From assembly GCF_000412695.1 (NCBI RefSeq), contig NC_021499.1, forward strand, positions 682,001 through 746,000: a stretch of DNA of 64,000 bases. Reading direction: 5' to 3'. Below are positions 1 to 64,000 of this stretch, in pieces; position 1 is the stretch's first letter; each line of letters opens with the position of its first letter. A program made the translations under genes and the position numbers. The DNA comes from Pseudomonas resinovorans NBRC 106553. Its GTDB lineage: Bacteria > Pseudomonadota > Gammaproteobacteria > Pseudomonadales > Pseudomonadaceae. The notes beneath the pieces are model-generated. The model saw only the letters and a list, made by a program, of their open reading frames with translations, had not been told where the DNA came from and made no database searches.

Positions 1-720
1 CTCGTCATCCATGGGCGCCACCAGGGCGATGCCGTCCGCCAGGTTGATGGCCGTCTCGAAGGATTCCGCCAGGCGCTGCTGCAGGTCTTCGCGGACCTTG
101 AAGCGGTCGACGACGACGTCGATGGAGTGCTTCTTCTGCTTGTCCAGCTTGGGCAGTTCATCCAGTTCGTAGAGCTTGCCGTCCACCCGTGCCCGGACGA
201 AGCCCTGGGCGCGCAGTTCCTCGAACACCGCCAGGTGCTCGCCCTTGCGCTCGCGGATCACCGGGGCCAGCAGCATCAGCTTGCGGCCTTCGGGCATGGC
301 CAGCACCTGGTCGACCATCTGGCTGACGGTCTGGGCTTCCAGCGGCACATCGTGATCCGGGCAGCGCGGCGTGCCGACGCGGGCGTAGAGCAGGCGAAGG
401 TAGTCGTAGATCTCGGTGATGGTGCCGACGGTGGAACGCGGGTTGTGGGAGGTGGACTTCTGCTCGATGGAAATGGCCGGCGACAAGCCCTCGATGGTGT
501 CTACATCGGGCTTTTCCATCATCGACAGGAACTGCCTGGCGTAAGCCGAGAGCGACTCCACGTAGCGGCGTTGGCCTTCGGCGTAGAGGGTGTCGAAGGC
601 CAGCGAAGACTTGCCGGACCCCGACAGGCCGGTGATGACGATCAGCTTGTCGCGGGGCAGGGTGAGGTCGACGTTCTTCAGGTTGTGGGTACGCGCCCCA
701 CGGATCAGGATCTTGTCCAC
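1..720 (-). CDS. uvrA: Excinuclease ABC subunit A, N-terminal 240 residues (runs off the window)
   Basis: UvrA is the ATP-dependent damage-recognition subunit of nucleotide excision repair and works with UvrB and UvrC in the cytoplasm. The protein begins [16 protein letters not shown], with the Walker A motif GLSGSGKSS at residues 31-39 and the family segment [15 protein letters not shown] shortly after. I chose the GTG at 720 because it starts the conserved N-terminus and a GAGG Shine-Dalgarno lies about 7 bases upstream. Only about a quarter of the usual ~940 residues is present. The gene is divergent from the MFS gene, as in P. aeruginosa. I saw no clear LexA box in the 208-base intergenic region. 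Confidence 0.96.
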
Positions 721-813
721 ATCGGCCTCGATTGGCGGGCGGAAACCCGCGATTATACGGCCCGCGGCCTGGGCGCGGCAAAGCGTCACAAGCGTGTCGC
801 AATCCGCCGGGAC

Positions 814-822
814 TGCTAGAAT
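814..822 (+). promoter_or_regulatory. Candidate extended -10 promoter for the MFS/ssb genes
   Basis: The sequence TGCTAGAAT (TGn plus a TAGAAT -10) lies in the uvrA-MFS intergenic region about 105 bases before the MFS start. No convincing -35 is present, which fits an extended -10 promoter. Nothing else recognisable is seen in 721-928. Confidence 0.4.
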
Positions 823-928
823 GCGCGGCATTTTTCGGGCACCGGCGGCAGCCGGGCACCCAGGAGCGGGTGGCCAGCCAGACAGGGGCGCATGACGCAG
901 GCCCCGATCGTTCTCCCTTGAGGCACCT

Positions 929-2323
929 ATGCACGATTCCCACTCTGAACGCATGAGCGGCAGCGAAACGCGCGCGGCCAGCGGCCTGGCCCTGGTGTTC
1001 GCCTTCCGCATGCTCGGCATGTTCATGGTACTGCCGGTCCTGGCCACCTACGGCCAGGATCTCGCGGGCGCCACCCCGGCCCTGATCGGCCTGGCCATCG
1101 GCGCCTATGGCCTGACCCAGGCCGTGCTGCAGATTCCCTTCGGGATCATTTCCGACCGCATCGGCCGGCTGCCGGTGATCTACATCGGCCTCTTGATCTT
1201 CGCCGCCGGCGCCGCCCTGGCGGCCAACGCCGACTCCATCTGGGGGGTGATCGCCGGCCGGGTGCTGCAGGGCGCCGGGGCCATTTCCGCCGCGGTGATG
1301 GCGCTGCTCTCCGACCTCACCCGCGAACAGCACCGCACCAAGGCCATGGCCATGATCGGCATGAGCATCGGCGTGTCCTTCGCCGTGGCCATGGTGGTCG
1401 GCCCGCTGCTGACCCGCGCCTTCGGCCTCTCCGGGCTGTTCTGGGCCACCGCCATCATGGCGCTGCTGGGTATCGTCATAGTCGCCGCCATGGTGCCGCG
1501 GGCCTCCCATCCGCTGCAGCACCGCGAATCCGGGGTGGCGCGCCAGGCGTTGCTGCCAACCCTGAAGCACCCCGACCTGCTGCGCCTGGACTTCGGCATC
1601 CTCGCCCTGCACGCGATCCTCATGGCCAGCTTCGTCGCCCTGCCGCTGGCGCTGGTGGAAAAGGCCGGCCTGCCCAAGGAAGAGCACTGGTGGGTCTACC
1701 TCACGGCCCTGTTGGTGGGCTTCTTCGGCATGGTGCCGTTCATCATCTATGGCGAGAAGAAACGCCAGATGAAGAAGGTCCTGGTCGGCGCCGTCGCGGT
1801 GCTTTTCCTCTGCGAACTGTTCTTCTGGCAGTTCGGCAACAGCCTGCGCGCCCTGGTGTTCGGCACCATCCTCTTCTTCACCGCGTTCAACCTGCTGGAA
1901 GCCTCGCTGCCGTCGCTGATCAGCAAGGTCGCCCCGGCCGGCGGCAAGGGCACGGCCATGGGTGTGTACTCCACCAGCCAGTTCCTCGGCGCGGCGCTGG
2001 GCGGCATTCTCGGCGGCTGGCTGTACCAGCATGGCGGCCTGTCTACGGTGTTCGTCGGTTGTGCCGTGGTCTGTGCAATTTGGCTGGCCATTGCTGTTAC
2101 TATGCGTGAACCTCCGTACGTAACCAGCCTGCGCCTCCCGCTCAGTGCAGCGGCCGTGGCCGATACCGGGCTGGTTACGCGTATGTTGGCAATGCCCGGA
2201 GTGGCAGACGCCGTCGTGGTGGCCGAAGAGGCGGCCATCTACATCAAAGTGGATTCTGAAAAACTGGACCGCACGTCCCTGGAGAGCCTGATCGAATCGG
2301 CCCCGGAACGTGCTGAAGCCTAG
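929..2323 (+). CDS. MFS transporter of the YajR type with C-terminal ferredoxin-like domain
   Basis: 464-residue inner-membrane major-facilitator protein, probably a drug or proton antiporter. Twelve hydrophobic segments span roughly residues 20-390, and motif A ([11 protein letters not shown]) follows the second helix. The last ~75 residues are soluble and alternate short strands and helices ([24 protein letters not shown]). This matches the YAM domain at the C-terminus of E. coli YajR. The gene lies 9 bases before ssb and divergent from uvrA, an order conserved in Pseudomonas. The substrate cannot be told from sequence. Start ATG 929 is accepted; an internal ATG at codon 9 (MSGSE) is possible. 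Confidence 0.88.
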
Positions 2324-2332
2324 GAGAACGTC

Positions 2333-2821
2333 ATGGCCCGTGGGGTTAACAAAGTCATTCTGGTTGGTAACGTCGGTGGTGATCCGGAAACCCGCTACCT
2401 GCCCAACGGCAACGCGGTGACCAACGTCACCCTGGCCACCAGCGAGTCCTGGAAGGACAAGCAGACCGGCCAGCAGCAGGAACGCACCGAATGGCACCGC
2501 GTGGTGTTCTTCGGCCGCCTCGCCGAAATCGCCGGTGAGTACCTGCGCAAGGGCTCGCAAGTGTATGTCGAAGGTTCCCTGCGCACCCGCGAGTGGGAAA
2601 AGGACGGCGTGAAGCGCTACACCACCGAGATCGTGGTCGACATCAACGGCCAGATGCAGCTCCTCGGCGGCCGTCCCGGCAGCGAAGGCGACGCCCCGCG
2701 TGCCCCGCGCCCGCAGCGCGAGCCGCAGCAGTCCGCTCCGCAGCAGCAGCGTCCGGCCCCGCAGCCTGCCGCCCAGCCGGCTCCGGACTACGACAGCTTC
2801 GACGACGACATCCCGTTCTGA
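2333..2821 (+). CDS. ssb: Single-stranded DNA-binding protein
   Basis: 162-residue SSB that coats single-stranded DNA in replication, recombination and repair. The OB-fold occupies residues 1-110 ([42 protein letters not shown]). A Pro/Gln-rich linker follows, and the acidic tip DDDIPF, which docks partner proteins, closes the protein. Length and architecture are normal. An AGGAG Shine-Dalgarno precedes the ATG. The gene follows the MFS gene by 9 bases, and a strong terminator follows it. Confidence 0.98.
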
Positions 2822-2843
2822 GTCGAATCGCGTAAGCGGACAA

Positions 2844-2880
2844 ACAAAGGCGCAGCCATCCGGCTGCGCCTTTGTCGTTT
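2844..2880 (+). terminator. Rho-independent terminator of ssb
   Basis: A 14-bp perfect stem (2844-2857 with 2862-2875) around an ATCC loop starts 22 bases after the ssb stop and ends in a short T-rich run. It reaches the stop of the convergent epimerase gene and may serve both strands. Confidence 0.88.
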
Positions 2881-3746
2881 CAGAGCAGGCTGACCGCCAT
2901 GCTCCAGCCGATCTCCAGGGACTCGCCGGCCGCTAGCAGGCGCAGCCCCGGCCGGCCTGGCAGGTGGTGGGCGTTGACCGGGTGGGTGACCGGCTCGAAG
3001 CAGAAGAAGCCTTGGCCCTCGGGACAGAACAGCAGGAAGCTGTCGCAGCCGCTGGCGCTGCAATCGAGGCGATAGCCCAGGTCCGTCTGGAGGATGCCGC
3101 AGCGGCCCGGCCAGCCAGCGAAGCCGTTATCCACAAGCCCATCCGGCAGTGCCGCTGCGGTGGAGAAGTCCCAGCCGGCGGGCAAGGCGACCCGCTCGGT
3201 GGGCAGCTTGTCGGCGCCGCACAGCCAGGCCGAGTCCGCCGCCGCCAGCAGGCGTGTGTTCGCGCTGCGCGGGAAGTAGGGATGCAGGCCCAGGCCATAC
3301 CAGGTGGCCCGTGGGTCCTGATGGGTCACCCGCAGGCGGATATCCAGTTGCCCGGCCTGCAGCTGGAAGCGCTGTTCGGCGCGGTAGGCGAAGGGCTGGC
3401 GGCTCTCCAACCCCAGGCGCACCAGGCTATCGCGCTGTTCCAGCAGGTCCCAGGGTTGCTGCCAGGCGCTGCCGTGGATGGGGTAGGGGTCGGGGCTGTT
3501 GGGTTCCAGGGCCAGCCAGCCGTCCGGCAGGGCGAAGCCGCCGTTGCCGATGCGGTTCGACCAGGGCGCCAGCGGGTAGCAGCCCAGCCGCCTGGGCGTG
3601 CCGGCGGCCAGGGCCTCGGCATCGGCGTGGCGCAGCAAGGGGCGGCCGTCCAGCAACTGCCAGTTGGCGATGGCGCCGCCCAGGTCGGGGGCCAGGGTCA
3701 GGCGGGTCAGGTGGTCTTCGAGCTGGAGCAGGGCAGTGGTCATCAT
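2880..3746 (-). CDS. Aldose 1-epimerase family protein
   Basis: 288-residue galactose-mutarotase-fold protein, expected to interconvert alpha and beta anomers of a free sugar in the cytoplasm. Family landmarks are the N-terminal GG..WQL block, NRIGNG near residue 65, IHG near 95, the catalytic-type His in LHPYF near 175 and the Glu in FEPVTHPVN near 250. It lies next to the sugar-acid island but on the other side of the regulator. A role in presenting the right uronate anomer is plausible but not shown. It is convergent with ssb and divergent from the GntR gene. MMTT gives two possible start codons. Confidence 0.82.
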   Translation of the reverse strand: MMTTALLQLEDHLTRLTLAPDLGGAIANWQLLDGRPLLRHADAEALAAGTPRRLGCYPLAPWSNRIGNGGFALPDGWLALEPNSPDPYPIHGSAWQQPWDLLEQRDSLVRLGLESRQPFAYRAEQRFQLQAGQLDIRLRVTHQDPRATWYGLGLHPYFPRSANTRLLAAADSAWLCGADKLPTERVALPAGWDFSTAAALPDGLVDNGFAGWPGRCGILQTDLGYRLDCSASGCDSFLLFCPEGQGFFCFEPVTHPVNAHHLPGRPGLRLLAAGESLEIGWSMAVSLL

Positions 3747-3803
3747 CTGCTTACCGGGTGACAGGAATGAATGGAAAAGCCCGGAGTTCGCTGCAGATGA
3801 GTG

Positions 3804-3814
3804 TCATCGTACAA
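3804..3814. promoter_or_regulatory. Candidate FadR/GntR-type operator upstream of the regulator
   Basis: TCATCGTACAA fits TNGTNNNACNA with one mismatch, so one half-site is degenerate. It lies about 10 bases upstream of a TATGAT -10 candidate at 3825-3830 in front of the regulator, which suggests weak autoregulation. Confidence 0.5.
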
Positions 3815-3864
3815 CTGCCTGGGCTATGATGGACGCTCAGTTTCCACCGAGATCGAGTTCCCCC

Positions 3865-4617
3865 ATGGACAACCCCAGCACCCAGCAACGTCCGCGCCGC
3901 AAGCACCGCAGCCTGGCCCAGGAGCTGGTGAGCGAACTCTCCCAGCAGATCCAGGACGGCGTGATCAAGCGCGGGGAGAAGCTGCCGACGGAGTCGGCGA
4001 TCATGGAAGCCCAGGGCGTCAGCCGCACCGTGGTGCGCGAGGCCATTTCGCGGCTGCAGGCCGCGGGGCTGGTGGAAACCCGCCACGGTATCGGCACCTT
4101 CGTGCTGGATACCCCGAGTCCCATGGGGTTCCGCATCGACCCGGCGACCATCGTCACCATGCGTGACGTGATCGCCATCCTCGAGCTGCGCATCAGCCTC
4201 GAGGTGGAGTCCGCCGGTCTCGCCGCCCAGCGCCGTACGCCGGAGCAGCTGGTGGCGATCCGCGAGGCGCTGGATGTGTTCATGAACGCCGCCCATGGCA
4301 CCAACGCGGTGGCCTCGGACTTCCAGTTCCACCTGCAGATCGCCCTGGCCACCAGCAACCGCTACTTCACCGACATCATGACCCACCTGGGTACCAGCAT
4401 CATTCCGCGCACCCGGCTGAATTCCGCGCGCATCGCCCACGCCGACCAGGAGCAGTACATGGCCCGGCTGGCCCGCGAGCACGAGGAAATCTACGAAGCC
4501 ATCGCCCGCCAGGATGCCGAGGCGGCGCGGGCGGCCATGCGCCTGCACCTGACCAACAGCCGCGAACGTCTGCGCCAGGCCCACGAAGAGGCCGAGCGGG
4601 AACAGCAGAAGGCGTGA
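3865..4617 (+). CDS. FCD-type GntR regulator of sugar-acid catabolism (GguR-like)
   Basis: 250-residue cytoplasmic transcription factor. Residues 10-75 form the GntR winged helix-turn-helix (ELSQQIQDGVIKRGEKLPTE, VSRTVVREAISRLQAAGLVETRHGIGTFV). Residues 95-235 form the all-helical FCD ligand domain with the metal-binding pattern D..FH and two later His residues. ATG 3865 (MDNPSTQQ) is the start closest to family length; the frame is open upstream and an ATG pair at 3827-3832 is an alternative. Operators of the FadR class lie at its own promoter and at udh, kdgD and the porin, so I infer it controls the whole island, probably as a repressor relieved by an aldarate. Confidence 0.85.
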   Translation: MDNPSTQQRPRRKHRSLAQELVSELSQQIQDGVIKRGEKLPTESAIMEAQGVSRTVVREAISRLQAAGLVETRHGIGTFVLDTPSPMGFRIDPATIVTMRDVIAILELRISLEVESAGLAAQRRTPEQLVAIREALDVFMNAAHGTNAVASDFQFHLQIALATSNRYFTDIMTHLGTSIIPRTRLNSARIAHADQEQYMARLAREHEEIYEAIARQDAEAARAAMRLHLTNSRERLRQAHEEAEREQQKA

Positions 4618-4622
4618 TCCCC

Positions 4623-4649
4623 GCGCCTGGGCCGACACGGCTCAGGCGC
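4623..4649. terminator. Possible bidirectional hairpin between regulator and EamA gene
   Basis: A 12-bp stem with one wobble pair (4623-4634 with 4638-4649) and a three-base loop lies just after the regulator stop and covers the stop of the convergent EamA gene. There is no good T tract, so termination is uncertain. Confidence 0.4.
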
Positions 4650-5553
4650 TCTTCCGATAAGTCAGCAGCACGATCCCGGCGACCACGATGGCGCCGCCGA
4701 TCAGCTGCATGCCGTTCAGCACCTGGTCCAGCAGGACCCAGCCGAACAGCAGCGTGGCGATGGGCTCGACGTTCATCACCGGCGCGTTCTGGGCCATGTT
4801 CAGCCGTGGTACGCAGACGAACAGCAGCGAGAACGCCAGGCCATAGAGCAGCACCAGGGTGCCCAGGGCGACCCAGCCGCCGCCGCTCGCCGGCGTCGCC
4901 ATGCCGCCCGGCACCAGGCCGCTGATGCCGGCCACCAGCATGCTGGCGAACACGATCATCAGGGTCAGCATGCTGCGCACCGGCCCGCGCAGGGCGGCCA
5001 GCTTGTGGTCGGTTATCCACAGGGCGCAAGCGAAGGCGCAGGCGGCGCAGAAGGCCAGCGTCACCCCCAGGGTCCACTCCGGCCCGGCGTCTTCCGCCGC
5101 CGCCAGGCGCCCGGGTACATCCAGGGCGAATACCAGGCCGAGCAGGATCAAACCCATCAGCGATGCATTGCGCCGGCTCGGCGCGCCACCGCCCAGGGCC
5201 CAGGTGAGCAGGGCGAGGACGATGGGGAAGGTGTTGCCCACCAGCAGCGCCAGGGCCACCGGGATTCGCGCCACCGCCGAGTAGAGGCATAGGCTCTGGG
5301 TGGCGATCAGCAGGCCCAGCAGCAGTTGCCAGCGGCGGGTGCCGGCGGGCAGGCCGAGAGGCTGGCGCTGCCAGAGCACGATGCCAGTGAGCACCAGCAT
5401 GGTCAGGCCTGAACGGCAGAGGATGGCCAGCAGGAGGCCGGTGCCGTCGTCGAAGGCGAAGCGCGCGGCGATGTGGTTGCCGGCGAAGGAGCAGGCCAGC
5501 AAGGCCAGGAGCAGGACGGCGATGTGCCGGGGGAACAGCGTGGTGGCAGGCAT
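4642..5553 (-). CDS. EamA/DMT-family permease
   Basis: 303-residue inner-membrane protein with ten hydrophobic segments in two five-helix EamA repeats (about residues 10-145 and 155-300), typical of drug/metabolite exporters. It is the last gene of the minus-strand series udh-lactonase-TRAP-EamA, 91 bases after dctM, so it may be co-transcribed. Its substrate is unknown; export of a sugar acid is only a guess from position. Confidence 0.82.
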   Translation of the reverse strand: MPATTLFPRHIAVLLLALLACSFAGNHIAARFAFDDGTGLLLAILCRSGLTMLVLTGIVLWQRQPLGLPAGTRRWQLLLGLLIATQSLCLYSAVARIPVALALLVGNTFPIVLALLTWALGGGAPSRRNASLMGLILLGLVFALDVPGRLAAAEDAGPEWTLGVTLAFCAACAFACALWITDHKLAALRGPVRSMLTLMIVFASMLVAGISGLVPGGMATPASGGGWVALGTLVLLYGLAFSLLFVCVPRLNMAQNAPVMNVEPIATLLFGWVLLDQVLNGMQLIGGAIVVAGIVLLTYRKSA

Positions 5554-5644
5554 GGAAACGGTCCGTGTAGGTGGTTCTCCGGACGACGTCGGGTCGTTCT
5601 TCTGGAGCGGGGGAGGCGGGCCGCGCGCGGCCCGCCGGGGTGGA

Positions 5645-6925
5645 TCAGAGCACGACGCTGGGCAGCCAGAGGGAGATGGCCGGAATGTAGGTCACGGCCA
5701 TCAGCACGGCGAACAGCGCCGCGTAGAAGGGCAGCAGGGCCTTCACGGTGCTCTCGATGCTGACCTTGCCGACCGCCGAGCCGACGAAGAGCACCGCGCC
5801 CACCGGCGGGGTGATCAGGCCGATGCCCAGGTTCACCAGCATGATCATGCCGAAGTGCACCGGGTCGACGCCGATGTCGACGATCACCGGCATCAGGATC
5901 GGGGTGAGGATCAGGATCAGCGGTGCCATGTCCATCACGGTACCCAGCAGCAGCAACATGACGTTGATGCACATGAGGATCACGTAGCGGTTGTCCGACA
6001 GGGTCAGGAACATCGTGGTGATCTTGGCCGGGATCTGCATCAGTGTCATGACGTAGCCGAAGCTGGCGGCGAAGGCGATGAGGATCATCACGATGGAGAT
6101 GGTCCGCACCGTCCGGTGCATCAGCTTGGGCAGGTCGCGCCACTTGTAGTCGCGGTAGATGAACATGGTCACGAAGAACGACCAGACCACCGCGATGGCC
6201 GCCGATTCGGTGGCGGTGAACACGCCGCTGAGGATGCCGCCGAGGATGATCACCATGGCCATCAGGCCCCAGAGCGCCTCACCGGCGATCTTCAGCGCCT
6301 GGCGCAGGGGAATGACTTCGCCCTTGGGGTAGTTGCGCTTCTTCGCGAAGATCAGGCAGAGCACCATCATCACCGCCGACAGCAGCAGGCCCGGCATCAC
6401 CCCGGCCATGAACAGCGAGGCGATGGAAACGGTACCGCCGGCGGCCAGGGAGTAGAGCACCGAGTTGTGGCTGGGCGGGGTCAGCAGCGCCTGCACCGAG
6501 CCGCTCACGGTCACCGCCGTGGAGAAGTCGCGGGGGTAGCCCTTGCGCTCCATTTCCGGGATCAGCACCGAACCCACCGAGGCGGTGTCCGCCACCGAGG
6601 AACCGGAGATGGCGCCGAAGAAGGTCGAGGCCATGATGTTGACCAGCGACAGGCCGCCGCGCACGAAGCCCACCAGCACCCCGGCGAACGCCACCAGGCG
6701 CCGTGACATGCCGCCCTCGGCCATGATCGCGCCGGCCAGGACGAAGAAGGGAATCGCCAGCAGGGAGAATTTGTTAACCCCGGCGGCGACCTGGATCATC
6801 ATCGCCTGCAGCGGGATGTCGATCCACCAGGCGCCGATCAGCGCGGAAAGGCCCAGGGCATAGGCCACCGGCATGCCGAGGAGGATCAGCAGGATGAAGC
6901 TGCCGAGAAGGATGAATGCGTCCAC
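5645..6925 (-). CDS. TRAP transporter large permease (DctM type)
   Basis: 426-residue large membrane subunit of a tripartite ATP-independent periplasmic transporter, which drives solute uptake by the sodium gradient. It has about twelve hydrophobic segments and the family motifs FVLAGAIMAEGGMSRRL near residue 60 and SGSSVADTASVGSVLIP near 110. It abuts the DctQ gene with no gap. Uptake of hexuronates or aldarates is inferred from the neighbouring catabolic genes. Confidence 0.93.
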   Translation of the reverse strand: MDAFILLGSFILLILLGMPVAYALGLSALIGAWWIDIPLQAMMIQVAAGVNKFSLLAIPFFVLAGAIMAEGGMSRRLVAFAGVLVGFVRGGLSLVNIMASTFFGAISGSSVADTASVGSVLIPEMERKGYPRDFSTAVTVSGSVQALLTPPSHNSVLYSLAAGGTVSIASLFMAGVMPGLLLSAVMMVLCLIFAKKRNYPKGEVIPLRQALKIAGEALWGLMAMVIILGGILSGVFTATESAAIAVVWSFFVTMFIYRDYKWRDLPKLMHRTVRTISIVMILIAFAASFGYVMTLMQIPAKITTMFLTLSDNRYVILMCINVMLLLLGTVMDMAPLILILTPILMPVIVDIGVDPVHFGMIMLVNLGIGLITPPVGAVLFVGSAVGKVSIESTVKALLPFYAALFAVLMAVTYIPAISLWLPSVVL

Positions 6926-7453
6926 TTATGCGGCTCCTTCGTTTTCTTCAACCAGGTCGAAGCGCACCACGCGGCGGTGGCTCTGGTCGCCCAGCAGGAG
7001 TTTCTCGAGTACGAACACCAGGGTTAGCGCGCCACCGATGGGAATCGGCGCATAGGTCAGGCCCACCCGCAGGCCGGGCAGGGCGGCGACGAACTGGTTC
7101 CAGGTGGTGGCGCACAGCTTGGCGCCCCAGACGGCCATGAACAGGCAGATCAGCGCCATCAGCACCTGCACCAGCAGCGCCACCAGGGTGCGCGTCTGCG
7201 GCGGCAGGCGATCGGTGACCATGGCCACCGCCATGTGCGCGCCGGCGCGGTAGCTGGCGGCGGCACCGACGAAGGTGAACACCACCATCAGCAGGATGGA
7301 CACCGGCTCCGGCCAGCTGGAGCCTGTGCCCAGCACGTAGCGGGCGAAGATGCCCCAGGGAATGATCAGCGACATGGTCGCGACGGACAGCCCGGCGACC
7401 CAGATGCAGGTCATGTAGAGGCCGTCGTTGAAACGCAGCAGGGAGTCTTTCAT
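6926..7453 (-). CDS. TRAP transporter small permease (DctQ type)
   Basis: 175-residue small membrane subunit with four hydrophobic helices. The family landmark W.EP (SSWPEPVSILLM) lies near residue 45 and the RAGAHMAV block near 70. It joins the DctM subunit in the inner membrane and lies between the binding-protein gene (53 bases upstream) and dctM. Confidence 0.9.
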   Translation of the reverse strand: MKDSLLRFNDGLYMTCIWVAGLSVATMSLIIPWGIFARYVLGTGSSWPEPVSILLMVVFTFVGAAASYRAGAHMAVAMVTDRLPPQTRTLVALLVQVLMALICLFMAVWGAKLCATTWNQFVAALPGLRVGLTYAPIPIGGALTLVFVLEKLLLGDQSHRRVVRFDLVEENEGAA

Positions 7454-7506
7454 GGGACTTCACCGGCACCACGGGGGCTGGCGCCCGCCGTGGTGCTCAT
7501 CAGGGG

Positions 7507-8478
7507 TTACTGGACGTCGGCGATGCGCTTCATCAGGTCGGCGTACTGCGCGCCGTACTTCTCGCGTACCGGGGCGGTGGCGTCGAAGAAGGGCTTCTTG
7601 TCCACGGCGATGAACTCCACGCCGGCGGCCTTGAGCTTCTCCTCGCTGGCGGCGGACTTGGCGTCCCACAGCGCGCGCTCTTCCATCTGCGCCTCGCGCG
7701 CCACCTTCTTCACCAGGGCCTGCTGCTCGGGGGTGAGCTTTTCCCAGGTGGTCTTGGACATCACCACCGGCTCGGGGAGGATCAGGTGGCCGGTCAGGGT
7801 GTAGTACTTGGCGTTCTGGAAGTGGTTGTGTTCCAGCATGGTCGGCGGGTTGTTCTCGGCGCCGTCGATCACGCCGGTTTGCAGGGCGCTGAAGATCTCG
7901 CCGGTGTCCATGGCGATGCCGTTGCCGCCCATGGCGTTCATCATGTCGATGAACAGCGGGTTGCCCTGCACGCGGATCTTCTTGCCGTGCAGGTCCTCGA
8001 TCTTGCGTACCGGCTCCTTGGTATAGAGGTTGCGGGTACCGCCATCCATCCAGGCCAGGGCCACCAGGTTGAATTCGGAGTTGGTGATCTTGTCGAGGAT
8101 CTCCTGGCCGATCTCGCCGTCGATGACCTTGCGCATGTGCGCGTGGTCGCGGAACACGAAGGGCATGTTGAAGACGTTCACGTCCGGCACTACCGGGCCG
8201 ACGATGCCGAGGCTGACGCGGGCCATCTGGATCGCGCCGATCTGGGCCTGCTCGATCACTTCCTTCTCGGAGCCGAGCACGCCGCCGGCGAACATCTTGA
8301 AGGTGATCTCGCCATTGCTTTGCGCTTCCAGCTTCTTGCCCATGTTCTGCTCGGCCACCACCGTGGGGTAGCCGGCCGGGTGGATCTCGGCGAACTTGAT
8401 GTCCAGGGCGTGGGCGCTGCCAGCAAGGCCGAAGGCGAAGGGGAGGGCGGCGACGAGCAGCTTGCGTTTCAGGTTCAT
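7507..8478 (-). CDS. TRAP transporter solute-binding protein (DctP type)
   Basis: 323-residue periplasmic binding protein that delivers substrate to the DctQM permease. A signal peptide (MNLKRKLLVAALPFAFGLAGSAHA, cleaved before LDIKFAE) is followed by the DctP fold. MDGGTRNLYT near residue 150 and KIRVQGNPLF near 170 supply the conserved Arg that binds a carboxylate. I chose ATG 8478 because it begins the signal peptide and has GGAG upstream, although the frame is open further. The context with uronate dehydrogenase and lactonase suggests glucuronate/galacturonate or aldarates as ligand. Confidence 0.93.
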   Translation of the reverse strand: MNLKRKLLVAALPFAFGLAGSAHALDIKFAEIHPAGYPTVVAEQNMGKKLEAQSNGEITFKMFAGGVLGSEKEVIEQAQIGAIQMARVSLGIVGPVVPDVNVFNMPFVFRDHAHMRKVIDGEIGQEILDKITNSEFNLVALAWMDGGTRNLYTKEPVRKIEDLHGKKIRVQGNPLFIDMMNAMGGNGIAMDTGEIFSALQTGVIDGAENNPPTMLEHNHFQNAKYYTLTGHLILPEPVVMSKTTWEKLTPEQQALVKKVAREAQMEERALWDAKSAASEEKLKAAGVEFIAVDKKPFFDATAPVREKYGAQYADLMKRIADVQ

Positions 8479-8542
8479 AGGGGAAACTCCGTCTTGTTTT
8501 TGTTTGGTTTCTATCCAGCGAACTGCGGTATTGCGATGGGGC

Positions 8543-9424
8543 TCAGCCCCGGAACAGCGGTTCCTCCAGTCCCTTGACCCCGGGGCGCAGGGCGAACACG
8601 CCACCGGCCAGGGGTTGATCGGAGAGGTCGCCGCCGGGGCGGATGGAGGTGACGAAGAGCGTGTCCAGGCCGGGGCCGCCGAAGGCGCACATGGCGGGTT
8701 TCTTCACCGGTACGGCCAGGGAGCGGTCGAGGCGGCCGTCGGGGGTGAAGCGGTGCACCAGGCCGGCGTCGTTGCCGCAGATCCAGTAGCAGCCGTCCTC
8801 GTCCACCGCAGCGCCGTCGGGGCGGCCGGGGTACTCGTGCATATCGACGAACAGGCGGCGGTTGTAGGGCGTGCCGCTGTCGATGTCGTAGTCGAAGGCC
8901 CAGATGGCCTGTACGTCGGGGTGCGAATCGGAGAGGTACATGCGCGTGCCGTCCGGGCTGAAGGCCAGGCCGTTGGGCACGATGAAACCGTCCAGGCGGA
9001 TCTGCAGCGGATCGTTCCCGCCGTCGAAGCGGTAGAGCGCGCCGACCCGCGCGGCGGCACCCATGTCCAGCAGCATGGTGCCGGCCCAGAAGCGCCCCTG
9101 GCGGTCGCAGCGGCCATCGTTGAAGCGCATCTCCGGGCGGGCGTGGCGGACCTCGGCCAGGCGCGGGCCGGTCAGGCCGCCCTGGTCGTCCGCTTGCAGG
9201 CGGAAGATCCCGCTCTGCATCCCGGCGATCCAGTCGTCACCGCAACGGGCGATGCAGGCGAGCATCTCCCCGGCTTGCCAGCTGTGGCTGGCGCCGTCCC
9301 GCAGGCGCCAGCGGTGCAGGCGGCCAGCGGGAATGTCGACCCAGTAGAGGGCCTGTTCCTGCGGGTGCCACACCGGGCTTTCGCCCGTGGCGTTGCGGGC
9401 ATCCACTATGAGTTCGGCATGCAT
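8543..9424 (-). CDS. SMP-30/gluconolactonase-family sugar (aldaro)lactonase
   Basis: 293-residue six-bladed beta-propeller hydrolase of the SMP-30/regucalcin family. The metal ligand Glu15 sits in TGESPVWHP; other family segments are FNDGRCDRQGRFWAGTM near residue 100, PNGLAFSPDG near 150 and RPDGAAVDEDG near 205. It lies 51 bases after udh, whose product is an aldarolactone. The likely job is therefore hydrolysis of galactaro- or glucaro-lactone to the open aldarate. Confidence 0.9.
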   Translation of the reverse strand: MHAELIVDARNATGESPVWHPQEQALYWVDIPAGRLHRWRLRDGASHSWQAGEMLACIARCGDDWIAGMQSGIFRLQADDQGGLTGPRLAEVRHARPEMRFNDGRCDRQGRFWAGTMLLDMGAAARVGALYRFDGGNDPLQIRLDGFIVPNGLAFSPDGTRMYLSDSHPDVQAIWAFDYDIDSGTPYNRRLFVDMHEYPGRPDGAAVDEDGCYWICGNDAGLVHRFTPDGRLDRSLAVPVKKPAMCAFGGPGLDTLFVTSIRPGGDLSDQPLAGGVFALRPGVKGLEEPLFRG

Positions 9425-9475
9425 GGCGGTCGGTCTCTTGTTCTTGTTGGCCGTGCGGATGGAGCGAGCGGGAAC

Positions 9476-10288
9476 TCAGTCGAAGGGGCCCGCCGCGCAG
9501 AAGGCGCCGCCCTGGTACAGCACAGCCGGGTCGTCGGCTGCCGGGGCCGGTTGGGCCTCGACCTTGGCGCGGAACGGCTCGGAGCTGTCCTTGGCGGCAT
9601 AGCCGAGGTGGCAGGCGAGGCGGTTGTCCCACCAGATGTCGCGGTTGGCGGACATGCCGTAGACCACGGTATGGCCGACGTTGGCGGTGAACAGCGCCTT
9701 GCCGATCAGCTGGGTCAGGTCGTCGTAGCTCAGCCAGGTTGAGAGCATCCGGCGGTTCTGCGGCTCGGGGAAGGACGAGCCGATGCGGATGCTCACGGTC
9801 TCGATGCCGTAGCGGTCGAAGTAGAAGCTGGCCATGTCTTCGCCATAGGACTTCGACAAACCGTAGTAGCCATCCGGGCGGCGCAGGGAGGCGGCGTCGA
9901 GCTGCTGGTCCTGGCCGTAGAAACCGATCACGTGGTTGGAGCTGGCGAACACCACGCGCTTCACACCGTGGCGGCGCGCCGCTTCGTAGATGTGGAACAC
10001 GCCACGGATATTGGCCTCGAGGATTTCCTCGAACGGGCGCTCCACCGACACGCCGCCGAAATGCAGGATGGCGTCGACACCCTGGACCAGGGCATCCACC
10101 GCCGCCTTGTCGGCGAGGTTGCAGGGGATCACTTCTTCATGGGGGCCGGCCGCCGGGGCCATGGACGCGATGTCCGACAGGCGCAGGACTTCGGCGAAGG
10201 GGCGGACGGTTTCACGCAGGACCTTGCCCAGGCCGCCAGCGGCGCCGGTGAGCAGGATGCGCGCAAGGCGCGGGTTGGAAGCGGTCAT
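9476..10288 (-). CDS. udh: Uronate dehydrogenase (NAD+)
   Basis: 270-residue extended short-chain dehydrogenase that oxidises D-glucuronate or D-galacturonate to the aldarolactone (EC 1.1.1.203). The NAD-binding motif is TGAAGGLG (14-21), the active-site serines are in FASSNH (114-119), and the catalytic pair Tyr142/Lys146 is in YYGLSK. The flanking block N-H-V-I-G-F-Y followed by RRPDGYYGLSKSYGED is characteristic of Udh. It is the first gene of the minus-strand operon and starts about 45 bases downstream of an operator. Confidence 0.94.
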   Translation of the reverse strand: MTASNPRLARILLTGAAGGLGKVLRETVRPFAEVLRLSDIASMAPAAGPHEEVIPCNLADKAAVDALVQGVDAILHFGGVSVERPFEEILEANIRGVFHIYEAARRHGVKRVVFASSNHVIGFYGQDQQLDAASLRRPDGYYGLSKSYGEDMASFYFDRYGIETVSIRIGSSFPEPQNRRMLSTWLSYDDLTQLIGKALFTANVGHTVVYGMSANRDIWWDNRLACHLGYAAKDSSEPFRAKVEAQPAPAADDPAVLYQGGAFCAAGPFD

Positions 10289-10331
10289 ATCTGGGCCATT
10301 CCGTGTTGTTGTTATTTGGCGTCGTTATATG

Positions 10332-10382
10332 TTGTCGTACGACAGTGCCGAAATTATCGACAGGCTTTCTTGGCCTTGTCAA
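10332..10382 (-). promoter_or_regulatory. Sigma-70 promoter of udh with FadR-type operator at the start point
   Basis: On the minus strand TTGACA (10377-10382) is followed after 18 bases by GATAAT (10353-10358). The perfect site TTGTCGTACGA (10332-10342) lies 10-21 bases downstream, over the expected start of transcription. This is the layout of a repressor road-block. Confidence 0.78.
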
Positions 10383-10580
10383 CGAGACGAAGGTGGAAAA
10401 TTTCATCTCCGTAACGGCATCCCTGATGACCTGGAAAGCCCCCTCGTTGAGTGCGTGAAATGCCCGTCCTTGTGCGGTTAAGCTGATTTTTCAGACTATT
10501 GCTCCAAGCGCCGGACGGGGCAGGGCGTGGGCTGGCGGCTGACGAATGGCGGCAGGGAGCCGCGGAGGGACGAAAGGGGG

Positions 10581-10608
10581 TTGGAAATTTTTTGAGTTGT
10601 ACGATAAC
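10581..10608 (+). promoter_or_regulatory. Promoter and operator of the kdgD operon
   Basis: TTGGAA (10581-10586) and GATAAC (10603-10608) are spaced by 16 bases. The operator-like TTGTACGATAA (10597-10607, one mismatch to TNGTNNNACNA) overlaps the -10. A regulator bound here would cover the promoter. The remainder of 10289-10705 shows no reading frame or other clear signal. Confidence 0.65.
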
Positions 10609-10705
10609 GTATCTCTCAAGCCGGTTCGCCGGACCGCCGGATCACCGGCCGCCGGGTAGTCGAATCCCCGGCTCAACTCAAACCGTTTCGCAGGGTGCTC
10701 GAATA

Positions 10706-11617
10706 ATGAATCCACAAGAACTCAAGTCCATCCTCTCCTCCGGGCTGCTGTCCTTCCCCGTCACCGACTTCAATGCCGCCGGCGATTTCAACGCCGCAGG
10801 CTATGTCCGTCGCCTGGAATGGCTGGCTCCCTACGGTGCCTCGGCGCTCTTCGCCGCGGGCGGTACCGGTGAATTCTTCTCCCTGGCGCCGGATGAGTAC
10901 TCCTCCATCATCAAGACCGCCGTCGATACCTGCGCCAACTCGGTGCCGATCCTCGCCGGCGTCGGTGGTCCGACCCGCCAGGCCATCCAGTACGCCCAGG
11001 AAGCCGAGCGCCTCGGCGCCAAGGGCCTGCTGCTGCTGCCGCACTACCTGACCGAAGCCAGCCAGGAGGGCGTCGCCGCCCACGTCGAGCAGGTCTGCAA
11101 ATCCGTGAAGATCGGCGTGGTGGTCTACAACCGCAACGTCTGCCGCCTGACCCCGGCCCTGCTGGAGCAACTGGCCGAGCGCTGCCCGAACCTGATCGGC
11201 TACAAGGACGGCCTGGGCGACATCGAACTGATGGTCGCCATCCGTCGTCGCCTGGGTGACCGCTTCAGCTACCTCGGCGGCCTGCCGACCGCCGAAGTCT
11301 ACGCCGCGGCCTACAAGGCCCTGGGCGTACCGGTCTACTCCTCCGCGGTATTCAACTTCGTGCCCAAGACCGCCATGGACTTCTACAAGGCCATCGCCCG
11401 TGACGATCACGAAACCGTGGGCAAGCTGATCGACGATTTCTTCCTGCCCTACCTGGAAATCCGCAACCGCCGTGCCGGCTACGCCGTGAGCATCGTCAAG
11501 GCTGGCGCGCGCATTTCCGGCTACGACGCCGGCCCGGTCCGCGCGCCGCTGACCGACCTGCTGCCCGACGAGTACGAGCGCCTCGCCGCGCTGATCGACG
11601 CCCAGGGCCCGCAGTGA
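10706..11617 (+). CDS. kdgD: 5-dehydro-4-deoxyglucarate dehydratase
   Basis: 303-residue class I aldolase-fold enzyme of the DHDPS/NAL family. It dehydrates and decarboxylates 5-dehydro-4-deoxy-D-glucarate to 2,5-dioxopentanoate (EC 4.2.1.41). The Schiff-base lysine is Lys167 in LIGYKDG, the catalytic tyrosine is Tyr141 in VVVYNRN, and [11 protein letters not shown] (50-60) is the carboxylate-binding loop. Start ATG 10706 (MNPQELKS) gives the normal family length. It is the first gene of the plus-strand operon, with 21 bases to the dehydrogenase that uses its product. Confidence 0.96.
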
Positions 11618-11638
11618 TCCGCATCCAGGAGAAGTCTT

Positions 11639-13081
11639 GTGACTGAACAACGCTTCGATAACTACATAGGCGGGGAGTGGGTGGCCGGCAGCGGCTACTC
11701 GCGCAACATCAACCCCTCCGACCTTTCCGACGGCCTGGGCGAATACGCCCAGGCCGACGCCGCCCAGGTGGCCCAGGCCATCGCGGCGGCCCGCGCGGCC
11801 TTCCCGTCCTGGTCGGTCTCCGGCATCCAGGCGCGCGCCGATGCGCTGGACAAGGTGGGCAGCGAGATCCTCGCCCGCCGCGAGGAGCTGGGTACCCTGC
11901 TGGCCCGTGAAGAAGGCAAGACCCTGCCCGAAGCCATCGGCGAAGTGGGCCGTGCCGGCAACATCTTCAAGTTCTTCGCTGGCGAATGCCTGCGTCTGGC
12001 CGGCGAAATCGTCCCTTCGGTACGCCCCGGCGTATCGGTGGAAGTCACCCGCGAACCCCTGGGCGTGATCGGCTTGATCACCCCCTGGAACTTCCCCATT
12101 GCCATTCCCGCCTGGAAGATCGCCCCGGCGCTGGCCTACGGCAACTGCGTGGTGTTCAAGCCGGCGGACCTGGTTCCCGGTAGCGCCTGGGCGCTGGCCG
12201 AGATCATCTCCCGCGCCGGCTTCCCCGCCGGGGTATTCAACCTGGTGATGGGCAGCGGCCGCGTGGTCGGCGAAGCCATGGTGGGCGACAAGCGCGTCGA
12301 CGGCATCAGCTTCACCGGCTCGGTGGGTGTGGGTCGCAACATCGCCGCCACCTGCGTCGCCCGTGGCGCCAAGGTGCAGCTGGAGATGGGCGGCAAGAAC
12401 CCGCAGATCATCCTCGATGACGCCGACCTCAAGGTGGCCGTGGAACTCGCCGTGCAGAGCGCTTTCTACTCCACCGGCCAGCGTTGCACCGCCAGCAGCC
12501 GCCTGATCGTCACCGCCGGCATACACGACCGCTTCGTCGAGGCCATGGCCGAGCGCATGCGCATCATCCGTGTCGGTCATGCCCTGCACAGCGGCGTCGA
12601 CATCGGCCCGGTGGTGTCCCAGGCACAACTGGAGCAGGACCTCGGCTACATCGACATCGGCCGCAACGAAGGCGCGCGCCTGGTGGCCGGTGGCGAGCGG
12701 GTGCGCTGCGAGACCGAGGGCTACTTCATGGCGCCGGCACTGTTCGCCGACAGCGAAGCGGACATGCGCATCAGCCGCGAGGAAATCTTCGGCCCGGTGG
12801 CCAACGTGATCCGCGTGGCCAGCTACGAGGAAGCGCTGGCGCTGGCCAATGACACCGAGTTCGGTCTCTCCGCCGGCATCGCCACCACCTCGCTGAAGTA
12901 CGCCAACCACTTCAAGCGCCACGCCCAGGCCGGGATGGTCATGGTCAACCTGCCCACTGCCGGGGTGGATTACCACGTGCCGTTCGGCGGCCGCAAAGGC
13001 TCGTCCTACGGCCCGCGCGAGCAGGGTCGCTACGCCCAGGAGTTCTACACCACGGTGAAGACCACCTACATCGGAGGCTGA
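11639..13081 (+). CDS. 2,5-dioxopentanoate (alpha-ketoglutaric semialdehyde) dehydrogenase
   Basis: 480-residue aldehyde dehydrogenase that oxidises 2,5-dioxopentanoate to 2-oxoglutarate, the last step of the pathway. The catalytic Cys283 lies in YSTGQRCTASS, the general base Glu249 in LEMGGKNP, and Asn151 in TPWNFP. The start is GTG 11639 with AGGAGAAG just upstream. Its position between kdgD and the glucarate dehydratase genes gives the specificity. Confidence 0.95.
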   Translation: MTEQRFDNYIGGEWVAGSGYSRNINPSDLSDGLGEYAQADAAQVAQAIAAARAAFPSWSVSGIQARADALDKVGSEILARREELGTLLAREEGKTLPEAIGEVGRAGNIFKFFAGECLRLAGEIVPSVRPGVSVEVTREPLGVIGLITPWNFPIAIPAWKIAPALAYGNCVVFKPADLVPGSAWALAEIISRAGFPAGVFNLVMGSGRVVGEAMVGDKRVDGISFTGSVGVGRNIAATCVARGAKVQLEMGGKNPQIILDDADLKVAVELAVQSAFYSTGQRCTASSRLIVTAGIHDRFVEAMAERMRIIRVGHALHSGVDIGPVVSQAQLEQDLGYIDIGRNEGARLVAGGERVRCETEGYFMAPALFADSEADMRISREEIFGPVANVIRVASYEEALALANDTEFGLSAGIATTSLKYANHFKRHAQAGMVMVNLPTAGVDYHVPFGGRKGSSYGPREQGRYAQEFYTTVKTTYIGG

Positions 13082-13101
13082 TCCGACGCGTCACGAATAC
13101 G

Positions 13102-13124
13102 ACGGGGGCAGGGCCTGCCCCCGT
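13102..13124 (+). other. Intra-operon hairpin between dehydrogenase and gudD-like gene
   Basis: A perfect 9-bp stem (13102-13110 with 13116-13124) has a five-base loop and no T tract, about 50 bases before the next gene. It could stabilise an mRNA end or partly attenuate the operon. Confidence 0.5.
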
Positions 13125-13173
13125 GCATCAACAGGGACTACCGGCACAACAACAAGCACAGGTAGGAAAACTC

Positions 13174-14445
13174 GTGAAGATCAAACGAGTCAGAGTTACC
13201 CCCATCGCCTTCCGCGATGCGCCGCTGCTCAACGCCAGCGGCATCCATGAACCCTTCGCGCTGCGCTCGATCATCGAGGTGGAGGGTGACAACGGCCATA
13301 TCGGCCTCGGCGAGAGCTACGGCGACGCACCGGTCCTGGCGGTCCTTCAGGCCATGCAGGACAGCCTGGTGGGCCTGGACGCCTTCGACCTCAACGGCCT
13401 GCGCGCCCGCGTCATCCAGACGGTGGCACGCCTCGGCCCGGTCCAGGCCGGCGCCGAACTGGCACCCGGCTCGCACCCGAGCAAGCAGGTGGCCAACGCC
13501 TATTCCGCCTTCGAAGTCGCCTTCCTCGACCTCCAGGCGCGCTCCCTCGGCCTGCCCCTGGTGGACCTGCTGGGCGGCGCGGTGCGCACTGAAGTTCCCT
13601 TCAGCGCCTACCTCTTCTTCAAGTACGCCAAACACATCGACGCACCCTATGCACCGGACTCCTGGGGCGAAGCCCTGTCCGAAGAGCAGATCGTCGCCCA
13701 GGCCGCGCGCATGATCGAGGCTCACGGCTTCCAGAGCATCAAGCTCAAGGCCGGCGCCCTCGAACCCGAGCACGAAGTGGCCTGCATCAAGGCGCTGAAG
13801 AAGGCCTTCCCCGACCACCCGCTGCGCATCGACCCCAATGGCAACTGGTCGCTGGACACCGCCCTGCGGATGGCCGAGCTGCTGGGCGACGACCTGCAGT
13901 ACTACGAAGACCCCACCCCTGGCCTCGAAGGCATGGCCGAACTGCACGAGCGCACCGGGATGTTGCTGGCCACCAACATGGTGGTCACCGACTTCGAGGA
14001 GTTCCGCCGCAGCGTGGCGCTGAACAGCGTGCAGATCATCCTCGCCGACCACCACTACTGGGGCGGCCTGCGCGATACCCAGGCGCTGGCGCGGATGTGC
14101 GACACCTTCGGCCTCGGCCTGTCGATGCACTCCAACTCGCACCTGGGCATCAGCCTGATGGCCATGGCCCACGTGGCCGCCGCCGTGCCCAACCTCACCT
14201 ATGCCTGCGACACCCACTACCCCTGGCAGGAAGAGGACGAGGAAGTCATCAAGGGCGGCAAGCTGCCGATCCGCAACGGCTGCGTGAGCATCACCCGGGC
14301 GCCGGGGCTGGGCGTGGAACTCGACCAGGACCAGCTGGCCAAACTCCATGAGCAGTACCTGTCCATCGATATCCGAAGTCGCGACGACGCACGGCAGATG
14401 CGCAAGTACGACCCGGCCTGGACAATCAGGAAGCCGAGGTTCTGA
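13174..14445 (+). CDS. Enolase-superfamily dehydratase, glucarate dehydratase-like paralogue
   Basis: 423-residue member of the enolase superfamily. The glucarate-dehydratase catalytic set is present: Lys190 and Lys192 in SIKLKAG, Asp220 and Asn222 in DPNGNW, Glu245, Asn268 in ATNM, and the Asp292/His319 dyad in ADHHYW and MHSNSH. It lacks the N-terminal GHDSML and the PHFWTM segments of the canonical GudD encoded two genes downstream, so substrate or stereochemistry may differ. GTG 13174 is chosen for its AGGTAGGAA Shine-Dalgarno and fit with the conserved start KIKRVRVTPIAF. It could act on another aldarate or be a promiscuous GudX-like protein. Confidence 0.85.
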   Translation: MKIKRVRVTPIAFRDAPLLNASGIHEPFALRSIIEVEGDNGHIGLGESYGDAPVLAVLQAMQDSLVGLDAFDLNGLRARVIQTVARLGPVQAGAELAPGSHPSKQVANAYSAFEVAFLDLQARSLGLPLVDLLGGAVRTEVPFSAYLFFKYAKHIDAPYAPDSWGEALSEEQIVAQAARMIEAHGFQSIKLKAGALEPEHEVACIKALKKAFPDHPLRIDPNGNWSLDTALRMAELLGDDLQYYEDPTPGLEGMAELHERTGMLLATNMVVTDFEEFRRSVALNSVQIILADHHYWGGLRDTQALARMCDTFGLGLSMHSNSHLGISLMAMAHVAAAVPNLTYACDTHYPWQEEDEEVIKGGKLPIRNGCVSITRAPGLGVELDQDQLAKLHEQYLSIDIRSRDDARQMRKYDPAWTIRKPRF

Positions 14446-14533
14446 CACCGTCCGCTGCCTGCGGAATGCACTACGACACTCGCGCCTTGCGATGCGCGAG
14501 CTCTTCGACAAGAACAATTCAGAGAGAAGAACC

Positions 14534-15910
14534 ATGGGCGAAGTACTGAAACAAACCCGTGCGCGTTACCTGATCCTGCTCATGCTGTTCCTGGTGACCA
14601 CGATCAACTACGCCGACCGCGCGACCATCTCCATCGCCGGCTCCACCATGCAGAAGGAGCTCGGCATCGATGCCGTCATGCTCGGCTACATCTTCTCCGC
14701 CTTCGGCTGGGCCTACGTGCTCGGCCAGATCCCGGGCGGCTGGCTGCTGGACCGCTTCGGTTCCAAGCGCGTCTACTTCATCAGCATCTTCACCTGGTCG
14801 CTGTTCACCCTGCTGCAAGGCTTCGTGGACACCCTGCCGGTGGCCTGGACCGTGGTCACGCTGTTCATGCTGCGCTTCCTGGTGGGCTTCGCCGAGGCGC
14901 CGTCGTTCCCCGGCAACGCCCGCATAGTCGCGGCCTGGTTCCCCACCGCCGAACGCGGCACCGCCTCGGCGATCTTCAACTCCGCGCAGTACTTCGCCAC
15001 GGTGATCTTCGCCCCGCTGATGGGCTGGATCGTCCACAGCTTCGGCTGGGAACACGTGTTCATCGTCATGGGCAGCATCGGCATCCTGTTCTCCTTCGTC
15101 TGGCTGAAGTTCATCTACAACCCCAAGGATCACCCGCTGGCCAACCGTGCCGAGGTCGAGCACATCGCCGCCAACGGCGCCCTGGTGGACATGGACCAGA
15201 ACCGTCGCGTGCCGGGTAACGGGCCGAAGTGGGAGCACATCAAGCAGCTGGTGAGCAGCCGCATGATGGCCGGCATCTACCTGGGCCAGTTCTGCATCAA
15301 CGCCATCACCTACTTCTTCCTCACCTGGTTCCCGGTGTACCTGGTGCAGGAACGCGGCATGACCATCCTCAAGGCGGGCATCATCGCCTCCCTGCCGGCC
15401 ATCTGCGGCTTCATCGGTGGCGTGCTCGGCGGCGTGCTGTCGGACTGGATGCTGCGTCGCGGCAACTCCCTCAGCGTGGCGCGCAAGACCCCGATCGTCT
15501 GCGGCATGCTGCTGTCGATGACCATGATCCTGTGCAACTACGTGGAATCCGACTGGATGGTGGTGGGCTTCATGGCCCTGGCGTTCTTCGGCAAGGGCAT
15601 CGGCGCCCTGGGCTGGGCGGTCATGTCCGACACCTCGCCCAAGCAGATCGCCGGCCTCTCCGGTGGCATCTTCAACACCTGCGGCAACCTGTCGTCCATC
15701 ACCACCCCCATCGTCATCGGCTACATCATCGCCGCCACCGGCTCCTTCAAGTGGGCCCTGGTGTTCGTCGGCGTCAACGCCTTCCTCGCCGCCTTCAGCT
15801 ACCTGTTCATCGTCGGCGAGATCAAGCGTGTGGAACTCAAGGGCGTAAAGCCTGAAACCGGAAGCCCGGCGGCTGCCCCCGAAACCCCCGCCGCGTCCCC
15901 GGCCCGTTGA
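14534..15910 (+). CDS. gudP: MFS permease for glucarate/galactarate (GudP-like)
   Basis: 458-residue inner-membrane anion:cation symporter-family MFS protein with twelve hydrophobic segments. The ACS hallmark [11 protein letters not shown] is at residues 19-29, and [13 protein letters not shown] serves as motif A. ATG 14534 ([14 protein letters not shown]) is preferred to the long upstream open extension because it begins the family N-terminus. It lies between the two dehydratase genes with 17 bases to gudD. It gives a second uptake route beside the TRAP system. Confidence 0.9.
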
Positions 15911-15927
15911 AACAGGAAGGAACGAAC

Positions 15928-17274
15928 ATGAGCCAGACCCAAGTATCCAGTGGCGCCCCGCGCATCACCGAACTCAGCGTGGTGCCGGTGGCCGGCCAGG
16001 ACAGCATGCTGCTCAACCTCAGCGGCGCCCACGGCCCGTACTTCACCCGCAACATCGTGATCCTCAAGGACAACGCCGGCCACGTCGGCGTGGGCGAAGT
16101 GCCCGGCGGCGAAGCCATCCGCCAGACCCTGGAGGACGCCCGCGCGCTGCTGGTGGGCCAGTCCATCGGCAACTACCAGAGCCTGCTCAACCAGGTGCGC
16201 CAGGCCTTCGCCGACCGCGACTCCGGCGGTCGCGGCCTGCAGACCTTCGACCTGCGCATCGCCATCCACGCCGTTACCGCCCTGGAGTCGGCCCTGCTCG
16301 ACCTGCTCGGCCAGCACCTGGAAGTGCCGGTGGCGGCGCTGCTCGGCGAAGGCCAGCAGCGCGACGAGGTGGAGATGCTCGGCTACCTGTTCTATGTCGG
16401 CGACCGCAACCGCACCGACCTCGGCTACCGCAGCGAGGCCGACGCCGACGACGCCTGGTTCCGCCTGCGCAACGAAGAGGCCCTGACCCCGGAAGCGGTG
16501 GTGCGCCTGGCCGAGGCCGCCCATGCCCGCTACGGCTTCAACGACTTCAAGCTCAAGGGTGGTGTGCTCCAGGGCGAAGCGGAAATCGAGGCGGTCACCG
16601 CCCTGGCCGAACGCTTCCCCGAGGCGCGCATCACCCTCGACCCCAACGGTGCCTGGTCGCTGTCCCAGGCCATCGCCCTGTGCCGCGACCAGCACCATGT
16701 GCTGGCCTACGCCGAGGACCCTTGCGGCGCCGAGAACGGCTACTCCGGCCGCGAGGTGATGGCCGAGTTCCGCCGCGCCACCGGCTTGCCCACCGCCACC
16801 AACATGATCGCCACCGACTGGCGGCAGATGGGCCACGCGATCTCCTTGCAGTCGGTGGATATCCCGCTGGCCGACCCGCACTTCTGGACCATGCAGGGCT
16901 CGGTGCGGGTGGCGCAGATGTGCAACGACTGGGGCCTGACCTGGGGCTCGCACTCCAACAACCACTTCGACATCTCCCTGGCCATGTTCACCCACGTCGC
17001 CGCGGCGGCGCCGGGCAAGATCACCGCCATCGACACCCACTGGATCTGGCAGGACGGCCAGCGCCTGACCAAGGAGCCGCTGCAGATCAAGGGCGGCAAG
17101 GTGGCGGTACCGCAGAAGCCGGGCCTGGGCGTCGAACTGGACATGGACGAGCTGGCCAAGGCCCATGCGCTGTACAAGGCCAAGGGCCTGGGCGCCCGCG
17201 ACGACGCCATCGCCATGCAGTTCCTGGTGCCGAACTGGACCTTCAACAACAAGCGCCCCTGCCTGGTGCGCTGA
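15928..17274 (+). CDS. gudD: Glucarate dehydratase
   Basis: 448-residue enolase-superfamily enzyme that converts D-glucarate (and L-idarate) to 5-dehydro-4-deoxyglucarate (EC 4.2.1.40). It matches E. coli GudD almost throughout: Lys208/Lys210 in FKLKGG, Asp238/Asn240 in DPNG, Asn292 in ATNM, Asp316 in ADPHFW and His342 in SHSNNH. The start at 15928 is fixed by AGGAAGG seven bases upstream. Its product is the substrate of KdgD in the same operon. Confidence 0.97.
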
Positions 17275-17283
17275 GGCACAGCC

Positions 17284-17371
17284 CGTAGGGTGGACATCGC
17301 TTTTCATGTCCACCGGACGAACTCGATCCCGCCTCCGATGGTGGATCGATGAAGCGTGATCCACCCTACGC
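17284..17371. repeat. Family A intergenic palindrome, copy 1
   Basis: An imperfect inverted repeat of about 88 bases opens with CGTAGGGTGGAC and closes with CCACCCTACG. It lies between gudD and garD inside the operon. Related copies are at 20279, 32308, 39666, 43558 and 54020. Confidence 0.8.
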
Positions 17372-17419
17372 GTTGACCACCGAACAAGCCTGAACGAGAG
17401 AACAACAACGGAGTCAGCC

Positions 17420-18976
17420 ATGCAGTTGATCCAACACCAGGACTCGCCCCGCCACGTGCGCCTGCACCCGGACGACAACGTCGCCATCGTCATCAACGAG
17501 CAGGGCGTGGCCGAAGGTGGCCAGTTCCCCGATGGCCTGGTCACCCGTGAAGCCATTCCCCAGAGCCACAAGGTCACCCTGGTGGACATCCCCGCCGGCG
17601 CCGCCGTGCTGCGCTACGGCACCGTGATCGGCCACGCCCTCCGGGACATCCCGCGCGGTAGCTGGGTACGCGAGGAGATGCTCGACATCCCCGCCGCGCC
17701 CGGGCTCGACCACCTGCCCATGGCCACCGCCGTGCCGCCGGCCATGGCGCCCCTCAGCGGCTACACCTTCGAAGGCTTCCGCAACCCGGACGGCAGCGTC
17801 GGCACCCGCAACATCCTCGGCGTGACCACCACCGTGCAATGCGTTACCGGCGTGCTCGACCACTGCGTGGAACGGGTACGCAAGGAAATCCTGCCGAAGT
17901 ACCCCAACGTCGACGACGTGGTGGCGCTGACTCACAGCTACGGCTGCGGCGTGGCGATCAACGCGCCGGACGCGGTGATCCCGATCCGCACCCTGCACAA
18001 CATCGCGCGCAACCCCAACCTCGGCGGCCAGGCACTGGTGATCGGCCTTGGCTGCGAGAAGCTGCAGGCCGAGCAACTGATGCCCGGCGACGCCCTCACC
18101 GCCGGCCAGGACGAGGAAGCCTGGTTCTTCCGCCTGCAGGATTCGGCCACCGGCTTCAGCGGCATGGTGGAGCAGATCATGGGCATGATCGAAGACCGCC
18201 TGAAGGTACTGGACCAGCGCCGCCGCGAGACCTGCCCAGCCTCCGAACTGGTGTTGGGCATGCAGTGCGGCGGCAGCGACGCCTTCTCCGGCGTCACCGC
18301 CAACCCCGCCCTGGGCGTGGCCGCCGACCTGCTGGTGCGCGCCGGCGCCACCGTGATGTTCTCGGAGAACACCGAGGTGCGCGACGGCATCCACCTGCTC
18401 ACCCCGCGTGCGGCGACCCCCGAGGTGGCCCAGGCCCTGGTGCGCGAGATGGACTGGTACGACCAGTACCTGGCCCGTGGCATGGCCGATCGCAGCGCCA
18501 ACACTACCCCCGGCAACAAGAAGGGCGGGTTGAACAACATCGTCGAGAAGGCCATGGGCTCCATTGCCAAGTCCGGCAACAGCGCCATCGCCGGCGTGGT
18601 CGCCCCCGGCGAGCGGGTACGCGGCAAGGGCCTGCAGTACTGCGCCACCCCGGCCAGCGACTTCATCTGCGGCACCCTGCAACTGGCGGCGGGCATGAAC
18701 CTGCACGTCTTCACCACCGGTCGCGGCACGCCCTATGGCCTGGCCATGGTGCCGGTGATCAAGGTCTCCACCCGCACCCAGCTGGCCGAGCGCTGGCCGG
18801 ACCTGATCGACGTCGACGCCGGGCGTATCACCACCGGCCGGGTGACCCTCGATGAGCTGGGCTGGGAGCTGTTCCGCTACTACCTGGACGTGGCCAGCGG
18901 CAAGGAGCACACCTGGGCGGAGAAGCATCGCCTTCACAATGACCTGACCCTGTTCAACCCGGCTCCGGTAACCTGA
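17420..18976 (+). CDS. garD: Galactarate dehydratase
   Basis: 518-residue UxaA/GarD-family iron-dependent enzyme converting galactarate to 5-dehydro-4-deoxyglucarate (EC 4.2.1.42). An N-terminal SAF-type domain covers about residues 10-100. The catalytic domain carries DGSVGTRN near 125, THSYGCG near 175, GLGCEK near 215 and [12 protein letters not shown] near 280, with conserved Cys/His metal-ligand candidates. It ends the aldarate part of the operon, and with gudD both aldarate epimers reach the same intermediate. Confidence 0.96.
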
Positions 18977-18984
18977 GCTGCGGT

Positions 18985-19155
18985 CTGCTGCGCGTCGGAA
19001 TAACTGCGTTGGGAATGGCTTCGGGCTTGCTCATTTACAGCTCGTAAACTCCGCGCCCTCAGCCATTTTATTCGCTGGCGCTCCCCATTCGGGCCAGCCT
19101 GCGGCTGTTACTCCTGTTGGTTGTTGCGCCTTGTTGTTCTCTAGCTCGCGAGACC
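18985..19155. repeat. Family B intergenic repeat, copy 1 (with internal insertion)
   Basis: This copy shares a long near-identical stretch with the complement of 49497-49612 (around GTCGGAATAACTGCGTTG, ATTTACAGCTCGTAAACTCC and TTCTCTAGCTCGCG). It is interrupted after the common CAGCCATT by about 50 extra bases. It fills the garD-dehydrogenase gap. A third relative lies in the FMN riboswitch at 58155-58280. Confidence 0.75.
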
Positions 19156-19188
19156 TCGACATCGGTCTGTTTACAGAAGGAACCCCGG

Positions 19189-20121
19189 ATGAAGATTCTC
19201 CACATTGGCCCGCTGACCGAGCGCTTCAACCAGCGCCTGGTGACCGAGAACGACGTGGTGCAGCTGTGGCGCCAGGGCGATGCCCTGGCCTACCTCGACG
19301 CCCACGGCGGCGAGTTCGACATAGTCGTCACCTCGGCGCGCTTCGGCTGCTCGGCCGCGATGCTCGAGCGCCTGCCCAAGGTCCGCGCCATCTGCAGCTT
19401 CGGCGTCGGCTACGACGCCATCGCCGTCGATGTAGCGCGTGATCGCGGCATCCGGGTCAGCTCCACACCGGACGTGCTCAACGACTGCGTGGCGGATCTC
19501 GCCATGGGTCTCGTGATCGACTGCTCGCGGCGCATCAGCGCCTCCGACCGCTTCGTTCGCGCCGGGCTCTGGCCCGCCGGCAACTTCCCGCTGGCGCGCA
19601 AGGTCAGCGGCAAGCGCCTGGGGATAGTCGGCCTGGGTCGCATCGGCAAGGACGTGGCGCGCCGCGCGGGCGGCTTCGACATGCAGGTGCGTTACCACAA
19701 CCGCCGCCCGGACGCCGACGCGCCCTACGGCTACGAGCCGGACCTGCTGGCGCTGGCGCGCTGGGCGGACTTCCTTGTGCTCCTCTGCCCCGGTGGCGCC
19801 GCCACCCATCACCTGATCTCCGCGCCGGTGCTCGATGCGCTGGGCCCGGAGGGCATCCTGGTCAACGTCGCCCGCGGTTCGGTGGTGGATGAGCAAGCCC
19901 TGGTGGCGGCCCTCGTCGAAGGCCGCCTGGGCGGCGCGGCCCTGGATGTGTTCGAGGCCGAACCCCAGGTGCCCGAGGTCCTGTACGGCCTGGACAACGT
20001 CGTGCTGACGCCGCATATCGGCAGCGGCACCGAGGAAACCCGCCTGCAGATGGAAGAACTGGTGTTCGCCAACCTGCGGGCCTTCCTCGACACGGGCGAG
20101 ATGCTGACCCCGGTGGTCTGA
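19189..20121 (+). CDS. NAD(P)-dependent 2-hydroxyacid dehydrogenase (glyoxylate/2-ketogluconate reductase type)
   Basis: 310-residue D-2-hydroxyacid dehydrogenase. The nucleotide-binding motif is GIVGLGRIGKDVA near residue 145. The catalytic Arg is in NVARGSVVDE near 228, the Glu near 257 and the His in TPHIGSGTEETR near 275. ATG 19189 begins the conserved fold and has AGAAGGAA upstream. It is the last gene of the island's plus strand. A role in reducing a 2-keto sugar acid, hydroxypyruvate or glyoxylate is inferred from context. Confidence 0.85.
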   Translation: MKILHIGPLTERFNQRLVTENDVVQLWRQGDALAYLDAHGGEFDIVVTSARFGCSAAMLERLPKVRAICSFGVGYDAIAVDVARDRGIRVSSTPDVLNDCVADLAMGLVIDCSRRISASDRFVRAGLWPAGNFPLARKVSGKRLGIVGLGRIGKDVARRAGGFDMQVRYHNRRPDADAPYGYEPDLLALARWADFLVLLCPGGAATHHLISAPVLDALGPEGILVNVARGSVVDEQALVAALVEGRLGGAALDVFEAEPQVPEVLYGLDNVVLTPHIGSGTEETRLQMEELVFANLRAFLDTGEMLTPVV

Positions 20122-20231
20122 TCCGCCCACCCCATAGCGGTGGCCGCGTCGGGCGGCGCCACTATGCGGCTCCCCGCCACAAGCCGGGCGCCGTTTCCTC
20201 CCCACGAAATTGAGCTGCAGATTCGCAGTGA

Positions 20232-20260
20232 CGGCGCACCACGAGTGCGCCGATTTTTTT
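20232..20260 (+). terminator. Terminator of the kdgD-garD-dehydrogenase operon
   Basis: An 8-bp GC-rich stem (20232-20239 with 20245-20252) around CACGA is followed by seven T residues. It lies about 110 bases after the dehydrogenase stop. Confidence 0.85.
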
Positions 20261-20278
20261 CCGGTTTGCGGTCAGCTT

Positions 20279-20352
20279 CGTAGGATGTGGTTGAGCGCAG
20301 CGATACCCATCAACAGGGGTCGATGGGTATCGCAAGCTCAACCCATCCTACG
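20279..20352. repeat. Family A intergenic palindrome, copy 2
   Basis: A 74-base inverted repeat from CGTAGGATGTGGTTGAGCG to CTCAACCCATCCTACG. It lies between the two convergent terminators of the dehydrogenase and porin genes. It is closest to the copy at 43558. Confidence 0.85.
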
Positions 20353-20408
20353 CCTACGTCTGCGCTCAAGCGGAACACCGCCCGTCACGACCTACGGGGC
20401 CCGCCAAC

Positions 20409-20432
20409 AAAAAAGGCACCCGAAAGTGCCTT
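20409..20432 (-). terminator. Terminator of the OprD-type porin gene
   Basis: A stem AAGGCAC/GTGCCTT (20413-20419 with 20426-20432) follows the porin stop on the minus strand and is continued by a T run (A run on the plus strand). A second GC-rich hairpin lies at 20441-20470. Confidence 0.8.
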
Positions 20433-20478
20433 GAGGAAAGCCGGGGTGAAGGGAGCCCTCCCCACCCCGGTTGGCGCA

Positions 20479-21741
20479 TCAGAGGATCGACAGCGGGTAG
20501 TTGATGATCAGGCGGTTCTCGTCGAATTCGTTGTTGTTGAAGTCGCGGCGGATACTCGCGTTGCGCCACTTCACGTTGAGCGCCTTGAGTGCGCCCGATT
20601 GCACGGTGTAGCCGAGTTCGGTCTCGCGGATCCATTCCTTGCCGTCGGTGACCGCGCCCACTTCGGCGTCTTCGCCGCTGATGTAGCGGTTCATCAGGGT
20701 CAGGCCGGGTACGCCGAGGGCGGCGAAGTTGTAGTCGTGGCGCACCTGCCAGGATTTCTCCTTGGCGTTGTCGAAGCTGGAGTTGTAGCTGTCGTTGGCC
20801 AGGGTGCCGCCGCTGGTGCCGTTGACGCGCATCCAGGCATCGTCGCCGCCGACGCGCTGCAGGCCGACGTAGAAGGTGTTGCCGCCGTACTTGGCCGAGA
20901 GCAGGGCGGACCAGGTGTGGTTATCCAGGTCGCCGGCCAGGGCGCTGCCGTTTTCCTTGCCGTTGAAGTAGCCGAGGTTGGCGCCCAGGGTCCAGTCGCC
21001 CACCGGCTGGCTGTGCATCACCTGCAGGTATTGTTGCTGGTAGATGTCTTCCAGCTCGGCGTACCACAGGCCCACCAGGGTGCGCTTCTCGTTGAAGGCG
21101 TATTCGCCGCCGGCGAAGTTGAAGCGGTCGGAGGTGAAGGCCGCGCGGCCGTTCATCGACATGTCTTCCATGCTCGCGTCGTTACGCGGGCTGTTCTGGC
21201 GGAACTGGCCACCGTAGAGGGTCAGGCCGTCGATTTCCTGGGACGTCACCTGGCCGCCACGGAAGGTCTGCGGCAGGGAGCGGCCGTCGTCGGAGCGCAG
21301 GATCGGCAGCACCGGCATCCACTCGCCCACCTTCAGCTCGGTCTTGGACACACGCATCTTGCCGGCCACGCCCAGGCGGCCGAAGTCGTCGGCGGGGCGG
21401 CCATCGCTGTGCACCGGCAGCAACTGGGTGCCGCGGGTGCCGCGGCCGCCGTCGAGCTTGACCGAGAGCAGGCCGAGCATGTCGACGCCGAAGCCCACCG
21501 GCCCTTCGGTGAAGCCCGAGCGGGCGTCGAGGATGAAGTTCTGGGTCCACTCCTCGGCCTTGCTCTGGGGGTTGGTCGGGTTCACGAAGTTGCGGTTGAT
21601 GTAGAAGTTGCGCAGGTTCAGGGTCGCCGTGGCGTCGTCGGCGAAGCCGGCGGCCTGGACGCTGGCGGGCAGCAGGGCGAGGCCGCAGGCGAGGCTGCCA
21701 GCCCCTACGAGGGTGGAGTGCAGGGCGGTGCGGAGGATCAT
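20479..21741 (-). CDS. OprD/Occ-family outer-membrane porin
   Basis: 420-residue substrate-specific porin. A signal peptide (about residues 1-30, cleaved after SVQA) is followed by an 18-strand barrel of the OprD family: LNLRNFYINRNF near 42, QNFILDARSGFTEG near 65, RVSKTELKVGEWMPVLPI near 130, and a C-terminal strand with hydrophobic end residue. OccK-type members take up carboxylated sugars. Its promoter carries the same operator pair as udh, so glucuronate/galacturonate or aldarates are the likely cargo. Confidence 0.9.
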   Translation of the reverse strand: MILRTALHSTLVGAGSLACGLALLPASVQAAGFADDATATLNLRNFYINRNFVNPTNPQSKAEEWTQNFILDARSGFTEGPVGFGVDMLGLLSVKLDGGRGTRGTQLLPVHSDGRPADDFGRLGVAGKMRVSKTELKVGEWMPVLPILRSDDGRSLPQTFRGGQVTSQEIDGLTLYGGQFRQNSPRNDASMEDMSMNGRAAFTSDRFNFAGGEYAFNEKRTLVGLWYAELEDIYQQQYLQVMHSQPVGDWTLGANLGYFNGKENGSALAGDLDNHTWSALLSAKYGGNTFYVGLQRVGGDDAWMRVNGTSGGTLANDSYNSSFDNAKEKSWQVRHDYNFAALGVPGLTLMNRYISGEDAEVGAVTDGKEWIRETELGYTVQSGALKALNVKWRNASIRRDFNNNEFDENRLIINYPLSIL

Positions 21742-22035
21742 TGTTGTTGTGCTCCGGGGTTTTCTTGGGTTGAGCCGACCCCCTGCACACGGCTGGTGCG
21801 CATCGTCATGACGGGGGCAATGGGGGAGCCCTGGGATCAGGGCACGACCTGGCCCTGGGGCCAGGCATCAGCCGCGGCTAGCCGTCGGCGAATCCTGTGG
21901 GTGCCGGATGGGTGCAATTCGGGAATGGGGGCGTGGCCCGGCTGGGGCGGGCATGGTCTGGCGCGGTGAGGCCTGGGCGGTCGAGGGTCATGGTCGATCC
22001 CTGTGCAGGTTCTTGTTCTTATTCTTTGTTATACG

Positions 22036-22086
22036 TTGTCGTACAACGCTGTCGGAATTATCAACAGGCCTGCCTCGCGTTGTCAA
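22036..22086 (-). promoter_or_regulatory. Promoter of the porin gene with FadR-type operator
   Basis: On the minus strand TTGACA (22081-22086) and GATAAT (22057-22062) are spaced by 18 bases. The perfect site TTGTCGTACAA (22036-22046) covers the expected start of transcription. The whole block is about 80% identical by eye to the udh promoter. It implies a 5' leader of roughly 300 bases before the porin ATG. Confidence 0.78.
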
Positions 22087-22146
22087 CGCATCTACGGCTT
22101 TCGTCCAATGGAATGAGGCTTTGGTGCAAGAAGGGAGTAGCCGTGG

Positions 22147-22157
22147 TTGTACGACCA
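22147..22157. promoter_or_regulatory. Second, upstream FadR-type operator of the porin promoter
   Basis: TTGTACGACCA is a full TNGTNNNACNA match 111 bases from the downstream operator and about 60 bases upstream of the -35. Two sites at this distance could support looping. Confidence 0.65.
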
Positions 22158-22194
22158 CTAAATTAAAAAGCCGGGCGGATGGCCCGCCCGGCTT
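22158..22194 (-). terminator. Terminator of the TonB receptor gene
   Basis: An 11-bp stem (22168-22178 with 22184-22194) starts 13 bases after the receptor stop on the minus strand and is followed by a T-rich run. Confidence 0.88.
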
Positions 22195-22206
22195 TGTGGG
22201 AACGCC

Positions 22207-24609
22207 TCAGAACTGGTAGCTGAGGGTGGCGCTGACGTTGCGCTTCTCGCCGAAGTAGCAGAAGTCGAGGCTGTAGCAGGAGGCGACGTAGTCTTCGTCC
22301 AGCAGGTTGTTGGCGTTCAGGCTGACGTCCAGGCCTTTCATACCCAGCTTGCCCAGGTCATAGCTGACGAGGGCGTCGACCAGGGTGTAGGAGGGTACGT
22401 GCAGGGTGTTCTCCTTGTCCGCCCAGGTCTTGCCCACGTAGCGCACGCCGAGACCGGTGCGCAGGCCGTCCAGCGCGCCGGCGTTGAAGTCGTACGCCGC
22501 CCAGACCGAGGCCATGTGCTTGGGCGCCTGGTTCGGGGTATTGCCCTGGTTGCCGTCCAGCGCCTTGGTGTAGGTGATGTCGGTGTAGGTGTAGCTGGCC
22601 AGGACCTTGAGGTTCTCGTTGACCTGGGTGTTGGCCTCCAGTTCCAGGCCCTGGGAGCGAACCTCGCCAACCGAGGTGAAGAAGGTGTCCTGGGGCAGCT
22701 TGGAGGCGACGTTCTCCTGGGTGATGTGGAACACCGAGGCGGTGTACATGCTGTTGCTGCCTTCTGGCTGGAACTTCAGGCCGGTTTCCCACTGGGTGCC
22801 CTCGGTGGGTTCCAGGGCCTTGCCGGCGGCGTCCGAGTAGGCGTTGGGGTTGAACGACTCGGAGTAGCTGATGTAGGGCGCAATGCCATTGTCGAAGAGG
22901 TAGAGCACGCCCACGCGACCGGTGAACTTGTTCCAGCGATCGTCGCTCTTGCTGTTGGCGGTGCGGTTCTCGTCGGAGACCTCCACCCAGTCCTGGCGAA
23001 GCCCTAAGGAGAAGCGCCAGCGGTCGAGGTCGATCAGGTCCTGCACGTACAGGCCGGTCTGTTCCAGGCGGCGGGTGTGGTTGTCTTCGCTGAGGAAGCT
23101 CAGGGTCTCGTTGCCGTACACCGGGTCGAAGGCGTTGAGTGGCGTGGAGACGCCGGAGGTCCAGTCCACGTGGGTCTTGCGGCGCTGGTAGTCGAGGCCG
23201 GTGAGCAGGGTGTGGCGGGTGTCGCCCCAGTCGAATTCGGCCTGGACCATGTTGTCGATGATGTAGGCCTCCAGCTCCTCGCTGGCGCCGCTGAAGTAGC
23301 GGTTCAGCTCGTTGCTGGTGGGGGTGGTCCAGCCGTAGCCGTAGACCTGCGACAGGTCTACGTCAGAGCTCAGGTAGCGGAAGTTCTGCCGGGCGGTCCA
23401 GACGTCGTCGAAGCGGTGCTCCAGCTGGTAGCCGAACATGCGCTGGGTGCGGTCGAAATCATCCAGGCCCGGCTCGCCGTCGAAGAACTCGCGGTCGATG
23501 CGCCGGCCGTTGCGCTGGAACAGGCTGCCCTCGGCCGGCACGCCGCTGTGGTAGCCACCGTTCGGCTCGTGTTGCAGGTAGCCGAGGAGGGTCAGGCTGG
23601 TGTCTTCGCTGAAATCGATGGCCAGCGACGGGGCGATGGCGTAGCGCTCGTCCTTGGCGTGGTCGAACTGGGTGTCGCTGCCCTTGCCCAGGCCCACCAG
23701 GCGGTAGGCGATGCGCTTCTCGTCATCCAGCGGGCCGCTGAAGTCGAAGCCCACGCCCTTCTGGTTCATGTTGCCGACCGTGGCCTGGACTTGGCGATAG
23801 TCCTCGTACAGCGGCTTCTTGCTGGTCAGCGCCACCAGGCCGCCCGGCAGGCTGCGGCCGTAGAGCACAGAGGAGGGGCCCTTGAGCACATCGATGCGCT
23901 CGAGGAAGTAGGGGTCCACCTGCATCGAGCTGAAGGTGCCGCTGTCGCCCATGGTCTTCAGGCCGTCGAGGTAGATGCTGTCGACGCTGTTGTCGGCGAA
24001 GCCACGCATTACCACGTAGTCGTAGCGGTTCGAGGCACCCACCTGGCCGGTGAAGATGCCGGGGGTGTAGCGCATGGCCTGCTGCACGGTCTTGGAACCC
24101 TGGTCGTCGATCTGCTCGCGGGTCACCACCGAGACGCTCTGGGAGGTTTCCAGCAGCGCCTTGCTGGTCTTGGTGGCCACATGGCTGTGGGTGGCCAGGT
24201 AGCCCTGCTCGCTGCCCAGGGCGTTGCCGAGGGCGAAGACCTGGGTGCTCGGCATTTCCAGCGCGCTGCCGGCCGGCACTTCACGCAGCACGAAGCTGCC
24301 GCCGCCGAGGCCTTCGGCCTGCAGCGAGGTGCCGTCGAGCAGGCGCGCGAGGCCCGCTTCCACCGAGTAGGCGCCGTTCAGGCCGCCGCTCTGCAGGCCA
24401 CGGGTCTGCGCGGGGGTGGCGGAGAGGTTGATGCCGGCCTCGCGGGCGAAGCGGTTCAACGCCTCGCCCAGGTCGCCGGCGGGAATCGCGTAGCTGCGGC
24501 TGGCGACGGTGGCGGCCTGATCGGCGAGAGCCACGCCTGGCAGCAGTGGCGCACCGAGGCTGGCGCAGAGGATGGCGAGGGCGAGGCGGGAAGCGCAGGG
24601 TGGGGTCAT
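22207..24609 (-). CDS. TonB-dependent siderophore receptor with STN signalling domain
   Basis: 800-residue outer-membrane ferric-siderophore transducer. A signal peptide (to ALA, about residue 29) is followed by the STN domain (SYAIPAGDLGEALNRFAREAGINLS, about 38-115). This talks to FecR. Then come the TonB-box region, plug (VTREQIDDQGSKTVQQAMRYTPGIF from about 165; DVLKGPSSVLYG near 245) and a 22-strand barrel ending in SYQF. The C-terminal CYSLDFCYFGEKRNVSATLSYQF region resembles the FiuA/FoxA hydroxamate receptors, but the ligand is not certain. ATG 24609 starts the signal peptide; an in-frame TTG lies upstream. Confidence 0.93.
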   Translation of the reverse strand: MTPPCASRLALAILCASLGAPLLPGVALADQAATVASRSYAIPAGDLGEALNRFAREAGINLSATPAQTRGLQSGGLNGAYSVEAGLARLLDGTSLQAEGLGGGSFVLREVPAGSALEMPSTQVFALGNALGSEQGYLATHSHVATKTSKALLETSQSVSVVTREQIDDQGSKTVQQAMRYTPGIFTGQVGASNRYDYVVMRGFADNSVDSIYLDGLKTMGDSGTFSSMQVDPYFLERIDVLKGPSSVLYGRSLPGGLVALTSKKPLYEDYRQVQATVGNMNQKGVGFDFSGPLDDEKRIAYRLVGLGKGSDTQFDHAKDERYAIAPSLAIDFSEDTSLTLLGYLQHEPNGGYHSGVPAEGSLFQRNGRRIDREFFDGEPGLDDFDRTQRMFGYQLEHRFDDVWTARQNFRYLSSDVDLSQVYGYGWTTPTSNELNRYFSGASEELEAYIIDNMVQAEFDWGDTRHTLLTGLDYQRRKTHVDWTSGVSTPLNAFDPVYGNETLSFLSEDNHTRRLEQTGLYVQDLIDLDRWRFSLGLRQDWVEVSDENRTANSKSDDRWNKFTGRVGVLYLFDNGIAPYISYSESFNPNAYSDAAGKALEPTEGTQWETGLKFQPEGSNSMYTASVFHITQENVASKLPQDTFFTSVGEVRSQGLELEANTQVNENLKVLASYTYTDITYTKALDGNQGNTPNQAPKHMASVWAAYDFNAGALDGLRTGLGVRYVGKTWADKENTLHVPSYTLVDALVSYDLGKLGMKGLDVSLNANNLLDEDYVASCYSLDFCYFGEKRNVSATLSYQF

Positions 24610-24712
24610 GAACGGGTCCGGAAGCGGCAATGGTTAATGGGATTCATTTCCCTTGCCGGGGCAGGCGGGAAAACCCGCCAAAAAATTTTCAACGCTGTGG
24701 TCATGGCGAACG

Positions 24713-24815
24713 TTGCGGGGGCGAATTCATTCGCGATGCAGGCCGCAGGCCAGCAGTCTGGAGCCTTCATTGGGGCAGCTGCGCTGCCCTTGGCGATTGA
24801 AATCGCCCCCACAGG
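24713..24815. repeat. Family C intergenic palindrome, copy 1
   Basis: About 100 bases, opening with GCGGGGGCGAATTCATTCGC and closing with TTGGCGATTGAAATCGCCCC. A close relative is at 55098-55197. It lies between fecR and the receptor gene and so may separate their expression. Confidence 0.75.
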
Positions 24816-24826
24816 TAAGGCGATGT

Positions 24827-25792
24827 TCAGGTCCTGGCCTGTACCGTCACCCACCAGCGGGTGCGGTAGCGCAGCTGCACCGGCAGGGTTTGCGGCAGCA
24901 AGGCCAGCAGCTTGTCGGTGTCGTCCAGGCGGAACACCCCGGACAGGCGCAGGTCGCCGATCTCCTCGGAGCAGGCCAGGCGGCCGTGGCGATAGCGCGA
25001 GACCTCGGCGAGGAAGTCCGCCAGGCGCATGTCGCGGCCGACGATCAGGCCGTCGACCCAGGCGCCGGCTTCCATGCCGAGCTGTCGCACGGGGTGGATG
25101 CCGTCGTGGCTCAGGTCGAAACTCTGCCCGGCCTGCACCAACTGGGTGGACAGGCCGCCGGCCGGTTTCAGGGCGACGCTGCCCTGCAGCACGCTGAGGC
25201 GCGAGGCGGATTTGCCCTGGCGCAGGACGAAGCGCGCGGCCTGGGCTTCCAGCTGGCCATGGCGGGTACGCACCCGCAGCGGGGCGGCCTGGATTGCACT
25301 GCTGACGAGGATTTCCCCACGGCACAGTTCGACCAGCCGCTGCTGCGAGTCGAAGCGGATATCCACCGCCGTGTCGGTGTTCAGCTGCAGCTGGCTGCCA
25401 TCGGCCAGCGCCAGGCCCCGGCGTTCGCCGGTGGCGGTGGCGAGGTCGGCGGAAAGGCGCTCCCAGGGCGTGATGTCGCGGGTCAGCCAGAGCGCGCCGC
25501 CGGCCACGGCCATGCCGGACAGCAGCTTCAGTGCCTGGCGGCGCTGCAGCCCGGCGCGGGCGTTGTCCAGCACCAGACCGGCACCGGGCATGGCCTTCAG
25601 GCCGGTGCCCAGCTCGCGGTCGAGTTGCTGCACCCGCTGCCAGGCCAGTTCGTGGTCGCCGCTCTGGCCGCGCCAGTGCTCGCAGGCCTTGTGCAACTCG
25701 GTGTCGCCGCTGCCGCGCAGGCGCATCAGCCAGTGGATGGCCTGGCGCACCACCTGTTCGTCGGGGCCGGCGACCCGGCTCTGGCCGCTCAT
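24827..25792 (-). CDS. FecR-family anti-sigma/sigma-regulator
   Basis: 321-residue inner-membrane signal-transfer protein. The N-terminal cytoplasmic part (residues 1-85, HWLMRLRGSG, ACEHWRGQSGDHELAWQRVQ) binds the ECF sigma factor. One hydrophobic helix lies near 87-105, then the periplasmic FecR domain (DIRFDSQQRLVELCRGEILVSS), and the C-terminus contacts the receptor STN domain. Its ATG overlaps the stop of the sigma gene (ATGA), so the two are translationally coupled. Confidence 0.92.
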   Translation of the reverse strand: MSGQSRVAGPDEQVVRQAIHWLMRLRGSGDTELHKACEHWRGQSGDHELAWQRVQQLDRELGTGLKAMPGAGLVLDNARAGLQRRQALKLLSGMAVAGGALWLTRDITPWERLSADLATATGERRGLALADGSQLQLNTDTAVDIRFDSQQRLVELCRGEILVSSAIQAAPLRVRTRHGQLEAQAARFVLRQGKSASRLSVLQGSVALKPAGGLSTQLVQAGQSFDLSHDGIHPVRQLGMEAGAWVDGLIVGRDMRLADFLAEVSRYRHGRLACSEEIGDLRLSGVFRLDDTDKLLALLPQTLPVQLRYRTRWWVTVQART

Positions 25793-26289
25793 TCCTCGAA
25801 CCGCAGCAGGTAGCAGTGGTACAGGGCGTCGGCCACGTAGCGTTCCACCGAACGCAGGGAGATGCCCAGGCGCGCGGCGACTTCCTTGTGGGTGAGGCCC
25901 TCGCACTGGGCAAGGAGGAAGGCGGTGCGCGCCTTGGGCTTGAGGCGGTCGAGCAGCAGCGCGATACGTTCCAGCAGCTCGAGGATCAGCTCGCGTTCCT
26001 CGGGGGAGGGCGCCTGGGCCTCGGGCAGGTGCGCCAGGGCTTCCAGGTAGGCGCGCTCCAGTTCCTCGCGCCGCCAGTGGTCGATCACCAGGCCGCGCGC
26101 CACGGTGCGCAGGAAGGCACGCGGGGTGTGCAGCTCGAAGCTGTCGCCCTTGCCCAGCAGGCGCAGGAAGGTGTCCTGGGCCAGGTCCGCGGCATCGGCG
26201 GCATTGCCCAGCCTGCTGCGCAGCCAGTTCTTCAGCCAGCCGTGGTGCTCGCTGTACAGCGCCTGGAGGGTGATGGGGGGAGAGGACAT
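25789..26289 (-). CDS. FecI-type ECF sigma factor
   Basis: 166-residue extracytoplasmic-function sigma factor. Region 2 (ALYSEHHGWLKNWLRSRLGNAADAADLAQDTFLRLL, residues 9-45) binds the -10, and region 4 (LTHKEVAARLGISLRSVERYVADALYHCY, 130-160) binds the -35. ATG 26289 gives the standard FecI length. It directs transcription of the downstream receptor gene when FecR signals a bound siderophore. A Fur-box-like site lies 23 bases upstream. Confidence 0.93.
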   Translation of the reverse strand: MSSPPITLQALYSEHHGWLKNWLRSRLGNAADAADLAQDTFLRLLGKGDSFELHTPRAFLRTVARGLVIDHWRREELERAYLEALAHLPEAQAPSPEERELILELLERIALLLDRLKPKARTAFLLAQCEGLTHKEVAARLGISLRSVERYVADALYHCYLLRFEE

Positions 26290-26311
26290 GAAGGGCACCG
26301 CAAGATGCGAT

Positions 26312-26340
26312 AGCAAATGAAAATTAATCGCATTTTCATC
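26312..26340 (-). promoter_or_regulatory. Fur-box-like A/T-rich palindrome upstream of the sigma gene
   Basis: The segment (AGCAAATGAAAATTAATCGC and the next nine bases) contains repeated hexamers near NATWAT in alternating orientation. It is the only A/T-rich island in this GC-rich interval and sits just before a FecI-type gene, where Fur normally binds. Confidence 0.55.
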
Positions 26341-26399
26341 GTGGCGCGGGGTATTTGCAACAGCGCCGTGTACGGTTGCCGATGGGTATCGCCGAGCGT

Positions 26400-28055
26400 T
26401 CAGCGATACCAGCGCGGCGTATACACCCAGTCCTCGCCATTGCCCCTGGGCACGCGACGGGTCAGGGACGAGCCGATGATCACCAGGGTGCGCATGTCCA
26501 CTTGCTCGGGAGTCAGCTCGCCGAGGCTGGTGATGCTCAAGCGTTCTGCCGGGCGGCCGATGTCGCGGCCGAGCACCACCAGGGTTTCCGGGGCGCGATG
26601 GCGGCGGACGATTTCCAGCGCACGACCCAGCTGCCAGGGCCGTGATCTGGAGATGGGGTTGTAGAAGGCCATGGCCAGGTCGGCGGCGCCGGCATGGTCC
26701 AGGCGCTTCTCGATCACGTCCCAGGGCTTGAGGTTGTCCGACAGCGACAGCAGGCAGAAGTCGTGGCCCAGCGGGGCGCCGGCCTTGGCCGCTGTGGCCA
26801 GGGCGGCGGACACCCCGGGGAATACCTGGAGCTCCACCCGCAGCCACTCCGGATCGCGGGCGTCGTCCAGCGCTTCGAGCACGGCGGCGGCCATGGCGAA
26901 CACGCCGGGATCGCCGGAGGACACCACCACCACGCGGCGGCCGCTGGCGGCCAGCTCGAAGGCGTGGCGTGCGCGCTGCAACTCTTCGCGGTTGTCGGTG
27001 CAGTGGGCCACCTGGTCGGGGCGCAGGGGCCCGGCCATGCGGATGTAGGTTTCGTAGCCGAGCAGGTCCTGGGCCTCGTCCAGGGCCTGGCGCGCGGCCG
27101 GCACCATGAACTCGGCCGCGCCGGGGCCGAGACCGATGACGGTCAGGCGCCCGCGCGGCTGGCCGATGGTCGCAGGCTCCAGGGGCGCATCGGCCAGGTG
27201 GATGGCGATGCCGTCGGCTTCCCGCAGCAGGGGCGGCAGGGCGGACTCATCGGCGCCGAAGCGCAGTGGCACGCCCAGTTCGGTGGCGGTCGCGGCGAGT
27301 TGCCCGTCGACCATGCGCTCCCGCGTTGCCAGCAGGCAGGCCAGGGACAGCGGCGCCAGACCGGCATCCGCCAGGGCCTGGCGGATGGCTTCGGCACTGG
27401 CTTTGCCGATGATGCGGGCGACGGCCGCGCGGGGGTGGATCAGCAGTTCGTCGCGCTGCGCCGGGCGCGCTTCGGCGGTGATGTGGATAACCCGCTGCGC
27501 CTCGTCGGCCAGGGGCAGGCTGACCGCTGCCAGCCAGGGAGCGTCGCCTTCCACGCGCACCGCCTCACCGCCCAGCAGGTCGGAAACGAAGCGCTTGCCC
27601 TGCTCGATATCGGCCAGGGCATAGCCCGCCGGCGGGTCCAGCAGGCAGGTGCCGAAACGCAGCTCGCCGCTGGTGGTGATGGCGGGTGCCACGTTCAGGG
27701 TCGCGGCGATTTCCCGCGCCATGCGGTTCACCCCACCCAGGCCACCGAGCAGCGGCACCACGGCGCTGCCGTCCTCGGCCAGCGCCAGCACAGGCGGCTC
27801 GGCACCCTTGCTGGCCAGCAGCGGCGCCAGGGCGCGGATGAGGATGCCCGCGGCGCACAGGCCGATGATCGGCGTGTCGCTGCGGTAGAGCTCGCGCAGG
27901 GTTTCGCCGAACTCGGCGTAGCACTCGTCGGCGCCTTCCACGCGGCCGGCCAGGCCGAGGACTCGCGCCTGTGGATAAAGCGCCTGCACCCGGCGCGCGG
28001 TGGCCAGGCCGCCGTTGCCGAGGAGGACGATGGCCGGGGCGTTAGGCTGTTCCAT
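26400..28055 (-). CDS. cobJ: Precorrin-3B C17-methyltransferase with fused CbiG-like domain
   Basis: 551-residue fusion in the cobalamin pathway. Residues 1-295 form a CbiG-like region (LLGNGGLATARRV; IGLCAAGILIRALAPLL; GGVNRMAREIAATL; GLAPLSLACLLATRE). Residues 303-551 form the CobJ SAM methyltransferase (RLTVIGLGPGAAEFMVP; VVVVSSGDPGVFAMA; VFPGVSAALATAAKAGAPLGHDFC). It methylates C17 with ring contraction to precorrin-4 (EC 2.1.1.131). ATG 28055 overlaps the cobI stop (TGATG); a GTG 12 bases upstream is also in frame. Last gene of cobG-H-I-J. Confidence 0.95.
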   Translation of the reverse strand: MEQPNAPAIVLLGNGGLATARRVQALYPQARVLGLAGRVEGADECYAEFGETLRELYRSDTPIIGLCAAGILIRALAPLLASKGAEPPVLALAEDGSAVVPLLGGLGGVNRMAREIAATLNVAPAITTSGELRFGTCLLDPPAGYALADIEQGKRFVSDLLGGEAVRVEGDAPWLAAVSLPLADEAQRVIHITAEARPAQRDELLIHPRAAVARIIGKASAEAIRQALADAGLAPLSLACLLATRERMVDGQLAATATELGVPLRFGADESALPPLLREADGIAIHLADAPLEPATIGQPRGRLTVIGLGPGAAEFMVPAARQALDEAQDLLGYETYIRMAGPLRPDQVAHCTDNREELQRARHAFELAASGRRVVVVSSGDPGVFAMAAAVLEALDDARDPEWLRVELQVFPGVSAALATAAKAGAPLGHDFCLLSLSDNLKPWDVIEKRLDHAGAADLAMAFYNPISRSRPWQLGRALEIVRRHRAPETLVVLGRDIGRPAERLSITSLGELTPEQVDMRTLVIIGSSLTRRVPRGNGEDWVYTPRWYR

Positions 28056-28804
28056 CAACCCCTCCACTTCTGGCCGGGGATGACGACCATCGAGAAGTAG
28101 GGCGAGGCCATGGGGTCCACCTCGTCCAGCGGCACGATGCGCTGGTTGGCCATGGTGGCGCGCTCGACGTAGTGGGCGCGGCCGGCGATGCCGAGCTCCT
28201 GGAGCACCCGGCGGACCTTGTCGAAGTTGCGCCCGAGCTTCATCACCACGGCGGCCTCGGCGTCGGCCAGGCGTGCCTTCAGCTCGTCTTCCGGCAGCAC
28301 GCCGGAGAGCACCGAGAGACTCTGGTTGCGGTACACCAGGGGCACGCCGAGCACCGCCGCGCTGCCCAGCATGGAGCAGACGCCGGGCACCACTTCCACT
28401 TCGTAGCGCTCGGCCAGGCGGTCGTGCAAGTACATGTAGGAGCCGTAGAAGAAGGGGTCGCCCTCGCAGATCACCGCCACGTCGCGACCGGCTTCCAGGT
28501 GCTGGGCAACCTGCTCGGCGGCGGTGTCGTAGAAGTCGCTGATGACGGTTTCGTAGGACAGCGGCGGCTCCAGTTTCTCGGTGGTCACCGGGTAGACCAG
28601 GGGCATGCGCTGCTGGGTCTCGGTCAGGTGCTGCTCGATGATGCCGAAGGCATTGCCGCCCTGGCCCTGGCTGGCCTTCGCCTTGGCCACGAAGTAGCCC
28701 ACTATCGGCGCCGACTGCAGCAGGCGCAGGGCCTTGAGGGTAATCAGTTCTGGATCGCCGGGGCCCACGCCCAGGCCGATCAGCCGTCCCTTGCCGTTGC
28801 TCAT
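28055..28804 (-). CDS. cobI: Precorrin-2 C20-methyltransferase
   Basis: 249-residue SAM-dependent methyltransferase acting on C20 of precorrin-2 (EC 2.1.1.130). Family motifs are [20 protein letters not shown] at residues 10-29, [16 protein letters not shown] near 105 and [18 protein letters not shown] near 135. Start and stop overlap its neighbours by one base on each side (TGATG), so cobH-cobI-cobJ are tightly coupled. Confidence 0.97.
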
Positions 28805-29430
28805 CACTCCACCTCCGTGGCCAGGGCGTTGACCGCCGCGGCGGCCATGGCGCTGCCGCCGCGCCGACCGCGCACGATCACGTAGGGCACGCCACGGCTG
28901 TCGGCGGCGAGCATGTCCTTGGACTCCGCCGCACCGACGAAGCCCACCGGGAAACCGAGGATCAGCGCCGGCTTCGGCGCGCCGGCGTCGAGCATCTCCA
29001 GCAGGTAGAAGAGCGCGGTGGGGGCGTTGCCGATCACCACCACACTGCCCTCCAGATGCTCGCGCCAGTGCTCCAGGGCCACTGCCGAGCGGGTGTTGGC
29101 AAGCGTGCGGGCCAGCTCCGGCACGCCGGGGTCGTTGAGGGTGCAGATGACCCGGTTGTCCGCCGGCAGGCGTGCGCGGGTGATGCCTTCGGCGACCATG
29201 CGCGCATCGCAGAGGATCGGCGCGCCGGCGGCGATGGCGGTGCGGCCGGCGGTGCCGGCGCCAGGGGAGAAGCGCAGGTCTTCGACCACATCGACCATGC
29301 CGCAGGCGTGGATCACCCGCACCGCGAGTTTTTCCAGGTCGGCGGGAATGCCGGCCAGGTCGGCCTCGGCGCGGATGATGGAGAAGGAGTTGCGATAGAT
29401 CTCCTGACCATCGCGGATGTACTCGATCAT
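28804..29430 (-). CDS. cobH: Precorrin-8X methylmutase
   Basis: 208-residue enzyme moving the C11 methyl group to C12 to give hydrogenobyrinate (EC 5.4.99.61). The catalytic His41 is in RVIHACGM, with [11 protein letters not shown] near 75 and [13 protein letters not shown] near 165. It overlaps cobG by four bases and cobI by one. Confidence 0.97.
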
Positions 29431-30743
29431 GGGGTGGAACTCCAGGTGTCAGGAGAGGCGGCCAGGCGCTCGCCGGCCTCGATGATGCCGATATCGCGCG
29501 CCAGCAGCCGGCCGAAGCCGGCGCCGTCGCGCTGGTAGAGGTCATAGCGGCCGGGGGCGACGGCCAGCAGGGTGAAGGGCGCCACATGGGCGGCGGCGCA
29601 GGAACGCGGGCAACCGCTGAGGTGCACCACGGCGGCGTCTGGCAGCAGAGGTGCGAGGGCCTGGGCATCGGCCTTGGTATCGGCCAGGCCCTTGGTGCAA
29701 CCGGCCGAACCGGTGCAGGCGATCAGCCGCGCCAGGGGCTCACGGGCATCGGTGGCGAGGCCGAGCTGGTTCATGGCCTGCAGTACGGCGTCGGTGTCGC
29801 GGGCGTTGGGCAGCAGCAGCGATTGCCAGGGTGTGAGGCGCAGGTTGCCGTCGCCGAAGGTGTCGGCGAGATCAGCGAGGGCGTCGAGTTGCGCGGCATC
29901 CAGCCGGCCCAGGGCCGGCGCGCCGCCGACATGGCGCTCGGCGACAACGCCCAGGTGGGCGAAGGCCTGCGGCGCGGGGCGCTGCCAATTGCCCGCCGGC
30001 AACAGGGGGCGATCCAGGCGCTGTTGCAGGCGCAACAGCAGGTCGCCTTCGGGGTGTTCGGCAAGCAGGTGGCGCATGCGCGTCTGCTCGGGTGTCGCCA
30101 GTTCGAGGAAGAGTTCCAGCAGGGCTTGCAGCAGCGCCGGCACCTGGGCGCGCGGCACGGCGGCCAGGGCGGGGGGCTGCTCGGGCGAGTGTGGCGGGCA
30201 GCCGGCCAGGCCGAAGGCGAACAGGGCGTCGTCGCCCCGACCCATGGCGGACAGCCAGATGTCGTGGGGATGTTCCAGCATCGCCACGGCCTCGCCGCCA
30301 TCGAGCAGCAGGGCGAACTTGGGCGATAGGGCGTGGAAGTGCGCCTGGTCCTGCAGCAGGTCGAGGATGTGTTCGGCCAGCGGCGAGATATCCACAAGGG
30401 CGTCGGTGTCGAGGCCGGCCAGGGGGCTGACCATCAGGTTGCGCACATCGTCGGCGCCGGGGGAGCCGGCACCCAGGCCGGCCGCCAGCAAGGCGTCGAT
30501 CAGTGCCTGTTCTGCGTCGGGGCGCACGCCACGGATCTGCAGGTTGGCGCGATTGGTGGCCTCGATCACCCCGCTGGCATGGGCGCTGGCTGCGGCGGCC
30601 ACGGCGCGGGCCTGGGCCGCGCTCAGGCGGCCGCAGGGCAGCTTGATCCGGCAGATACCACCGTCCTGCGCCTGGACGATACGCAGCAACCCCGGGCAGG
30701 CCGAGGGGCGGACGGATCGCGGATTGGGCTGGGCGTGTTCCAC
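29427..30743 (-). CDS. cobG: Precorrin-3B synthase
   Basis: 438-residue iron-sulfur enzyme of the nitrite/sulfite reductase-like class. It hydroxylates C20 of precorrin-3A using oxygen (EC 1.14.13.83), so this is the aerobic route. The C-terminal Cys pattern C-T-G-S-A-G-C ... C-P-R-S-C (about residues 340-385) is a [4Fe-4S]-binding signature. GTG 30743 is the likely start. It is the first gene behind a cobalamin riboswitch. Confidence 0.92.
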
Positions 30744-30847
30744 TCAGGTCACCATGGTTGGCGTCGCGGCGACCCGATTCCCCGACTGTCAGGGACAACG
30801 TTGCACCGATACACCCCGCTCGATACGTACACACGCGACTGGTTTCA

Positions 30848-31000
30848 TCGGCAGGTCTCCTGGCTGGCAGGTCATCATCCAGTGCGGCCTTCCCGAAAAA
30901 TTCAGTGGCCTGGATTGCATGGACTCGCTGCTTACAGTTGCGGGGGCAGCCACGGCTCGACCGTGTTCCCTCTTAGGCCGGGGCTCGTCAGGTGAGCGCC
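30848..31000 (-). promoter_or_regulatory. Cobalamin riboswitch of cobG-H-I-J
   Basis: Read on the minus strand it holds AAGAGGGAACACGGT, the core GGCTGCCCCCGCAACTG (complement of 30935-30951) and the closing B12 box AGCCAGGAGACCTGCC (complement of 30850-30865). It ends about 105 bases before cobG. When adenosylcobalamin binds, the downstream genes are expected to be shut off. A minus-strand CATAAT -10 candidate is at 31021-31026. Confidence 0.93.
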
Positions 31001-31106
31001 AGCGACCGATGAAGGGCGCTATTATGCCCGCTTTGCCCAGACCTAGGAAAAGGCTGCCTGTCGGAAGCTGGATGGCCTTGGCGTTTTCAGAGATCGAGGA
31101 CAGCAG

Positions 31107-32312
31107 ATGCAGCCCTGGCTGACAGTGGTGGGAATTGGCGAAGACGGCTACGCGGGCCTCGGCAAGGCCGCGCGCCACGCCTTGCTGGGCGCCGTCGAGG
31201 TGCTCGGCGGAGCGCGCCAGCTCGACCTGTTGCCGCGCTGCATCGGTGCCCGGCGCAGCCCCTGGCCCAGCCCTTTCTCCCTGGCGCCGGTACTGGAAAA
31301 GCGCGGTACGCCGGTCTGCGTGCTGGCCAGCGGCGACCCCATGCTGTTCGGCGTTGGCGCGAGCCTGGCGCGGCAGGTGGCGGCGGAGGAAATGCGCGTG
31401 ATCCCGGCGCCGTCTTCCTACTCCCTGGCTGCCGCGCGCCTCGGCTGGCCGTTGCAGGACGTGACCCTGCTCTCGGTGGTGGCCCGGCCCCTGGCCGCGC
31501 TCAATGCCCACTTGCACGACGGTGCGCGTCTGCTGGTGCTGAGCAATGACGGCACCAGTCCGGCGGCCATCGCTGCGCAGTTGGCCGAACATGGCTTCGG
31601 CCCCAGTCGGCTAACGGTGCTGGAGCACCTGGGCGGCGAGCGTGAGCGGCGCATCGAGGGCATCGCCAGCGACTGGAGCCTCGCCGAAGCCGCCGCGCTC
31701 AACCTGCTGGCCATCGAAGTCCGGCCCGCCGATGGCACCTGCCCGCTACCGACCACCAGCGGCCTACCTGATGAGGCCTATCGCCACGACGGCCAACTGA
31801 CCAAGCGCGATGTCCGCGCCATCACCCTGGCGCGCCTGGCGCCACGTCCCGGCGAACTGCTGTGGGACGTGGGCGCCGGCTGCGGCTCCATTGGCATCGA
31901 GTGGATGCGCGCCCATCCCGGCTGCCGCGCCATCGCCGTGGAAGCCAACGAAGGACGCCAGGGCCATATCCGCCACAACCGTGACACCCTCGGCGTACCC
32001 GGCCTGCAATTGGTGGCCGGCCAGGCCCCGGCGGCGCTGGACGGGCTGCCCGCGCCGGACGCCATCTTCATCGGCGGCGGCGTTACCGAACCGGGCGTGC
32101 TGGACCGCTGCTGGGCAAGCCTCAAACCTGGCGGCCGCCTGGTGGCCAATGCCGTGACCCTGCAGAGCGAAGCCACCCTGGTGGCCTTCCGCGAACGCCA
32201 GGGCGGCGCGCTCACCCGCATCTCCATCGCCCAGGCCCAGCCACTGGGGGATTTCGATACCTGGCGCTCGGCGCTGCCGATTACGCTTCTGGACGTGACC
32301 AAGGATGCGTAG
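31107..32312 (+). CDS. cobL: Precorrin-6Y C5,15-methyltransferase (decarboxylating)
   Basis: 401-residue fusion of a CbiE-type methyltransferase (residues 1-200: [42 protein letters not shown]) and a CbiT-type domain (about 210-401: [31 protein letters not shown]). It methylates C5 and C15 and decarboxylates C12 acetate (EC 2.1.1.132). GAGG lies seven bases before ATG 31107. Its stop codon lies within a family A palindrome. It is divergent from cobG. Confidence 0.96.
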
Positions 32313-32386
32313 GTTGGCGCTGAGTGCAGCGAAGCCCAACGTCGAGGCCCGAGCTGTTGGGCCTCGTTCCTCGGCGCCAACCTACG
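32308..32386. repeat. Family A intergenic palindrome, copy 3
   Basis: About 79 bases from CGTAGGTTGGCG to CGCCAACCTACG, with internal GAAGCCCAACG. It starts inside cobL, supplies its TAG stop (32310-32312), and ends 17 bases before cbiD. Confidence 0.85.
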
Positions 32387-32403
32387 TGGGACCCTGAGCA
32401 GCC

Positions 32404-33498
32404 ATGCGTGACGAAACCCCCGAACAGCCCGCGCCGCTGCGCAGCGGCTACACCACCGGCAGTTGCGCCACCGCCACCAGCCTGGCGGCGGCGCGCCTGC
32501 TGCTGGGCGGGGTAACGGCCGACGCTGTGGAGATCGTCCTGCCCAAGGGGCAGCGGGTGCTGATGCGTCTGGAGTTCTGTCGGTTGATGGAGGGTGGCGC
32601 CGAGGCGGGCACCCTCAAGGACGCCGGCGACGACCCCGACGTGACCCACGGTGCGTTGATCTATGCCCAGGTCCGCCTGGCGCCGGAGCCCGGCGTGCGC
32701 TTCCATGCCGGCCCCGGTGTCGGCACCGTGACCAAGCCGGGCCTGACCCTGGCCGTGGGGGAGCCGGCGATCAACCCGGTGCCCCGGCAGATGATGACCG
32801 GGCACCTCCTGGACCTGGCTGCCGATCACGGCTATGCCGGCGGCTTCGAGGTGAGCATCTGCGTGCAGGGCGGCGAGGCGCTGGCGCTGAAGACCATGAA
32901 CCCGCGCCTGGGCATCCTCGGTGGCCTGTCCATCCTGGGCACCACCGGCATCGTCCGGCCCTTCTCCTGTTCGGCCTATATCGCGTCGATCCATCAGGGC
33001 ATCGATGTGGCCCGCGCCAACGGCTTCACCCACCTCGCGGCCTGCACCGGCAACGCCAGCGAGGATGCCATGCGCAATCGCTACCACCTGGACGACACCG
33101 CCCTGATCGAGATGGGCGACTTCGCCGGGGCCGTGCTCAAGCACCTGCGCAAGGCCCCTGTGGACAAGCTCAGCCTGTGCGGCGGCTTCGGCAAGATCAG
33201 CAAGCTCGCCGCCGGGCATATGGACCTGCACAGCCGCAGCTCCAGCATCGACCTGCCGCTGCTGGCGCAATGGGCCGCCGAACTGGGCGCCGGCCCAGAG
33301 CTGCAGGAAGCCATGCGCGGCGCCAACACCAGCCAGCTGGCACTGGCCATGGCCCATGACGCGGGCATCCCCCTGGGTGACGCGGTCTGCGCCCATGCCC
33401 TGGCCTTCGCCCGCAAGACGGTGCCGGCCAGCGTGAGGCTGGAGGTGTTCGCCATCGACCGCCAGGGCAATATCGTCGGCGAGGCCGTGGAACTTTGA
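32404..33498 (+). CDS. cbiD: Cobalt-precorrin-5B (C1)-methyltransferase
   Basis: 364-residue CbiD protein, methylating C1 of the corrin ring (EC 2.1.1.195). Landmarks are [12 protein letters not shown] near residue 13, [12 protein letters not shown] near 105, INPVPRQMM near 123, TGIVRPFS near 180 and [19 protein letters not shown] near 260. It stands in for CobF, which I do not see here. The TGA overlaps the ATG of cobK (TGATG). Confidence 0.95.
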
Positions 33499-34229
33499 TG
33501 AAACGCATTCTCCTGCTGGGTGGTGTCAGCGAGGCGCTGGCCCTGGCCCGCCGTCTTGGCCCCGAGCATATCTACAGCCTCGCCGGCCTCGGCAAGGTGC
33601 CGGACGACCTCGCCTGCCAGGTTCGCGTTGGCGGCTACGGCGGCGCTGAAGGGCTGGCGGGTTTCATGACGGAGGAGGGTGTCGATCTGCTGCTGGATGC
33701 CACCCATCCCTATGCCGCGCAGATCAGCCACAACGCCGCCCGCGCCGCCGAACTGGCCGGCGTGCCCTGCTGGGCCCTGCGCCGTCCCGGCTGGCAGGCC
33801 GGCGCCGGTGACGACTGGCGCGAGGTGGCCGACTGGGCCGAGCTGATCGAAGCACTGAAGGACTTCCAACGGCCCTTCTTCACCCTCGGCCGCGAACCCC
33901 TGGAACACCTGCGGGAGATACCGGCGCAGCAGCACTGGACGGTGCGTTGCCTCACGGCCCAGCCGGCCGGCGAGCGCTTCGAGGTGATAGGTGCGCGCGG
34001 CCCCTTCAGCCTGGAGGGCGAGCGCGAGCTGTTCGCCCGCCTGGCCAGCGATGTGCTGATCAGCAAGAACAGCGGCAGCCAGTCCACCGAACCCAAGCTG
34101 CAGGTGGCCCGTGAGCTTGGGCTGCCGGTATTGATACTCCGGCGTCCCGAGTTGCCGCCGGTGCAGCGCGAATTCGATTCCGTCGAGGCCCTCTGGCAGG
34201 CCCTCGTCCCCCACCTGGAAGCCCCATGA
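33498..34229 (+). CDS. cobK: Precorrin-6A reductase
   Basis: 243-residue NADPH-dependent reductase giving precorrin-6B (EC 1.3.1.54). The N-terminal ILLLGGVSEALALARRL binds nucleotide, DLLLDATHPYAAQIS lies near residue 60, FFTLGREPL near 128 and ISKNSGSQSTEPKLQVAREL near 190. ATG 33498 is preferred to the TTG one codon upstream because of the stop/start overlap with cbiD. Confidence 0.95.
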   Translation: MKRILLLGGVSEALALARRLGPEHIYSLAGLGKVPDDLACQVRVGGYGGAEGLAGFMTEEGVDLLLDATHPYAAQISHNAARAAELAGVPCWALRRPGWQAGAGDDWREVADWAELIEALKDFQRPFFTLGREPLEHLREIPAQQHWTVRCLTAQPAGERFEVIGARGPFSLEGERELFARLASDVLISKNSGSQSTEPKLQVARELGLPVLILRRPELPPVQREFDSVEALWQALVPHLEAP

Positions 34230-34933
34230 CTGCAATTCCCTACGCCCGCGTGCTGTTCGCCGGGCCGGACCTCGGCCGAGGTTCATTCGGCGAACTCTTC
34301 CGCCGCCAGTTGATCGCCCTGCGCGGTGAGGCGGCGCTAGCCGACATCGTCGATACCGGTGACGGCTACGACGCGCTCTGGCAGCGCGTGCAGGAGAGCC
34401 CGCGCCCGCTGCTGGTGATCGACCTCGAAGTGGAATCATCCACCCAGCATCTGGACTGGTTACGCAGTGAACTCGCCAGGCTGGGCGCGCCGGAAGGCCT
34501 CTTCGTCGCCAGCCCGCTGGGCCAGTTCGACAGCGACCCGGCCAGTGTCGCCTGCGCCCTGGCCGAGCGCCGGGAACTGCACCTGGATTGCCTTGAGGTT
34601 CCGGAGCTGCCGGAGCGCCATTCCTGGTCCTGCATTCCGCCCCACGCCCGCCGTCTGCTGCTGTGCAACGGCCCGCGCTGCACCCGCCGTGGCGCGCTGC
34701 CGCTGTGGAAGAAACTGCGGGAAACCCTCAAGGCCGCGGGCAAACTGGAATGCGAGGGCGGCGTGCACATCACCCGCACCCAATGCCAGTTCCCCTGCGA
34801 TTCAGGGCCCACCGCCAGCCTCTACCCGGAAGGGGAGTGGTACCGCATTCGCGACGAGGCCGAAGTGCTGCGCTGGGTGCAGGAGCGGATAGTCGAAGAG
34901 CGGCAGGTGCCGGAGCTGTTGATGGAGCCGTAG
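34226..34933 (+). CDS. Thioredoxin-like [2Fe-2S] ferredoxin-domain protein of the cobalamin locus
   Basis: 235-residue protein overlapping cobK by four bases. Residues 135-205 look like a thioredoxin-fold [2Fe-2S] ferredoxin: LLLCNGPRCTRRGALPLWKKL, then HITRTQCQFPCDSGPTASLYPEGEWY, with Cys residues at typical spacing. The N-terminal ~125 residues are not familiar. P. aeruginosa has a comparable gene after cobK. Electron supply to CobG or CobK is a guess from position. Confidence 0.7.
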   Translation: MTAIPYARVLFAGPDLGRGSFGELFRRQLIALRGEAALADIVDTGDGYDALWQRVQESPRPLLVIDLEVESSTQHLDWLRSELARLGAPEGLFVASPLGQFDSDPASVACALAERRELHLDCLEVPELPERHSWSCIPPHARRLLLCNGPRCTRRGALPLWKKLRETLKAAGKLECEGGVHITRTQCQFPCDSGPTASLYPEGEWYRIRDEAEVLRWVQERIVEERQVPELLMEP

Positions 34934-34970
34934 CCTTTCCGTCCGGCAGGCGGCTTTGACTGATGCTATG

Positions 34971-34993
34971 GATGCGCATAGCGTATGCGCATC
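34971..34993. promoter_or_regulatory. Operator palindrome of ccdAB
   Basis: GATGCGCATA and TATGCGCATC form a perfect 10-bp inverted repeat with a three-base spacer 20 bases before the antitoxin ATG. This is where a CcdA or CcdA-CcdB complex would autorepress. Confidence 0.7.
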
Positions 34994-35013
34994 AGTCGTG
35001 AGGGAGGTCCGTC

Positions 35014-35259
35014 ATGCACCCTGTTTACGATCCGCAGGCGCCGAAGAAGGCCGCCAACCTCAGTATCAACAGCGACCTGCTGAGCAAGGCGCGGGCTTTG
35101 GATATCAACCTCTCGGCAACCCTCGAACAGGCCCTGGCCGATGCGTTGAAAGCCAGGCAACGCGAACTTTGGCTGGAGGAGAACCGCACAGCCATGGCGG
35201 CGTACAACGAGAAGGTCGAAGCCGAGGGCGTGTTCAGCGATGACGTGAGGCGCTTCTGA
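35014..35259 (+). CDS. ccdA: CcdA-type antitoxin
   Basis: 81-residue antitoxin. The N-terminal half (KKAANLSINSDLLSKARALDINLSATLEQAL) is a ribbon-helix-helix-like DNA-binding domain. The acidic tail (WLEENRTAMAAYNEKVEAEGVFSDDVRRF) matches the CcdA segment that neutralises CcdB. A GGGAGG Shine-Dalgarno precedes ATG 35014. The stop overlaps the ccdB start (TGATG). Confidence 0.93.
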   Translation: MHPVYDPQAPKKAANLSINSDLLSKARALDINLSATLEQALADALKARQRELWLEENRTAMAAYNEKVEAEGVFSDDVRRF

Positions 35260-35576
35260 TGCCCCAGTTCGCCGTGCACCTCAACACCAACCCTGCCACC
35301 CGCACGCGCATTCCCTACCTGCTGGATATCCAGAGCGACCTGATCGCAGAGTTGGGTACCCGGGTGGTTGTGCCGCTCTATTCCGCTGATGTGATGAAGG
35401 GCAAGGTGCTCAAGACCTTGATGCCCGTGTTCGAGGTGGAGGGGAATGCCGTGGTGATGGTCACGCCGGAGATGGCTGGCGCACCCCGGCGGATTCTGGG
35501 GCAGCAGGTGGCCGACCTGGCCGATGCCCGCCATGAAGTCATCGCGGCGCTGGATCTGCTGATTACCGGAATCTAG
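35259..35576 (+). CDS. ccdB: CcdB-type gyrase-targeting toxin
   Basis: 105-residue CcdB toxin, which poisons DNA gyrase GyrA. Landmarks are the start PQFAVHLNTNPATRTRIPYLLDIQSDL, RVVVPL near residue 35, LMPVFEVEGNAVVMVTPEMAG near 55 and the C-terminal A..LLITGI. The C-terminal Trp-Gly-Ile known from plasmid-F CcdB is Thr-Gly-Ile here, so potency may differ. Chromosomal, between two cobalamin blocks. Confidence 0.92.
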   Translation: MPQFAVHLNTNPATRTRIPYLLDIQSDLIAELGTRVVVPLYSADVMKGKVLKTLMPVFEVEGNAVVMVTPEMAGAPRRILGQQVADLADARHEVIAALDLLITGI

Positions 35577-35806
35577 TTCGCCGATTGTGGAAGAGCGTTA
35601 GCTGCTTGGCGTGGGCGGAACTGATGCTTCTTCACTTCGGTAAGAATTTCCTCGCAATTTGATTCCTATCCCCGAAGAGGTGGTTCATCGGCGCCCATTG
35701 GCGGGGCTTTCTTGGCCCTGGTGCTACGGCGCTGGGAGTGAGTTGGAGAGACGGGTTTCGCTTCACTCGCCGAACGCAGCTAGTGGTTGAGGCTATCCGT
35801 TGCGGA

Positions 35807-36250
35807 TCAGGATGTTTGCTGGGCGTCCGCCGAGGGTACTTGCTGTTTGTTCATCTGATACAGAGCGAGTGCTGCGCATGCTGCAAAGAGCAGTGCCAGG
35901 ACATTGATGGTGAACTCCAGGTCGGGTTCGCGACCAAAACCGAAGCTCAGTGAAACTGGCCCAATGAAGTTGAAGTGGGCGTCAGGAGTTCGAAACGCAA
36001 TGCTTTGCAACAGGCACAGCAACGCCATGAAGAAGTAAGCCGTTGGGCGCCCTTTGATTCCCAAGTAGCCCAGCAGTAGCGAAGCGATACCCAAGAGGAG
36101 GAGGTAGGTCGCACTGGCTGGCGAAACGGCGATGCCAAGGATCGCAAACAAGGCCGGAGCCAATACCGACATTGTTCCTTGGATAAGAGAAAACAGGGAA
36201 ACAACGATACCGACCGCTGGCGCCTTGCGCCGGAAAGAGATCTCTTCCAT
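35807..36250 (-). CDS. Small membrane protein of unknown function
   Basis: 147 residues with four or five hydrophobic segments (GIVVSLFSLIQGTMSVLAPALFAI; SATYLLLLGIASLLLGYLGI; AYFFMALLCLLQSIAF; FTINVLALLFAACAALALYQM). No family is recognised. ATG 36250 has AGGAAC eight bases upstream; the frame is open for 31 more codons. The surrounding 35580-36400 has visibly lower GC than the rest and no operon partner, so transfer along with ccdAB is possible. Confidence 0.6.
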   Translation of the reverse strand: MEEISFRRKAPAVGIVVSLFSLIQGTMSVLAPALFAILGIAVSPASATYLLLLGIASLLLGYLGIKGRPTAYFFMALLCLLQSIAFRTPDAHFNFIGPVSLSFGFGREPDLEFTINVLALLFAACAALALYQMNKQQVPSADAQQTS

Positions 36251-36399
36251 GAAGTGTTCCTGAAATCTGTTGCGAAGCTGTGTGATGGCAAAGGACCGCG
36301 TGGATGGTATTGATCTGATATCACGCTGTCGACGTCCATCCACGTGCCATCTGCCTCGGAACGTACTGATTCGCGTATGGGTCTGCGAAACCCATAGCT

Positions 36400-37062
36400 C
36401 TAAAGTTCGGCGATGACTCGGTACTCCGCCCCCAGTTCATCCGCCAGCTTGCGCGCCCGCCCCAGGCGCACCGGGCCGCCCTCGATATCCACCAGCAGCG
36501 TCGGGCAGCCCATCGGGTCCAGCGCCGGCCACTCCTTCAAACGCCCATCGGTGAGGATCAGCACCCGCTGCTCCTCCGCCGGCTTCTGCCGTTGCCGGCG
36601 CGTCAGCCACTGGGCGGATTGTTGCAGGGCCTCGATCAGCGGGGTGCCGCCACCGGCGCCTAGTTCGGCGAGCCAGTGGTGCAGGGCCGGGGAGGCCTTG
36701 CTGCCCTGCCACAGCCACTGCGGCTGGCGGCCGGTGGCGTGGAGCACGGCGAGGCGCGCACGCTGGCGGTAGGCGGTCTCGAAGACGCCGGCCAGCAGGC
36801 CTTTGGCCTGGGTTAGGGCGCCGTGGCGGCGGGTGGAGGCGGAGGCGTCCACCAGCACCAGCCAGAGTTCGTCGGGTTGCCGGCTGCGGGGCGCGCGGAT
36901 CAGGTCCGCAGCCTGGCGCGGGCGCCCGCGCAATAGCGTCGGCAACCATTGGATGGCGCCGGCGTTTCCGCTGCGGCGCGCACCGCTGCGGCCATTGCCG
37001 AGGGCGCCGGGCCTGGACCCCGCACCCGCCCCTGTGACCGTGCGCGGGCGGATGCTCAGGGC
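36400..37062 (-). CDS. VWA-domain part of the ChlD-type cobalt chelatase (probably made by -1 frameshift)
   Basis: The frame encodes a von Willebrand A domain with the MIDAS motif DASAS ([16 protein letters not shown]), [12 protein letters not shown] and [11 protein letters not shown]. The only conventional start in the 39 codons before residue MPTLLRG is a TTG at 36945, yet those codons ([33 protein letters not shown], given here only as content) look like coding sequence and continue back to the end of the ChlI frame, where a slippery heptamer lies. The likely product is a ~552-residue ChlI-VWA fusion acting with CobN in cobalt insertion. An independent protein from TTG 36945 (181 residues) is the alternative. 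Confidence 0.75.
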
Positions 37063-37068
37063 TTTTTT
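37026..37068 (-). promoter_or_regulatory. Candidate programmed -1 frameshift site
   Basis: On the minus strand the ChlI frame ends CCA AAA AAG CCC TGA. The heptamer A_AAA_AAG (37062-37068) is the same as in dnaX. Ten bases after it lies a stem CCGCCC/GGGCGG (37046-37051 with 37026-37031). The -1 frame reads straight into the VWA domain. Confidence 0.7.
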
Positions 37069-38057
37069 GGCCAGCGCGGCAACTCGCGTCGTTCACCCAT
37101 GGGCACGGTTTGCGCCGGTAGTTCGCCCCACTGGCCTTCGCCAGTGGACGGCTGGGACTGTGCGTTGGCGGACGGGGATTCCGGTGGCTGCGCGGCGGGC
37201 GGCGGGGTGTGGGTGCGGCGATGGGCGAGGGCGAAATGCTCGACGGCGTCGATGTCCTCGGCCTCGATGCGTTCGACGCCGCGCCAGGCGGCATGGGCGC
37301 GGGCGGCGCGCAGCCAGACCAGGTCGGCGCGCAGGCCGTCGACCCCGGCGGCGAAGCAGCGCTGGGCGATCTCGTCCAGGGCGGCATCGTCCAGGGGAAT
37401 GGCCGGCAGCCGCGCGCGGGCGTCCTGGCAGCGTTGTGCCAGGGCCTGCTGCAGGTTGCTCCAGCGGGCGAGGAACGCCTGCGGGTCGGTATCGAAGGCC
37501 AGTCGACGGCGAACGATCTCGGCGCGCTCGGCCGGTTGCGGCTGGCCGCCCTGCAGGACCTTGAGGCCGAAGCGGTCCAGCAGTTGCGGGCGCAGTTCGC
37601 CCTCTTCGGGGTTCATGGTGCCGATCAGCACGAAGCGCGCCGGATGCTGGTGGGAGATGCCATCGCGCTCCACCTGGTTGATGCCGCTGGCGGCCACGTC
37701 CAGCAGCAGGTCCACCAGGTGGTCGGGGAGCAGGTTCACTTCGTCTACGTAGAGCACGCCGCCGTGGGCCTTGGCCAGCACGCCCGGGGAGAAGCGTGCG
37801 CGACCTTCGCCGAGGGCCGCGTCCAGGTCGAGGGTGCCGACGATGCGTTCCTCACTGGCGCCCAGCGGCAGGGTGACGAAACTGGCGTCTTCCAGCAGGT
37901 CGGCGACGCCACGGGCCAGGGTGGACTTGGCCATGCCACGGGGGCCTTCGATCAGTACGCCGCCGATGGCGGGGTCGATGGCGGCGAGGCAGAGCGCCAA
38001 CTTCAGCTCGTCGGAAGCGACGACGGCGCTCAGTGGGAAATGGGGAAGCTCGGACAT
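37056..38057 (-). CDS. AAA+ magnesium/cobalt chelatase subunit, ChlI type
   Basis: 333-residue AAA+ ATPase of the ChlI/BchI class. Walker A is GPRGMAKST (38-46), Walker B VLYVDE (101-106), then [18 protein letters not shown] and [20 protein letters not shown] near 165 (sensor/arginine region). A proline-rich linker starts near 285, as between ChlI and VWA parts in ChlD proteins. It presumably powers cobalt insertion by CobN, because CobS and CobT are absent from the window. Frame ends two codons after a slippery heptamer. Confidence 0.92.
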
Positions 38058-38125
38058 GGCTGGATCCTACGGACGCATGGCCCGCATGGTAGCGGAAGGG
38101 CGGTGTCGCCGATAGAAAACAGTGA

Positions 38126-38154
38126 TTGAACGGCGCGCGGCGATGCAGTAGGTT
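38126..38154 (+). promoter_or_regulatory. Promoter of the DAHP synthase leader
   Basis: TTGAAC (38126-38131) and TAGGTT (38149-38154) are spaced by 17 bases, about 27 bases before the first leader ATG. Confidence 0.55.
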
Positions 38155-38180
38155 AGCCAGCATTCGCTTTGGAGATCGTC

Positions 38181-38300
38181 ATGCCGCACCTCGCTTCCAC
38201 ATCGCTCATCGCTCGCCCGGCTCAAGCCCAGGCGCGTGTGCGTGTGGCCGCTGCAGCCAGCTATTTCTATGGGTATTGGTTTAGCCAAGGGCTGACCTGA
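38181..38300 (+). CDS. Aromatic-rich leader peptide of the DAHP synthase gene
   Basis: A 39-codon frame, MPHLASTSLIARPAQA then ending SYFYGYWFSQGLT, has GGAG eight bases before its ATG. Six of eight codons from 38262 to 38282 encode Tyr, Phe or Trp. The segment 38269-38276 can pair with 38300-38307, and a strong terminator follows at 38349. This is the design of a transcription attenuator that senses charged aromatic tRNAs in front of an aromatic-pathway gene. Confidence 0.8.
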   Translation: MPHLASTSLIARPAQAQARVRVAAAASYFYGYWFSQGLT

Positions 38301-38348
38301 TACCCATCAGGCGGCCCACTCCAGCAGGGTCGCCACCAAAGCTCCACG

Positions 38349-38386
38349 AAACCCCCGGTCGGCAACCCGACCGGGGGTTTTTGTTT
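38349..38386 (+). terminator. Attenuator/terminator between leader peptide and DAHP synthase
   Basis: A perfect 14-bp stem (38349-38362 with 38367-38380) around CAAC is followed by TTTTTGTTTT. It lies 49 bases after the leader peptide stop and 190 bases before the DAHP synthase ATG. Confidence 0.9.
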
Positions 38387-38427
38387 TCCGGCCCACAAGG
38401 CCAACAACCGACAGACAGGATCGCACC

Positions 38428-38529
38428 ATGATCAGCTACCGCACCTACCAGACCTATTACCGCAGCTCCGACTGGCGATTTAGCCGCTCTGCCAACGCCG
38501 CCATTCCCTTGCATCGAACACCCAGATAG
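38428..38529 (+). CDS. Second small aromatic-rich ORF before the DAHP synthase
   Basis: A 33-codon frame beginning MISYRTYQTYYRSSDWRF has AGGA eight bases upstream. It holds four Tyr, one Trp and one Phe in its first 18 codons. It lies beyond the attenuator and 42 bases before the enzyme start. No T-tailed hairpin follows it, so translational rather than transcriptional control would be expected. Confidence 0.6.
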   Translation: MISYRTYQTYYRSSDWRFSRSANAAIPLHRTPR

Positions 38530-38571
38530 CGCCGCGCGCGGATCGAGCCGCGCCGGCTGAGGACGCCAGTC

Positions 38572-39660
38572 ATGAATTCCCTGCAATCCGTTCTGCCCAC
38601 CGCCGTACAGCAACCGCTCCACGCCATCGCGCTGGAGGTTGCCCCATCTCGCCGCACCCAGCCACTGCCCACCCCCGCCGAACTGCGCCAGCGCCTGCCG
38701 CTGTCCCATGAGCTCGCCCGCCAGATCCGCGCCCAGCGCGAGGCCGTGCGTGCCGTGCTGGATGGCGAGGACGCGCGCCTGCTGGTGGTGGTCGGTCCCT
38801 GCTCCATCCACGATCCCGAGTCCGCCCTCGATTACGCCCGGCGCCTCGCCGCCCTGGCGCCCGAGGTGAGCGACCAGCTGCTGCTGGTGATGCGCGCCTA
38901 TGTCGAAAAGCCGCGTACCACCGTGGGCTGGAAAGGCCTGGTTTACGACCCGCACCTGGATGGCAGCGGCGACATGGCCGAGGGCCTGGCGCTGAGCCGC
39001 CGGCTGATGCTGGAGATGGCCGAACTGGGCCTGCCGGTGGCCACCGAGCTGCTGCAGCCGCTGGTGGCCGGCTACCTGGACGACCTGTTGAGCTGGGCCG
39101 CCATCGGCGCGCGCACCAGCGAATCGCAGATCCACCGCGAGATGGTCAGCGGCCTGGACCTGCCGGTGGGCTTCAAGAACGGAACCGACGGCAGCCTCGG
39201 CATTGCCACCGACGCCATGCGCTCGGCCGCCCATGCCCACCAGCACTTCGGCATCGATGTGCAGGGTCGCCCGGCGCTGGTGGAGACCGCCGGCAACGCG
39301 GATACCCACCTGGTGCTGCGTGGCGGCCACCAGGGGCCGAACTTCGATGCGGCCAGTGTCCAGGCGGCTCGTGCCGGGCTGGAGAAACTGGGCATCGCGC
39401 CGCGCATCCTGGTGGATTGCAGCCACGCCAACAGTGGCAAGGACCCGCTGCGCCAGCCGGCGGTGCTGGAGGACGTGATCGCCCAGCGCCTGGCGGGACA
39501 GGATGCGTTGCGCGGGGTGATGCTCGAGAGCCACCTGTTCGACGGCGCCCAGTCGCTGTCCTGCGACCTGCGCTACGGCGTGTCGATCACCGATGGCTGC
39601 CTGGGCTGGGCTGGCACCGAGGCCATCCTGCGGGAGGCGGCGGCGCGGTTGCGGGGGTAG
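38572..39660 (+). CDS. 3-deoxy-7-phosphoheptulonate (DAHP) synthase, class I
   Basis: 362-residue AroF/G/H-type enzyme joining phosphoenolpyruvate and erythrose-4-phosphate, the first step of aromatic synthesis (EC 2.5.1.54). Landmarks are VVGPCSIHDPESALDYARRL near residue 75, RAYVEKPRTTVGWKGL near 105, GARTSESQIHREMVSGL near 180, GFKNGTDG near 200, LRGG near 245 and DCSHANSGK near 283. It interrupts the cobalamin block as a comparable gene does in P. aeruginosa. Leader peptides suggest control by aromatic amino-acid supply. Confidence 0.95.
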   Translation: MNSLQSVLPTAVQQPLHAIALEVAPSRRTQPLPTPAELRQRLPLSHELARQIRAQREAVRAVLDGEDARLLVVVGPCSIHDPESALDYARRLAALAPEVSDQLLLVMRAYVEKPRTTVGWKGLVYDPHLDGSGDMAEGLALSRRLMLEMAELGLPVATELLQPLVAGYLDDLLSWAAIGARTSESQIHREMVSGLDLPVGFKNGTDGSLGIATDAMRSAAHAHQHFGIDVQGRPALVETAGNADTHLVLRGGHQGPNFDAASVQAARAGLEKLGIAPRILVDCSHANSGKDPLRQPAVLEDVIAQRLAGQDALRGVMLESHLFDGAQSLSCDLRYGVSITDGCLGWAGTEAILREAAARLRG

Positions 39661-39665
39661 GCTCC

Positions 39666-39750
39666 TGTAGGTTGGGTAGAGCCTGCGAAACCCAACGCGC
39701 GGGCTCAACTCTGAAACGTTGGGCTTCGCTGCGCTCTGCGTCAACCTACT
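39666..39750. repeat. Family A intergenic palindrome, copy 4
   Basis: About 85 bases from TGTAGGTTGGGTAGAGCC to GTCAACCTACT, between the convergent DAHP synthase and cobN genes. It overlaps the cobN TAG stop (39746-39748). Confidence 0.85.
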
Positions 39751-42700
39751 GCTCTTCGCTGTCGAGCAACAGGTTCTCGATGGCCTCGCGGTAGTCGCCG
39801 GGGTTTTCCCAGAGGCCGCGCTGCTGGGCTTCCAACAGGCGCTCGGCGATATCGCGCAGGGCCTCGGGGTTGTGCTGGCGGATGAACTCGCGGGTGTCGT
39901 GGTCCAGCAGGTAGGCATCGGCCAGCAGTTGGTACTGGTGGTCGTCCACCAGTTGGCTGGTGGCGTCGAAGGCGAACAGGTAGTCCACGGTGGCGGCCAG
40001 TTCGAAGGCGCCCTTGTAGCCGTGGCGCTTCATCCCGGCGATCCATTTGGGGTTGGCCGCCCGTGAGCGCACCACCCGCGCCAGTTCTTCCTTGAGCGAG
40101 CGGATACGCGGCAGGTCCGGCTGGCTGTGGTCGCCGTGGTAGCTGGCGACCCGCTCGCCGCGCAGGGTTTCGGCGGCGGCGAGCATGCCGCCCTGGAACT
40201 GGTAGTAGTCGTTGGAATCGAGAATGTCGTGCTCGCGGTTGTCCTGGTTCTGCAGCACCGCCTGCAGCCGTTGCAGGCGCTGGGCGAAGCGCTCCCGTGC
40301 CGGGGTGCCGTCGTTCTTCGCGCCGTAGGCGTAGCCACCCCAGTTGAGGTAGACCTCGGCCAGCTCGGCGCGGTCCTGCCACTGGCGTTCCTCGATGGCG
40401 CCCTGTACGCCGGCGCCATAAGCGCCAGGCTGGGCGCCGAACACCCGCCAACCGGCTTGCAGGCGCGCATCCTCGATGGCCAGGCCGTCCGCGGCCAGGC
40501 GCGCGCTTTCCTGTTTCACCCGTGCGGCCAGGGGGTTCATGTCGTCGGGTTCGTCCAGTTCGGCGACCGCTTGCACGGCGGCGTCGAACAGGCGGATGAG
40601 GTTGGCGAAGGCGTCGCGGAAGAAGCCCGACACCCGCAGGGTCACGTCCACCCGTGGGCGATCCAGCAGCGACAGCGGCAGGATCTCGAAGTCTTCCACC
40701 CGCTGGCTGCCGGCCTGCCACACCGGGCGCACGCCCATCAGTGCCAGGGCCTGGGCGATGTCGTCGCCGCCGGTGCGCATGGTGGCGGTGCCCCACACGG
40801 AAATGCCCAGCTGGCGCAGGTGGTCGCCCTGGTCCTGCAGGTGGCGTTCCAGCAGCAGGCTGGAGGACTGGAAGCCCAGGCGCCAGGCGGTGGGCGTGGG
40901 CAGGTTGCGCACGTCCACGGTGAAGAAGTTGCGCCCGGTGGGCAGTACGTCGAGGCGCCCTCGACTGGGTGCGCCGCTGGGGCCGGGGGGGACGAAGCGG
41001 CCGTCCAGCGCCGCCAGTACGCCGCCGATCTCGGACGCGCCGCAGGCGTCCAGGGTGGGCGCGATGACACGGCGCAGGCTGTGGATAACCCCATCGCTGG
41101 CGGGCCCGAGGGAGCCGAAGTCCAGGGTCTCGATCAGCCCCATGGCCAGCAGCTCGAGGCGCTCGCGGGTATCGCCATTGCTGCGCCAGGGTTCGTCGCT
41201 GATGGCTTCCAGCAGCATCGGGCGCGGGCCTTCCCAGGGCTCGGCCCAGGCCAGGTCCAGCGGGTCGGCGCCAAGGCCGAGGTCGCTGGCCAGGGCGCGC
41301 AGCAGGCTGGCGTTGGCGCCCTTGCCATCGCCACGGGGGATGCGTACCAGGGACAGCAGGGTGTCGTTGCGCAGGCGTCCGACCGGGGATTCGCCGAACA
41401 CGTGCAGGCCGTCGCGGATCTGCGACTCCTTGAGGTCGCAGAGGTAGGCGTCCAGTTGTGGCAGCCAGCTGTCCGCGTCGTCATTGAGGCTGAGGTCGAG
41501 CTCGCGGTCGAGGGCGGTGGCTTTCACCAGCTCGAGGATTTCCCCGCGCAGTTGCACGGCGCGGCGCGGGTCCAGCAGGGAGGCGTCGTAATACTCGTCG
41601 GCCAGGCGCTCCAGGTCGCGCAGCGGGCCGTAGTTTTCCGCGCGGGTCAGCGGTGGCATCAGGTGGTCGATGATCACCGCCTGGGCGCGGCGCTTGGCCT
41701 GGGCGCCTTCGCCGGGGTCGTTGACGATGAAGGGGTAGATGTTCGGCAACGGGCCCATGACCGCATCCGGCCAGCACTCGGCGGACAGCCCCACGCCCTT
41801 GCCCGGCAGCCACTCCAGGTTGCCGTGCTTGCCCACGTGGATCAGCGCGTCGGCGGCGAACACCTCGCGCAGCCAGAAATAGAAGGCCAGGTAGCCATGG
41901 GGCGGCACCAGGTCGGCGTCGTGGTAGATGGCCGCCGGGTCCAGCTGGTAGCCCCGCGCCGGCTGGATGCCGACGAAGGCCAGGCCGAAACGCAGGCCGG
42001 CCACCATCATGCGACCGCCACGGAACATCGGGTCCTGCTGCGGTTCGCCCCAGCGCTCCGTCACCGCGCGCTGGTTGGCCTCGGGCAGGCGGGCGAAGCA
42101 GGCGAGGTAGTCGGCCAGCGCCAGGCTCTGGGCGCAGGGCCGCGCGTCCAGGCTGTCGAGGTCGTTGCTGACCCCGCCCAGCAGGCTGTGGATAAGTGCC
42201 GTGCCGCTGTCCGGCAGGCCGGCGACGGGATAACCCTCGGCTTCCAGGGCGCGGAGGATGTTCAGCGCGGCGGCCGGGGTGTCCAGGCCCACGCCGTTGC
42301 CGATGCGGCCGTCGCGGGTCGGGTAGTTGGCCAGGATCAGCGCCACGCGCTTGTCGGCGTTGGCCTTGCTCGCCAGCGCGCACCAGCGTCGCGCCAGCGC
42401 GGCGACGAAGTCCATGCGCTCGCGGTGCGGCAGGTAGCAGACCACGTCGCTCTGGCTGCGCTCGCTGCGCCAGGCCAGGCCCTTGAAGCTGATGGGGCGG
42501 GTGATGATGCGCCCATCCAGTTCCGGTAGGGCGATGTGTATGGCCAGGTCGCGCGGGCCCAGGCCTTGTGGGTTGGCTTCCCAGAGCGGCTGGTTGTCCA
42601 GGGAGCAGATGGCCTGCAGCACCGGGATATCGCGACGGAAGGGGCGCAGGGCGGGGGCCTCGGGGTTCGACTGGGCGAACCCCGTGGTGTTGATGATCAG

Positions 42701-43480
42701 CGCCGCGTCGGCGGCGTCCAGCCAGTCTTCCACCGCCACCAGGCAGGCGGCTTCCTTGAGGCTGGCGACGGCGATGGGCAGGGGATTGAGGCCCTGGGCG
42801 GCCAGGCGTGTGCAGAACTCGTCGATGAAGGCGGTGTTCGCCGCCTGCAGGTGGGTGCGGTAGAAGAGCAGGGCTGCCACGGGCCGATCGGGCTGCCATT
42901 CGGCCCGCCAGTGTTCCAGGCCAGCCGGGCGAATGCGCGGGTGGTACAGGGTGACCCGGGGCAGGGTCTGGGGCTCGCGCCAGGGGTAGTCGCGGCCCAG
43001 CCCCTGGCTGGCCAGGTAGTTGAACAATTGCCGGGCGTTGTCCATGCCGCCCTGGCGCAGGTACTGCCAGAGGCGCTCGGCCTGCTCGGCCGGGACATTG
43101 CACAGGCCGGCCAGCTCCGGGTCGGGGCGGTCGTCGCCGGGCACCAGGATCAGGGTCGCACCGCATTCGGCCAGGGCCACCAGTTGCTCGATGCCGTAGC
43201 GCCAATAGCCGACGCCGCCATGCACCGAAACGAGGATGACCTTGGCGTGCCGCAGCACCTCGTCGACGTAGAGGTCCACCGAGGCGTGGTTCTGCAGCTG
43301 CATGGGGTTGGCCAGGCGCAGGCTCGGGTAGTCCTCGGGCAGCTCGCGGGCGGCCTCGGCCAGCAAAGCCAGGTGGGAATCGCCGCTGCAGAGGATCACC
43401 AGCTCGGCGGGCGTCTGGGCCAGGTGGGCGATGCCGTCGTCGGGGACGAAGCCGCCGGGTTGGGTGCGTAGCAGGTGCAT
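39746..43480 (-). CDS. cobN: Cobaltochelatase large subunit
   Basis: 1244-residue CobN/ChlH-family protein that binds hydrogenobyrinate a,c-diamide and inserts cobalt (EC 6.6.1.2). Family landmarks are SVHGGVGYWRYGIEQL near residue 90, LANYPTRDGRIGNGVGLDTP near 400, HVGKHGNLEWLPGKGVGLS near 560, PFIVNDPGEGAQAKRR near 595, and WGGYAYGAKNDGTPARERF and the tail NPKWIAGMKRHGYKGAFELAATVDYLF near the end. ATG 43480 gives normal length and has a GAGAGGG Shine-Dalgarno. It is downstream of cobW, separated by two repeats. Confidence 0.97.
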   Translation of the reverse strand: MHLLRTQPGGFVPDDGIAHLAQTPAELVILCSGDSHLALLAEAARELPEDYPSLRLANPMQLQNHASVDLYVDEVLRHAKVILVSVHGGVGYWRYGIEQLVALAECGATLILVPGDDRPDPELAGLCNVPAEQAERLWQYLRQGGMDNARQLFNYLASQGLGRDYPWREPQTLPRVTLYHPRIRPAGLEHWRAEWQPDRPVAALLFYRTHLQAANTAFIDEFCTRLAAQGLNPLPIAVASLKEAACLVAVEDWLDAADAALIINTTGFAQSNPEAPALRPFRRDIPVLQAICSLDNQPLWEANPQGLGPRDLAIHIALPELDGRIITRPISFKGLAWRSERSQSDVVCYLPHRERMDFVAALARRWCALASKANADKRVALILANYPTRDGRIGNGVGLDTPAAALNILRALEAEGYPVAGLPDSGTALIHSLLGGVSNDLDSLDARPCAQSLALADYLACFARLPEANQRAVTERWGEPQQDPMFRGGRMMVAGLRFGLAFVGIQPARGYQLDPAAIYHDADLVPPHGYLAFYFWLREVFAADALIHVGKHGNLEWLPGKGVGLSAECWPDAVMGPLPNIYPFIVNDPGEGAQAKRRAQAVIIDHLMPPLTRAENYGPLRDLERLADEYYDASLLDPRRAVQLRGEILELVKATALDRELDLSLNDDADSWLPQLDAYLCDLKESQIRDGLHVFGESPVGRLRNDTLLSLVRIPRGDGKGANASLLRALASDLGLGADPLDLAWAEPWEGPRPMLLEAISDEPWRSNGDTRERLELLAMGLIETLDFGSLGPASDGVIHSLRRVIAPTLDACGASEIGGVLAALDGRFVPPGPSGAPSRGRLDVLPTGRNFFTVDVRNLPTPTAWRLGFQSSSLLLERHLQDQGDHLRQLGISVWGTATMRTGGDDIAQALALMGVRPVWQAGSQRVEDFEILPLSLLDRPRVDVTLRVSGFFRDAFANLIRLFDAAVQAVAELDEPDDMNPLAARVKQESARLAADGLAIEDARLQAGWRVFGAQPGAYGAGVQGAIEERQWQDRAELAEVYLNWGGYAYGAKNDGTPARERFAQRLQRLQAVLQNQDNREHDILDSNDYYQFQGGMLAAAETLRGERVASYHGDHSQPDLPRIRSLKEELARVVRSRAANPKWIAGMKRHGYKGAFELAATVDYLFAFDATSQLVDDHQYQLLADAYLLDHDTREFIRQHNPEALRDIAERLLEAQQRGLWENPGDYREAIENLLLDSEEQ

Positions 43481-43499
43481 GGCGGGACCCTCTCCCCAA

Positions 43500-43521
43500 C
43501 CCTCTCCCTGAAGGGAGAGGG
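43500..43521. repeat. Short C/T-rich palindrome before cobN
   Basis: CCCTCTCCC and GGGAGAGGG (43500-43508 with 43513-43521) form a perfect 9-bp stem. A further TCTCCCC copy next to it is the complement of the cobN Shine-Dalgarno region, so the element can affect cobN translation. Confidence 0.65.
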
Positions 43522-43557
43522 GCCAGTTCGGTGCGTGCGGTCGTGGCTGGGTGGCTC

Positions 43558-43630
43558 CGTAGGATGGGTTGAGCGAAGCGATACCCATCGATATCGCATC
43601 GTGGGTATCGCAGGCTCAACCCACCCTACG
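43558..43630. repeat. Family A intergenic palindrome, copy 5
   Basis: About 73 bases from CGTAGGATGGGTTGAGCG to CTCAACCCACCCTACG, nearly the same as the copy at 20279. It fills the cobW-cobN gap. Confidence 0.85.
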
Positions 43631-43638
43631 GTCGTGGG

Positions 43639-44691
43639 TCAGGCCAGCGCCGTGCGCAGTTCGTTGGCGATGGCGGCCTGGTCCAGTTCCTGGCCGATCA
43701 CCACCAGGCGGGTGCCACGGGTTTCGTCTTGCAGCCACTTGCGGTCGAAGTGCTTGTCGAAGCGCTTGCCCACGCCCTGGATCAGCAGGCGCATGGGCTT
43801 GCCGGGGATGGCGGCGAAGCCCTTGATGCGCAGGATGGCGTGGTGCTCCACCAGTTGGCCGAGGGCTTCGAGCAGGGCGCCTTCGGCCACTTCCGGCAGG
43901 TCGAGGTGGAAGGAGTCGAACTCGTCGTGGTCGTGGTCCTCGTGGCCTTCGTGGTCATGGTGGGTGGGGCGGCTGTCGATGTGCAGCTCGGCCTCGGCGT
44001 TCAGGCCCAGCAGGATGTCCAGCGGCAGCTTGCCGCTGCTGGCTTCGATGATCTTCACCGCCGGCGGCAGCTCCTCGGCCACCTCGGCGCGCACGGCGGC
44101 CAGGGCGTCGGCGTCGAGCAGGTCGGCCTTGTTCAGTACCACCAGGTCGGCGCTGGCCAGCTGGTCCTCGAACAGCTCGTGCAGGGGGGATTCGTGGTCG
44201 AGGTTCGGGTCCTGGCGGCGCTGTTCGTCCACCTGCTCGGGGTGGGCGGCGAAGGTGCCGGCGGCCACGGCCGGGCTGTCGACCACGGTGATCACCGCGT
44301 CGACGGTGCAGGCATTGCGGATTTCCGGCCACTGGAAGGCCTGCACCAGGGGCTTGGGCAGGGCCAGGCCGGAGGTCTCGATGAGGATCTGGTCGAGGTC
44401 GCCGCGACGGGCCACCAGCTCGCGCATCACCGGGAAGAACTCTTCCTGCACGGTGCAGCACAGGCAGCCGTTGGCCAGCTCGAAGACACGGCCCATGGCT
44501 TCTTCTTCGCTGCAGCCGATGCTGCATTGCTTGAGGATTTCGCCGTCGATGCCCAGCTCGCCGAACTCGTTGACGATCACCGCGATGCGGCGGCCCTGGG
44601 CGTTGTCCAGCATGTGGCGGAGCAGGGTGGTCTTACCGGCGCCGAGGAAGCCGGTGACGATGGTGACGGGGAGTTTGGCCAGGGTTTTCAT
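43639..44691 (-). CDS. cobW: CobW-type metal chaperone GTPase
   Basis: 350-residue G3E-family GTPase, a cobalt chaperone for the chelatase. Walker A is GFLGAGKTT (14-22), the metal site CLCC at 76-79, and the guanine motif NKAD lies near 180. A His/Asp-rich stretch (HHDHEGHEDHDHDEFDSFH) near 240-260 precedes the C-terminal domain. ATG 44691 (MKTLAKLPVTIV) is preferred to an upstream in-frame start inside the leader. It is the first gene behind a cobalamin riboswitch. Confidence 0.94.
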   Translation of the reverse strand: MKTLAKLPVTIVTGFLGAGKTTLLRHMLDNAQGRRIAVIVNEFGELGIDGEILKQCSIGCSEEEAMGRVFELANGCLCCTVQEEFFPVMRELVARRGDLDQILIETSGLALPKPLVQAFQWPEIRNACTVDAVITVVDSPAVAAGTFAAHPEQVDEQRRQDPNLDHESPLHELFEDQLASADLVVLNKADLLDADALAAVRAEVAEELPPAVKIIEASSGKLPLDILLGLNAEAELHIDSRPTHHDHEGHEDHDHDEFDSFHLDLPEVAEGALLEALGQLVEHHAILRIKGFAAIPGKPMRLLIQGVGKRFDKHFDRKWLQDETRGTRLVVIGQELDQAAIANELRTALA

Positions 44692-44794
44692 GCGCGCCTC
44701 TGCGTGGTCGGTCGGCGGGCATGACGAACGCAGCGGGACTCGGCCCGCGCAACGGATTCGCCACCGGATCACCCCGCCCGGTTGTCTGGAATAT

Positions 44795-44965
44795 CGTCGA
44801 GGCAGGTCTCCTGGCTCACAGCCTGGCGCGTTGCGCCGTCTCTCCGCCTTCCCGCCCGAGGGGCAGTGGCTGTGGATAAGACATCAGCTGTTCACAGTTG
44901 CGGGGGCAGCCGTGGTTTGGACCACGTTCCCTCTTAGCTCCGGCGCCTGGCCGGAGAACCTCGAA
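44795..44965 (-). promoter_or_regulatory. Cobalamin riboswitch of cobW-cobN
   Basis: On the minus strand it contains AAGAGGGAACGTGGT, the core GGCTGCCCCCGCAACTG (complement of 44895-44911) and the B12 box AGCCAGGAGACCTGCC (complement of 44801-44816). It ends about 105 bases before cobW and is very similar to the one at 30848. Confidence 0.93.
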
Positions 44966-44972
44966 AGGGCGA

Positions 44973-45039
44973 AGGCTACGCAGCACCCGGGCGACGGTCA
45001 ATCGCGGCAGTTGACGCTTGGTCGGTCTCATGGTGTCCT
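44973..45039. promoter_or_regulatory. Divergent promoters between two cobalamin riboswitches
   Basis: Minus strand: TTGACC (44996-45001) and TAGCCT (44973-44978), spacing 17. Plus strand: TTGACG (45011-45016) with a weak -10 near 45034-45040. The two -35 boxes are nine bases apart, so the polymerases may interfere with each other. Confidence 0.55.
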
Positions 45040-45047
45040 AGCGGGGT

Positions 45048-45245
45048 TTTTTCAGGTGCCCTGCGTCGTCGTACACAGGGTGAAACGGGAAGTCGGTGCG
45101 TCCATTTCGGACTAGTCCGACGCTGCCCCCGCAACGGTAAGCGAACGTAGGGTTAAGTAAGCCACTGTGCCAATCCGGCATGGGAAGGCATGCCCATCCA
45201 GCCCCAAGGCTGGCGTCGCAAGCCCGGAGACCGGCCTGATCACGT
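45048..45245 (+). promoter_or_regulatory. Cobalamin riboswitch of cbtB-cbtA-cobE-cobM
   Basis: It contains CAGGTGCC, AAACGGGAAGTCGGTG, the core CGCTGCCCCCGCAACGGTAAG (45121-45140 region), CATGGGAAGGCATGCC and the closing B12 box AGCCCGGAGACCGGCCTG. It differs in detail from the two minus-strand riboswitches. The cbtB start follows after about 110 bases. Confidence 0.95.
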
Positions 45246-45355
45246 TTTGGCAACCCGCGGTGGGCGGGCGCAAGCCGGAAACCTGGGCGCCTCCGTGCCC
45301 GCTTCCCCGCGCGCGTCCTTCTGCCGGTATCACTAGCACTGCAGAGGGAACTTCA

Positions 45356-45541
45356 ATGTCCAGCCGCACCCTGTCCCATTCCGCCGTATCCTCCCAGACC
45401 CTGTCCCAGCGCCTGGCACTGGCTATCGGCGCCGGCCTGATCGGCCTCGCCCTGGTGTACTTCGCCGGCTTCTCGCATATCGAGGCCGTGCACAACGCCG
45501 CCCACGACACCCGCCACAGCGCCGCTTTCCCCTGCCACTGA
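45356..45541 (+). CDS. cbtB: CbtB, small subunit of the cobalt transporter
   Basis: 61-residue inner-membrane protein with one hydrophobic helix (LALAIGAGLIGLALVYFAGFSH) and a C-terminal His-rich tail (HNAAHDTRHSAAFPCH) that would bind cobalt. AGAGGGA precedes ATG 45356; upstream open frame lies in the riboswitch and is not coding. It pairs with CbtA 12 bases downstream. Confidence 0.93.
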   Translation: MSSRTLSHSAVSSQTLSQRLALAIGAGLIGLALVYFAGFSHIEAVHNAAHDTRHSAAFPCH

Positions 45542-45552
45542 GTGATGACCCG

Positions 45553-46266
45553 ATGATCAAGCGTATCGCCCAGACCGCCGGGTTCGCCGGCCTGATCGCC
45601 GCCCTGGTGCTGACCCTGCTGCAGAGCCTGTGGGTCACCCCGCTGATCCTCCAGGCGGAAACCTATGAAAGCGCCGAGCCGGTAGCGGCGGAGCAGGCCC
45701 ATGACCACGCGCACGGCGGTGCAGCCGTCGCCCACAGCCATGAGCACAGCGACGAGGCCTGGGCCCCGGAAGATGGCTGGCAGCGCACCCTGTCCACCGG
45801 TGGCAGCAACCTGGTGGTGGCCGTGGGCTTCGCCCTCATCCTCGCCGGGCTGTTCAGCCTGCGCGGCCCGAGCCGCGCCTGGCAGGGCCTGCTCTGGGGC
45901 CTGGGCGGCTTCGCCACCTTCGCCCTGGCGCCGTCCCTCGGCCTGCCGCCGGAACTGCCGGGTACCGCCGCCGCCGACCTGGCCCAGCGCCAGGCCTGGT
46001 GGATCGGCACCGCCTCGGCCACCGCCGTGGGCCTGGCGCTGATCGCCTTCGGCCGTCACTGGGCGTTGCGCGTGGTCGGCCTGGCGCTGCTGGTGATTCC
46101 CCATGTGCTGGGCGCGCCGCAGCCTGAGGTGCATGCCAGCCTGGCGCCGCAAGCGCTGGAGCATGAGTTCATCGCCGCCTCCCTGATCACCAATGCGGCC
46201 TTCTGGGTCGTGCTGGGCTGGGCCGCCGCCTGGCTGTACCAGCGCAACGCTTCGACCGCTGTTTGA
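45553..46266 (+). CDS. cbtA: CbtA, cobalt transporter membrane subunit
   Basis: 237-residue inner-membrane protein with about six hydrophobic segments and a His-rich loop (HDHAHGGAAVAHSHEHSDE, residues 50-68). CbtA families are predicted cobalt uptake systems controlled by B12 riboswitches, as here. It overlaps cobE by four bases. Confidence 0.93.
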   Translation: MIKRIAQTAGFAGLIAALVLTLLQSLWVTPLILQAETYESAEPVAAEQAHDHAHGGAAVAHSHEHSDEAWAPEDGWQRTLSTGGSNLVVAVGFALILAGLFSLRGPSRAWQGLLWGLGGFATFALAPSLGLPPELPGTAAADLAQRQAWWIGTASATAVGLALIAFGRHWALRVVGLALLVIPHVLGAPQPEVHASLAPQALEHEFIAASLITNAAFWVVLGWAAAWLYQRNASTAV

Positions 46267-46673
46267 AACTGGTCGCCGGACTGGGCTGTCGCGCTGGCTG
46301 CCCGCCGGATGAACTGCAGCGCCTGCTGCTGCAGTGCCTTGCCGAGGCCGGCGCCAGCCTCGACGAGCTGGTCGCCCTGGCCAGCAGCGAGGCTAAGGCC
46401 GCGGAGCCGGGGCTGATGGCCCTGGCCGCGTGGCTCGGCCTGACGCTGTACGGCCTGCCTGTGGATAGCCTCGCTGCCCAGGCCGGGCGCCTGAGCCAGC
46501 CTTCCGCGCGGGTGCTGGCGCTCACCGGCAGCGCCGGAATCGCCGAAGCCGCCGCCCTGGCCCAGGCCGAAGCCCTGTTCGGCGGGCCTGTCCGCCTGCA
46601 CATCGATAAACGCCGCAGTGCCAGCGCCACCTGCGCCCTGGCCTGCATTGCCCACGAGGCTGAACGGCCATGA
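46263..46673 (+). CDS. cobE: CobE/CbiG C-terminal-like protein
   Basis: 136-residue protein of the CobE family (LVAGLGCRAGCPPDELQRLL at the start; LASSEAKAAEPGLMALAAWLGL; GSAGIAEAAAL). CobE is required for cobalamin synthesis in Pseudomonas and resembles the C-terminal part of CbiG, which is also present in the CobJ fusion. The start is probably TTG 46263, overlapping cbtA. It overlaps cobM by four bases. Confidence 0.88.
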   Translation: MKLVAGLGCRAGCPPDELQRLLLQCLAEAGASLDELVALASSEAKAAEPGLMALAAWLGLTLYGLPVDSLAAQAGRLSQPSARVLALTGSAGIAEAAALAQAEALFGGPVRLHIDKRRSASATCALACIAHEAERP

Positions 46674-47440
46674 CGGTCTATTTCATCGGCGCCGGTCCCG
46701 GCGATCCGGAACTCATCACGGTGAAGGGCCAGCGCTTGATCCGTTCCTGCCCGGTGCTCCTCTATGCCGGTTCCCTGGTGCCCGAGGCCGTGCTGGCCGG
46801 GCACAGTGCGGAGCAGGTGGTGAACACCGCCGAGCTGGACCTGGCGCAAATAGTCGCCCTGCTGGCCGAGGCCGATGGGCGGGGCCAGGACGTGGCGCGG
46901 GTGCATTCCGGCGACCCGTCGCTGTATGGCGCCATTGGCGAGCAGATCCGCCACCTGCGCGCACTGGGGATTCCCTATGAGGTGGTACCCGGCGTGACCG
47001 CCACCGCCGCCTGCGCCGCGCTGCTGGGCTGCGAGCTGACCCTGCCTGAGGTGTCGCAGACCCTGATCCTCACTCGCTACGGCCACAAGAGCCCGATGCC
47101 AGAGGGCGAGGCCCTGGGCGACCTGGCCCGGCACCGCGCGACCATGGCCATCCACCTGGGCGTGAGCCAACTGGCGAAGATAGTCGAGGAGCTGCTGCCG
47201 CATTACGGCGCCGCCTGCCCCATCGCGGTGATCCACCGCGCCAGCTGGCCGGACCAGGAACAGGTCACCGGCACCCTGGGCGACATCCTGCCCAAGGTGG
47301 CGGCGCGGGATTTCCGCCGCACTGCGCTGATCCTGGTGGGCGAGGTACTGGCCGCCGAAGGCTTCGCCGACTCTTCCCTCTACCGCGCCGGGCATGCCCA
47401 CCTCTATCGCCCCGGCAAGGCGCAACCGCCACATGGCTAG
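46670..47440 (+). CDS. cobM: Precorrin-4 C11-methyltransferase
   Basis: 256-residue SAM methyltransferase (EC 2.1.1.133). Landmarks are [21 protein letters not shown] at residues 3-23, VARVHSGDPSLYGAIGEQI near 85, VVPGVTATAACAALLGCELTLPE near 105 and LTRYGHKSPMPEGE near 138. Last gene of the riboswitch-controlled cbtB operon. Confidence 0.97.
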   Translation: MTVYFIGAGPGDPELITVKGQRLIRSCPVLLYAGSLVPEAVLAGHSAEQVVNTAELDLAQIVALLAEADGRGQDVARVHSGDPSLYGAIGEQIRHLRALGIPYEVVPGVTATAACAALLGCELTLPEVSQTLILTRYGHKSPMPEGEALGDLARHRATMAIHLGVSQLAKIVEELLPHYGAACPIAVIHRASWPDQEQVTGTLGDILPKVAARDFRRTALILVGEVLAAEGFADSSLYRAGHAHLYRPGKAQPPHG

Positions 47441-47536
47441 TGACGTACGCCGGTGAAACCCGCAGAATGCGGCTCTTATGCGGCGGGAAATAGCCCGCCC
47501 ACTCCTTCTAACCGGCTTTAAGCGACCTTTTTCTCT

Positions 47537-48413
47537 ATGCGAATGCGCTTGATGCTGTTGGGTGGCGGCAATTCACTCGGACAGGCGCTGATTCGCCTGG
47601 GTGCCGAGGAAGACATAGGTTTTCTCGCTCCGCGTCCGCCCGAACAGGGCTGGGACGCCGCCAGCCTGACCCAGCTGCTCGATGACACCCGGCCCGACGC
47701 CGTGGTCAACCTCGCCTACTACTTCGACTGGTTCCAGGCCGACGAAGTCAGCGACGCTCGCCTGTCGGCCCAGGAGCGCGGTGTGGAACGCCTCGCGGAG
47801 CTCTGCCAGCACCACGGCATCGTCCTGCTGCAGCCTTCCAGCTACCGGGTCTTCGATGGCTCCCGCGCCACCGCCTACAGCGAGAAGGACGAGCCCATCC
47901 CCCTGAGCGAGCGCGGCCAGGCCATCTGGCGCATGGAACAGAGCGTACGCGCGGCCTGCCCCAAGCATGTGCTGCTGCGCTTCGGCTGGCTGCTCGACGA
48001 CAGCCGCGAGGGTTCCCTGGGGCGTTTCCTCAGTCGCGCCGAGCAGGCCGACGAGATCTGCCTGGCCGACGATCGCCGCGGCAACCCGACGCCGGTGGAC
48101 GATGCCGCGCGGGTGCTGCTGGCGGTGATCAAGCAGCTGGATTGCGCGGCGCCGCTCTGGGGCACCTACCACTACGGTGGCCACGAGGCGACCACGCCCC
48201 TGGCCCTGGGCCAGGCGCTGCTCAGCGAAGCCCGTGGCCTGCACCCGCTGAAGGTGCAGGACATCACCCCCCAGGCCCACGCCGCCCGCCCCGATGCGGC
48301 GGACGAACCGCAGAACGCGGTGCTGGCCTGCAAGAAAATCCTCCACACCTTTGGCATCAAGCCCCGCGCCTGGCGCGCCGCGCTGCCGACCCTGCTGGAT
48401 CGTTACTACCGCC

Positions 48414-48421
<8 letters not shown>
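47537..48421 (+). CDS. RmlD-like NAD(P)-dependent sugar-nucleotide reductase family protein
   Basis: 294-residue SDR-fold protein related to dTDP-4-dehydrorhamnose reductase. The nucleotide-binding start is RLMLLGGGNSLGQALIRLG. The block SSYRVFDGSRATAYSEKDEPIPLSERGQAIWRMEQSVR near residue 100-140 resembles RmlD but lacks the usual YG.TK motif, so catalysis is doubtful. It overlaps the next gene by eight bases. Two ATGs (47537, 47543) are possible. Confidence 0.75.
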
Positions 48422-49343
<922 letters not shown>

Positions 49344-49355
49344 GCCGCTGCTCCC

Positions 49356-49439
49356 CGGTGGGAGCGGCGGTCGGACTTCCCCGGATGAAATCCGGGACAT
49401 TCCCGCCGCGGTCTTTCGCGAGCAGAGCTCGCTCCTACA
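49356..49439. repeat. Family C-like intergenic repeat (degenerate)
   Basis: The sequence from GTGGGAGCGGCG to CGAGCAGAGCTCGCTCCTAC is an interrupted inverted repeat of the type ending in CTCCTACAG. It resembles family C only at its ends. Confidence 0.5.
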
Positions 49440-49459
49440 GCACTTGCCCGACGAACAAA

Positions 49460-49490
49460 AAAGGCGCCCGCAGGCGCCTTTCTGTGTTTC
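49460..49490. terminator. Terminator of the epimerase operon
   Basis: AAAGGCGCC and GGCGCCTTT (49460-49468 with 49473-49481) form a 9-bp stem around CGCA, with A residues before and a T-rich run after, so it may act in both directions. Confidence 0.82.
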
Positions 49491-49496
49491 CGCGAT

Positions 49497-49612
49497 CGCG
49501 CGAGCTAGAGAAGAACAAGGCGAGAATGGCTGAGGGCGCGGAGTTTACGAGCTGTAAATGAGCAGCCCGAGGCCATTCTCAACGCAGTTATTCCGACGCG
49601 CAGCAGATCGCT
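49497..49612. repeat. Family B intergenic repeat, copy 2
   Basis: About 116 bases, holding AAGGCGAGAATGGCTGAGGG, GTTTACGAGCTGTAAATGAG and ACGCAGTTATTCCGAC. It is the inverse of the copy at 18985 and ends just after the oprG stop. The inner GAATGGC...GGCCATTC arms can pair. Confidence 0.78.
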
Positions 49613-49617
49613 GGTCC

Positions 49618-50289
49618 TCAGAACTTGTAGCCGACGCCCATCATGTAGACCCAGGGGTCCACATCCACATCGACCTTGACCCGGCCCGCGCCGGCCAGAT
49701 CGGTGGTGGCGGTGGTGTCGATGTCGATGTACCAGACGGCGGCGTTGAGCAGGACGTTGTCGGTCAGCATGTAGTCCATGCCCACCTGGGCGGCCATGCC
49801 CCAGGAGTTATCCAGATCGAGGTTGCTGAAGCCCTGGGCCTTGCGCTGGCCGGTCAGGCTTTCGTCGAAGAACAGGGTGTAGTTCAGACCGGCGCCGACG
49901 TAGGGCTGGAACGCGGAGTTCGGGTCCATCGGGTAGTACTGCAGGCTCAGGGTCGGCGGCAGCTGCTTGATGTCGGCCAGCTTGCCGTCCAGGGCGCCGA
50001 GGCCCTTCACGCCCACTTCGTGCTGGAAGGGGGTGGCGGCCAGCAGCTCCAGGCCGACGTGGTCGGTGAGCATGTAGGTGCCGGTCAGGCCCAGCTGGGT
50101 GTCGCTGTCCAGGGTGGCTTTGGTGCCGCCGACCTTGCCGCCGGCGATGGACAGGGCGGAGCTGTCCTCGTTCGGGTCGACGGTGGCGGCGCCCGCGCGG
50201 ATGATCACATCGCCGGCCTTGTGGGCCTGGGCCAGGGGCGACGCTATGGCGAGGGCGAGCAGGGAGGCGGTGAGAAGATGCTTGCGCAT
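49618..50289 (-). CDS. oprG: OmpW-family outer-membrane protein
   Basis: 223-residue eight-stranded barrel protein of the OmpW/OprG family, a small channel for hydrophobic molecules. A signal peptide (MRKHLLTASLLALAIASPLAQA) is followed by AGDVIIRAGAATVDPNEDSS and the conserved end PWVYMMGVGYKF. ATG 50289 has GGAG upstream; an in-frame ATG 12 bases before is less likely. An Anr-like site upstream matches the oxygen-dependent expression known for OprG. Confidence 0.93.
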   Translation of the reverse strand: MRKHLLTASLLALAIASPLAQAHKAGDVIIRAGAATVDPNEDSSALSIAGGKVGGTKATLDSDTQLGLTGTYMLTDHVGLELLAATPFQHEVGVKGLGALDGKLADIKQLPPTLSLQYYPMDPNSAFQPYVGAGLNYTLFFDESLTGQRKAQGFSNLDLDNSWGMAAQVGMDYMLTDNVLLNAAVWYIDIDTTATTDLAGAGRVKVDVDVDPWVYMMGVGYKF

Positions 50290-50357
50290 GGAAGGCTCCA
50301 ATCGGTTCTAAGTGTGTTTGGCTGGAGCCAGTTTCGGTAATTAGGAAGCTTCGTATC

Positions 50358-50371
50358 TTGATCCAGAGCAA
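50358..50371. promoter_or_regulatory. Anr/FNR-box-like site upstream of oprG
   Basis: TTGATCCAGAGCAA matches TTGATNNNNATCAA with one mismatch, about 70 bases before the oprG ATG. It would make oprG respond to low oxygen. Confidence 0.6.
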
Positions 50372-50391
50372 TGTCGTTGCAGGTGGCAAAG

Positions 50392-50418
50392 AAAAGGCCC
50401 GGTGAAGGCGGGCCTTTT
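50392..50418 (-). terminator. Terminator of the zinc-stress operon
   Basis: AAAAGGCCCG and CGGGCCTTTT (50392-50401 with 50409-50418) form a perfect 10-bp stem, 25 bases after the stop of the DUF3299 gene on the minus strand. Confidence 0.8.
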
Positions 50419-50442
50419 GGCGTCTGCGAGGGGCGAACAGGC

Positions 50443-50961
50443 TCAGCTGGACGGGGATTCGTAGGGGTAGATCTTGCTCGCATCCATCTGATAGCCGGCT
50501 TCGGCCAGCTCGCTGCTGCTGGCCTTGACCTGCAGCGGGCCCTCGATCCAGAACGGCTGGTAGAGGGCGTCCATCAGCACACCCAGCTCGCTCTTCACAT
50601 GGACGATCTGGTTCGACGGCGGCGGCGGTACGTGGATGCAGGCGCCGAAGTAGGGCACCAGCAGGAACTCGGTGACACGGCCTTCCTCGGTCACGTCCAG
50701 CGGGACTATGTAGCCCGGCAGCTTCACCTGCTGGCCATCCAGCGCCTCGACCACCGGCGCGGCCGGTGATTGCTGGCCGGCGGCCGGTCCGGCCTCGGCG
50801 TTGAGGGCGTCGCCCAGTTGCGACAGGTCGTGGATGGGCGCGGGCGGCTCCGGCGGCGGGGCGCCCTCGGGAATCATCTCGGACCAGGTGAGTTCGCGCG
50901 CCTCGCCGGCCCAGAGCGGCGAGGACAGGGTGAGCAGGAGGGCCAGCAGGATGCGCTTCAT
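50443..50961 (-). CDS. DUF3299 periplasmic protein
   Basis: 172-residue secreted protein with signal peptide MKRILLALLLTLSSPLWA. The DUF3299 core has LPGYIVPLDV near residue 80, LLVPYFGACIHVPPPPSNQIVHV near 100 and YQPFWIEGPLQV near 135. The C-I-H residues suggest metal binding. It is last in the operon zrgA-like / ABC ATPase / permease / DUF3299, whose P. aeruginosa equivalent responds to zinc shortage. Confidence 0.85.
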   Translation of the reverse strand: MKRILLALLLTLSSPLWAGEARELTWSEMIPEGAPPPEPPAPIHDLSQLGDALNAEAGPAAGQQSPAAPVVEALDGQQVKLPGYIVPLDVTEEGRVTEFLLVPYFGACIHVPPPPSNQIVHVKSELGVLMDALYQPFWIEGPLQVKASSSELAEAGYQMDASKIYPYESPSS

Positions 50962-50968
50962 GGAAATC

Positions 50969-52231
50969 TCACAGGCGAATGGAAAGGCCATCTGCCAGTG
51001 ACTGCCGGTAGGCACGCCAGGCTGGCACCACGCCCATCAACAGGGCGGCGGCCAGAATAGCGCCGAGCAGCGTCCACTCATAGGGGCTGGGCAGCGCCAG
51101 CGGCAGGTAGAGGCCGTAGTTGGCCTGCACATAGCCCTGGCTGAGGCCGATGCCCAGGTACAGCAGGCCCACCCCCAGCGCCGCGCCGGCCAGGGCCAGG
51201 GCGAAGGCTTCCAGCACCAGCAGGCTGCCGACGTGCCAGGGCCGCGCGCCCACCGAACGGAGGATGGCCATTTCCCGGCGGCGTTCGTTGAGGCTGGTGA
51301 GGATGGCGGTGAGCATGCCGATCAGGCCGGTGAGCACCACGAACAGCGACACCACGAACAGCGCCTTCTCCGCCGTGCCCATCAGGCTCCAGAGCTCCTG
51401 CAGCGCCACGCCCGGGAGAATCGCCAGCAAAGGCTCGCCACGGTATTCGTTGATCTGCCGTTGCAGGGCGAAGGTGGCGATCTTGCTGTTCAGGCCCAGC
51501 ATGAAGGCGGTGATGGCCTTGGGTTGCAGGTCCAGGGCACGGGCCTGGTCGGCGCTGACCTTGCCGGCGCCGCGGGCGGGCACGCCGTTCTGCCAGTCGA
51601 CGTGCAGGGCTTCCATGCCGGACAGGGAAATGTGCAGGGTGCGGTCCACCGGGGTGCCGGTGCGGGCGAGGATGCCGACCACGGTGAAGGGCTTGTCGTC
51701 GTGCTGCACCAGGCTGACGGTGCTGACGCCGTGGGCCAGCACCAGCTTGTCGCCCAGCTTGTACTTCAGCGCCTGGGCCGCTTCGGCGCCGAGCACCACG
51801 TCGAACATGTCGGCGAAGGGCTTGCCCTCGGCCAGCTGCAGGGGCTTGCCGCGGCCAAAGCGGTAATGCTCGAAGTAGGCGGGGCTGGTGCCCATCACCC
51901 GGTAGCCGCGATGGGAGTCGCCGAGGGACATCGGGATGGCCCACTTCACCCGCTTGTCCTGGCTGATGGCTTCGAAGCTGTCCCAGCGGATGTTGTTGGT
52001 GGCGTTGCCGATGCGGAACACCGAATACAGCAGCAGGTTCACCGAGCCGGAACGCGCGCCGACGATCAGGTCGGTGCCGCTGATGGTACTGGCGAAGCTG
52101 GCGCGGGCCTCAAGGCGCACCCGTTCCACCGCCAGCAGCAGGCAGACCGACAGGGCGATGGCGAAGACCGTGAGCAAGGCGGTGAAACGGCGGTTGGCAA
52201 GGCTGGCCAGGGCCAGGCGCAAGAGATACAT
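50969..52231 (-). CDS. ABC transporter permease, MacB/FtsX-like
   Basis: 420-residue membrane protein: one helix near the N-terminus (ALLTVFAIALSVCLLLAV), a periplasmic domain of about 230 residues, and three C-terminal helices (FVVSLFVVLTGLIGMLTAIL; FALALAGAALGVGLLYLGIGL; LLGAILAAALLMGVV) as in FtsX/MacB proteins. It works with the ATPase encoded one base upstream. Export or mechanical transduction linked to zinc acquisition is likely; the substrate is unknown. Confidence 0.9.
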   Translation of the reverse strand: MYLLRLALASLANRRFTALLTVFAIALSVCLLLAVERVRLEARASFASTISGTDLIVGARSGSVNLLLYSVFRIGNATNNIRWDSFEAISQDKRVKWAIPMSLGDSHRGYRVMGTSPAYFEHYRFGRGKPLQLAEGKPFADMFDVVLGAEAAQALKYKLGDKLVLAHGVSTVSLVQHDDKPFTVVGILARTGTPVDRTLHISLSGMEALHVDWQNGVPARGAGKVSADQARALDLQPKAITAFMLGLNSKIATFALQRQINEYRGEPLLAILPGVALQELWSLMGTAEKALFVVSLFVVLTGLIGMLTAILTSLNERRREMAILRSVGARPWHVGSLLVLEAFALALAGAALGVGLLYLGIGLSQGYVQANYGLYLPLALPSPYEWTLLGAILAAALLMGVVPAWRAYRQSLADGLSIRL

Positions 52232-52232
52232 C

Positions 52233-52940
52233 TCAATCCTCCTCGATGCGCGCGGCGCGGTTCAGGTCGGCGAGCGACAGGCTGCGGTCGAACAGCGGCG
52301 CCAGGCTCTGGTCGTGGCTGACGAACAGCAGGCTGGCGCCGGCCTCGCGGCACTCGGCGAAGAGCAGCTGGAGGAAGGCCTCGCGGGCATCGGCGTCGAG
52401 CGCCGAGGTGGGCTCGTCGGCGATCACCAGCTCCGGCTGGCCGATCAGCGCGCGGGCGGCGGCTACTCGCTGCTGCTGGCCGATGGACAGGGCGTCGGCG
52501 CGGCGCAGCAGGAGTTCTTCCTTCAGGCCCAGGTGGCGCAGCAGGGTGGCGGCGGCCTCATCGACACTGCCATGGCGCTGGCGCGCCCGCTCCGCGCGCA
52601 GGGCGGAAAAACGGCAGGGCAGTTCGACGTTTTCCCGTACCGAGAGGAAGGGCAGCAGGTTGAACTGCTGGAAGATGTAGCCGGTGTGGTCCACGCGGAA
52701 GTGATCGCGGGCGCTGGCGGAGAGTTTCGCCAGGTCCTGGCCGAGCAGGCGGATGCTGCCGCGACCGGGTTTCTGCACGCCGCCGAGCAGCCCGAGCAAG
52801 GTGGTCTTGCCGCTACCGCTGGGGCCCTTGAGGAAGAGGCTTTCGCCCCGTTGCAGGCGGAACTCGGGAATATCCAGCAGTTCCGCGTGGCCGGGCCAGG
52901 CAAAGCCCAGCCCCTGGAGTTCGATCAGTGTCTGGTTCAT
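52233..52940 (-). CDS. ABC transporter ATP-binding protein
   Basis: 235-residue LolD/MacB-type ATPase with Walker A GPSGSGKTT (39-47), Q-loop FQQFNLLPFLSV near 90, signature LSIGQQQRVAAARAL near 150 (LSIGQ instead of LSGGQ), Walker B LVIADEP near 172 and the switch His in FVSHD. It pairs with the permease encoded next. Confidence 0.93.
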   Translation of the reverse strand: MNQTLIELQGLGFAWPGHAELLDIPEFRLQRGESLFLKGPSGSGKTTLLGLLGGVQKPGRGSIRLLGQDLAKLSASARDHFRVDHTGYIFQQFNLLPFLSVRENVELPCRFSALRAERARQRHGSVDEAAATLLRHLGLKEELLLRRADALSIGQQQRVAAARALIGQPELVIADEPTSALDADAREAFLQLLFAECREAGASLLFVSHDQSLAPLFDRSLSLADLNRAARIEED

Positions 52941-52979
52941 GGGAAGACGTTCGGGTTGCCCCGACCGGTTCGAAGGAAG

Positions 52980-53543
52980 TTAGAAGCTGAGGCTGGTGGC
53001 GGACCTGGAGAGTTCCACGCCTTGCTGGCCGTTGGGGCCGATCAGTTGTACCTGAATTTTTTCGGTGGTGGGGAAGCGCTTGAACAGTTCGGCGAGGTCC
53101 AGGGCTTTGAGCGCTTCGGGGGTGGCGCAGTCGAGGCGATAGCTGGCGTGGACGTCGCTGTGATCGTGATCGTGGTCGTGGCCCTTGGCGTGCTCGTCGT
53201 CATCGCCGAACAGGGGGCTTTCCAGTTCCCGGCTGGCGACCTTGCAGCCGGCCGCCTCGGGGAGGGCGAAGAGTGCCAGGGGCTGTTCCAGTTCGGCGCG
53301 GGCGGCGGCGACCTTGGCCTTGTCGGCGTCGCTTTTCGCCTCGTGCTCGAAGCCCACCAGGTTCATCGCCGGGCTTTGCAGCTCCAGCTCGAGGGTCTGG
53401 CCGTCCAATGCCACGTTCAGTCGCGCCACGCCGTGCTCATGGGCTTCCAGGCTGTCGTGCCCGTGGTCATGGTCGGGCTCATGGGCCTGGGCAACGGCCA
53501 GGGGCAACAGGGCGAAGGGCAGGGCGAGCAGCAGGCGGCGCAT
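52980..53543 (-). CDS. ZrgA-like zinc-uptake-associated protein (DUF2796)
   Basis: 187-residue secreted, His/Asp-rich protein. A signal peptide (MRRLLLALPFALLPLAVAQA) is followed by HEPDHDHGHDSLEAHEHG, and a second cluster HAKGHDHDHDHSDVH lies near residue 120; both would bind zinc. It is the first gene of the operon and has a Zur-box-like site 31 bases upstream. Periplasmic zinc capture is the likely role. Confidence 0.9.
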   Translation of the reverse strand: MRRLLLALPFALLPLAVAQAHEPDHDHGHDSLEAHEHGVARLNVALDGQTLELELQSPAMNLVGFEHEAKSDADKAKVAAARAELEQPLALFALPEAAGCKVASRELESPLFGDDDEHAKGHDHDHDHSDVHASYRLDCATPEALKALDLAELFKRFPTTEKIQVQLIGPNGQQGVELSRSATSLSF

Positions 53544-53573
53544 GGACGATCTCCGGGATGGGTGAAAGTGTTC

Positions 53574-53586
53574 GTTACGTTATAAC
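53574..53586. promoter_or_regulatory. Zur-box-like operator
   Basis: GTTACGTTATAAC matches the core GTTATANTATAAC at all but two positions and lies 31 bases before the ZrgA-like start. Zinc-dependent repression of the ABC operon is expected. Confidence 0.65.
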
Positions 53587-53648
53587 AAATGTAGGCAGCC
53601 TGCCAGCGCCGTGGGAGCATTGCGTATTGGCTGCTCGAGGAGGTGGAT

Positions 53649-53999
53649 GTGCTGCGTATACGCGGAAAGGTCGGCGACTGGCCGGTGGACCTGACAGTGG
53701 AAATGGATGCCGAGGACTGGGACCAGTTGGCCAGCCGGCTGAGCCCGGAAACCGTGGCCCAGGCCGCCCCGGCGGCAGCGAAGGCTCCCCTCGCGCCACG
53801 CAGCGACGCACTCTGGGACACCGCCCAGCAGTTGCTGTGCGAAGCCGGGCGGATGGAAGGCCCGCGCCTGTTGGCCGAGCTGGAGGCCCTGGCCGGCGGC
53901 GCGGCGGCGGGCAAGCGCCTGCTGGTGCGCCTGCGCCATAGCGAGCAGGTGCACGTGGACGCGGGCAAGGATGCGCCGATCTATGTGTGGAAGGGGTAA
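53649..53999 (+). CDS. Conserved small hypothetical protein
   Basis: 116-residue soluble protein, no known domain recognised. The start LRIRGKVGDWPVDLTVEMDAEDWDQL and the end RLLVRLRHSEQVHVDAGKDAPIYVWKG look like beta-rich segments flanking a helical middle. GTG 53649 has GAGGAGG five bases upstream; GTG 53643 would overlap that Shine-Dalgarno. It is divergent from the zinc operon, and the Zur-like site lies between them. Confidence 0.7.
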   Translation: MLRIRGKVGDWPVDLTVEMDAEDWDQLASRLSPETVAQAAPAAAKAPLAPRSDALWDTAQQLLCEAGRMEGPRLLAELEALAGGAAAGKRLLVRLRHSEQVHVDAGKDAPIYVWKG

Positions 54000-54019
54000 G
54001 GCGGCGCGCGTGGTTAAAC

Positions 54020-54106
54020 CGTAGGTTGGCGCCGAGCCTGCGAGGCCCAACATGCGGGGCCTGGATGTCGCTCGTTGGGCTTCGCTGCGCTCAGCCCAAC
54101 CTACGG
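54020..54106. repeat. Family A intergenic palindrome, copy 6
   Basis: About 87 bases from CGTAGGTTGGCGCC to GCCCAACCTACGG, with internal CTTCGCTGCGCTCAGC. It lies between two convergent genes. Confidence 0.85.
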
Positions 54107-54120
54107 GGGCGGCCGGTCAA

Positions 54121-54990
54121 TCAGTAAATCGCGTTGTACAGCTTGCGGCGGTAGGTGGTGACCAGCGGGTGGTCGCCGCCCAGCAGGTCGAATACCTGCA
54201 GCAGGGTCTTGTGGGGCAGGCCGTTTTCAAAGCCGCGGTTGCGCACGAAGAGCTTGAGCAGGCTGTCCAGTGCCGGTTCGTACTGCTGGCGGGCGAGCTG
54301 TTGCACGGCCAGCTGGTAGACCGCTTCGTCGTCGCCGGCATTTTGTGCCAGGCGCGATTTCAGGTCGGCCACTTCGGGGAGGTCGGCGGCCTGGCGCAGG
54401 AAGGTCAGCTGGGCGCGAGCGCCGGCCAGGGCCTGCTTGTGCTCGTCGCTCTTCACCGCGTTGAGCACGGTCTCCGCTTCGCCCAGTTCACCGCGTTCGG
54501 CCAGGCAACGGGCATAGAGGATCAGTCCGGCGGCATTGCTGTTGTCTTCGGTCAGCAGTTGCTTGAGCAGGTTCTCCGCCTCGCTGATGCGGCCCTCGCT
54601 GAAGGCGGCCTGGGCAGCATCCAGCAGGTTGCCCTCGGGCGTGGCGGGCAGCTGCACATGGGGTTCGAGCATGGCGCGGATGGCAGATTCCGGTTGGGCG
54701 CCGGCGAAGCCGTCCACCGGCTGGCCATCCTTGAACAGCACCACGGTGGGCAGGCTGCGAATGCCGAAGCGCATCACGATGTCCTGCTCGATGTCGCAAT
54801 TGACCTTGGCCAGCAGCAGTTCGCCCTGGTAGGACTCGGTGATCTGCGCCAGCAGCGGCATCAGTGCCTTGCAGGGCGCGCACCAGTCGGCCCAGAAGTC
54901 CACGAGCACGGGTTTGTGGAAGGAGTTCTGGATCACCGCCTGGTCGAAGTCGGCGCCGGTGGTATCGAAGATGTAGGGAATGTCGCTCAT
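54121..54990 (-). CDS. cnoX: Thioredoxin-TPR protein, CnoX/YbbN-like co-chaperedoxin
   Basis: 289-residue protein. The thioredoxin domain covers residues 1-110, with an intact WCAPC (36-40) unlike the SXXC of E. coli CnoX, so it may be redox-active. Residues 120-289 form tetratricopeptide-like helices (NLLDAAQAAFSEGRISEAENLLKQLL; LARQQYEPALDSLLKLF). It likely protects substrates of GroEL/DnaK from oxidation. Confidence 0.88.
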   Translation of the reverse strand: MSDIPYIFDTTGADFDQAVIQNSFHKPVLVDFWADWCAPCKALMPLLAQITESYQGELLLAKVNCDIEQDIVMRFGIRSLPTVVLFKDGQPVDGFAGAQPESAIRAMLEPHVQLPATPEGNLLDAAQAAFSEGRISEAENLLKQLLTEDNSNAAGLILYARCLAERGELGEAETVLNAVKSDEHKQALAGARAQLTFLRQAADLPEVADLKSRLAQNAGDDEAVYQLAVQQLARQQYEPALDSLLKLFVRNRGFENGLPHKTLLQVFDLLGGDHPLVTTYRRKLYNAIY

Positions 54991-55097
54991 CTGGACTCTC
55001 GAAAGCGCGAAAGGATGGGCGAATCATACGGCTGCCGGCGGGCAGATGGATATGCCCTCACGAGCGCCGCGACTGCCCCTGGCATGGCCTGCTTCAC

Positions 55098-55197
55098 CTG
55101 TAGGGGCGAATTCATTCGCGAACCGGGTCGCAGGTCCGGCCCCGGAATCTGATCGGGAGCGCTGCGCGCTCCTTGGCGAATGAATTCGCCCCTACAG
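55098..55197. repeat. Family C intergenic palindrome, copy 2
   Basis: A 100-base inverted repeat opens with CTGTAGGGGCGAATTCATTC and closes with GAATGAATTCGCCCCTACAG. The arms are nearly perfect, with a GGGAGCGCTGCGCGCTCC inner hairpin. Confidence 0.88.
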
Positions 55198-55221
55198 TTC
55201 CGGCATGGCGCCCCAAGGGAA

Positions 55222-55875
55222 TCAGCGAATCGCGTGGTACAGGCTCACGCTGCGGAATTCCGCAGGCTCGGCCAGGTCTGGCCAGGTGCAGGCATCCAGC
55301 ACGGCCAGGCGGGTGTAGAGCGGGTGCTGGAAGTCGCGTACCCGCGAGTCGGCCACCAGGGCCTGGCGGCCACGGCTGAGGAAGTGGTCCAGCAGCGGCA
55401 GGTTGGCGCGGTCGTAGAGGACGTCGGCGACTATCACCAGGTCGAAGCGGTCCTCTTCCTGGAAGAAGTCCGTCGAGTAGCGGAGTGTCACCCCGTTCAG
55501 CTCGGCGTTGGCGCGGCAGGCGTCGAGCGCCAGCGGGTCGAGGTCGCAAGCCACCACCTCGGCGGCGCCGGCCTTGGCCGCGGCGATGGCGGCCACGCCC
55601 GAGCCCGCGCCGAAGTCCAGCACGCGCTTGCCGGCCACCCACTCGGGCTTTTCGGCCAGCCAGCGCGCCAGGGCCAGGCCGCTGGCCCAGCAGAAGCACC
55701 AGTAGGGCGGCTCTTCGAGGATGCGCCGGGTTTCCTCGGGGCTGAAGGCGCGGTGCATGTTGTCGGGATCGATCAGCCAGAGGCGCAGGTCGGTGCCAGG
55801 CAGGGTCTGGGCACCCAGGCTGGCGTCGCCGAGTAGCTGGTTCAGTGCGTCCTGCAGCCGCTCTGGGGCGCTCAT
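55222..55875 (-). CDS. Class I SAM-dependent methyltransferase (ETF-beta lysine methyltransferase-like)
   Basis: 217-residue protein with the SAM motif VLDFGAGSGVAAIAAAKAGA near residue 85, acidic loop VACDLDPLALDACRANAELNGV near 110 and DLVIVADVLYDRANLPLLDHFL near 145. The DVLYD motif and the PPYWCFCWASGLALARWL block are typical of the METTL20/Nnt1-like lysine methyltransferases. The protein substrate is inferred only by family. It overlaps the lipoprotein gene by four bases. Confidence 0.85.
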   Translation of the reverse strand: MSAPERLQDALNQLLGDASLGAQTLPGTDLRLWLIDPDNMHRAFSPEETRRILEEPPYWCFCWASGLALARWLAEKPEWVAGKRVLDFGAGSGVAAIAAAKAGAAEVVACDLDPLALDACRANAELNGVTLRYSTDFFQEEDRFDLVIVADVLYDRANLPLLDHFLSRGRQALVADSRVRDFQHPLYTRLAVLDACTWPDLAEPAEFRSVSLYHAIR

Positions 55876-56297
55876 GGCGCGGGTACCATCCGCAGCGGGC
55901 CGAGCTCGCGGCTCTCCGGCTGGGTGACGGGCAGCGACTCGAGCTTGAGGATCAGCCGCCCGGACAGGCTGGCGCGAGCGCGTAGCTCGACCCGCTCGCC
56001 CTGGGGGAAGTACTCGGGATTGAACAGCAGGCGGAAGGGCAGCGGGCCGCCATTGCCATTCAGCTCCAGGCTGCCCAGCAGGCGCTGCGGGCGATCACGC
56101 TCGTCGACCGACATCAGCGCCAGTTCCACCACGCTGCCGTCGGGGGGCGTCTGCAGCACGCCGCTGAGTTCGCGCATATGGGCGGGCGTTGCCTGCACTT
56201 CGGGCAACGGCTTGGCGGCGGGGAGCTCAGGAGCGGGCTCTTCGCTGGCGCAGGCCGCGAGCAGCGTGGCCAGGAGCAGGGGAAGGAGTGGGCGCAT
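55872..56297 (-). CDS. YbaY-family lipoprotein
   Basis: 141-residue lipoprotein. The lipobox LAAC places the lipidated Cys at 16. The YbaY domain follows ([57 protein letters not shown]). The E at position +3 does not give the Lol-avoidance Asp, so outer-membrane sorting is expected. Divergent from nrdR. Confidence 0.87.
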
Positions 56298-56410
56298 CTG
56301 GAATTCCTGTTCTCTATAGCGCCGGCCTTATAGCGCAAAGCCGTCGGCTTGTCTTGCCCCGGGGATGCGCTACCATGGACCACCTTTTCTGCCGATGCCC
56401 CTCGAACGCC

Positions 56411-56875
56411 ATGCATTGTCCCTTCTGCGGCGCCCACGATACCAAGGTCATTGATTCGCGGCTGGTCGCCGAGGGCGATCAGGTACGTCGCCGTCGCGAG
56501 TGCCTGGCCTGCGAGGAACGCTTCACCACCTTCGAGACCGCCGAGCTGGTGATGCCCCGGCTGATCAAGCAGGACGGTAGCCGCCAGCCCTTCGACGAAG
56601 ACAAGCTGCGTGCCGGCATGCAGCGCGCGCTGGAGAAGCGCCCGGTGAGCATCGAGCGCCTGGAAGCGGCCATCGCCCATATCAAGCACAAGCTGCGCGC
56701 CACTGGTGAGCGCGAAGTGAAGTCGCGGGTGCTCGGCGAGCTGGTGATGGTCGAGCTGCAGAAACTCGACGAAGTCGCCTATATCCGTTTCGCCTCCGTC
56801 TACCGCCGCTTCCAGGACCTCAACGAGTTCCGCGAGGAAATCGAGCGTCTGGCCCGCGAGCCGTCGAAAGACTGA
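56411..56875 (+). CDS. nrdR: Transcriptional repressor NrdR
   Basis: 154-residue repressor of ribonucleotide-reductase genes. The zinc ribbon has Cys3, Cys6, Cys31 and Cys34; the ATP-cone domain ([34 protein letters not shown]) follows to about residue 140. ATG 56411 (MHCPFCG) is the invariant family start. The TGA overlaps the ribD ATG. Confidence 0.97.
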
Positions 56876-57981
56876 TGGCCAGCAGCGACCAGGCCTACAT
56901 GGCGCGCGCCCTGCAACTGGCGCACAAGGGCAGCTACTCCACTCATCCCAATCCGCGCGTGGGCTGCGTCGTGGTCCGCGACGGCCAGATCGTCGGCGAA
57001 GGCTGGCACGTACGCGCCGGCGAACCCCATGCCGAAGTCCACGCCCTGCGCCAGGCCGGCGAGCTGGCCCGTGGCGCCACCGCCTACGTCACCCTCGAAC
57101 CCTGCAGCCACCATGGCCGCACGCCGCCTTGTGCCGATGCACTGGTGGCCGCTGGTGTGGCGCGGGTGGTGGCGGCCATGCAAGACCCCAACCCCCAGGT
57201 TGCCGGCCGTGGCCTGGCGCGCCTGGCGGAGGCCGGCATCGAAGTCGCGAGCGGTGTGCTGGAGGCCGAAGCGCGAGCGCTGAACGCCGGCTTCATCAAG
57301 CGTATGGAACAGGGCCTGCCTTTTGTGCGGGTGAAACTGGCCATGAGCCTGGACGGGCGCACCGCCATGGCCAGCGGCGAAAGCCAGTGGATCACCGGCC
57401 CGGCGGCGCGCTCGGCGGTACAGCGGCTGCGCGCCCGCGCCAGCGTGGTGCTGACCGGCGCCGATACCGTGCTGATGGACGACGCGCGCCTCACCGTGCG
57501 CGCCGACGAGCTGGGCCTGGACCCGGAGCTCACCGCCCTGGCCGTCAGCCGCCCGCCGTTGCGGGTGTTGGTGGACGGTAGCCTGCGGGTGCCGGCCACG
57601 GCGCCGTTCTTCCAGGCCGGCGCGGCCCTGGTGGCCACTGCCCAGGCGGACCGCGAGGCCTATCCCGGACACGAGCTGCTGGCATTGCCGGGCGCCGATG
57701 GCCATGTCGATTTGCGTCGCCTGCTGGAGGAACTGGCCGGCCGTGGCGTCAACGAGGTGCTGGTGGAAGCCGGCCCACGCCTGGCCGGGGCCTTCGCCCG
57801 GGCCGGGCTGGTGGACGAGTACCAGATATTCATCGCCGCCAAGTTCCTCGGTTCCAGCGCCCGGCCGTTGCTGGACTGGCCCCTGACGCGCATGGCCGAG
57901 GCCCAGGAGCTGTCCATCGTCGAGATGCGCGCGGTGGGCGACGACTGGCGCGTCATCGCGATCCCCCGCGCGACTGCCTGA
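56875..57981 (+). CDS. ribD: Bifunctional diaminohydroxyphosphoribosylaminopyrimidine deaminase / 5-amino-6-(5-phosphoribosylamino)uracil reductase
   Basis: 368-residue riboflavin enzyme. The deaminase domain (1-145) has the zinc site HAEVHAL near 51 and PCSHHGRTPPCADAL near 75. The reductase domain (150-360) has VRVKLAMSLDGRTAMASGESQWITG and GADTVLMDDARLTVR. It catalyses steps two and three (EC 3.5.4.26 and 1.1.1.193). Confidence 0.97.
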   Translation: MASSDQAYMARALQLAHKGSYSTHPNPRVGCVVVRDGQIVGEGWHVRAGEPHAEVHALRQAGELARGATAYVTLEPCSHHGRTPPCADALVAAGVARVVAAMQDPNPQVAGRGLARLAEAGIEVASGVLEAEARALNAGFIKRMEQGLPFVRVKLAMSLDGRTAMASGESQWITGPAARSAVQRLRARASVVLTGADTVLMDDARLTVRADELGLDPELTALAVSRPPLRVLVDGSLRVPATAPFFQAGAALVATAQADREAYPGHELLALPGADGHVDLRRLLEELAGRGVNEVLVEAGPRLAGAFARAGLVDEYQIFIAAKFLGSSARPLLDWPLTRMAEAQELSIVEMRAVGDDWRVIAIPRATA

Positions 57982-58073
57982 AACCCCGCCGCCATGCATG
58001 GCGATTTCAGCCGATGCAAGTTGGCCGTGACTGTGATAAAACGCCAGCCAGCCAGTTTGATCACTGGCTGAAA

Positions 58074-58352
58074 CGTTCTCAGGGCGGGGTGCAAGTCCCC
58101 ACCGGCGGTAATTGCACCCATGGTGCATAGCCCGCGAGCGCCTACTGGAAAGCCCAGGATTGAGCGAGCTGGAGCGAGACAAGGCAAAAGCAGCCGAGGA
58201 AGCGCAGTTTACGTCGGTAAATGAGCATTCCGAGGCTGCTTTTAACGCCGTATCGCCGACGCACAGCCAATCCTGACTCACTGCCAGCAGGGTCAGCAGA
58301 TCCGGTTAGATCCCGGAGCCGACGGTAACAGTCCGGATGAAGAGAGAACGGG
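58074..58352 (+). promoter_or_regulatory. FMN riboswitch with a long insertion in its variable arm
   Basis: The conserved pieces are all present: TTCTCAGGGCGGGGTG, TCCCCACCGGCGGTAATTG, TAGCCCGCGAGCG, then CAGCAGATCCGGTTAGATCC, GGAGCCGACGGTAACAGTCC and GGATGAAGAGAG. Between GCGAGCG and CAGCAGATCC lie about 150 bases instead of the usual short variable hairpin. It precedes ribE and is expected to reduce its expression when FMN binds. Confidence 0.95.
58155..58280. repeat. Family B repeat, copy 3, inside the FMN riboswitch
   Basis: It shares GAGCGAGCT, ACAAGGC, AGTTTACG..GTAAATGAGCA, CCGAGGC and the ACGC(C/A)GT(A/T)TCGCCGACGC end with the copy at 49497. Its arms AAAGCAGCC/GGCTGCTTT pair, so it is extruded as one long hairpin on the variable stem. 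Confidence 0.75.
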
Positions 58353-58517
58353 ATTGCCTGCCTGGGCCGGGGTACGTCCGTGCCAGCGCCCGCCAGATCC
58401 CTTTCGATCCATGCGCCCTGTTTTTCACGAAACAGGAGTTCCATCGATGTCCCATGCAACATCCCCCTTCCTTCCGGCGCTGGCGGCCTGTCCGCGCGCG
58501 GGTGAGGTGCGGGTGCC

Positions 58518-58523
58518 TATAAT
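58518..58523 (+). promoter_or_regulatory. Consensus -10 (TATAAT) just before ribE
   Basis: A perfect TATAAT lies 49 bases before the ribE ATG and downstream of the riboswitch. The -35 is poor. It could give riboswitch-independent basal expression. Confidence 0.4.
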
Positions 58524-58571
58524 GCGTCTTTTGCCGGTTCCGGCCGGTTCGCTGCAAGCTCTGGAGGTCCC

Positions 58572-59234
58572 ATGTTCACCGGCATAATCGAAGCCATCGG
58601 CACCATCCGCGCGATCACGCCCAAGGGTGGAGATGTCCGCGTCCTGGTGGAAACCGGCAAGCTGGACCTCGGCGACGTCAAGCTGGGCGACAGCATCGCG
58701 GTCAACGGCGTCTGCCTGACCGCGGTGGAGCTGCCGGGCAACGGCTTCTGGGCCGACGTCAGTCGCGAGACCCTGGCCTGCACCGCCTTCGACGACCTCA
58801 AGCCCGGTAGCCCGGTCAACCTGGAAAAGGCCCTGACCCCCTCCAGCCGCCTGGGCGGCCACCTGGTCAGCGGCCATGTCGACGGCATCGGCGAAATCAT
58901 CGCGCGGGAAGACAACGCCCGCGCCGTGCAATTCAGGATCCGCTCTCCGCGTGAACTGGCCAAGTACATTGCCCTGAAGGGGTCGATCACCGTCGACGGC
59001 ACGAGCCTGACGGTGAACGCGGTGAATGGCGCCGAGTTCGAGCTGACCATCGTTCCGCACACCCTCGGCGAGACCATCATGGCGGACTACCGCCCCGGTC
59101 GCCGGATCAACCTGGAGGTCGACCTGCTGGCCCGCTACCTGGAGCGCCTGCTGCTGGGCGACAAGGCGGCCGAGCCCCAGTCCTCCGGCTTGACCGAAAG
59201 CTTCCTCGCCGAACACGGCTACCTCAAAAACTGA
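58572..59234 (+). CDS. ribE: Riboflavin synthase alpha chain (also called ribC)
   Basis: 220-residue enzyme that dismutates lumazine to riboflavin (EC 2.5.1.9). Two lumazine-binding repeats are visible: MFTGIIEAIGTIRAI with GDSIAVNGVCLTAV (1-95), then GGHLVSGHVDGIGEI with GSITVDGTSLTVN (96-195). GGAGG lies five bases before the ATG. First gene behind the FMN riboswitch. Confidence 0.97.
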   Translation: MFTGIIEAIGTIRAITPKGGDVRVLVETGKLDLGDVKLGDSIAVNGVCLTAVELPGNGFWADVSRETLACTAFDDLKPGSPVNLEKALTPSSRLGGHLVSGHVDGIGEIIAREDNARAVQFRIRSPRELAKYIALKGSITVDGTSLTVNAVNGAEFELTIVPHTLGETIMADYRPGRRINLEVDLLARYLERLLLGDKAAEPQSSGLTESFLAEHGYLKN

Positions 59235-59251
59235 ATTCATAAGGAGGGCCC

Positions 59252-60346
59252 ATGGCTCTCAACAGCATCGAAGAACTGATCGAAGACATCCGCCAGGGCA
59301 AGATGGTCATCCTCATGGATGACGAGGATCGCGAGAACGAAGGCGACCTGATCATGGCCTCCGAGTGCGTGCAGGCCGAGCACATCAACTTCATGGCGCG
59401 CTTCGCCCGCGGCCTGATCTGCATGCCCATGACCCGCGAGCGCTGCGAGCTGCTCAAGCTGCCGCTGATGGCGCCGCGCAACGGTTCCGGCTTCGGCACC
59501 AAGTTCACCGTCTCCATCGAGGCGGCCGAGGGCGTCACCACCGGCATCTCCGCCGCCGACCGTGCGCGCACCGTGCAGGTGGCCGCGGCCAAGGGCGCCA
59601 AGGCCGACGACATCGTCAGCCCCGGCCACATCTTCCCGCTGATGGCCCAGCCGGGCGGCGTGCTGGCCCGCGCCGGCCACACCGAGGCGGCCTGCGACCT
59701 GGCGCGCATGGGCGGTTTCGAGCCCTCCGGCGTGATCTGCGAAATCATGAACGACGACGGCACCATGTCCCGTCGCCCGGAGCTGGAGGCCTTCGCCGCC
59801 GAGCACGGGATCAAGATCGGCACCATCGCCGACCTCATCCACTACCGCCTGATCCACGAGCGCACCGTCGACCGCATCGCCGAGCAGCCGCTGGACAGCG
59901 AGCTGGGCCAGTTCAACCTGGTGACCTACCGCGACTCGGTGGAAGGCGACGTGCACATGGCGCTGACCCTGGGCAAGATCTGCCCGGAAGAGCCGACCCT
60001 GGTGCGGGTACACAACATGGACCCGCTGCGCGACCTGTTCATGGTCAACCAGGAAGGCCGCTGGAGCCTGCGCGCCGCCATGAGCGCGGTGGCCAAGGCC
60101 GGCAGCGGCGTGGTGCTGCTGCTCGGCAATCCGCTCACCGGTCCGCAGCTGCTGGCCCACCTGGAACGCCAGCTGGGCGCCGAAACCAAGGTGACCAACC
60201 CCACCACCTACAGCACCGTCGGTGCCGGATCGCAGATTCTGCGCGACCTCGGGGTGCGCAAGATGCGCCTGATGAGCTCGCCGATGAAGTTCAACGCGAT
60301 ATCCGGTTTCGACCTGGAAGTTGTAGAATACCTGCCCGCTGAATGA
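59252..60346 (+). CDS. ribB: 3,4-dihydroxy-2-butanone-4-phosphate synthase with degenerate GTP cyclohydrolase II domain
   Basis: 364-residue RibBA-shaped protein. The RibB part (1-205) has [20 protein letters not shown] with the acidic metal site, [24 protein letters not shown] and [23 protein letters not shown]. The RibA-like part (210-364) lacks the three zinc Cys (the C-x5-...C-x-C region reads [14 protein letters not shown]), so cyclohydrolase activity is not expected. It makes the four-carbon precursor (EC 4.1.99.12). Confidence 0.95.
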
Positions 60347-60351
60347 CCCGA

Positions 60352-60380
60352 AGGGCTCCGGCCACCTAGGCCGGGGCCCT
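60352..60380 (+). terminator. Possible attenuating hairpin between ribB and ribH
   Basis: A 12-bp stem with one wobble pair (60352-60363 with 60369-60380) is followed by CGCTCTTTAATTG. A weak terminator or processing site is possible. Confidence 0.45.
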
Positions 60381-60407
60381 CGCTCTTTAATTGACGAGAA
60401 CTCGCCC

Positions 60408-60884
60408 ATGTCCCTGAAGACCATCGAAGGTACCTTCATCGCCCCCAAAGGCCGCTATGCCCTGGTGGTCGGCCGTTTCAACAGCTTCGTCGTGGAAAGC
60501 CTGGTGAGCGGCGCGGTTGACGCGCTGGTCCGCCACGGCGTCAGCGAAAGCGACATCACCCTGATCCGCGCGCCTGGCGCCTTCGAGATCCCGCTGGTGG
60601 CCCAGAAGGTCGCCCAGCAAGGCGAATACTCCGCCATCATCGCCCTCGGCGCGGTCATCCGTGGCGGCACCCCGCACTTCGAATACGTCGCCGGCGAGTG
60701 CACCAAGGGCCTGGCCCAGGTATCCATGGAATTCGGCGTACCGGTCGCCTTCGGCGTGCTGACCGTCGACTCCATCGAGCAAGCCATCGAGCGTTCCGGC
60801 ACCAAGGCCGGCAACAAAGGCGCCGAAGCCGCCCTGTCCGCCCTGGAGATGGTCAGCCTGTTGGCTGCCCTGGAGGCCAAGTGA
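60408..60884 (+). CDS. ribH: 6,7-dimethyl-8-ribityllumazine synthase
   Basis: 158-residue lumazine synthase (EC 2.5.1.78), often called ribE in Pseudomonas. Landmarks are [23 protein letters not shown] near residue 18, [14 protein letters not shown] near 55, [19 protein letters not shown] near 80 with the catalytic His, and [24 protein letters not shown] near 115. It overlaps nusB by four bases. Confidence 0.97.
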
Positions 60885-61354
60885 GCAACGCAGACGGTTC
60901 GGCGCCCAAGGCGCCGAAAGGCAAGATCGCAGCCCGTCGCCAGGCCCGCAGCCTGGCGATGCAGGCGCTCTACTCCTGGCACATCGCCGGTCAAGCGCTC
61001 AACGAGATCGAGGCGCAGTTCCGCGTCGACAACGATTTCAGCACGGTCGACGGCGCCTACTTCCACGAGATCCTCCACGGCGTGCCGCGCCTGAAGACCG
61101 AGATAGATGCAGCCTTCCTGCCCTGCCTGGACCGCGCCCTCGAGGAAGTGGACCCGGTGGAGCTGGCGATCCTGCGCCTGTCCACCTACGAACTGATGCA
61201 GCGCGTGGACGTGCCCTACCGCGTGGTGATCAACGAAGGCATCGAGCTGGCCAAGGTGTTCGGCGCCACCGACGGGCACAAGTTCGTCAACGGCGTGCTG
61301 GACAAGCTGGCGCCGCGCCTGCGCGAAGCGGAAGTCCGCGGCGGCAAGCGCTGA
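60881..61354 (+). CDS. nusB: Transcription antitermination factor NusB
   Basis: 157-residue all-helical RNA-binding protein that joins NusE in rRNA antitermination. Landmarks are [17 protein letters not shown] near residue 18, [19 protein letters not shown] near 90 and [30 protein letters not shown] near 115. GTG 60881 overlaps the ribH stop (GTGA). Confidence 0.96.
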
Positions 61355-61368
61355 TCGCCTGTCAGTGA

Positions 61369-62337
61369 ATGGGTGAGTTCGAGCTGATCCGTCGTTTCTT
61401 CGCCTCCGCCGCTTGCGCGACCGGGGGCGAAGGCATTGCCCTTGGCATTGGCGACGACTGCGCCCTGCTGCAATTGCCCCCCTTTGATCAACTGGCGGTT
61501 TCCACCGACAGCCTGGTGGCCGGTGTGCACTTCCCGCTGGACGCCGATCCCTACCTTCTCGGCCAGCGCGCCCTGGCGGTTTCCGTCAGCGACCTGGCAG
61601 CCATGGGCGCCGCGCCCGTCGCCTTCACCCTTGCCCTGACCCTGCCCGAGGCCCGTGCCGACTGGCTGGAAGCCTTCGCCAATGGCCTCTGCGCCATGGC
61701 CCGGGGCTGCGGCATCGGCCTGGTGGGAGGGGACACCACCCGTGGCCCGCTGAGCCTGACCCTCACCGTCTTCGGCCGCGTGCCCGCCGGCCAGGCCCTG
61801 ACCCGTGCCGGTGCGCGGCCTGGCGACCTGCTCTGCGTGGGCGGCAGCCTGGGTGATGGCGCTGGCGCCTTGCCGCTGGTGCTGGGCGAACGCCAGGACA
61901 ACAGCGCGCAGGCGCAGTACCTGCTGCAACGCTACTGGGCACCGCAACCGCAGCTGGACCTCGGCCAGGCGCTGCGCGGGCTGGCCACGGCGGCGCTGGA
62001 CATCTCCGACGGTCTGCTCGCCGACTGTGGCCATATCGCTCGCGCTTCGAAGGTGGCATTACTGGTGGACGCTGCGCGCGTGCCCCTGTCCGCCGCCCTC
62101 GAAGGGCTTTTTTCCAGGGAATTCGCCCTCAATTGTGCGCTGGCCGGTGGCGACGACTACCGGCTCGCCTTTACCCTTCCCGCCGACGCGCTGGCCAGCA
62201 TCCAGGCCGACTGGCCTGAGGTGGCGGTGATCGGCCGGGTCGAGGCGGGGCAGGGCGTGCATCTGCTGGATGCCAGCGGCGCCGAGCTGCAGCCGCCGGC
62301 ACTGGGTTATCAACATTTCGGGAGTCAAGGTGACTGA
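61369..62337 (+). CDS. thiL: Thiamine-monophosphate kinase
   Basis: 322-residue ATP-dependent kinase forming thiamine diphosphate (EC 2.7.4.16). Landmarks are FELIRRFF at residues 4-11, GIGDDCALL near 27, AVSTDSLVAGVHF near 43, VSVSDLAAMGAAP near 71, LVGGDTTRGPLS near 117 and ALDISDGLLAD near 210. It overlaps pgpA by eight bases. Confidence 0.96.
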   Translation: MGEFELIRRFFASAACATGGEGIALGIGDDCALLQLPPFDQLAVSTDSLVAGVHFPLDADPYLLGQRALAVSVSDLAAMGAAPVAFTLALTLPEARADWLEAFANGLCAMARGCGIGLVGGDTTRGPLSLTLTVFGRVPAGQALTRAGARPGDLLCVGGSLGDGAGALPLVLGERQDNSAQAQYLLQRYWAPQPQLDLGQALRGLATAALDISDGLLADCGHIARASKVALLVDAARVPLSAALEGLFSREFALNCALAGGDDYRLAFTLPADALASIQADWPEVAVIGRVEAGQGVHLLDASGAELQPPALGYQHFGSQGD

Positions 62338-62830
62338 TCACGAGTCGGCCACGCCGCAACCAATCCCCCATTCGGTGTGGAGCAACCCCTGGCATTTCCT
62401 GGCCTTCGGCTTCGGCTCGGGCACCTTGCCCAAGGCGCCCGGTACCTGGGGCTCGCTGGTGGCCCTGCCCTTCATCCCGCTCTGGCAGATGCTGCCGGAC
62501 TGGGGCTACTGGCTGATGCTGGGGCTGACCATGCTGTTCGGCTTCTGGCTGTGCGGCAAGGTCGCCGACGACCTGCGCGTGCACGACCACGAAGGCATCG
62601 TCTGGGACGAAATGGTCGGCATGTGGATCACCCTCTGGCTGGTGCCCGAGGGCTGGCAATGGCTGCTGGTGGGCTTTGTGGTGTTCCGCGTGATGGACAT
62701 CCTCAAGCCCTGGCCGATCCGCTGGATCGACCGCCACGTCCACGGCGGCGTGGGGATCATGCTTGACGACGTGCTGGCCGGGGTGTTCGCCTGGTTGGCG
62801 ATGCAGCTCATCGTTTGGGGACTGGCCTAG
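62330..62830 (+). CDS. pgpA: Phosphatidylglycerophosphatase A
   Basis: 166-residue inner-membrane phosphatase of phosphatidylglycerol synthesis (EC 3.1.3.27). Landmarks are FGSGTLPKAPGTWGSLVALP near residue 28, the acidic block DHEGIVWDEMVGMWITL near 85, and FRVMDILKPWPIRWIDR near 118, with three or four hydrophobic helices. GTG 62330 has GGGAG upstream and gives the usual length. Confidence 0.94.
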   Translation: MTDHESATPQPIPHSVWSNPWHFLAFGFGSGTLPKAPGTWGSLVALPFIPLWQMLPDWGYWLMLGLTMLFGFWLCGKVADDLRVHDHEGIVWDEMVGMWITLWLVPEGWQWLLVGFVVFRVMDILKPWPIRWIDRHVHGGVGIMLDDVLAGVFAWLAMQLIVWGLA

Positions 62831-62876
62831 GATTGTCAGGACCCTGTTCGGGGACATGTGGGTGAAGGGAGGTTTC

Positions 62877-63632
62877 ATGCGCAGCTGGATAGTGGCGGTG
62901 CTGGTCGGTTGCATGCTGCTTCCCGCAGCCTGGGCCGAATCCTTCCCGGCCAACGAAATCCATCTCGCCAGCGAAGTCTGGCCCGAGCACACCGAGGCCG
63001 ACGGCAGCGGGCTCGGCTGGGACATCCTGCGCCTGGTCTACGAGCCCGAAGGCATCCAGCTGAAGATCCGCTCGGTGCCCTATACCCGCTCCATCGGCCT
63101 GGTGCAGCGTGGCGAGGCGGATGCCTGGGTCGGTTCCTACCGCGGCGAGGTCGAGAACGCCTGGTACCCGCGCTGGCACTACGACGCCGACCAGGTCAGC
63201 GCCCTGGCGCTGAAAACCTCGCCGGTACCGACGCTGGAAAACCTGGGCCAATACCGCCTGGCCTGGATTCGCGGCTACGACTACCAGGACTACCTGCCGA
63301 ACCTGAAGCTCTACAAGGAAATCCAGCGGCGCAGCGGCATCCTCTCGATGCTCGACCTGGGCCATGTGGACTTCTATATCGACGCCCGTACCGAGGTGGA
63401 CGACGTGCTGGAGAGTGCCGCCGACCCAAGCCGCTACCAGGTCATCCCGCTGACGCGCCTGCCGCTCTACCTGGGGTTCGCCAACACCGAGCGCGGCCGG
63501 CACCTGGCGGAGGTTTTCGATCGGCGCATGAGCGCCCTGGTGGCCAGTGGCGAACTGCGGCCGCTGTTCGTGCGCTGGAAGCAACCCTATGCCTTCGACA
63601 AGGAACTGGAGAAACCCCATGTCGCGCACTGA
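62877..63632 (+). CDS. Periplasmic solute-binding-like protein (family 3, SBP_bac_3)
   Basis: 251-residue protein with signal peptide MRSWIVAVLVGCMLLPAAWA and a family-3 binding-protein fold (IHLASEVWPEHTEADGSGLGWDILRLVYEPEGIQLKI; VQRGEADAWVGSY; DARTEVDDVLES). It has no ABC permease partner here. GGGAGG lies five bases before ATG 62877. The ligand is unknown. Confidence 0.82.
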   Translation: MRSWIVAVLVGCMLLPAAWAESFPANEIHLASEVWPEHTEADGSGLGWDILRLVYEPEGIQLKIRSVPYTRSIGLVQRGEADAWVGSYRGEVENAWYPRWHYDADQVSALALKTSPVPTLENLGQYRLAWIRGYDYQDYLPNLKLYKEIQRRSGILSMLDLGHVDFYIDARTEVDDVLESAADPSRYQVIPLTRLPLYLGFANTERGRHLAEVFDRRMSALVASGELRPLFVRWKQPYAFDKELEKPHVAH

Positions 63633-64000
63633 TGCCTACATCGCCGCCTGCCTGCTGGCGCTGCTTCCCGCGCTTGCCGGGGCGGCCACCCAGGTGCAGG
63701 TGGTGGGCCTGTTTCCGGGTGCCGCGGTGCTCAACGTCGATGGCCAGCGCAAGCTGGTGAAGGTGGGCCAGACCGGCCCCGGCGGCGTCCAGGTGATCAG
63801 CGCCGACAGCAAGGGTGCGGTACTGCGGGTCGACGGCGTGGAGCGTGGCTACAGCCTCAGCCGCGAATACAACACCAGCGCCGAGGCCGCCGAACCGGGC
63901 ACCGCGGCGCCGCCGCAGCGGGCCCAGTTGAGTATCGCCCGTGGCAACAACGGGCACTTCCAGGTGGCCGGTTCCATCGAAGGCCACCCGGTGCAGTTCC
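63619..64000 (+). CDS. Retropepsin-like aspartic protease, N-terminal part (runs off the window)
   Basis: First 127 residues. Signal peptide to about residue 22 (CLLALLPALAGA), an SH3-like region (VQVVGLFPGAAVLNVDGQRKLVKVGQ), a linker, then RGNNGHFQVAGSIEGHPVQF. This is the lead-in to the DTGA active site of clan AA proteases of the TIGR02281 type. The active site itself lies beyond 64000. The ATG overlaps the end of the preceding gene by 14 bases. Confidence 0.75.
   Translation, partial: MSRTDAYIAACLLALLPALAGAATQVQVVGLFPGAAVLNVDGQRKLVKVGQTGPGGVQVISADSKGAVLRVDGVERGYSLSREYNTSAEAAEPGTAAPPQRAQLSIARGNNGHFQVAGSIEGHPVQF

Follow-up and report, generated by a model that had tools for sequence, protein, structure and literature searches.

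Frameshifting in the gene studied here has been described before. The passages on magnesium chelatase genes in a 2013 genome scan (PMC3711429) give a cluster of 23 genes with a -1 frameshift, Pseudomonas included, and report 63, 40 and 10% frameshifting in E. coli reporters for three cassettes of the cluster; the sites in the cassettes of that test contained 7, 9 and 11 A. According to the section on this gene in a 2016 review (PMC5009743), which names Pseudomonas, A_AAA_AAR is under purifying selection, and the stem of P. protegens is printed there. A 2022 paper (PMC9227772) has an entry for P. aeruginosa in which both subunits of the cobalt chelatase come from fs-chlD. Since these parts of the three papers describe the gene, the finding presented below is correct and already known, Pseudomonas included, and the species of our window is one more instance. 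The sequence-only reading that preceded this work had mentioned that frameshifting was proposed for chlD-type cobalt chelatase genes, and the same passages bear this out. Beyond these three papers we add a wider conservation count, a test on the third-base A, the spacing of the helix, a census of the lysine tRNAs and the contrast with fused genes. A full-text literature search for PA2942 found no paper. A 2020 study by Antonov reportedly deals with the fs-chlD frameshift cluster.

The window, a stretch of 64,000 nucleotides from Pseudomonas resinovorans NBRC 106553, carries the gene on its minus strand. An ORF for a ChlI-like AAA+ protein of 333 aa, recognised from the reading frame and from profile matches, occupies 37056..38057 and ends with TGG CCA AAA AAG CCC TGA. 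The heptamer A_AAA_AAG (37062..37068, minus strand) lies across the codons CCA AAA AAG in a phase that permits a -1 slip on the two lysine codons, and the zero-frame stop TGA (37056..37058) is the second codon after AAG. The -1 frame has no stop from 37092 until TAG at 36400. Its share of a long product (36400..37062, minus strand) consists of a linker and a VWA domain with a DxSxS motif, presumably the MIDAS motif. The linker (36946..37062) is 39 codons long, contains no ATG, GTG or TTG, and its last residue is the W of a W..[TS]L motif. The first possible start in this frame is a TTG at 36943..36945 without a Shine-Dalgarno match, 39 codons past the slip and immediately 3' of the conserved W codon. 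A joined AAA+-VWA product would be 552 aa long. In all of this the sequence-only reading, which had described the end of the ChlI frame, the open -1 frame through 39 codons into the VWA domain, the lack of an ATG or GTG before that domain with a first TTG at 36945, and a short AAA+ frame besides one of about 552 residues, agrees with what we find. We interpret the gene as the fs-chlD of an aerobic cobalt chelatase that would give two products by programmed -1 frameshifting, with a probability of roughly 0.93.

The bare heptamer proves little, given that AAAAAAG is found four times on the two strands of the window where 0.97 would be expected by chance, and none of 100 shuffles has as many; conservation is what counts. 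The other copies are at 20409-20415 and 49457-49463 on the plus strand and at 62107-62113 on the minus strand.

The zero-frame ORF matches TIGR02442 (putative cobaltochelatase) with 412 bits, TIGR02030 (BchI/ChlI) with 324.7 bits and TIGR02031 with 238.4 bits, each below the curated cut-off, while AAA_lid_2, AAA_5 and Mg_chelatase are above their gathering scores. The -1-frame ORF gives 66.5 bits against TIGR02442, in the C-terminal part of that model, and from 36945 onward it is above the gathering score of Pfam VWA_2. The joined protein reaches 472.9 bits against TIGR02442, up from the separate ORFs; that it is still under the cut-off of 779.45 counts against our reading. TIGR01650 and TIGR01651 (CobS and CobT) give no match at E<=0.001 to either ORF or to the joined protein. 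On the same strand are the large cobalt chelatase subunit CobN, the presumed partner (39746..43588, minus; TIGR02257, 1739 bits, over the cut-off), and, as cobalamin cluster context, CobW (43639..44772, minus; TIGR02475, 564 bits, over the cut-off). A DAHP synthase on the opposite strand sits between CobN and the split chelatase gene.

To follow the slip site through relatives we collected 168 loci: one from each of the 83 genomes with a match at E<=1e-40 in a draw of 148 genomes of the family, five from the same order, and 80 from named genomes, the best 80 of at least 588 confirmed matches. By frame criteria alone, 142 are split, 20 are fused, four have another layout and two are cut. Six split rows shared the 500 nt round the stop with another row and were removed; of the 136 distinct split loci that are left, some are still near-copies. 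Six loci were counted neither as split nor as fused. Two have the heptamer on contigs that end soon after it (L012, L074), two end ahead of the slip site (L131, L135), and one from Corynebacterium (L164) lacks the heptamer, its -1 frame being short. The sixth, L167 from Cupriavidus basilensis OR16, has a slip site, a phased A_AAA_AAA, and its -1 frame closes 63 codons past the stop.

An alignment of homologues was the check that the sequence-only reading had proposed, and its outcome supports frameshifting. NNA_AAA_AAR is present in the slippery phase in 136/136 distinct split loci (AAG in 126, AAA in 10), no stop interrupts the -1 frame across the heptamer in any of them, and the zero-frame stop is the second codon after AAR in 135/136, with L121 as the exception. 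Outside the site, a phased A_AAA_AAR is found at five of 75015 codon positions of the same ORFs, two of the five within one longer A run. The first lysine codon is AAA in 136/136, compared with 158/547 lysine codons elsewhere in the zero frames. The codon before the lysines stands for seven amino acids (P 97, A 23, S 5, L 4, T 3, K 3, G 1), yet its third base is A in 136/136, a base found there in 3740/45049 codons (8%) elsewhere in the zero-frame ORFs; this indicates that selection acts on the bases and not on the protein. A frame break in a single genome can be a sequencing error or a sign of a decayed gene. Here the identical break is at the identical place in 136 distinct loci, and the phased heptamer is present in 83/83 gene-bearing genomes of the family draw (in L012 and L074 the contigs end soon after). 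With the relatives already refuting it, error or decay has a negligible chance of being the explanation. Two of the split genes come from records with other titles than Pseudomonas: L133 (titled Pantoea sp. Cy-639) is 71% identical to the gene of the window, and L125 (a Paucimonas MAG) is 73% identical and groups with P. putida in the tree. Perhaps these are misnamed records, or the gene was transferred.

The relatives also bear on whether two proteins could be made without any slip, the VWA part being begun anew after the ChlI stop by coupled reinitiation or from its own start, the TTG at 36945. In favour of this, the stop and the -1 ORF are close together, and an ATG, GTG or TTG lies between the slip and the W motif in 54/136 loci, in a few of them an ATG 7-9 codons on. 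However, there is no such codon before the W..[TS]L motif in the remaining 82/136, and in the 54 the first one is scattered from codon 1 to codon 36, with no Shine-Dalgarno match of >=5 nt at that first codon of each locus (0/54). The split loci thus have no conserved VWA start, which the proposed check had also called for. The TTG at 36945 would moreover cut off the W of a motif present in 136/136 split and 16/20 fused relatives, and reinitiation leaves the invariant phased A_AAA_AAR unexplained. We therefore consider a separate start very unlikely and programmed frameshifting the better reading.

Downstream of the heptamer, helix search and folding place a 10-bp stem with a 14-nt loop. The 5' arm GCATCCGCCC (37046..37055, minus strand) starts 6 nt past the heptamer and pairs with the 3' arm GGGCGGGTGC (37022..37031, minus strand). 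A GC stem had been noticed earlier at 37026-37051, ten bases on; a stem is indeed there, although that description took in only the inner part of the pairing 37055-37046/37031-37022, and the spacer is 6 nt. Minimum-energy folding of the 42-, 46-, 50-, 70- and 90-nt fragments after the heptamer yields this stem. For the 60-nt fragment a rival fold is better by 1.1 kcal/mol, and a rival fold is also preferred by a fragment of 67 nt in which the heptamer is included (z only -0.57).

Among the relatives we searched for the strongest ungapped helix, its start being allowed 3 to 10 nt after the heptamer. It begins 5-6 nt after the heptamer in 126/136 split loci, and in 126/136 the second position of the arm has a single partner with a pairing probability above 0.5. 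The median helix score is 25, and 1.4% of the control sites within these genes score at least as high. When codons were shuffled synonymously with the -1-frame protein kept, the helix was stronger than the shuffles at p<=0.05 in 102/136 loci (p 0.005 for the window). In the other 34 it was not. These comprise five loci of a side lineage (L026, L028, L084, L085, L140), the distant L027 and L029, and ten loci (L025, L075-L083) whose stem is seemingly bulged and so uncrossable by the helix finder; the rest have mostly p 0.055 to 0.15. In nine loci from Burkholderiales the helix sequences are quite different, the helix starts 3-7 nt after the heptamer, and 9/9 have p<=0.05.

Pair counts were made on an alignment of 112 of the 136 rows, leaving out 12 rows outside Pseudomonadaceae and 12 in which the stretch is identical to another row or too short. 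Over these rows 79.9% of the cells of a 12-pair stem are paired, compared with 30-51% for slid partners, and the covariation score is 0.137 against at most 0.114 for slid and 0.102 for shuffled partners. Changes on both sides are found in 38 cells of the stem, compared with 16.1 in shuffles, whereas one slid control (+2) is higher, at 53; the number of pairs changed on both sides is matched by 14/500 shuffles. RNAalifold predicts no pairs on all 112 aligned rows. It finds a stem in subsets of 53 TAG-type rows and of 11 genus rows, and no stem in the 56 TGA-type rows, the type of the window itself.

No Shine-Dalgarno-like stimulator above background is present upstream of the heptamer across the 136 loci; the anti-SD duplex is -2.9 kcal/mol in the window, with a median of -3.15 over the loci and a control median of -3.0. 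The run of A could instead make RNA polymerase slip, giving mixed mRNAs by transcriptional realignment, as is known at long A runs; the part of the 2013 scan on this point refers to runs of n > 7 (PMC3711429). The run is exactly six A in 123/136 loci, however, and eight or more in three, and the fixed codon phase with a helix at near-constant spacing suits a ribosome. Polymerase slippage is in our view even less probable than a separate start, and slippage of the ribosome is the reading that we keep.

In the family draw a ChlI-type gene (E<=1e-40) is present in 83/148 genomes and CobN over its cut-off in 84/148; the extra genome is G062, whose CobN runs off a contig end. In two genomes, G021 and G157, the CobN-like match stays below the cut-off and no ChlI-type gene reaches 1e-40. 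CobN in G017 (C1:3035631-3039355) consists of two abutting pieces in different frames with a 1-base overlap, which may be a frame error, decay or another recoding site. Neither CobS (TIGR01650) nor CobT (TIGR01651) is over its cut-off in any of the 148 genomes. In three genomes (G024, G098, G129) the CobS profile scores 329-520 bits (cut-off 558.55) and the CobT profile 255-263 bits (cut-off 759.05), and G024 and G129 carry the split gene besides. The sequence-only reading had called the CobS/CobT pair missing here, and in the genome of the window neither is over the cut-off, with CobN present at 1739 bits. The next best listed ChlI-type matches of this genome have 27.6 and 24.8 bits. On its second contig (G000:C2:101963-102901) an open frame matches the CobS profile with 125 bits, compared with the cut-off of 558.55.

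The lysine tRNAs of the same genome also suit the proposed slip. Rfam gives 70 tRNA places, and ARAGORN, which read 68 of them, finds UUU as the sole anticodon of tRNA-Lys, in two copies; the length of the other two places, 84 nt, is unlike that of a tRNA-Lys. The 2016 review links the slippery nature of A_AAA_AAG in E. coli to its having UUU as the only lysine tRNA (PMC5009743).

In 20 relatives the ChlI and VWA parts are fused in a single frame (L030, L087, L088, L136, L137, L139, L141, L143, L144, L145, L148, L151, L152, L154-L156, L158, L161, L163 and L166), and these naturally fused genes span the same junction as the split ones. The W motif stands ahead of the VWA domain in 16/20; it is absent from L148, L152 and L166, and L144 reads X over the linker and the start of the VWA domain. 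CobN is over the cut-off in 20/20 of their genomes, and none of the 20 has a second ChlI-type match at 1e-12 beyond the fused gene (completeness is known for 3/20 in both counts). A strong CobS-profile match (396-533 bits, below 558.55) is found in 6/20 and a weak one in one genome, so that most of these genomes seem to be without a recognised small subunit. Since CobN is there without a second match of the ChlI type, it may be that the short product is dispensable. The long form alone might then suffice for cobalt insertion, and Pseudomonadaceae and Burkholderiales would keep the stop with its slip site as a means of regulation or of setting the dosage, tuned for example by the hairpin; we offer this as a speculation, rather unlikely on present evidence. 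No convincing mirror-image slip site of the dnaX kind is present in the 20 fused loci. In L088 (genome G048), at about residue 283 and close to the linker, a phased A run is followed seven codons later by a -1 stop; the gene contains several other A runs, and in so A-rich a gene this is probably chance. Phased A runs followed by a -1 stop after 6-18 codons are also present in L087, L151 and L166, but far from the linker.

A tree of the AAA+ parts was built from 56 sequences, 36 of the 136 split loci and all 20 fused ones, and has several long branches. Five changes between the split and the fused layout are needed on it, and its starred branches force at least two. Six Pseudomonadaceae copies (L026, L028, L084-L086, L140) are placed together with those of Burkholderiales and Zoogloeaceae, a grouping that suggests gene transfer. 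This second lineage keeps the slip site, and in 5/6 of its members the helix is not beyond codon shuffles. One fused gene, L148 from Acidovorax sp. SUPP3334 (genome G176), is nested among split ones and has no W motif; the CobN match of that genome reads through two TAA stops. These oddities may be due to decay or to draft errors.

Taken together, the conservation, the spacing, the co-occurrence with CobN, CobS and CobT below cut-off and the UUU-only tRNA-Lys make programmed -1 frameshifting very likely. According to our model, ribosomes that stay in frame would pass A_AAA_AAG by one codon and stop at the next, giving the 333-aa AAA+ protein, which would take the place of the small subunit (CobS/ChlI). 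A fraction of the ribosomes would be held up by the hairpin 6 nt downstream, where the lysyl-tRNA UUU could re-pair from AAA/AAG to AAA/AAA. Having slipped, they would continue in the -1 frame to the 552-aa AAA+-VWA protein, a stand-in for the medium subunit (CobT/ChlD), and both products would work with CobN in loading cobalt during B12 synthesis. What we infer from these features of the sequence is slippage in vivo with its rate, a part for the hairpin in it, the use of the products as two subunits, and CobN as their partner. The gene would be a clean and deeply conserved case of programmed frameshifting in which one bacterial gene supplies two subunits of a B12 enzyme. The fused relatives with CobN and no second ChlI-type match turn the need for the short form into a question that can be tested.

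Compared with the CobNST enzyme, the presumed roles are the same as those of CobS and CobT, AAA+ small and medium subunits working with CobN, whereas the genome of the window has neither TIGR01650 nor TIGR01651 over the cut-off. The fused cobaltochelatases (Oceanospirillaceae, Halomonadaceae, Psychromonas and others) have the same order of AAA+, linker and VWA, with the W motif in 16/20 and CobN in 20/20, and differ in having no junction stop, no convincing slip site and no evident short product. E. coli dnaX has the same A_AAA_AAG, a stem downstream and a sole UUU lysine tRNA, going by passages on dnaX in PMC3711429 and PMC5009743. There the slip leads to the short product, whereas here it would lead to the longer one, and the Shine-Dalgarno-like stimulator upstream in dnaX has no evident counterpart in the window. 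The closest system is the fs-chlD cluster itself. The window has a ChlI-like AAA+ ORF followed by a VWA ORF in the -1 frame, a conserved phased A_AAA_AAR, RNA structure downstream (but none from RNAalifold on the whole alignment), and CobN in the genome with no separate small-subunit gene over the cut-off. Going by the published passages on the cluster, nothing of substance differs, the window being of the A6G form and the 2013 cassettes having 7, 9 and 11 A; the gene, the A_AAA_AAR site, the -1 direction, the downstream stem and Pseudomonas as a bearer are the same.
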